21,271 nucleotides of DNA from IMG/VR virus record IMGVR_UViG_3300043446_002563, positions 1 to 21,271 of that record. One strand, given 5' to 3'. The stretch is from a virus. The notes under the pieces are model-generated. The model was not told where the DNA came from. It worked only from the letters and a program-made list of their open reading frames with translations, and ran no database searches. The position numbers were made by a program, and so were the translations under genes. This document shows, piece after piece, positions 1 to 21,271 of this stretch (position 1 is the first letter of the stretch; each line of letters starts with the position of its first letter).

Positions 1-83
1 CAATAAGCCATATGCTTTTCTGCATCTGGTGTTACGGAAACAAGTTTAACTTCTGGTTTCATAAATTCAAATTCATCAAGCAT
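1..83 (-). CDS. thyX: Flavin-dependent thymidylate synthase ThyX, N-terminal fragment
   Basis: This is the first 27 residues of a gene that runs off the left edge. The peptide starts MLDEFEFMKPEVKLVSVTP and continues DAEKHMAY, which matches my recollection of the start of cyanophage ThyX, where a short beta strand (VKLVSVTP) precedes an EK.-AY helix. ThyX makes dTMP from dUMP using FAD and methylenetetrahydrofolate, and supplies thymidine for phage replication. The ATG lies 5 nt after the stop of the acidic ORF upstream, with GAAAG as a modest ribosome site. The internal Met at residue 8 is an alternative start. The catalytic RHR motif lies outside the window, so the call rests on N-terminal resemblance only. 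Confidence 0.6.
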   Translation of the reverse strand, partial: MLDEFEFMKPEVKLVSVTPDAEKHMAY

Positions 84-88
84 TTCTT

Positions 89-331
89 TCACAGTCCATC
101 TCCATCATCGTCATTGGTCAGTTTATACTTTCTATTTATTTTTACTGGTCCATAGATATCATCGTCTTCCTCATCATAAAAGACTTCATCATAATCGCCA
201 ATATAAGGAGCAATCTCTTCATATTGAGGTTCTGGTTTATAAGAATCTATATCAGAATAGACTTCTGATTTAAGACACTCAACAAGAGACTCTAGATTCC
301 TTATGATTAGTTTAAGCTTTTCTTTATCCAT
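89..331 (-). CDS. Small acidic hypothetical protein (80 aa)
   Basis: I do not recognise this family. The first 25 residues (MDKEKLKLIIRNLESLVECL) look helical and basic/leucine-rich. The rest is very acidic, with a DEEDDD run near residue 55 and a DDDGDG tail. I chose the ATG at 331 over an upstream in-frame TTG at 340. The gene is the first one downstream of a strong sigma70-type promoter (TTGACT-N17-TATAAT) embedded in the preceding terminator, and it is followed within 5 nt by thyX. The two are therefore probably co-transcribed as an early unit. Its acidity could suit a DNA mimic or a binding partner, but that is speculation. Confidence 0.65.
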   Translation of the reverse strand: MDKEKLKLIIRNLESLVECLKSEVYSDIDSYKPEPQYEEIAPYIGDYDEVFYDEEDDDIYGPVKINRKYKLTNDDDGDGL

Positions 332-354
332 TAATATCAAACCTCACAAAGGTA

Positions 355-383
355 ATTATACATAAAAAAAAGAGGGGAGTCAA
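355..383 (-). promoter_or_regulatory. Sigma70-type promoter overlapping a terminator
   Basis: On the minus strand the -35 box TTGACT (378-383) and the -10 box TATAAT (355-360) are separated by exactly 17 bp. The -35 lies in the loop and first stem base of the terminator at 363-393, and the U tract forms most of the spacer. It would transcribe the acidic ORF and thyX. Confidence 0.75.
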
Positions 384-393
384 GTCCCCTCTT
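363..393 (-). terminator. Rho-independent terminator after the 32-aa gene
   Basis: A perfect 9-bp stem (AAGAGGGGA at 385-393 with its complement at 370-378, read on the minus strand) closes a 6-nt loop. Eight T residues follow, starting in the stem. It ends transcription of the two small genes at 396-631. Confidence 0.85.
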
Positions 394-395
394 AA

Positions 396-494
396 TCATT
401 TTGCTGCCACCAGAGTAGCAAGAGATGCTTTCTGACGCCTCTCTTCTTTCTGTTTTTGTTCTTTAATTAGTTGTAGGAAGTTGAGTTTTTTCAT
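396..494 (-). CDS. Small basic hypothetical protein (32 aa)
   Basis: The translation is MKKLNFLQLIKEQKQKEERR followed by QKASLATLVAAK. It is a short, charged, helix-forming peptide of no known function. Its ATG overlaps the stop of the preceding 45-aa gene by one base (TGATG), which suggests translational coupling. The stop lies 3 nt before a terminator stem. The exact fit between an upstream stop and a terminator supports a real gene despite its size. Confidence 0.6.
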   Translation of the reverse strand: MKKLNFLQLIKEQKQKEERRQKASLATLVAAK

Positions 495-631
495 CACTTA
501 TGCCCCTCTTTTACAAACTTAACACCACGATAGGTTTCGTCGTATTGTTGGGGTTGTTGCACCATTTGTTGTTGATATTCGATACGCTTTTGAGTATCAT
601 ATTCAACTCCTCTGTAAACAATTTTTGCCAT
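494..631 (-). CDS. DUF4278-like small protein (45 aa)
   Basis: The protein begins MAKIVYRGVEYDTQKR and repeats a related YRGVKFVKEG element near residue 34. The YRGV-x-Y core is typical of the DUF4278 family found in cyanobacteria and their phages; its function is unknown. The ATG is preceded at a good distance by AGGAGA. It is the first gene after the promoter at 776-804 and shares a TGATG junction with the 32-aa gene behind it. The family name comes from motif memory and was not searched. Confidence 0.7.
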   Translation of the reverse strand: MAKIVYRGVEYDTQKRIEYQQQMVQQPQQYDETYRGVKFVKEGHK

Positions 632-775
632 TGAATTTCTCCTAAAGAAATGAGAGTTTTAATTCCCGTTCCTTTGGGCGGCGTTTCCGTTCACTATTTC
701 CGAATAGCGAATGAACGATAATGCGTTCCGCGTCGTCCTACTTGCGTCCTCTAAAATGAGGATGAACGTAAGGTC
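632..775 (-). promoter_or_regulatory. Structured 5' leader (about 135 nt) of the DUF4278-like gene
   Basis: There is no ORF of note between the promoter -10 and the start codon at 631. On the minus strand the RNA could fold TCCTC-ATTTTA-GAGGA near the transcription start. Further down, CGTTCA/TGAACG encloses an inner CTATT/AATAG stem. The CGTTCA hexamer occurs twice. The length and pairing are unusual for a phage with very short gaps and suggest a regulatory leader or a small RNA. I do not recognise a known class. Confidence 0.4.
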
Positions 776-804
776 ATTATAGACCCGTTAGTATAGTTAG
801 GCAA
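776..804 (-). promoter_or_regulatory. Sigma70-type promoter for the 494-631 / 396-494 unit
   Basis: The -35 box TTGCCT (799-804) and the perfect -10 box TATAAT (776-781) are separated by 17 bp on the minus strand. It lies between speD and the small-gene pair. Confidence 0.7.
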
Positions 805-810
805 GAACTT

Positions 811-828
811 TTGTAACTTTTGTTACAA
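811..828 (-). repeat. Perfect 7-bp inverted repeat after speD
   Basis: On the minus strand TTGTAAC-AAAA-GTTACAA immediately follows the speD stop codon and sits just upstream of the promoter -35. There is no T tract, so it is not a classical terminator. It could be a weak terminator, an RNA end-protecting hairpin or a protein-binding site. Confidence 0.45.
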
Positions 829-1155
829 TTATCTTTCAATATAACTCAAAGTATGACTTTGAGCAAAAAGTTGATGAATGATAATATCACATCCAATTTT
901 TGGATTACAATCTCCACAGGTATATACATCTACTGCTGCCTTACCTTCCTCTGGCCATGTATGAATACTAATATGACTTTCTGAAAGTAAACAGAGAACG
1001 GTAACTCCTTGTGGTTCAAACTTCTTTGAAATAGTTTGAACTATTGTAGCACCGCTTGCAACTGCTGCATTTTCCAATAAGTCTATAAGACAACGCTCGT
1101 CGTCCAAAAGAACAAACGAGCATCCATACAAGTTAAGTAGATAATGCTTCCCCAT
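829..1155 (-). CDS. speD: S-adenosylmethionine decarboxylase proenzyme
   Basis: SpeD decarboxylates S-adenosylmethionine to give the aminopropyl donor for spermidine synthesis. The 108-aa protein is the short bacterial/archaeal class. It contains the self-processing motif LLSESHISIHTWPEE (residues about 56-70), where the Ser of ESH becomes the pyruvoyl group, and the conserved VDVYTCGDC (about 75-83) with the catalytic Cys. The gene starts one base before the stop of the 70-aa gene and ends in a short inverted repeat. speD is a known auxiliary metabolic gene of T4-like cyanophages. No speE is visible here, so decarboxylated SAM would be used by host enzymes. Confidence 0.95.
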   Translation of the reverse strand: MGKHYLLNLYGCSFVLLDDERCLIDLLENAAVASGATIVQTISKKFEPQGVTVLCLLSESHISIHTWPEEGKAAVDVYTCGDCNPKIGCDIIIHQLFAQSHTLSYIER

Positions 1156-1156
1156 T

Positions 1157-1369
1157 TTACAGTGGATTCTCCTCCGCTTCCTTAATCAATGAACTCACAA
1201 TCTCTTCTGTGCCGTCCATTGTTTTGATAGCGAACAGAGATGACTTTTGATATTTTTTAATTTGTTTATATTTCTTTAGAACAATATCTATATTATCTAA
1301 ATCAATAGTAATTTTTGCGTCTTTTCCAATTCTATTTTCTTTTCCTTGACCACCAAATCCTGCACTCAT
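1157..1369 (-). CDS. Hypothetical protein (70 aa) upstream of speD
   Basis: I do not recognise it. The N-terminus is a glycine-rich MSAGFGGQGKENRIG. The rest is lysine-rich and probably helical (DIVLKKYKQIKKYQK), ending in an acidic SSLIKEAEENPL. The ATG overlaps the stop of the upstream 112-aa gene in an ATGA junction, and its stop lies 1 nt from the speD ATG, so it is part of one co-translated string of phage genes. Confidence 0.75.
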   Translation of the reverse strand: MSAGFGGQGKENRIGKDAKITIDLDNIDIVLKKYKQIKKYQKSSLFAIKTMDGTEEIVSSLIKEAEENPL

Positions 1370-1704
1370 TTTCTTTTCTTTTTTTCAGGTTGTTTTGTCC
1401 CCCAAAGTCTTGGGTTAGTTCTTCCATATCCAAAATCAATTTTTTGAACTGATCCAGGACCATACTTATCATAGTACATATCAAATAGACTAACTCTTTT
1501 ATGGCAACGTGTTAGATCTAGATATTGTTTTCCATCAACATTATACCAAATCAAATATGCATCATTAGGAAACGATGTGTCTTTTGCTTTTTCAAGCGTA
1601 GTTTTTTCTAAAAGAATTTGACATCCATACTCATGGGGCAGAATTTCTTTTTCTTTTTTTGGTGATTCTGCCATTTTTTTCTTCGCTCCCACAGTTACTG
1701 TCAT
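1366..1704 (-). CDS. Conserved-looking phage protein, function unknown (112 aa)
   Basis: The start is taken at 1704 (MTVTVGAKKK) rather than the longer 1719 form. A strong GGAGG lies 7 nt upstream of 1704, and this ATG overlaps the upstream stop as ATGA. A lysine-rich N-terminus precedes a compact domain at residues 25-100 with aromatic motifs (YLIWYNVDGKQYLDLTRC, LFDMYYDKYG, FGYGRTNPRLWG), followed by a KKKRK tail. The composition fits a nucleic-acid-associated protein. I recognise no family. Confidence 0.75.
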   Translation of the reverse strand: MTVTVGAKKKMAESPKKEKEILPHEYGCQILLEKTTLEKAKDTSFPNDAYLIWYNVDGKQYLDLTRCHKRVSLFDMYYDKYGPGSVQKIDFGYGRTNPRLWGTKQPEKKKRK

Positions 1705-2273
1705 GAACGTCCTCCCCATTGAATATCGGGATAGGATTCACTGACAATTTCTTTTGTTATTTTATATTTAGTTTGAAGTCTCTTATCTTTAACAAGCACT
1801 AAAATTTCTGCTTCTCTTGGATGGAGACCTTCAAGGATATTAATAAACATCGTTTCTCTACGAAGAGAACTCAATTCATTATTTCCTCCTCTTACGAAAT
1901 TATAAAACATAGTATATTCTTTTCGAATCGTAGATCTTCCTTGATCCATAGATCCTAAAGAATTAGAACTAAGTTCATCCATTTTAGACACTGCATCATT
2001 AATTTTAGAACTTAATGTTCCACTATATGAGGTTTGTTCTCCTGCACTAGCGTAAGGAACATCTCCTTCAGGAAGTAATGAGATAATAGATTCATCAAAA
2101 TTCCAAATTAAAATCGTTTTAAGTGAAGGATCTTCATATTTTTGAAGTACCTCTACTTTTTTTGCATTTGTCCTTTGCTTTGAAGCAAGGTCTAAAACTT
2201 CAAAAGCAAAAGGGTTAACAGGAAGAGATGCTACTGTTTCTTCAGTCTTCTTCCTCGTCTTCGTAGTCGTCAT
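1701..2273 (-). CDS. Phage protein of the DUF6433 type, function unknown (190 aa)
   Basis: The protein reads PVNPFAFEVLDLASKQ near residue 20 and ILIWNFDESIISLLP near 55. It then has a helical C-terminal half with KEYTMFYNFVRGGNNELSSL and FINILEGLHPREAEIL. This looks like the family annotated DUF6433 in T4-like cyanophages, though the family name is from memory. The ATG at 2273 (MTTTKTRKK) is preferred over a longer start at 2294. Both lie inside the 3' end of the membrane-protein gene upstream, an overlap of about 30 nt. The stop forms an ATGA junction with the next gene. Confidence 0.75.
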   Translation of the reverse strand: MTTTKTRKKTEETVASLPVNPFAFEVLDLASKQRTNAKKVEVLQKYEDPSLKTILIWNFDESIISLLPEGDVPYASAGEQTSYSGTLSSKINDAVSKMDELSSNSLGSMDQGRSTIRKEYTMFYNFVRGGNNELSSLRRETMFINILEGLHPREAEILVLVKDKRLQTKYKITKEIVSESYPDIQWGGRS

Positions 2274-2475
2274 AATTGTAATCGCTATTTTCAAATGTTA
2301 CTGCAACTATTTCGTCAGGGATCACCTGCCCATTTTCATCAAAGAACTCTGGATGCAAATAAGGAGGTTTATTTTCTATTAGGTGCCTGTATGTCAACCA
2401 ACCTATTATACCCCCAACCATAAAAAAGAGCAAAGTGAACATTACTGAGAATGTTATTACATATGCTGTTTCCAT
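2242..2475 (-). CDS. Small membrane protein with acidic tail (77 aa)
   Basis: One clear transmembrane segment covers residues 4-28 (VITFSVMFTLLFFMVGGIIGW). A short loop YRHLIENKPPYLHPEFFDENG follows, then a strongly acidic tail ending DYEDEEED. By the positive-inside rule the tail may lie in the cytoplasm. A GGAG ribosome site precedes the ATG. The 3' end overlaps the next gene. No family is recognised; holin-like or membrane-anchor roles are possible but unsupported. Confidence 0.75.
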   Translation of the reverse strand: METAYVITFSVMFTLLFFMVGGIIGWLTYRHLIENKPPYLHPEFFDENGQVIPDEIVAVTFENSDYNYDDYEDEEED

Positions 2476-2494
2476 TTTTCTTTCTCCAGAGAGT

Positions 2495-2701
2495 TTATTT
2501 TTTCCTTATATCAAAGTGAAATTCTATAAAAAAGTGAAACTCTCTTTGAAAAAGAGAGATCATTTTACCAAACTTCACTTGAAAAGTCTTTGGTTTTGGT
2601 GATCTCTTCCTCCTATTCCTAAGTAATAATTCAACACCTCTATTAATTTGAGGTTCTGACTTATTTAGTTTTCTTTTTTCTCCTTCCTGGTCTTCTATCA
2701 T
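2495..2701 (-). CDS. Small basic phage protein (68 aa)
   Basis: The start at 2701 (MIEDQEGEKRK) has GGAG 8 nt upstream and is preferred over a TTG at 2725. The gene starts 41 nt inside the 3' end of the 119-aa gene. A basic centre (LLLRNRRKRSPKPK) is followed by KTFQVKFGKMISLF and aromatic REFHFFIEFHF ending in RKK. The order of basic and amphipathic aromatic stretches suggests binding to nucleic acid or to a partner. I have the impression this C-terminal motif recurs in cyanophages but cannot name it. Confidence 0.6.
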   Translation of the reverse strand: MIEDQEGEKRKLNKSEPQINRGVELLLRNRRKRSPKPKTFQVKFGKMISLFQREFHFFIEFHFDIRKK

Positions 2702-3020
2702 GGTCGTATCTCCAGGCATCTTCAAGAATATTATACAAATAATTTCTTATCTTTCTTGCTTGTGGTTTTGGAATATATCCATATGCTTCACGAAGTTGCT
2801 TATGAACTTCATCTGCCCCACCCTCAAGATAATCATCCAAGTCCATCACAAGTTCGTTTATTTCATTAGCCGTTGGACTTTCAATGAACTCTTTAACTTC
2901 TAATCTTTTTGTTCCACGATCTTTCAAATAATCATAAAAACTCAAAACAAATTTACCATTAAAAGCAAAATCAATTGCTTTTTCAACATCATTATAGACT
3001 TCGTGAAATGTACTTTCCAT
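2661..3020 (-). CDS. Hypothetical phage protein (119 aa)
   Basis: This is an all-helical, charged protein: STFHEVYNDVEKAIDFAF at the N-terminus, an acidic ELVMDLDDYLEGGADE around residues 56-71, then QARKIRNYLYNILEDAW and a very basic tail RRPGRRKKKTK. The ATG overlaps the glutaredoxin stop by one base (TAATG). The downstream small basic gene begins inside its 3' end. The function is not recognised. Confidence 0.75.
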   Translation of the reverse strand: MESTFHEVYNDVEKAIDFAFNGKFVLSFYDYLKDRGTKRLEVKEFIESPTANEINELVMDLDDYLEGGADEVHKQLREAYGYIPKPQARKIRNYLYNILEDAWRYDHDRRPGRRKKKTK

Positions 3021-3256
3021 TAAACTAAATTTTGCTCCCTAAGGTATTGAACTGTATCTGTACAACCACCAATATGTTTATCATCTACAATCACCTGGGG
3101 GAAAGTAGATCCTTGACCAAACTCAGAGTAAAATTCTTCTCTTGTAAAATCTTCATTTAACTTATAAACTACGTGTTGTAATTCTGCTAATTGCAAAACC
3201 TGTTCTACTTTTGAACAATATGGACAACCATCTTTTGAATAAACCGTAAATTTCAT
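3020..3256 (-). CDS. grx: Glutaredoxin
   Basis: This small thiol-disulfide oxidoreductase would reduce protein or glutathione disulfides, and in T4-like phages it can feed ribonucleotide reductase. From the ATG at 3256 (MKFTVYSKDG) the 78-aa protein has the dithiol site CPYC at residues 11-14. It also has the cis-proline region STFPQVIVDDKHIGG (about 50-64), which binds the substrate, and a closing helix. This matches a complete glutaredoxin fold. The longer start at 3268 is a TTG and adds only four residues. It heads the string of overlapping genes that ends with speD, downstream of the terminator at 3295-3325. Confidence 0.93.
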   Translation of the reverse strand: MKFTVYSKDGCPYCSKVEQVLQLAELQHVVYKLNEDFTREEFYSEFGQGSTFPQVIVDDKHIGGCTDTVQYLREQNLV

Positions 3257-3294
3257 AATTTGAAACAAAGTATTAACTTATTTTATATATTAAA

Positions 3295-3325
3295 ACAAAA
3301 AATGGAGAGGATTTCTCCCCTCCAT
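3295..3325 (-). terminator. Terminator after the repeat-rich ORF
   Basis: On the minus strand ATGGAGGGG (3317-3325) pairs with CCTCTCCAT (3302-3310) in a 9-bp stem with one G-U and a 6-nt loop, followed by a T tract. Confidence 0.85.
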
Positions 3326-3355
3326 CATAACACCCGAACAATTAAAAGTCAAAAA

Positions 3356-4945
3356 TCACATATCTAAACCATAATCTTCTTGATACACATCATCAATAGG
3401 TGGAAAATCTACATTATCCTGAAAGTCAATATTATATTCTGGATATTCTACATAAGGATCTTCATTTTCCAAAATAAGTTCTGGTTGATGATTATCTGAC
3501 GGATGATCTTCTAAGAATTTGTCTATAAGGTCTGCAGTATTTCCGTCAGGAGTTTCATCATTTTCAGCGTTATTGTTAGGTCCTGAGTTACCTGGAGCAT
3601 CTTGATCTCCATTACCCCATCCGTTGTTACCTTTACTTTCTGAGTTTCCTCCACCTCCTCCATTATCATTATCATCATTATTATTTGGATTTTTATCTTC
3701 TTTAGGTCCATCATTCTTCATATCGCCTGGTGGTTGATTTGGTTCTGGGTCTTGTCCATCTTGATGATTTCCTTTTCCAGGATTATCTGATGCCCCAGTT
3801 TCACCATCCCAAGGAGAATTACCCACTTCCTTATCATTACCAGGATTACTACCAACATCTTCTGGATTTGGATCTTCTGGTTCCTCAGGATCTTCTAAAT
3901 CTTCATCATTCTCCGCATTATTATTTGGCCCTGAATTGCCAGGAGCATCCTGATCCCCATTTCCAAATCCATTATTCCCGTCATTATTTGGAGACCCATC
4001 ATTGCCATTACCATTCCCATTTTGGTGAGAATTACCTTGTTCTCCTGGAGTTTCATCATTCTCCGCATTATTATTTGAACCTGAATTTCCAGGAGCATCC
4101 TGGTCTCCATTTCCAAATCCATTATTTTCTTTATCCTTATCTTTAGGGTCTTCTGGATCTTCGGGGTCTTCTGGATCTTCGGGGTCTTCTGGATCTTCGG
4201 GGTCTTCTGGATCTTCGGGGTCTTCTGGATCTTCGGGGTCTTCTGGATCTTCGGGGTCTTCTGGATCTTCAGGATCAACAGGAGGATCAACTGGAGGTTC
4301 CTCAGGATCAACAGGAGGATCAACTGGAGGTTCCTCAGGATCTACAGGAGGATCAACTGGTGGATCAACTGGAGGTTCCTCAGGATCAACAGGAGGATCA
4401 ACTGGAGGTTCCTCAGGATCTACAGGAGGATCAACTGGTGGATCAACTGGAGGTTCCTCAGGATCTACAGGAGGATCAACTGGTGGGTCCAGTGGAGGAA
4501 CTACTGGAGGTTCTAGAGTAGGAATTACAGGTTCTTGTGGATCTTGTCTATCAGGAACCTCAGGACTATTACTGACACCGACAGGGATATTAACAGTGTC
4601 AGGTAAGTTATTAGTATTGGCATTTGGTGGTCTTGATGGATCGTTTAATGGAACTTCTGAGTTGATATTTTGTTGATTAGGAACTCTTTCATTCAAAGCA
4701 AAATCACTTCCACCAGAAGCAAGGTCTTGTGGATTATTAATACCAAGATCAGAGTTTATCTCAGCAGTTGCTTCTACTTCACCAACACGAATTGGATTTA
4801 CCTGTTCTACTGGAGTATTATCTCCTCCCTTTCCCCCTGGAGTATAACCTTCTGCAAAACGAGCAGCAGCATTAGGATCGTGAATAGTTGGATCCTGTGC
4901 TTGCTGATTTGTTCTTTGCGTTTCTTCAAGTTGTAGTTCTTCCAT
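3356..4945 (-). CDS. Repeat-rich proline/acidic protein (529 aa)
   Basis: No enzyme domain is visible. Residues 1-140 are a mixed N-terminal region. Residues about 145-230 are proline-rich repeats of PPVDP and EEPPVDP units. Residues about 230-267 are a pure EDP tandem. The remainder is Asn/Gly-rich and carries three copies of a module with core GNGDQDAPGNSG followed by NNNAEND (first one NNGFG-, last one NNGWG-). The C-terminal 50 residues (ELILENEDPYVEYPEYN...) are acidic and unique. It has no signal peptide or membrane span and almost no cysteine. A GGAG ribosome site and a late-type CTAAATA motif lie upstream, and a strong terminator follows, so it is a separate, probably late, unit. A virion surface, spacer or decoration protein is plausible. 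The GNGDQDAPG module recalls cell-surface proteins of bacteria. Identity is unknown. Confidence 0.8.
   Translation of the reverse strand: MEELQLEETQRTNQQAQDPTIHDPNAAARFAEGYTPGGKGGDNTPVEQVNPIRVGEVEATAEINSDLGINNPQDLASGGSDFALNERVPNQQNINSEVPLNDPSRPPNANTNNLPDTVNIPVGVSNSPEVPDRQDPQEPVIPTLEPPVVPPLDPPVDPPVDPEEPPVDPPVDPPVDPEEPPVDPPVDPEEPPVDPPVDPPVDPEEPPVDPPVDPEEPPVDPPVDPEDPEDPEDPEDPEDPEDPEDPEDPEDPEDPEDPEDPEDPEDPKDKDKENNGFGNGDQDAPGNSGSNNNAENDETPGEQGNSHQNGNGNGNDGSPNNDGNNGFGNGDQDAPGNSGPNNNAENDEDLEDPEEPEDPNPEDVGSNPGNDKEVGNSPWDGETGASDNPGKGNHQDGQDPEPNQPPGDMKNDGPKEDKNPNNNDDNDNGGGGGNSESKGNNGWGNGDQDAPGNSGPNNNAENDETPDGNTADLIDKFLEDHPSDNHQPELILENEDPYVEYPEYNIDFQDNVDFPPIDDVYQEDYGLDM
4146..4270. repeat. 18-bp perfect tandem repeat (about 6.9 copies)
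   Basis: The unit GGGTCTTCTGGATCTTCG on the plus strand is repeated without a mismatch from 4146 to 4270. It encodes the EDP run in the minus-strand ORF (6 residues per unit). Perfect identity suggests recent expansion by slippage and likely copy-number variation between isolates. Confidence 0.95.
4271..4500. repeat. Degenerate GGATCAAC-based tandem repeats coding PPVDP
   Basis: Units built from AGGATCAAC/TGGAGG(A/T) alternate in higher-order blocks of about 36 and 51 bp, giving PPVDP and PEEPPVDP protein repeats. Small base differences (ACA/ACT/TCT) between copies show that they are older than the adjacent 18-bp array. Confidence 0.85.
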
Positions 4946-4972
4946 AATCTAATCTCCAATTACATTCAAGTA

Positions 4973-4980
4973 TTATTTAG
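4973..4980 (-). promoter_or_regulatory. Candidate T4-type late promoter (CTAAATAA)
   Basis: On the minus strand CTAAATAA lies 28 nt upstream of the repeat-rich ORF and overlaps the stop codon of the 36-aa gene. The match to TATAAATA is good but not perfect. Confidence 0.45.
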
Positions 4981-5083
4981 TTTTTTGAGTTGATTTGATA
5001 GGTTTTGCTGGAGGTCTATAAAGACCTGGCCAAGTATCTCTAATGATTTCTGCTAGTTTATAAGGTGTAGTGGAGGTTATCAT
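4973..5083 (-). CDS. Small hypothetical protein (36 aa)
   Basis: The peptide is MITSTTPYKLAEIIRDTWPG followed by LYRPPAKPIKSTQKTK: an amphipathic helix with a proline-rich basic tail. Its ATG overlaps the stop of the 24-aa membrane peptide in an ATGA junction. The same frame stays open upstream of the ATG into the endonuclease gene (YVYNVRHTRL...), so it may also be the tail of a larger, now disrupted gene. The protein-like composition supports coding. No family is known. Confidence 0.5.
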   Translation of the reverse strand: MITSTTPYKLAEIIRDTWPGLYRPPAKPIKSTQKTK

Positions 5084-5154
5084 AAGTCTTGTGTGACGGA
5101 CATTATAAACATAAAGAAACCAAATGCTATGAAGAATGTGAGGATGAGGAGCAT
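5080..5154 (-). CDS. Candidate 24-aa single-span membrane peptide
   Basis: MLLILTFFIAFGFFMFIMSV plus TQDL is almost entirely a transmembrane helix. Its start lies 28 nt inside the 3' end of the GIY-YIG gene, and its stop overlaps the start of the 36-aa gene (ATGA). It has no obvious ribosome site. It could be a true small membrane protein or chance hydrophobic sequence; the coupled junction favours the former. Confidence 0.4.
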   Translation of the reverse strand: MLLILTFFIAFGFFMFIMSVTQDL

Positions 5155-5741
5155 AGTTTTTGATTTGCGTATTCTATAACTTCCTGTATTGGTAGTTCTT
5201 TTGAGAAGTGCTCCGAACCACCTATTATACCATCAATTTTATTTTGGTGACATTTGTATCTATCTAGAATATATCTTTCACAATCAAATACTTCTTTATG
5301 TGATGCTTTCCATTCACCAAGTTCTTTTATAGTTTCAGTAAATCTATATTTTATTCCGTGGAAAGACCTACCAATCTTATAAGTTCCATAAATGGTTTCA
5401 ATAAAATACAAGTAGTCTTCTCTATCAGACCACTCTTCCTTAAAACCAAAAAATCCATAACTTTTTGATACACCAACAGTTCCAGCATTCCAAGTTGGTT
5501 TCCCAAATGCAGGATTATTTTTTCCAACTTTTGATTTTCTCTTACAACAAAATGCTTCACCACCTTTCTCATAAGTTACAATAAAGTTTCTTATACTCAT
5601 ATTTCTCTGACCTGTGCAGGGGCAACTAACAACAACATCAGTTGACCTACGAACAAGTTTTTCTGGGAGATAAATTACTTCTAATTTTCTACGCTTACAT
5701 TCAGTTATTACTAGGTTATGTAAATCCATAAGGTTGCTCAT
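5127..5741 (-). CDS. Free-standing GIY-YIG-like homing endonuclease
   Basis: The 204-aa protein has an N-terminal region with paired cysteines (CPC at about 41-43, CC near 65) resembling a zinc-binding or DNA-binding element. A NUMOD3-like motif GKNNPAFGKPTWNAG (about 73-87) follows. Then comes a domain reading DYLYFIETIYGTYKIGRS with a downstream Arg (KYRF), as in the YLY-I...YKIG.S...R core of the GIY-YIG/T5orf172 superfamily. The last residues (QKLCSSSSHSS) look like read-through into older sequence. It sits 73 nt after the psbA stop, has its own late promoter TATAAATA at 5755-5762, and lies near the ORF-less psbA intron 2. By analogy with S-PM2, where a free-standing endonuclease next to psbA cuts the intron site (F-CphI), it may mobilise intron 2. 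Nuclease class is moderately certain; the target is inferred. Confidence 0.75.
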   Translation of the reverse strand: MSNLMDLHNLVITECKRRKLEVIYLPEKLVRRSTDVVVSCPCTGQRNMSIRNFIVTYEKGGEAFCCKRKSKVGKNNPAFGKPTWNAGTVGVSKSYGFFGFKEEWSDREDYLYFIETIYGTYKIGRSFHGIKYRFTETIKELGEWKASHKEVFDCERYILDRYKCHQNKIDGIIGGSEHFSKELPIQEVIEYANQKLCSSSSHSS

Positions 5742-5754
5742 AACTTTCCATAAC

Positions 5755-5762
5755 TATTTATA
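5755..5762 (-). promoter_or_regulatory. T4-type late promoter for the GIY-YIG gene (TATAAATA)
   Basis: An exact TATAAATA on the minus strand ends 13 nt before the start codon at 5741. The predicted leader would be only about 7 nt, containing GGAAAG. Confidence 0.7.
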
Positions 5763-5763
5763 C

Positions 5764-5792
5764 AATATACCATAAAAAAAGAGACCTGTAAA
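5764..5792 (-). promoter_or_regulatory. Candidate sigma70 promoter inside the psbA terminator
   Basis: TTTACA (5787-5792) forms the whole terminator loop, and TATATT (5764-5769) follows after exactly 17 bp on the minus strand. It would give the endonuclease gene an early promoter in addition to the late one. Confidence 0.5.
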
Positions 5793-5801
5793 GGTCTCTT
5801 T
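5774..5801 (-). terminator. psbA terminator
   Basis: AAAGAGACC (5793-5801) pairs perfectly with GGTCTCTTT (5778-5786) around the 6-nt loop TTTACA, followed by a T tract. It lies 13 nt after the psbA stop codon. Confidence 0.9.
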
Positions 5802-5814
5802 GATTATTAGAAAC

Positions 5815-5886
5815 TCAACCGATTGTAGGAGCAGTAAGAGCAACTGGTGTTGCTTCTACGCTAGCAAGGTCAAGTGGAAAATTGTG
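5815..5886 (-). CDS. psbA: psbA exon 3 (D1 residues 337-359)
   Basis: Encodes [20 protein letters not shown] followed by TIG and TGA, the expected D1 C-terminus with His337, Asp342 and Ala344 plus the cleaved extension. At 72 nt it is below usual ORF thresholds and easily missed, which would leave psbA looking truncated. Confidence 0.95.
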   Translation of the reverse strand, partial: HNFPLDLASVEATPVALTAPTIG

Positions 5887-7962
5887 CAATTGTGTTATCG
5901 TAAAGACTCTTTATTCTTTACTTCTTACTGTCGCCAGTAAGTTCAGACTATCTCTTCATCCGTTCTGGATGTCGGGCATTCGTGGATGGATTATTGTTGG
6001 GACTCACCATCTAGTCGTTAGACCTTTCAGAAAACTTAAACCCTTTCTGACTTGGTACGGGATTGTCTCATAGAGAGTTTCCCCGTTTAACCCGATTTTA
6101 CTAATGCTTATTCCTAAGCAAGAACACCAACAAATCTAGCGTTCCGTTCGTGCATTACCTCCATGCCCAGACCAGCACGGTTCAGCACATCTGCCCAGGT
6201 GTTGATTACACGATTTTGAGAATCAACAATAGACTGGTTGAAATTAAAACCGTTAAGGTTGAAAGCCATCGTGGAAACACCAAGAGCGGTGAACCAGATA
6301 CCAACTACAGGCCAGGCAGCAAGGAAGAAGTGCAGTGAACGTGAGTTATTGAACGATGCGTATTGGAAAATAAGGCGTCCGAAATAACCGTGTGCAGCAA
6401 CAATGTTATAAGTCTCTTCTTCTTGACCGAACTTGTAACCATAGTTCTGTGACTCGTTCTCAGTGGTTTCACGAACCAGTGAGGAAGTTACCAGAGAACC
6501 GTGCATAGCACTGAACAGAGAACCACCGAAGACACCAGCAACACCAAGCATATGGAATGGGTGCATCAGAATGTTATGTTCTGCCTGGAACACAAGCATG
6601 TAGTTAAAAGTACCAGAGATACCCAGAGGCATCGCATCAGAGAAAGAACCTTGACCGAAAGGATAAACCAGGAATACAGCAGAAGCAGCAGCAACAGGTG
6701 CACTGTAAGCAACGCAGATCCAAGGACGCATACCTAGACGGTATGAGAGTTCCCACTCACGACCCATATAAGCATAGATGCCGATGAGGAAGTGGAATAC
6801 AACGAGTTGGAAAGGACCCCCATTATAGCAGTCGGGGGAACCATATGTTTCCATATGGACTGGACTATATCTTCACCTTATTATCTTTATAAGGTGTCGG
6901 GCGCTAATGTCGTATTACTCAACACGCTTGTTGAACCGACTAGTCTCTGAACCTTCCACAGAAGTATCGTCTGTGGCTTGGCTGCTGATTGGCGTATTCT
7001 CTAAAACCCAACTACAAGAAATACCACTTGTTAAAAGTCTATTTCCGTTAGCAACACTATTAAGATGTGAGGGATAAACTTTTATCCCATATTCTCCCAG
7101 TATCATAGAACAAACAGTTTTAAGTGTTTTATCTTGTTCTGGGTTAAACTCAACATTTCCAAGATGTTTACCAATAGACCGTTCAGTTAGTTTTTCGTAA
7201 ATGTGAAATACTTTCTTATACTTTCTATTAGTTAGAGTTTCTTGTGTTGCATTTTTTGGATTTTTATAGGCAAAGTTGATAAGGTTTTTACCAATTTTTT
7301 GCCTTACACTTTTAGGTTGTGTGAGAGCAGCAGCACGAAGTTGTCCGCTTTCTTTTGCAACCTTACCACCCTTCTTACCTGCAAGAGAAATAACTTGTTG
7401 GATTATTTCTTCTTTTGAAGAATACCCTGCAAGTGCTTTCCAAGCAATCTTATCTTCTTCATTTTCCCAAAGACGCCAGTTACAATAATGAAACATAGCG
7501 TGTTGTGTTGGAGAAACCTCTACAAGATTTTGTGGTTCGTCAGACCCACCAAGATATTTTGGAGTAAGATGATGTTTGTGTTTCATAAGAGAACTTAGCT
7601 TTCCAGCAGTTCACCCGATTTAAAGTGACCCAATATTATTTATAAAGCCACTCATCCAGACTTGCGGCTTCCCAAATTGGGTAGAAATGCAGTCCGATAG
7701 CATTTGAACTAGGAATAACAGCACCAGAGATGATGTTATTTCCATACATTAGAGAACCAGCAACTGGTTCACGAATCCCGTCGATGTCCACAGGAGGAGC
7801 ACCGATAAAGGCAATGATGAAGCAGATAGTTGCTGCTAAAAGTGTGGGAACCATAAGAGTACCAAACCACCCCACATAAAGACGATTATTAGTGGAAGTG
7901 ACCCATTCGCAAAACTGTTCCCAAGTATTTGATTGTCGTTGTTGTGAAAGTGTAGCAGTCAT
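5815..7962 (-). CDS. psbA: Photosystem II D1 protein, split by two group I introns
   Basis: Joining 7962-7646, 6828-6138 and 5886-5815 gives a 359-aa D1 without interruption (1080 nt). D1 is the PSII reaction-centre subunit in the thylakoid membrane; phage copies keep PSII repaired during infection. Residue numbers match the family exactly: Tyr161, Asp170, His190, His332/Glu333, His337, Asp342 and Ala344, the C-terminal processing site. Residue 130 is Glu (GREWEL), the form of high-light D1 isoforms. Intron 1 lies within codon 106 and intron 2 between Ala336 and His337, amid the manganese-cluster ligands. The splice sites follow group I rules (U before, G at the end) with 8-bp P1 pairings. 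The gene has a composite sigma70/late promoter, a 160-nt hairpin leader and its own terminator. Its base composition is visibly richer in GC than the neighbouring endonuclease genes. Confidence 0.97.
5887..6137 (-). ncRNA. Group I intron 2 of psbA (251 nt, no ORF)
   Basis: The intron follows exon U at 6138 and ends in G at 5887. P1 forms between exon GGAACGCU and guide GGUGUUCU (6121-6128) with the splice-site U-G pair. The core contains ACGGGGAAACUCUC and AGACAAUCCCGU, very like the P4-P6 region of the T4 td intron. The P7 strands are GACUA (6012-6016) and UAGUC (5946-5950, in GAGAUAGUCUGAAC). This points to subgroup IA2. Mobility probably depends on an endonuclease acting in trans. It resembles the reported small psbA intron of S-PM2. 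Confidence 0.9.
6138..6828 (-). CDS. psbA: psbA exon 2 (D1 residues 106-336)
   Basis: Begins with C completing codon 106, then Tyr-Asn-Gly-Gly-Pro-Phe, and ends MHERNA. It carries the main D1 transmembrane helices with Tyr161, His190 and the QB site. Unspliced reading would end after RFVGVLA in intron 2. The terminal GGAACGCT pairs with the intron 2 guide at 6121-6128. Confidence 0.95.
6915..7586 (-). CDS. Intron-encoded HNH homing endonuclease
   Basis: The 223-aa protein opens with [20 protein letters not shown], then [14 protein letters not shown], the H-H...N...H pattern of HNH nucleases with the metal-binding histidines at about 5-6 and 29-33. A basic middle ([12 protein letters not shown], about 69-80) and a C-terminal region with [10 protein letters not shown], likely DNA-binding, follow. 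It should cut intronless psbA at the codon-106 site and drive intron 1 homing. The final residues ([12 protein letters not shown]) are encoded by intron core sequence including P7, so coding and ribozyme constraints overlap. No Shine-Dalgarno is evident. A TATAAATA late promoter lies 51 nt upstream, as in the T4 td intron. Confidence 0.88.
   Translation of the reverse strand: MKHKHHLTPKYLGGSDEPQNLVEVSPTQHAMFHYCNWRLWENEEDKIAWKALAGYSSKEEIIQQVISLAGKKGGKVAKESGQLRAAALTQPKSVRQKIGKNLINFAYKNPKNATQETLTNRKYKKVFHIYEKLTERSIGKHLGNVEFNPEQDKTLKTVCSMILGEYGIKVYPSHLNSVANGNRLLTSGISCSWVLENTPISSQATDDTSVEGSETSRFNKRVE
7637..7644 (-). promoter_or_regulatory. Late promoter inside psbA intron 1 (TATAAATA)
   Basis: An exact TATAAATA on the minus strand begins at the second intron base. 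Transcripts starting near 7630 would lack the 5' splice site, so they could express the HNH protein but could not splice. Confidence 0.65.
7646..7962 (-). CDS. psbA: psbA exon 1 (D1 residues 1-105 and two bases of codon 106)
   Basis: Starts [20 protein letters not shown] and ends ...SLDEW plus CT. Without splicing, translation would add only Leu-Tyr-Lys and stop at 7636-7638. The last 8 exon bases (GAGTGGCT) pair with the intron guide at 7623-7630. There is no clear ribosome site; the leader ends in AACAAAA before the ATG. Confidence 0.95.
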
Positions 7963-8124
7963 TTTTGTTAAGAGAGTTAGATAAGAGTTCGGGGGGACGA
8001 ACGATTATTGTTATGTTCCACAGCACCCTCCACTGTGGATATGAAGGACGGATTTATAGTGCCCATTAGTCCTGGTGGGGCACTCAACAAGTTAATAAAC
8101 TTTACATTTCTTAACCCGTTGTTG
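7963..8124 (-). promoter_or_regulatory. psbA 5' leader with three hairpins
   Basis: No ORF is present. The RNA can form AGTGCCC/GGGCACT (8058-8084), TCCACAG/CTGTGGA (8017-8039) and GTTCG/CGAAC (7987-8002, loop of C residues), all perfect stems. A long structured leader suggests control of psbA mRNA stability or translation. Parts are repeated upstream of the 136-aa gene. Confidence 0.65.
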
Positions 8125-8158
8125 TATTTATCATAACACCATCCTTTGGGGAAGTCAA
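8125..8158 (-). promoter_or_regulatory. psbA promoter: sigma70 and late motif superimposed
   Basis: On the minus strand TTGACT (8153-8158), a 17-bp spacer and TATGAT (8130-8135) form a sigma70-type promoter. GATAAATA (8125-8132), a late-type motif, overlaps the -10. The -35 box overlaps the stop codon of the upstream HNH gene. The box and the next bases (TGTTATGATAAATACAACAA) are identical upstream of the 136-aa gene. Confidence 0.75.
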
Positions 8159-8640
8159 GAGGTGTATTGATTAACTCCTCTTATGTTTCCACCCCTTTGT
8201 TCACATCCCTTTTTAGGTCCAGGTTTAATATGGAGTTCATATCCAAACTTTGAGCATTCACGAATAGCCCTTTTGACTTGGTGTTCTTTTAGTCCAAGTA
8301 AATCAGCAACTTCTTTTCTTGATAAACCAGATTGACGATATTTTAATATTGATAGTTCTTGCTGTGTTGGTTCAGTTTTCTTTGGTGGTTTTCCTCTTTT
8401 TTCAGTTGAGTTTCCTTTACTCTTCTTTGCCCAGTTGATTGCTTGTTTATCGTGAATAAGTTTATGAGTTGCTGGATGATAAACATAAAGATGCTCTGGA
8501 ATATTTCTACCACCTTCACATCTTGGTGGGTTGTGGTGAACATCAATATCTTTCATCTGCTCATCAGTAAGTCCGTAATGTTCTTGGGCAACTTTACGAT
8601 AGTTATACTTATCAGTAGAAAGAACAATAGCAGAGCACAT
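8155..8640 (-). CDS. Free-standing HNH homing endonuclease with HTH domain
   Basis: The 161-aa protein (start at ATG 8640, MCSAIVLSTDKYNYRK) contains DIDVHHNPPRCEGGRN at about 33-48, then EHLYVYHPATHKLIHD. This is an HNH core with the HH pair, Asn and downstream His. After a lysine/proline linker the C-terminus reads ILKYRQSGLSRKEVADLLGL and HQVKRAIREC, a helix-turn-helix that would give DNA specificity. GGAG lies 6 nt upstream of the ATG and is held in a long hairpin. The gene sits exactly upstream of the psbA promoter, which begins at its stop codon, as expected for an inserted mobile endonuclease gene. Its target is unknown; the flanking promoter/leader sequence is a candidate. The longer in-frame start at 8652 is a TTG inside the hairpin. 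Confidence 0.85.
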   Translation of the reverse strand: MCSAIVLSTDKYNYRKVAQEHYGLTDEQMKDIDVHHNPPRCEGGRNIPEHLYVYHPATHKLIHDKQAINWAKKSKGNSTEKRGKPPKKTEPTQQELSILKYRQSGLSRKEVADLLGLKEHQVKRAIRECSKFGYELHIKPGPKKGCEQRGGNIRGVNQYTS

Positions 8641-8644
8641 AAAA

Positions 8645-8682
8645 AACTCCAAACCTACTATTATTTAGGTAGGTTTGGAGTT
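8645..8682 (-). promoter_or_regulatory. RBS-hiding hairpin with a late promoter motif in its loop
   Basis: A perfect 14-bp stem (8645-8658 with 8669-8682) closes a 10-nt loop. On the minus strand the second arm contains the HNH gene's GGAG (8647-8650), followed by T residues and the ATG. The loop holds CTAAATA (8662-8668). Long transcripts would bury the ribosome site; transcripts starting at the loop motif (about 8655) would lack the first arm. The same hairpin could also act as a terminator. Confidence 0.65.
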
Positions 8683-8712
8683 GTAATGAAGTTTATGTTA
8701 GTATTTCGTAAT

Positions 8713-8737
8713 AAAAAAGAGACCTTCACAGGTCTCT
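8713..8737 (-). terminator. Terminator after the 136-aa gene
   Basis: AGAGACCT (8730-8737) pairs with AGGTCTCT (8718-8725) around a 4-nt loop and is followed by a T tract on the minus strand. The stem resembles that of the psbA terminator (GAGACC/GGTCTC). Confidence 0.85.
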
Positions 8738-8743
8738 CAAAAA

Positions 8744-9154
8744 TCAATCTTTTGGTTCTTTCAAATCATTATGGTGATAAACTTTCTGTCTTTCACCTTG
8801 CTTCCAAAGTTTTGAGTTTCCAATAGGAATATTTTTTTGCCCTTTTTGTTTTCTTCTTAACTCTCCTTTTGAGGACTTAAACTGATGTCTTTTATTTGCT
8901 GAAACTTTTTTACCTTTTTGTTCATCGTGTGCGGATTTTAACTTTCCATATCTTTCATAATCTTTATCACTTATATCCCAAGATTTTCCACCAAATGAAA
9001 CTCTATTTGGATTTTCAACATTAGTAGAAATCCTCTTTGCTCTATTCTTTTCTCTTGGAGTTAATCCAGATTGAAGTGGTCTTTTTGGATTATCCCATTC
9101 AACCTTACCTTCAACTAACTCACACTCTAAAATAAAGTCCCTAAAAGTTTTCAT
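8744..9154 (-). CDS. Basic hypothetical protein (136 aa) in the psbA locus
   Basis: I do not recognise a family. The N-terminus MKTFRDFILECELVEGK resembles a short start motif (MK-F--F--E) seen in several T4-like cyanophage proteins. The remainder is very rich in Lys/Arg: LTPREKNRAKRIS near 31, SANKRHQFKSSKGELRRKQK near 84, and a tail KVYHHNDLKEPKD. The basic character and the HHN near the end would suit a DNA-binding or nuclease-like protein, but no HNH core can be traced. It has its own TATAAATA 20 nt upstream, a terminator, and a leader related to that of psbA. It may be another mobile or endonuclease-associated gene. Confidence 0.7.
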   Translation of the reverse strand: MKTFRDFILECELVEGKVEWDNPKRPLQSGLTPREKNRAKRISTNVENPNRVSFGGKSWDISDKDYERYGKLKSAHDEQKGKKVSANKRHQFKSSKGELRRKQKGQKNIPIGNSKLWKQGERQKVYHHNDLKEPKD

Positions 9155-9303
9155 TTGTATTGATACTTTTTAGGTATTTATAAATCTATTCCTACACCAC
9201 CCTCCATCGTGGGTATGAGAGACTGTGTTTAACCTCCCCATAGGTCTCGGTTAGGAAGAGGAACTAGTGTTAAGAGATTGTTGTAATCCTTAACTTGTTG
9301 TTG
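9155..9303 (-). promoter_or_regulatory. Leader B, related to the psbA leader
   Basis: This non-coding stretch starts at a promoter identical over 20 bp to that of psbA. It contains a block TCATACCCACGATGGAGGGTG like TCATATCCACAGTGGAGGGTG in the psbA leader (split here by small differences), followed by TGT-GGAA. A TAACC/GGTTA stem is possible. It looks like a diverged duplicate of the psbA leader. Confidence 0.6.
9175..9182 (-). promoter_or_regulatory. Late promoter of the 136-aa gene (TATAAATA)
   Basis: An exact TATAAATA on the minus strand ends 20 nt before the ATG at 9154. Confidence 0.65.
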
Positions 9304-9337
9304 TATTTATCATAACAGTTCTTTACGCGCCTGTCAA
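9304..9337 (-). promoter_or_regulatory. Composite sigma70/late promoter of leader B
   Basis: On the minus strand TTGACA (9332-9337), a 17-bp spacer and TATGAT (9309-9314) overlap GATAAATA (9304-9311). It is the same layout as the psbA promoter, with an unrelated spacer. Confidence 0.75.
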
Positions 9338-9341
9338 GACC

Positions 9342-9349
9342 TCTAAATA
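9342..9349 (+). promoter_or_regulatory. Candidate late promoter of the plus-strand block (TCTAAATA)
   Basis: TCTAAATA lies 24 nt before the ATG at 9373 and back to back with the minus-strand composite promoter, making 9304-9349 a divergent promoter region. Confidence 0.5.
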
Positions 9350-9372
9350 CTCTTGTATCATAAGATCCTCTA

Positions 9373-9486
9373 ATGTCTAAGTCACCAAATAAAGGTAAGA
9401 AGGGTTCTGCTGGTGGCAAGCAGTCCAAACAAAATCAAGGTAATGCGACTGCGAAAAAAGCAAAGAACGGCGGCAAGAAGAAGTGA
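9373..9486 (+). CDS. Small very basic protein (37 aa)
   Basis: The translation begins MSKSPNKGKKGSAGGKQSKQ and continues NQGNATAKKAKNGGKKK. It is disordered and Lys/Gly/Asn-rich, resembling small basic proteins found in cyanophages, perhaps nucleic-acid binding. It is the first gene of the plus-strand block, 3 nt before the next ATG. The ribosome site is weak. Confidence 0.65.
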   Translation: MSKSPNKGKKGSAGGKQSKQNQGNATAKKAKNGGKKK

Positions 9487-9489
9487 TAT

Positions 9490-9681
9490 ATGCCAAGAGA
9501 ATGGAATACTCCAAAGCGTGAGCCTTGGAACGCTCCTATCCATAATATTTTAAAAGCAATAGATAATCACACTCAAGAGTATTTCAAGAGTGGTGATATT
9601 TGGCATCTACAAAAAGCAGATATGTTGAGAAGTTATCTCCACGAACTTAAGACTTGGATTCATAAAATGGAGGGAAGATGA
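9490..9681 (+). CDS. Hypothetical phage protein (63 aa)
   Basis: MPREWNTPKREPWNAPIHNI begins a tryptophan-rich, helical protein. The later part (IWHLQKADMLRSYLHELKTWIHKME) forms an amphipathic helix. It begins 3 nt after the previous stop and overlaps the next start (ATGA). I have seen similar short proteins in cyanophages but know no function. Confidence 0.75.
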   Translation: MPREWNTPKREPWNAPIHNILKAIDNHTQEYFKSGDIWHLQKADMLRSYLHELKTWIHKMEGR

Positions 9682-9968
9682 AATTCAAATATCCAACACT
9701 AGATAATATTGTTCCTATAATGGTTGCTTTTGTAGCAACAGCAATTGTTGGAATGACTTTTACAAATTATGTAATTTGTAATTTTAAAGTGATGACTAGT
9801 TTGCATTATCTATATCTTGTAAAGGCATTTGATAAAAGTGGAGCAAAACCACCAAGCAAATGTGACGATAATACATCGGAATCAATACAAACTTTGATGT
9901 CTTTGTTGGCAACTATCATCGCACTCAAAGCAGATCTTAGAAAAAAACCAAAAGAGAACAATGAATGA
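9678..9968 (+). CDS. Membrane protein (96 aa)
   Basis: A transmembrane segment covers residues about 10-34 (NIVPIMVAFVATAIVGMTFTNYVIC). A second, weaker hydrophobic stretch is ESIQTLMSLLATIIAL at about 68-83. A soluble region with KPPSKCDDN lies between, and the tail is basic, DLRKKPKENNE. It follows the 63-aa gene with an ATGA overlap and overlaps the next small membrane gene. Possible roles include a lysis accessory or membrane anchor; none can be assigned. Confidence 0.75.
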   Translation: MKFKYPTLDNIVPIMVAFVATAIVGMTFTNYVICNFKVMTSLHYLYLVKAFDKSGAKPPSKCDDNTSESIQTLMSLLATIIALKADLRKKPKENNE

Positions 9969-10104
9969 TGTAGTTTGGAGTGTAAATATATTATTAGGTA
10001 TTGGTCTTATTGGAGTTATTTGGATCATTTATAAAATCTTACTTATAGCAAATGAAGAAACATCTTCTACCAACTCTGATCATTCTTCGTCTCATCACAA
10101 ATGA
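9961..10104 (+). CDS. Small membrane protein (47 aa)
   Basis: MNDVVWSVNILLGIGLIGVI continues WIIYKILLIANEE, a single strong transmembrane helix, then a Ser/His-rich tail (TSSTNSDHSSSHHK). The start overlaps the end of the 96-aa membrane gene by 8 nt. The two adjacent membrane proteins may work together. Family unknown. Confidence 0.65.
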   Translation: MNDVVWSVNILLGIGLIGVIWIIYKILLIANEETSSTNSDHSSSHHK

Positions 10105-10108
10105 TGGG

Positions 10109-10243
10109 ATGATGCTGGAAAATAGAAGACCAAGACCAAAGTTACAACCACCAGAAGTTATTCGTTTTATAAGAAGACCTTGTAGAAAAGGAAGAAAACT
10201 CAATGTACCAGTACAAAATAAAAAAGATCAACAGAGTGATTGA
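10109..10243 (+). CDS. Small basic protein (44 aa)
   Basis: From ATG 10109 the product is MMLENRRPRPKLQPPEVIRF followed by IRRPCRKGRKLNVPVQNKKDQQSD, a proline- and arginine-rich peptide. A longer start at 10052 would overlap the 47-aa gene by 53 nt and is less likely. The 3' end overlaps the nuclease gene by 41 nt. Coding status is moderately supported by composition and tight spacing. Confidence 0.5.
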   Translation: MMLENRRPRPKLQPPEVIRFIRRPCRKGRKLNVPVQNKKDQQSD

Positions 10244-10544
10244 TGGAGACACTGTTGATCTTGATATTGATTTAGGATTTGGTATTACTATATCTCAGAG
10301 AGTTAGATTAAAAGGAATTGATGCAGCAGAAACAAGAACTTTAAATCTAGAAGAAAAGAAAAAAGGAATTGAAGCAAGACTATGGTTAGAAAAAGAACTT
10401 TCTAAACAAGGTGAATGGATAATTGAAACAACTAAAGAAGATAAGTATGGAAGAATACTTGGAACTCTTTATCTCGTTGGTGATCCTGTTACAGTCAACG
10501 AAAGAATGTTGAATGGAGGTATTGCTGAACCTTATTTAATATAA
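10203..10544 (+). CDS. Staphylococcal-nuclease-like (thermonuclease family) protein
   Basis: The 113-aa protein has the complete SNase core: IDGDT (Asp14/Asp16), RLKGIDAAET with Arg35, Asp40 and Glu43, and KYGRILG with Arg84. These match the calcium-binding and catalytic Asp21, Arg35, Asp40, Glu43 and Arg87 of staphylococcal nuclease. It would cut DNA and RNA in the presence of calcium. There is no signal peptide, so it should act in the infected cell. Host DNA breakdown or nucleotide recycling is a reasonable role. It ends the plus-strand block, and its 3' end overlaps that of the convergent PilZ-like gene by 13 nt, with no separate terminator visible. Confidence 0.9.
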   Translation: MYQYKIKKINRVIDGDTVDLDIDLGFGITISQRVRLKGIDAAETRTLNLEEKKKGIEARLWLEKELSKQGEWIIETTKEDKYGRILGTLYLVGDPVTVNERMLNGGIAEPYLI

Positions 10545-10852
10545 GAACTTAATTCAGAAAAAGTCAAATTATATTTACTATGAAAACCCATACACCTTAA
10601 AGTGACATTTATCGGATCAATCCACTTTAAGGTTACAGGCATTTTAATTACTCTTCCACCTTTTTCCAAACTCAAAAGACCCATATCTCCAATTTGAAAT
10701 TGAGATATCATTTGCTTTATTGTAATACAAAATCCATAATCACTAATATCCAAAAGTCTTCCAATTACTTTTACTTCTCCATCAACTGAAAAAGTAACTT
10801 TAGTAAAATGATATTGATCTACAACTGTTCTTAAACTTCTGTTTATTTCCAT
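10532..10852 (-). CDS. PilZ-like beta-barrel protein (106 aa), tentative
   Basis: The sequence is predicted mostly beta: KVTFSVDGEVKVIGRLLDIS, then DYGFCITIKQ, GLLSLEKGG, IKMPVTLKWI and VTLRCMGF. The block GRLLDISDYGFCITI at about 31-45 recalls the D-S-x-x-G part of PilZ c-di-GMP receptors. The N-terminal RxxxR motif needed for c-di-GMP is not convincing (NRSLR only). Binding of the nucleotide is therefore doubtful. Its ATG overlaps the lysozyme stop by one base (TAATG), so it is expressed with the lysis-type module. Other small beta-barrel folds are possible. Confidence 0.5.
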   Translation of the reverse strand: MEINRSLRTVVDQYHFTKVTFSVDGEVKVIGRLLDISDYGFCITIKQMISQFQIGDMGLLSLEKGGRVIKMPVTLKWIDPINVTLRCMGFHSKYNLTFSELSSYIK

Positions 10853-11304
10853 TATTTTTTCCAGAGGTCTCCTTCTACTTTTCGTCTTCTTACTAAACCT
10901 AATTCTACATCTGTACCAGGATTTCTGTAAAGGTATAAGGCACCAGGAACTTTACTCCATTCCTTATTTTTAAGAACTCTAGTTATAGTGTTAAAGTCAG
11001 GGCTTCCATAAAAATTAGCACCAAGATTATAAGCAAAAGAAAGAATTGCGCCTTGTTGATTTTCATTCATTTCACTCCAATAGGGAATTTTTTGTAAAAG
11101 AGGAAGAAATCTATTTTCCAAATCAAACTCCAAAAGTTTATTAGCATATTCTTGAGTGATAGTTCTTCCCATTTTAAATGGAGTTCCGTTGAAATCTTTT
11201 GTACTTCCCCATCCTATCGTAATCGGTGGTCCTTTAGTTAATGGATCTGGATAAGCATTTAAATGACATCCTTCAAATTCTTTTATTAAATTAATGCCAA
11301 CCAA
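10852..11304 (-). CDS. GH24 (T4-lysozyme family) muramidase domain
   Basis: This frame encodes INLIKEFEGCHLNAYPDP with Glu11 and Asp20, then ITIGWGST, which is the E-D-T catalytic pattern of phage lysozymes that cleave peptidoglycan MurNAc-GlcNAc bonds. The C-terminal part has NENQQGAILSFAYNLG and GLVRRRKVEGDLW, both typical of the family. The only start in this frame is a TTG at 11304 without a ribosome site. The frame is open further upstream as VEVPTNNTKIPLVGIN, and it begins exactly at a slippery A-AAA-AAG at the end of the peptidase gene. The domain is therefore probably the C-terminal half of a 393-aa frameshift product. A homopolymer indel in the six-A run is the alternative. Confidence 0.85.
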   Translation of the reverse strand: MVGINLIKEFEGCHLNAYPDPLTKGPPITIGWGSTKDFNGTPFKMGRTITQEYANKLLEFDLENRFLPLLQKIPYWSEMNENQQGAILSFAYNLGANFYGSPDFNTITRVLKNKEWSKVPGALYLYRNPGTDVELGLVRRRKVEGDLWKK

Positions 11305-11343
11305 CGGAATTTTGGTATTGTTAGTTGGTACTTCTACTTTTTT
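11297..11343 (-). promoter_or_regulatory. Programmed -1 ribosomal frameshift signal
   Basis: On the minus strand the heptamer A AAA AAG (11337-11343) lies in the zero frame right before the peptidase stop TAG. After an 8-nt spacer, CCAACTAAC (11320-11328) pairs with GTTGGTTGG (11297-11305) in a 9-bp stem with one G-U and a 14-nt loop. This has the layout of bacterial -1 frameshift sites such as dnaX. Slipping back one base leads straight into the lysozyme frame. Confidence 0.65.
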
Positions 11344-12032
11344 GCTTCAAAAATTCTACCCCAGCCATCATTACCAGCAGGACACCATCTACGAGCAAGT
11401 TCAGAACGCTTATAGACTGCTCCCTTACCATTAGTCACTGCACCAGTATATCCATCATTCAGAGAACCATAAGGATCATTTACAACATAATCTCCAGCAG
11501 GAGTTTTACCAATCACTACAACCATGTGCCCACCAGTAGGAGCAGATAGAGAACCCCTGTGCAAAATACCAATAACCACGGGTCTCCCAGCAGCAAGTTC
11601 ACGATCAAGATCAGCAAAAGTAAGATTGTAACTAAAGTGTGACTTAATACCATAAGACGAAAGAACACGTGTTTGAACAACGTGATCTGTTGTATCCCCA
11701 ATTGCAAATACTTTTTGAACGTAGGCATCATCGCCTTTTGCTCCTTGGAGTGTGCCTGGTTTAAAATACTCTAAACACATCGCACAAGAAGATGAATTAC
11801 AGGTTCTGCTTGCATCTCTGTAATTATCTGTCTGAGGATAAAAAGGAACTGCTAAAATTGATGACTGTGGTTTCTGTTCTTTAGTTCTATAAATCCTTAC
11901 CCAATTTGCTTCATCTTGCATTAAATCTTGTGCTTTAAGCAGCAAATCCTTTTCAAGTTGATCTACAGCAGCAACGTGCTTTGGATTTTTAGAATCAAAA
12001 TGAGTAAAAAAGTTATGGAGATCTATGACCAT
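11334..12032 (-). CDS. C39-like cysteine peptidase domain, 5' part of a peptidase-lysozyme
   Basis: The 232-aa product (ATG at 12032, MVIDLHNFFTHFD; a TTG at 12044 is also in frame) has a helical N-terminus to about residue 50. A papain-like C39/NlpC-type domain follows: VPFYPQTDNYRDASRTCNSS with the candidate nucleophile Cys78, AGRPVVIGILHRG, GGHMVVVIGKT with the catalytic His, and YVVNDPYGS supplying the third residue. Such domains cut peptide bonds, here plausibly peptidoglycan cross-links or a virion protein. It ends GRIFEAKK-stop, where a -1 frameshift would add the 161-aa lysozyme extension. A late-type CATAAATA promoter lies just upstream. The fused enzyme could be an endolysin or a tail-associated cell-wall hydrolase. 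Confidence 0.85.
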   Translation of the reverse strand: MVIDLHNFFTHFDSKNPKHVAAVDQLEKDLLLKAQDLMQDEANWVRIYRTKEQKPQSSILAVPFYPQTDNYRDASRTCNSSSCAMCLEYFKPGTLQGAKGDDAYVQKVFAIGDTTDHVVQTRVLSSYGIKSHFSYNLTFADLDRELAAGRPVVIGILHRGSLSAPTGGHMVVVIGKTPAGDYVVNDPYGSLNDGYTGAVTNGKGAVYKRSELARRWCPAGNDGWGRIFEAKK

Positions 12033-12054
12033 TGCTTTAACCAACTCTGTACTA

Positions 12055-12062
12055 TATTTATG
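12055..12062 (-). promoter_or_regulatory. T4-type late promoter of the peptidase-lysozyme unit (CATAAATA)
   Basis: CATAAATA on the minus strand lies 22 nt before the ATG at 12032 and right after the peroxiredoxin terminator, as expected for a late lysis or virion gene. Confidence 0.6.
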
Positions 12063-12087
12063 AAAAAAGGAGGGTTTTACCCCTCCT
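12062..12087 (-). terminator. Terminator after the peroxiredoxin gene
   Basis: AGGAGGG (12081-12087) pairs with CCCTCCT (12068-12074) around a 6-nt loop, with a T tract following on the minus strand. Confidence 0.88.
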
Positions 12088-12091
12088 CAAA

Positions 12092-12619
12092 TCAAACAAG
12101 TTCTAGTTCAAGAACATTAGATCGTACATAACTCAGAACATTATCTGGAGTTGTTACTTCATAAGGATCCGCATCAGCATTATCGCGCTGTCCTGCTTCA
12201 ACAAATAGTTTCTCAATAATACCGTCAGTTACCACAGCAGCGTAACGCCAACTGCGCTCACCGAACCCAAGGTTCGACTTATTGACGAGCATACCCATTG
12301 AACGTGTGAAGTAAGCATTTCCATCGGGAATCAGTTTTACGTTTTGAATATTTTGGTCTTGTGCCCAAGCATTCATTACAAAACCATCGTTCACAGAGAT
12401 GCAATAGATTTCATCAATTCCAAGGTTCTTGAAGTCATCATACTTCTCCTCAAAACCAGGAAGTTGATAAGCACTGCAGGTAGGAGTGAATGCGCCAGGA
12501 AGAGAGAAAATTACAACTCGCTTATCCTTAAACAGTTCAGACGAAGTACGGTTTACAAACTCACCGCTTTCACGGAAAACAAACTCAACGTTGGGAATTT
12601 CGTATCCTTCTTTACGCAT
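12092..12619 (-). CDS. Peroxiredoxin (Prx5/AhpC-TSA superfamily)
   Basis: This thiol peroxidase reduces hydrogen peroxide and organic peroxides. The 175-aa protein (MRKEGYEIPNVEF) has the active-site block VVIFSLPGAFTPTCSAYQLP with Pro41, Thr45 and peroxidatic Cys48, and the conserved Arg in a later WRYAAVV segment. A second Cys lies in EIYCISVND. The start at 12619 is set by GGAGG 6 nt upstream; a longer reading to 12709 overlaps the hli gene. It ends the hli operon, so the whole unit appears directed at light and oxidative stress during infection. The reductant may be host glutathione or the phage glutaredoxin at 3020-3256. Confidence 0.92.
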   Translation of the reverse strand: MRKEGYEIPNVEFVFRESGEFVNRTSSELFKDKRVVIFSLPGAFTPTCSAYQLPGFEEKYDDFKNLGIDEIYCISVNDGFVMNAWAQDQNIQNVKLIPDGNAYFTRSMGMLVNKSNLGFGERSWRYAAVVTDGIIEKLFVEAGQRDNADADPYEVTTPDNVLSYVRSNVLELELV

Positions 12620-12630
12620 AGTAACCTCCA

Positions 12631-12750
12631 TCAAAACACACCGGGAATAATTTGACCGGTAGTAAGGTAAGAACCAGTAGCAGCAACGAAACCAATCATT
12701 GCTGCCCAACCATTAATACGCTCAGCTTTTTCAGTAAAGAATTTTTCCAT
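12631..12750 (-). CDS. hli: High-light-inducible protein (39 aa)
   Basis: MEKFFTEKAERINGWAAMIG continues FVAATGSYLTTGQIIPGVF. This is a minimal Hlip: the chlorophyll-binding helix with the E-x-x-N-x-x-A-M pattern (here AERINGWAAM) and the usual TGQIIPG end. Hlips protect photosystems from excess light. The ATG follows AGGAGA and overlaps the previous stop (TAATG). The stop lies 11 nt before the peroxiredoxin start. The gene is too short for many gene finders. Confidence 0.93.
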   Translation of the reverse strand: MEKFFTEKAERINGWAAMIGFVAATGSYLTTGQIIPGVF

Positions 12751-13019
12751 TAGTTTTCTCCTTGTAAATGTTGTTGTTTAAGTTCAGGGTTAGGTTGAGA
12801 AGGAACTACGGGGTTCCTTGATTTATTTTTAATAACGATGAAAGCATCATTTTGATAAGTTACAGTTCCGTATGGTTTTGCCCACTTAGGATTAGCGTTT
12901 GGGTTAGTAGCAGTTCCTGTGACTGCTACACCACCAATCTCAACTACGATTTCATCATCATTAGACCATCCAAGTTTTTCAAGAGCAATTGCAAATTGCC
13001 CGAGCATATCAGCACTCAT
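12750..13019 (-). CDS. Hypothetical protein between the two hli genes (89 aa)
   Basis: The protein starts MSADMLGQFAIALEKLGWSN with a helix, then a beta-rich segment DEIVVEIGGVAVTGTATNPN and YGTVTYQNDAFIVIKNKS. The C-terminus PVVPSQPNPELKQQHLQ is proline-rich. No membrane span and no family are recognised. It is linked at both ends by one-base overlaps (TGATG and TAATG), so it belongs to the hli/peroxiredoxin operon and may act in the same stress response. Confidence 0.75.
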   Translation of the reverse strand: MSADMLGQFAIALEKLGWSNDDEIVVEIGGVAVTGTATNPNANPKWAKPYGTVTYQNDAFIVIKNKSRNPVVPSQPNPELKQQHLQGEN

Positions 13020-13105
13020 CAGTAAGTTTCGCAGAGTTTCTCCACAGAATAACTGAGAAGTACCAAAAATGCAACCCCTGTGACGGTAAAAATTGTTTCA
13101 GTCAT
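13019..13105 (-). CDS. 28-aa single-span membrane peptide
   Basis: MTETIFTVTGVAFLVLLSYS followed by VEKLCETY is one transmembrane helix with a short polar tail. It resembles in size the small subunits of photosynthetic complexes, although I cannot match it to any. Both ends are TGATG junctions, with the 69-aa hli gene before and the 89-aa gene after, which supports real translation. Confidence 0.65.
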   Translation of the reverse strand: MTETIFTVTGVAFLVLLSYSVEKLCETY

Positions 13106-13314
13106 CAGAAGACCCCGAAGAAGAAGTTGCCAGTGAGAGTATAAGAAATAATACCAGCAACAAAACCGAGCATTGCCCAACGTGCATTTGTTTTTTCTGC
13201 CTTTACTGCATAAGGTTCGATTCCGTAACGCTCAAGGTCTTCTTTGGTCATATACATAGAGGGTTCTTTTGCCCACATGTTCATTTGTCCAAATTCGTTC
13301 TTTGTTACAGTCAT
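13105..13314 (-). CDS. hli: High-light-inducible protein (69 aa)
   Basis: A polar N-terminus of about 38 residues (TKNEFGQMNMWAKEPSMYMT...) precedes the chlorophyll-binding helix AEKTNARWAMLGFVAGIISY, with the E-x-x-N-x-R-x-A-M motif complete, and TLTGNFFFGVF. It would lie in the thylakoid membrane and dissipate excess energy or hold chlorophyll during PSII repair. It is the first gene of a five-gene operon behind the promoter at 13342-13370. Its N-terminus is longer than that of the second hli, so the two copies are not recent duplicates. Confidence 0.93.
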   Translation of the reverse strand: MTVTKNEFGQMNMWAKEPSMYMTKEDLERYGIEPYAVKAEKTNARWAMLGFVAGIISYTLTGNFFFGVF

Positions 13315-13341
13315 TTTAGATTCATTAAGATTTGTTACACA

Positions 13342-13370
13342 ATTATATAGGAAAAAGAAAGGGGCGTCAA
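13342..13370 (-). promoter_or_regulatory. hli operon promoter inside the pstS terminator
   Basis: TTGACG (13365-13370, the terminator loop plus one stem base), a 17-bp spacer and TATAAT (13342-13347) on the minus strand make a near-consensus sigma70 promoter. The U tract is part of the spacer. Confidence 0.8.
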
Positions 13371-13377
13371 GCCCCTT
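13352..13377 (-). terminator. pstS terminator
   Basis: AAGGGGC (13371-13377) pairs with GCCCCTT (13359-13365) around the loop TTGAC, followed by TTCTTTTTC on the minus strand. Confidence 0.85.
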
Positions 13378-13419
13378 GTGTCAGAATTTCTTAACTTTCT
13401 AAGTATAAATGCTTACAGT

Positions 13420-14385
13420 TTACTGGCCAATGCGGTTCACAGCGATACGTGCCTTGTTGAGAATGCTTCCTGCAAGAGGAACATAACCCAGATCATCAGC
13501 AATCATTTGTGCCTTGGAACTCAAAGCATAGTTTAGAGCACCACGAATATCATCTGCTTTGGCACCATTACCAGTCTTATAGGCAAGAATCCAAGTCAGA
13601 GTGGAGATAGGATATGCACCGCCAGCAGAAGGATTGGGATTCTCACCAGCAAGGTTACTATCCAAAGTGATACTATTCAGAGCAGCGGCACCAGAGGTAG
13701 CAGAAGGAAGAACAAACTTACCTGCCTTGTTCTGGATTGCTGCTGCCTGGAGTTTGTTTGCTTTTACAAATCCAGTATTCACATAACCGATAGAACCAGG
13801 AGTGTTACGAATAGTTCCAGAGACACCTTCGTTGCCCTTACCACCAACACCAACAGGCCAGTTGACTGCCTTTGCTACACCATAAGTCCAACCACCAAAG
13901 GCATCCAGAGAGTTAGTGAATGCAAAAGTAGTTCCAGAACCATCAGAACGATGAACAACACGAATAGGACCATTACCACAGTTAGGAAGTTGGTTCCAGT
14001 CCTTAATACGACCAGCAAAAATGTCTACAGTTTGCTTCTGTGTCAGTTTCAGAGAGCATCCTTTCTTGTTATAAGCAACAGCAATCGTTCCACCAATCAT
14101 AGGAATCTGAACGACGCCACGCTTCACCTTTGCTGCTTCTGCGGGTTTGATTGGTTCGTCACTTGCTGCGAAGTCAACTGTGCCCGCAAGGAATTGCCTT
14201 ACACCGGCACCACTCCCGACCGATTGATAATTTACACGATTACCAGAAGTTCGTGCATAATCTTGGAACCATCGTTGGTACAAAGGCGCCGGAAATGTCG
14301 CACCGGCACCATTCAGGGTCGTGCCTGCGAGTGCAGCAGTAGGAGCAGCAAGCAGACCAATAGCAATAAAGTTTTTGAGTTTCAT
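13420..14385 (-). CDS. pstS: Phosphate-binding protein PstS
   Basis: PstS is the periplasmic phosphate receptor of the Pst ABC transporter; phage copies are thought to raise phosphate uptake by the infected cell. The 321-aa protein has a signal peptide (MKLKNFIAIGLLAAPTAALA, cleavage after ALA). It also has TLNGAGATFPAPLYQRW, SVGSGAGVRQF, FAASDEP and HRSDGSGTTFAF, the loops that hold phosphate. It is full length for the cyanobacterial type. A promoter with a Pho-box-like repeat overlaps the end of the gene upstream. No pstC, pstA or pstB is present, so it relies on the host permease. Confidence 0.97.
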   Translation of the reverse strand: MKLKNFIAIGLLAAPTAALAGTTLNGAGATFPAPLYQRWFQDYARTSGNRVNYQSVGSGAGVRQFLAGTVDFAASDEPIKPAEAAKVKRGVVQIPMIGGTIAVAYNKKGCSLKLTQKQTVDIFAGRIKDWNQLPNCGNGPIRVVHRSDGSGTTFAFTNSLDAFGGWTYGVAKAVNWPVGVGGKGNEGVSGTIRNTPGSIGYVNTGFVKANKLQAAAIQNKAGKFVLPSATSGAAALNSITLDSNLAGENPNPSAGGAYPISTLTWILAYKTGNGAKADDIRGALNYALSSKAQMIADDLGYVPLAGSILNKARIAVNRIGQ

Positions 14386-14408
14386 AAAAAGTGAATAACT
14401 ACGAAGAA

Positions 14409-14453
14409 ATTCTAAGAGAGATAAAAGTAAAGGTCAACTAAGAGAAGGTTAAG
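14409..14453 (-). promoter_or_regulatory. pstS promoter with Pho-box-like direct repeats
   Basis: On the minus strand CTTAACCT (14446-14453), CTTAGTTG (14435-14442) and TTTACTTT (14424-14431) are spaced by 3 nt each, as in cyanobacterial Pho boxes. The first unit fits CTTAACCT exactly and the others partly. TTGACC (14432-14437) and TAGAAT (14409-14414) form a sigma70 promoter with a 17-bp spacer in the same place. Host PhoB control under phosphate limitation is likely. Confidence 0.65.
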
Positions 14454-14455
14454 GT

Positions 14456-15751
<1,296 letters not shown>

Positions 15752-15767
15752 TTATAGGATAAGTTTA

Positions 15768-17228
15768 TCAGAACGTGAACTTCGTTTGAATAACACCACC
15801 CCACTTGGAGGCATTATCATTCAGGCGTTGGTTGTCACTTGCATAGAAGATTGCAGGAGTGATGCTGATGTTATCAGACACTTGATACTTGTAGAAGATT
15901 TCAAGCATCGTTGCATCCTCAAGGTCTTCGCCCGTAGGTGCCTGACCCACAGCAATACCAGCAGAATTACCCTTAGCAAATACATCTGCCCACTGGAGAC
16001 CAGCGAACCAAGATTGACTATCGGTAGCAGCACTCTCAGTACCACTTACAGTGTTCCAACCGTAAGAAGCAGAGATTGAAGGAACCCAACCCGATTGAGT
16101 GGGTTGCCAGTATGCGTTGATGGCATAACCGTTGGAAGTCTGACCAGGAACCAGAGTACCAGAAGCACCATTCAGACCGTTGTAGGTGCGAACACGGGTT
16201 CCTTCTGTACCGTAACGATAACCAAAAGCAATACCGTAGTTAGTACCACGATAACCGATTTGTGTCAGAGTGTTCAGAGCACCAGTCTCATCAAATTCTC
16301 CCTTGGAAGAATCAGAACCGTTCTGAGCAACATAGTTCACACCAGCAACAAATCCTTGCTTACCTTTTTGTTTCCACTGAGCACCGAAACCAGCACCAGT
16401 TGCTTTGTTATAAACACCAGGAGCACCAGCAACAGCAAAGAAGTCAAGAACTTCCGACTTATATGCCGAAGGAATCCATGCCATCTCAGTGTTACGAACC
16501 TTAGGTCCAACACTCAGAGTAGTGGTGTTATTGAAAGCAGGGAACTGATAGTAAAGACGATCAAGGACTACATTATCACCATTAGCACTGGAGAAGTTGT
16601 CTGCTTTGTCCAGTTTGAAGAGTGAGGAAGAAGAACCGAAAGGATCAGCACTGAAGTTAGAAGAACGCAGACGGGTGCGGAGCAGATCCGAACCAGTAAA
16701 CGAAGTATCAAAGTTCAGGCGAACATCATAGTTGAAAGCAGTACGAGTGCTTACATCAGTCTTGGTATCATAACCAGGAACACCACCCAGAACGAAAGTT
16801 GTTTCACCACGCAGTTTGGTAGTGGTAGAGAACTGAGTTGCTTCCAGTTGACCGATGCGTGCCTCAGCAGCATCAACGCGACCACGAAGAACAGCAAGTT
16901 CAGAGGCAAATTCTGCCTGTAGACGCTTCAGTTCATCGGTAACTTCAGTTACACGATCCAGGCAGGCATTCAGCAATGCTGCTGCTTCATAACGGGTCAT
17001 TGCCTGACCACCAACAAAGGTGCCGTTAGGATAACCTGCTACGCAACCGTAACGTTCAACAAGGTTGCTAAGTGCTTGGTAAGCCCAATCAGTAGGACGA
17101 ACATCGGAGAACTGAGTGATGCTCGTTACTTGGGGCATATCCACATAAGGACCATAAGGTTCTGCGAACGCAGCACCAGCGACCAGTGGAGTTGCAGCAA
17201 GAGTTGCTGCGAAAGCGGATTTAAACAT
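15768..17228 (-). CDS. Cyanobacterial-type outer-membrane porin (SLH + OprB)
   Basis: The 486-aa protein starts at ATG 17228 (MFKSAFAATLAATPLVAGAA), set by GAGG upstream and by the signal peptide ending AFA. A longer reading adds 35 unlikely residues. After the signal, an SLH domain (FSDVRPTDWAYQALSNLVER and GYPNGTFVGGQAMTRYEAAALL) anchors to the cell wall. A coiled coil (EVTDELKRLQAEFASELAVL) follows, then a beta-barrel of the OprB/iron-uptake porin type ending in ...QTKFTF, with the terminal Phe needed for membrane insertion. It looks intact and host-derived. It would add a diffusion channel to the host outer membrane, possibly for phosphate, iron or organic solutes. It lies in the same region as pstS and has its own promoter, leader and terminator. 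Confidence 0.93.
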   Translation of the reverse strand: MFKSAFAATLAATPLVAGAAFAEPYGPYVDMPQVTSITQFSDVRPTDWAYQALSNLVERYGCVAGYPNGTFVGGQAMTRYEAAALLNACLDRVTEVTDELKRLQAEFASELAVLRGRVDAAEARIGQLEATQFSTTTKLRGETTFVLGGVPGYDTKTDVSTRTAFNYDVRLNFDTSFTGSDLLRTRLRSSNFSADPFGSSSSLFKLDKADNFSSANGDNVVLDRLYYQFPAFNNTTTLSVGPKVRNTEMAWIPSAYKSEVLDFFAVAGAPGVYNKATGAGFGAQWKQKGKQGFVAGVNYVAQNGSDSSKGEFDETGALNTLTQIGYRGTNYGIAFGYRYGTEGTRVRTYNGLNGASGTLVPGQTSNGYAINAYWQPTQSGWVPSISASYGWNTVSGTESAATDSQSWFAGLQWADVFAKGNSAGIAVGQAPTGEDLEDATMLEIFYKYQVSDNISITPAIFYASDNQRLNDNASKWGGVIQTKFTF

Positions 17229-17339
17229 AAGTACCTCTATATTTTCTCGCAGAGTTTTCCTGCGGATGTAAGGAGTCTCGACATGACTCCGTTTATTCAA
17301 GTGACTACGGCAAGTAGTTGAGGCGTTCATCACTCGGTC
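17229..17339 (-). promoter_or_regulatory. Structured 5' leader of the porin gene
   Basis: On the minus strand ACTAC/GTAGT, GGAGTC/GACTCC and CGCAG/CTGCG hairpins follow one another before the GAGG ribosome site. No small ORF is convincing. The layout parallels the psbA leader. Confidence 0.5.
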
Positions 17340-17373
17340 TATTTATCTTAACAGTAGTCTTAGTAGATGTCAA
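17340..17373 (-). promoter_or_regulatory. Porin promoter: sigma70 and late motif superimposed
   Basis: TTGACA (17368-17373), a 17-bp spacer and TAAGAT (17345-17350) overlap GATAAATA (17340-17347) on the minus strand, as at psbA. The -35 overlaps the stop codon of the GT25 gene. Confidence 0.7.
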
Positions 17374-18161
17374 GAATTTGGATTTGATGGTTCAGTGATC
17401 CTACCAAGATATGGATCATAATTCATATACTCACGAATTTCCATTTGGGATCCCATTTGTTGCCAAAAATTTAAAAGTGCATCATAAGATCCTTTATGAA
17501 AAGCATTAATATGTTCTGGATGAATTGATGATCCTAAATCAATTTTATAAAGAAGAAGTGGAATTGAGTAAGTATTTCCAGAATTATAAATCAAATCATC
17601 CGCAACAGGTCTAGGTTTAACACCATTATCGAGTTTATATTTTTCTCCTCTAACATGAAACTTCAAAAGTTTTTCGGCATGATGACGATTGATTAAGTAA
17701 CAAGCAGTAGAGAAATCATTCACAAATCTCTTGTGAAGTTTTACATGAATATCACCAGTACAGATAATAGCAATTTGAACTACGTCCCAATCATAGGGAA
17801 TCTGGGAATAAAAATCTTGCCAGGTAAAATTCCAATACTTGACTAAATCCAGATTACAATCATCTTCCATGATGATGGCATAAGGACTATCAGATGTTTC
17901 ATACCAATGTTTAATTGCCTTAAGGTGAGATGTAATACATCCAATCTCACCAGATGTCATCATTTCTGGATACCTACCTGTGATAATATCACTCAAGTCA
18001 TCTTCTCGACCATCATAGGCAGAAATACGAGTATAGTTTTCTATCTCCCAATAGTTGAATTGAGATTCCATATACTCTTTCCTTTCTGGTTGACCATCTA
18101 GGTTGAGATAATATATCGGACCAATGTTGTTTAATTTAAATGCTGACTTATTCTTGTCCAT
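17370..18161 (-). CDS. Glycosyltransferase family 25 protein
   Basis: GT25 enzymes transfer sugars, mostly in LPS synthesis. The 263-aa protein has the family start IYYLNLDGQPERKEYMESQF, YTRISAYDGRED near 43, GEIGCITSHLKAIKHW near 71 and a metal-binding EDD (YAIIMEDDCNLD near 94), then DWDVVQIA and FSTACYLINRHHAEKLL. No membrane span is present. It is the last gene of the sugar operon; its ATG overlaps the stop of the fucosyltransferase-like gene (TAATG). It could decorate phage proteins, DNA or host LPS; the acceptor is unknown. Confidence 0.9.
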   Translation of the reverse strand: MDKNKSAFKLNNIGPIYYLNLDGQPERKEYMESQFNYWEIENYTRISAYDGREDDLSDIITGRYPEMMTSGEIGCITSHLKAIKHWYETSDSPYAIIMEDDCNLDLVKYWNFTWQDFYSQIPYDWDVVQIAIICTGDIHVKLHKRFVNDFSTACYLINRHHAEKLLKFHVRGEKYKLDNGVKPRPVADDLIYNSGNTYSIPLLLYKIDLGSSIHPEHINAFHKGSYDALLNFWQQMGSQMEIREYMNYDPYLGRITEPSNPNS

Positions 18162-18958
18162 TATTTTTTCTGAAAAACATCATCATAGAATTCTTGTGGT
18201 ACTTTATCCCAAAAAGTAGGAGTTACTACCTCTGCTTTACATCCACCAAACCACCACGCTGCTTCACTGAATGTGCTACCAAAAGAGCAAACTATTTTTT
18301 TCTTACATTGAGATAACAAATACATTTCAAGAAATGCTTCTTTAGTTTGTTGAACATCATCAACACAACCATCGTTAGCAATCATATTTACACTTCTAGG
18401 AAGTGTGATTATTTGACTCGAATACTTTGACTTATAATAGTTATTGATTTCAAGATTATCAGATGAGAAAAAGAACTTTTGATTTGGATCTAGTTTCTGA
18501 ACCTCTCTTTCGAATCCCTCAAAGTCAACCCAAACACTTCTTCCGCAGTTATCAATAGGAGGTAACCAACTGCGGATGTTAATACCTACCATATTTTCTT
18601 TATCCCAATCTTGAGTTATTTCATCTACAACTTTCTGAAGATCTGGTTTCAACTTAAACCGTTCAAAAACAGGAACATACTTGTCAATAAAATATAAAGG
18701 AATTTTCTCAAAAAGAAAATCAATTGTTTTAAGATCTTCGATGTAATGTTCTTCATCTTCATCAACAAGAAGACGCCAAACAGATCCAGTGTGTGGATAT
18801 TTTTGAATATCTTCTGGTGTTGCTAATTCAAAGTTTTCAAACAAATGAATATCTGTTGGTTTTTCAATCATAACCTTATCATATCTTGCCATATGAGAAG
18901 CATATGATTTAATACGATTACCAAGAGCAGCTGTCCTTAATACTACAAAAGTGCTCAT
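18161..18958 (-). CDS. Fucosyltransferase-like glycosyltransferase
   Basis: The 265-aa protein contains ALGNRIKSYASHMARYDKV at the N-terminus, VGINIRSWLPP near 123 and KFFFSSDNLEINNYY near 160. Near 205 it has KEAFLEMYLLSQCKKKIVCS leading to FGSTFSEAAWWFGG. This order (GNR, an HxR-like IRSW, SSD and S-F/ST-SE) is that of the O-fucosyltransferase/NodZ-like GT-B superfamily using GDP-sugars. The donor here may be the NDP-sugar made by the three genes upstream. It overlaps the epimerase gene by 4 nt (ATGA). Confidence 0.75.
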   Translation of the reverse strand: MSTFVVLRTAALGNRIKSYASHMARYDKVMIEKPTDIHLFENFELATPEDIQKYPHTGSVWRLLVDEDEEHYIEDLKTIDFLFEKIPLYFIDKYVPVFERFKLKPDLQKVVDEITQDWDKENMVGINIRSWLPPIDNCGRSVWVDFEGFEREVQKLDPNQKFFFSSDNLEINNYYKSKYSSQIITLPRSVNMIANDGCVDDVQQTKEAFLEMYLLSQCKKKIVCSFGSTFSEAAWWFGGCKAEVVTPTFWDKVPQEFYDDVFQKK

Positions 18959-19851
18959 TTATTTTCCTCAATCCATTTTTTAACATTCAATTTCGGTTGC
19001 CAACCAAAAGTATTTTTTGCTTTATCAATACATGCCAGAGTAGTTCTTGCCTCTCCTTCTCTTGGTGGAATATGAACATAATTATCGGAAATCATTTTTG
19101 CTATTTCTAGGATAGAAATATTATCCCCGTTTCCTATATTATAAACTTTACCATAGTGCTCATCAGCAAGATTAGAAATAGCAACCATTACATTAGCATT
19201 AACTACATCCTGAACATTAACAAAATCTCTGCGTTGCTCTCCATCACCAACAATAGTAAGTGGTTCTCCAGCATTTTTTTGACGTAGAAAAATTCCAATC
19301 ACAGGAGCATATTGTCCTGTAGTTGGAGAACGTTCGCCATAAACATTGAAGTACCTAAAGATGACAGTCTTTAATCCATAAAGAGATGTGTATAATTTAC
19401 ACAGTTCTTCTCCCGATACTTTAGATACAGAATAAGGATTTAAACAATCATTAGGATCAGTCTCGTAGTTTGGATACTTATTGAGACCATAAGCAGATGA
19501 TGTGGAAGAGTAGATAACCTTTCTAACATTTGCCTCTCTAGCACACTGGAGAACAGTACAAGTTCCGACAGCATTTTTTGTTACAGCATTGATTGGATTT
19601 TTAATTGCTGGTTGAAGTCTTGATTCTGCTGCCAAATGAAAAACATAATCAACATCATTATATAAGTCTCGGGTAAACTCATAATCACAAATATCTAATT
19701 TATGATTATCCGCTTTAGGATTCCAGTAAAATTTTTCATTACACTCAGCACTTTCGTTGTCAATTACAACAACTTCCCAGTTCATGTTAATTAGTTTATC
19801 AACAAGATTTGAACCAATAAATCCTGCTCCACCAGTTACTAATGCTTTCAT
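18955..19851 (-). CDS. NAD-dependent sugar epimerase/dehydratase (extended SDR)
   Basis: The 298-aa protein opens with TGGAGFIGSNLVDKLI, the Rossmann NAD(P) motif. It has FHLAAESRLQPAI near 70, STSSAYGLNKYP near 118 and the catalytic PYSVSK (Tyr-x3-Lys near 141-145). RYFNVYGERSP near 167, RRDFVNVQDVVNAN and a C-terminal FGWQPKLNVKKWIEE complete it. These are hallmarks of NDP-sugar 4-epimerases and dehydratases (GalE/WbpP/HldD types). The exact substrate cannot be read from sequence; context with a GmhA-like isomerase would fit an NDP-heptose or a GalE-like reaction. ATGA overlaps link it to both neighbours. Confidence 0.92.
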   Translation of the reverse strand: MKALVTGGAGFIGSNLVDKLINMNWEVVVIDNESAECNEKFYWNPKADNHKLDICDYEFTRDLYNDVDYVFHLAAESRLQPAIKNPINAVTKNAVGTCTVLQCAREANVRKVIYSSTSSAYGLNKYPNYETDPNDCLNPYSVSKVSGEELCKLYTSLYGLKTVIFRYFNVYGERSPTTGQYAPVIGIFLRQKNAGEPLTIVGDGEQRRDFVNVQDVVNANVMVAISNLADEHYGKVYNIGNGDNISILEIAKMISDNYVHIPPREGEARTTLACIDKAKNTFGWQPKLNVKKWIEENK

Positions 19852-20564
19852 TTTAGAGACTCAGAAATTTTATTTTTAAGTTTTGTTGTAGAATAATCAT
19901 GACTTCTATCAACAAAAACAATTTTTATAGGAATATCCTTTCCAGTATAAGAACCATCTTTATAATCATCCCCCAAGAATCTGATGTCATAATCTTTAAG
20001 ATAAGATAGAAAAGTATCCTCTACTTGATAAACAATAATGTCATCAATATACTTTATTGCTCTTAGGATTTCTTTTCTCTCCTCTAGAGTTTGAACAGGA
20101 AAAAGTTTGCTTGGTCTTGCTAAAGAAGGGTTTTCATGAAGAGCAATCGTAAGATGATTACAGTGCCTCTTACACTCTTGAAACATACGAATATATCCAG
20201 GATGAATTAAGTCAAAAGCACCTGCAACAATACCTCGAACTTTAGGTTGTCTTTTTTTCCATTCCTCAACGTTAATACCCTTATCGTCAATAAAGACATC
20301 AGCAGTTGGTTTACAAAACATTGGAAACAGTTCATGATACTTATATCCCCACTCATCAAGTTGTTTCTTAGTCAACTCTGAATGGTCAATACCAGAACCC
20401 TTTCCCCTAGCAGTCTGCATAATGATATAATTACCTTCATCGTACAAACGATTAACTTGCTCAACCATAAAAGGACATGGTTTTGCATTTAGATAATCTG
20501 GTTTTCCTTTTTCATTATTAGGAGTATCGCATAAAGTCCCATCAATATCAAAACAATATCTCAT
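19848..20564 (-). CDS. HAD phosphatase - cytidylyltransferase fusion
   Basis: From ATG 20564 (GGAG upstream, ATGA overlap) the 238-aa protein begins MRYCFDIDGTLCDTPNNEKG, the HAD nucleophile motif DxDGT. IIMQTARGKG (motif 2) and ADVFIDDKGIN (motif 4) follow, to about 105. The second half reads VRGIVAGAFDLIHPGYIRMF (the HxGH-type site of cytidylyltransferases with Tyr replacing the last His), LARPSKLFPVQTLEERKEIL and RSHDYSTTKLKNKI (the Y-S-T-T/S motif). It would remove a phosphate from a sugar phosphate and activate sugar-1-phosphate with a nucleotide, a joining of two steps of heptose or polyol activation. HPGY instead of HxGH should be noted. Confidence 0.87.
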   Translation of the reverse strand: MRYCFDIDGTLCDTPNNEKGKPDYLNAKPCPFMVEQVNRLYDEGNYIIMQTARGKGSGIDHSELTKKQLDEWGYKYHELFPMFCKPTADVFIDDKGINVEEWKKRQPKVRGIVAGAFDLIHPGYIRMFQECKRHCNHLTIALHENPSLARPSKLFPVQTLEERKEILRAIKYIDDIIVYQVEDTFLSYLKDYDIRFLGDDYKDGSYTGKDIPIKIVFVDRSHDYSTTKLKNKISESLK

Positions 20565-21067
20565 ACAACTCCATGAAGAAAGATTTGATGGACACACTCA
20601 ACTACGCCATAGTCATCACTACTAATATAGTAATTCCACAAAGCATTGGTTGCTCGTGTTCGGATAGTATTTTCTGGACTAAATCCAGTTAATACTCCAT
20701 AATCAATATGATTGATTTCACACCACTCCAAACAGTTTAGCATATTTTTGGATTCGCCACCAGAACTCATAATGATTACGAGAGTACCATCTTCTACATA
20801 GTATTCTAAAAACTTTTGATATGCATTTTCATATCCAAAGTCATTAGTAAGCATTGTGAGCATAGAGGGGTCAGAAAGAATAGAAACTTTCTTGCCATGG
20901 AACTTCATATAATCTTGAGAGATGTGAGAAGCAACAGAATTACTTCCCCCATTTCCTAAGATGATTATTCTGGAATGACTTCCAAATGCTTCTTGAAACT
21001 TCTCAAACTCATTTCCCATTTGAGCACACTTAAGTGCATCAATGTATTCTGAAAACGGATTGCTCAT
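20561..21067 (-). CDS. SIS-domain sugar isomerase (GmhA-like)
   Basis: The 168-aa protein has SRIIILGNGGSNSVASHISQ, the phosphosugar-binding loop of SIS proteins, and the GmhA-type continuation DYMKFHGKKVSILSDPSM. LVIIMSSGGESKNMLNCLEW is the second Ser-rich loop, and VVECVHQIFLHGV the final helix with Glu and His, as in phosphoheptose isomerase. It probably converts sedoheptulose 7-phosphate, or a related ketose phosphate, to the aldose form as the first step of the operon's activated sugar. It is shorter than E. coli GmhA (about 190 aa) but has all loops. It is joined by TGATG to the gene upstream. Confidence 0.85.
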   Translation of the reverse strand: MSNPFSEYIDALKCAQMGNEFEKFQEAFGSHSRIIILGNGGSNSVASHISQDYMKFHGKKVSILSDPSMLTMLTNDFGYENAYQKFLEYYVEDGTLVIIMSSGGESKNMLNCLEWCEINHIDYGVLTGFSPENTIRTRATNALWNYYISSDDYGVVECVHQIFLHGVV

Positions 21068-21271
21068 CAGATTTTCTTTTTCAGGCAGAAGAAGATACTG
21101 TTTCCGTAAGTGGTATGCATTCTAAACATAGCATCACCAAACAAATATCCAAAGAATAAACCCTGAGGACGAGCAGCAACACCTTGAGGAATACCAGGAT
21201 GGTGAGGATATTGAATTCCTACAGGAGTTGGTGGCCAACTTGGATCGAAAGCAAGTTCAAATCCATATTCA
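21067..21271 (-). CDS. C-terminal fragment of an unidentified gene
   Basis: The open frame runs in from the right edge: EYGFELAFDPSWPPTPVGIQ, then YPHHPGIPQGVAARPQGLFF, GYLFGDAMFRMHTTYGNSIF and FCLKKKI-stop. The ending (T-YGNSIFFCLKKK) resembles the last strand of SAM-dependent methyltransferases, but this is a weak impression. The stop overlaps the isomerase ATG (TGATG), so it belongs to the sugar operon. Confidence 0.6.
   Translation of the reverse strand, partial: EYGFELAFDPSWPPTPVGIQYPHHPGIPQGVAARPQGLFFGYLFGDAMFRMHTTYGNSIFFCLKKKI

Follow-up and report, generated by a model that had tools for sequence, protein, structure and literature searches.

Programmed -1 ribosomal frameshifting, conserved among related phages, is very probably used by a cyanophage to obtain from one late gene both a C39 protein and a C39-muramidase fusion, probably an endolysin. 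The gene lies in a DNA stretch of 21,271 nucleotides (IMG/VR record IMGVR_UViG_3300043446_002563), hereafter the window, which is a 21-kb fragment of a T4-like cyanophage. In the proposed mechanism, ribosomes remaining in frame would stop at the TAG codon and release a protein of 232 aa, consisting of an N-terminal module (N-module) and a C39-like cysteine hydrolase. A fraction of ribosomes would slip by -1 on the heptamer A_AAA_AAG, aided by a hairpin 8 nt downstream, and read into the GH24 lysozyme, giving a product of 393 aa in which N-module, C39-like hydrolase and muramidase are joined. Made only as a fusion, the muramidase would acquire the N-module together with another activity that cuts peptidoglycan. 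The C39 protein would be made also alone, and the dose of muramidase relative to it would be set by the efficiency of frameshifting. We infer both the occurrence of the shift and its efficiency from sequence comparisons.

The C39-lysozyme locus

The features of the locus are listed in Table 1. The junction GAA GCA AAA AAG TAG corresponds to positions 11348-11334 of the minus strand. The 5' (CCAACTAAC, 11328-11320) and 3' (GTTGGTTGG, 11305-11297) arms of the hairpin form one G-U among the 9 bp. Junction, heptamer phase, adjoining TAG, spacer, stem and loop had all been reported in a preliminary description of the window, which is base-for-base correct in these respects. After a -1 slip, translation would proceed as KK followed by VEVPTNNTKIPLVGINLIKEFEG; the frame is free of stops to 10852, confirming the 232 + 161 = 393 aa product described earlier. 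Just upstream of the heptamer a TGA blocks the -1 frame, and therefore a shift must occur at the heptamer. Since trypsin cuts at the junction KK, another protease is needed to obtain the junction peptide.

Table 1. Coordinates of the features of the C39-lysozyme locus in the window.
Feature	Position	Strand	Remarks
C39-like zero-frame gene	11334..12032	-	232 aa; ATG at 12032; C-terminus EAKK, then stop
Slippery heptamer A_AAA_AAG, X_XXY_YYZ phase	11337..11343	-	from the sequence; conserved in 53/109 dereplicated relatives
Zero-frame stop TAG	11334..11336	-	adjoins the 3' end of the heptamer
Putative stimulator hairpin	11297..11328	-	9 bp, 14-nt loop, 8-nt spacer; covarying homologues
Linker VEVPTNNTKIPLV and GH24 phage lysozyme, -1 frame	10852..11337	-	161 aa, without ATG start
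T4-type late promoter motif CATAAATA	12055..12062	-	precedes the C39 ATG by about 30 nt
Intrinsic terminator	12063..12088	-	between the upstream peroxiredoxin gene and the C39-lysozyme gene

Encoded domains, expression and host tRNA

The C39-like and GH24 domains named in the preliminary description were both recovered. The 232-aa protein matches Pfam Peptidase_C39_2 (PF13529) with E 3.5e-13, and the lysozyme matches Phage_lysozyme (PF00959) with E 1.2e-20 over profile positions 1-125 of 125, and is similar to solved lysozymes, such as 9kbq. A helical N-terminal module, corresponding approximately to residues 1-50, precedes the C39-like papain-fold cysteine hydrolase. C83, H169 and D186 are invariant in 22 relatives, and are plausibly the catalytic residues. 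No sequence match to P0001 was found in PDB. A papain-like fold is predicted by the C39 model (mean pLDDT 74.6). The fold search (VIA) aligned the C39 domain only (model residues 54-232), and its neighbours are papain-fold enzymes, C39 peptidase domains among them: 6mpz (Z 12.4), 3erv (Z 12.3) and the pseudomurein endoisopeptidase PeiR (Z 10.6). This last neighbour and the fused or adjacent lysozyme suggest that peptidoglycan is the substrate of the C39 hydrolase.

The motif ATAAATA was found within 120 nt upstream of the gene in 44 of the 109 related lineages described below (6.8 expected), mostly at a distance of 28-32 nt. The sequence NATAAATA is the reported late promoter of phage S-PM2 (PMC2984593). 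Late expression and the presence of two cell-wall-enzyme domains point to lysis, and a role as endolysin in lysis of the host is likely.

In E. coli A_AAA_AAG is slippery owing to the weak pairing between AAG and the only tRNA-Lys present (PMC5009743). A single tRNA-Lys with anticodon UUU was found, among 38 tRNA matches, in one cyanobacterial genome of 2.52 Mb, which may not be that of a host. This is compatible with slipping being favoured on AAG, bearing in mind that the true hosts may differ. The strict tRNA-Lys pattern was too strict, and gave 1 match over 242 cyanobacterial genomes; by a looser pattern, both UUU and CUU tRNA-Lys were found in some other cyanobacterial genomes.

Other features of the window

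A PilZ-domain protein, for which binding of c-di-GMP is possible, is encoded directly downstream of the lysozyme (10532-10852). The psbA gene, encoding D1 (5924-8094), is split by two group I introns (RF00028, 6841-7117 and 5924-6147). A homing-endonuclease-like ORF is found at psbA (6915-7586), another ORF just downstream (5127-5741). PhotoRC-II leaders are located upstream of psbA (8003-8094) and at 9178-9272. The region 15768-17333 encodes an SLH-domain outer-membrane porin of the OprB family, whose only close phage relative is found in S-SRM01 (70.8%); weaker S-layer-like matches are present in S-PM2 and S-CREM1. A protein of 529 aa (3356-4945) is mostly made of PPVDPEE/DPEDPE repeats, and has no Pfam match. 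A glutamine-riboswitch-like aptamer at 720-770 scores at the Rfam cut-off (35.3 bits versus 35).

Architecture of related loci

Related loci, confirmed by tblastn, were collected from IMG/VR by four queries, and annotated phage records were added. The 310 pooled sequences were reduced to 152 distinct C39 3' junctions, and these to 109 lineages at 90% nucleotide identity. The most numerous class (53/109 lineages, 76 distinct junctions), hereafter the frameshift class, features an in-phase A_AAA_AAG, a C39 stop 0-1 codon later (TAG in 44 lineages, TAA in 8, TGA in 1) and a lysozyme in the -1 frame. Conservation of heptamer and stem among relatives, proposed earlier as a check, extends to these 53 dereplicated lineages, in which the hairpin is usually present. 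In 10 lineages the heptamer is accompanied by an overlapping ATGA/GTGA/TTGA lysozyme start. The lysozyme is separate in 18 lineages, is not found nearby downstream of C39 in 14, and is fused in frame to C39 in another 14 (10 lacking the heptamer, 2 with A_AAA_AAG, 2 with seven A). The frameshift reading is to be weighed against the fact that about half of the C39 lineages lack the signal, their lysozyme being separate, absent or fused in frame. Members of the frameshift class are dispersed over the C39 protein tree, a distribution requiring 24 changes, 11 of which are forced by well-supported branches. Architectures have hence been swapped repeatedly.

According to the preliminary description, frameshifting would be contradicted by relatives in which the run had five or seven A and the stem was missing. 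The outcome favours a programmed frameshift: nearly all the relatives arranged in -1 keep exactly A_AAA_AAG. Only two lineages combine seven A with an in-frame fusion, and in both the stem is kept.

The seven-A fusions are found in five contigs, L154, L155, L156 and L158 (around position 2500) and L218 (around 3184). These contigs may be either recent losses of the frameshift or local variants.

Cultured phages

The junction of phage S-PM2 (GATGCAAAAAAGTAACC) features the same heptamer signal and a lysozyme in the -1 frame; its hairpin, of 11 bp, lies at 5 nt and has a different sequence. A matching arrangement is found in the separately deposited record of an S-PM2 deletion mutant. The putative lysin annotated in GenBank for S-PM2 (L004, 1493-1711) is only the 72-aa C-terminal part, read from an internal codon. 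In three records of S-CAM7 the junction is GTT TTT TTT CCA CAG TAG, with in-phase U_UUU_UUU, a lysozyme in the -1 frame and an 8-bp hairpin (GTAGAACC/GGTTCTAC) at 5 nt. The S-CAM7 lysozyme (L323, 2499-2717) is similarly annotated from an internal start. The lysins of both phages would be annotated as C-terminal fragments because the putative frameshift was not recognised.

In ACG-2014f phages (L006, 1501-2718; L239-L241) C39 and lysozyme are in frame; the linker between them contains GCA AAA AAG TCT GA, and a hairpin is present. A -1 slip in this linker would lead to an immediate stop, and give C39 alone. The in-frame fusion of L262 is organized in the same way. Since polarity is here the opposite, the earlier statement that the fusion is made in smaller amounts is not established, and the ACG-2014f phages and L262 suggest that neither product need be rare.

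Different solutions were found in other phages. Lysozyme and C39 are in reverse order in S-CREM1 (L005, 1449-2630), where a purine-rich stretch (GGAGAGGAGG) and an ATG precede C39, which is possibly made alone by internal initiation. DSL-LC02 has two separate genes, and a copy of the N-terminal DLHNFFKFYD module is found in each. In MA10 the C39 domain is fused to a different C-terminal domain, chitinase-like by eye. In S-CRM01 (L326, around 1860-1900) the lysozyme ORF shifts by -1 near the conserved C-terminus, and continues into another domain; the change of frame may be either a sequencing error or another frameshift.

Conservation of the slip site

The heptamer alone was rejected as evidence: the window contains 19 copies of AAAAAAG where 13.8 are expected. 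The position and phase of the motif were analysed in the relatives. In all the 53 lineages of the frameshift class the codon preceding AAA AAG ends in A (GCA, GTA, ACA, TCA); the share of A-ending codons of the same families elsewhere in these genes is 29-39%. The motif AAAAAA[AG] near the stop was found in 91 of the 1,866 distinct long stop-to-stop ORF ends present in these loci, and 90 of the 91 are C39 ends (89 identified by a motif filter, plus that of L268, whose tail ASGWGRVFSAKK is also C39). C39 genes lacking a downstream lysozyme do not carry the AKK tail. In 32/53 lineages a stop is found in the -1 frame just upstream, and leaves a shift window of 13 nt, essentially heptamer and stop. 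In most lineages of the class a shift must therefore occur at the heptamer. The upstream G-R codons differ among classes, and no clearly conserved 5' Shine-Dalgarno-like stimulator was found among the relatives.

Conservation and covariation of the hairpin

Taken alone, the hairpin of the window is only moderately unusual (p 0.01 versus dinucleotide shuffles, p 0.10 versus synonymous recoding, folding z -1.56); its significance comes from the relatives. When helices beginning at most 12 nt from the heptamer are considered, the best one has a median length of 11 bp across the 53 frameshift lineages; the spacer in relatives varies from 2 to 8 nt (median 5). Compared with dinucleotide shuffles, 81 of 100 junctions have a better hairpin at p<=0.05; compared with versions in which the -1 frame is recoded synonymously, this is the case, at the same threshold, for 81% of the 53 lineages (Fisher p about 7e-27). 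The hypothesis that the hairpin is a by-product of the protein sequence is rejected by synonymous recoding at the level of the family, and not for the window alone.

Pairing registers were anchored at one end on the heptamer and at the other on the conserved LIKEFEG codons. Of the 76 junctions, 72 have their arms in pairing register 0, 3 or 6, all multiples of a codon, which suggests one homologous hairpin, plausibly kept through codon insertions and a nearly complete turnover of the sequence. In one family 98.6% of the cells are paired, with two-sided changes in 4 of 14 pairs; in another, 92.3% are paired, with two-sided changes in 4 of 12 pairs, for 13 such cells. Pairing was far lower in all slid controls, at 30-52% after displacement by 1-3 columns. 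The conserved heptamer, the -1-frame lysozyme and the covarying hairpin of the relatives argue for the programmed -1 frameshift originally proposed for the window.

Alternative modes of lysozyme expression

The lysozyme could be translated independently after the C39 stop, by termination-reinitiation or from a non-AUG start, and no fusion would be made. The preliminary description stated that the lysozyme frame has neither an ATG nor a ribosome site, and indeed no ATG precedes the lysozyme in the -1 frame of the window. The one non-ATG candidate start is the TTG at 11304, which is in frame ahead of the catalytic region; it lacks a Shine-Dalgarno sequence, and is buried in the 3' arm of the hairpin. 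Between C39 stop and catalytic region, ATG was found in none of the 53 frameshift lineages, and ATG, GTG and TTG are all missing in 29 of them. Coupled initiation is a serious alternative in the family, as ten related lineages have a true overlapping start. Strong hairpins were found in 4 of these ten (6 weak) versus 50 of 53 in the frameshift class (3 weak; Fisher p 2e-4), as expected if the start codon can replace the frameshift. These lineages, in which the heptamer is present and hairpins are on average weaker, indicate that initiation can replace frameshifting. An independent start would select neither an in-phase A_AAA_AAG nor a covarying hairpin, and is very unlikely to account for the arrangement of the window.

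Transcriptional slippage on the A run, adding one base and giving a fused mRNA, is even less probable. One extra A does give a fusion in the seven-A in-frame relatives, and S-CAM7 has eight T. However, a run of six A is short, bacterial slippage having been described on runs of 9 (PMC5009743), and the metagenomic contig L152 has the heptamer C_CCA_AAG and no long homopolymer. Moreover, both the X_XXY_YYZ phase and the downstream hairpin are conserved, and slippage requires neither of them.

An indel introduced by assembly or sequencing, or the decay of a formerly continuous gene into a pseudogene, may be imagined from the existence of relatives fused in frame (ACG-2014f and seven-A types), but is the least credible of all explanations. 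The arrangement is shared by 76 distinct junctions, drawn from many metagenomes and including dozens of contigs, and by the two records of cultured S-PM2. Both frames are intact, and the lysozyme keeps over deep divergence both the family match and a conserved N-terminal motif.

Comparison with known systems

Programmed -1 frameshifting, the preferred explanation, has a close parallel in the E. coli dnaX gene, which like the window features A_AAA_AAG, a downstream stem-loop and a nearby stop, and yields short and long products with a common N-terminus (PMC5009743). Frameshifting in dnaX is known in both polarities, and has been linked in a review to shift efficiencies near 50% (PMC5009743). 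The two polarities resemble the S-PM2 and ACG-2014f types described here, the E. coli dnaX polarity being that of the ACG-2014f phages and L262. The systems differ because dnaX has an upstream Shine-Dalgarno stimulator, none being clearly conserved among C39-lysozyme loci, and because dnaX is a cellular replication gene, and C39-lysozyme a phage gene with a proposed role in lysis. It is conceivable, though rather doubtful, that in lysis the cassette works like dnaX, as a device that fixes a ratio: C39 and C39-lysozyme would be kept by selection at a set ratio, in either polarity and by at least two heptamers, and strength or timing of lysis would depend on ribosomal slippage in the infected cell.

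In phages, frameshifting near the end of a gene gives some of the protein molecules an additional C-terminal domain in the case of tail-assembly chaperones G/GT and of capsid extensions. These concern structural or assembly proteins, whereas the domain appended here is a predicted catalytic muramidase. Apparent frameshifting has reportedly been noticed in the lysin of a lactococcal phage, in a different host and phage. T4 lacks the tail frameshift (PMC5009743). Two-polypeptide endolysins are known in which two isoforms are made from one gene through an in-frame internal start (iTSS; PMC9430671, PMC7098653, PMC4777826). In these the short form is the C-terminal part, whereas here it would be the N-terminal part, and the second domain would be gained by a change of frame. 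Assignment of the locus to iTSS endolysins was discarded, since lysozyme and C39 frames differ.

In agreement with the preliminary description, whose author was not aware of such an arrangement in cyanophages, no description of frameshifting in a cyanophage endolysin was found in the open-access literature, to which the search was confined. Frameshifting itself is a known mechanism; that literature appears to contain no account of a cyanophage employing it for an endolysin, with heptamers and polarities that are interchangeable.

Ordinary ORF calling misses the predicted fusion product in the window, as well as in dozens of related contigs. If the frameshift is real, it explains the truncated lysin annotations of S-PM2 and S-CAM7, the real product being a two-enzyme fusion. 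The different loci would provide a natural series, in which one signal comes in both polarities and with several heptamers and stems, and cultured phages would allow this series to be tested. Programmed frameshifting would thereby enter the lysis step of abundant cyanomyoviruses.
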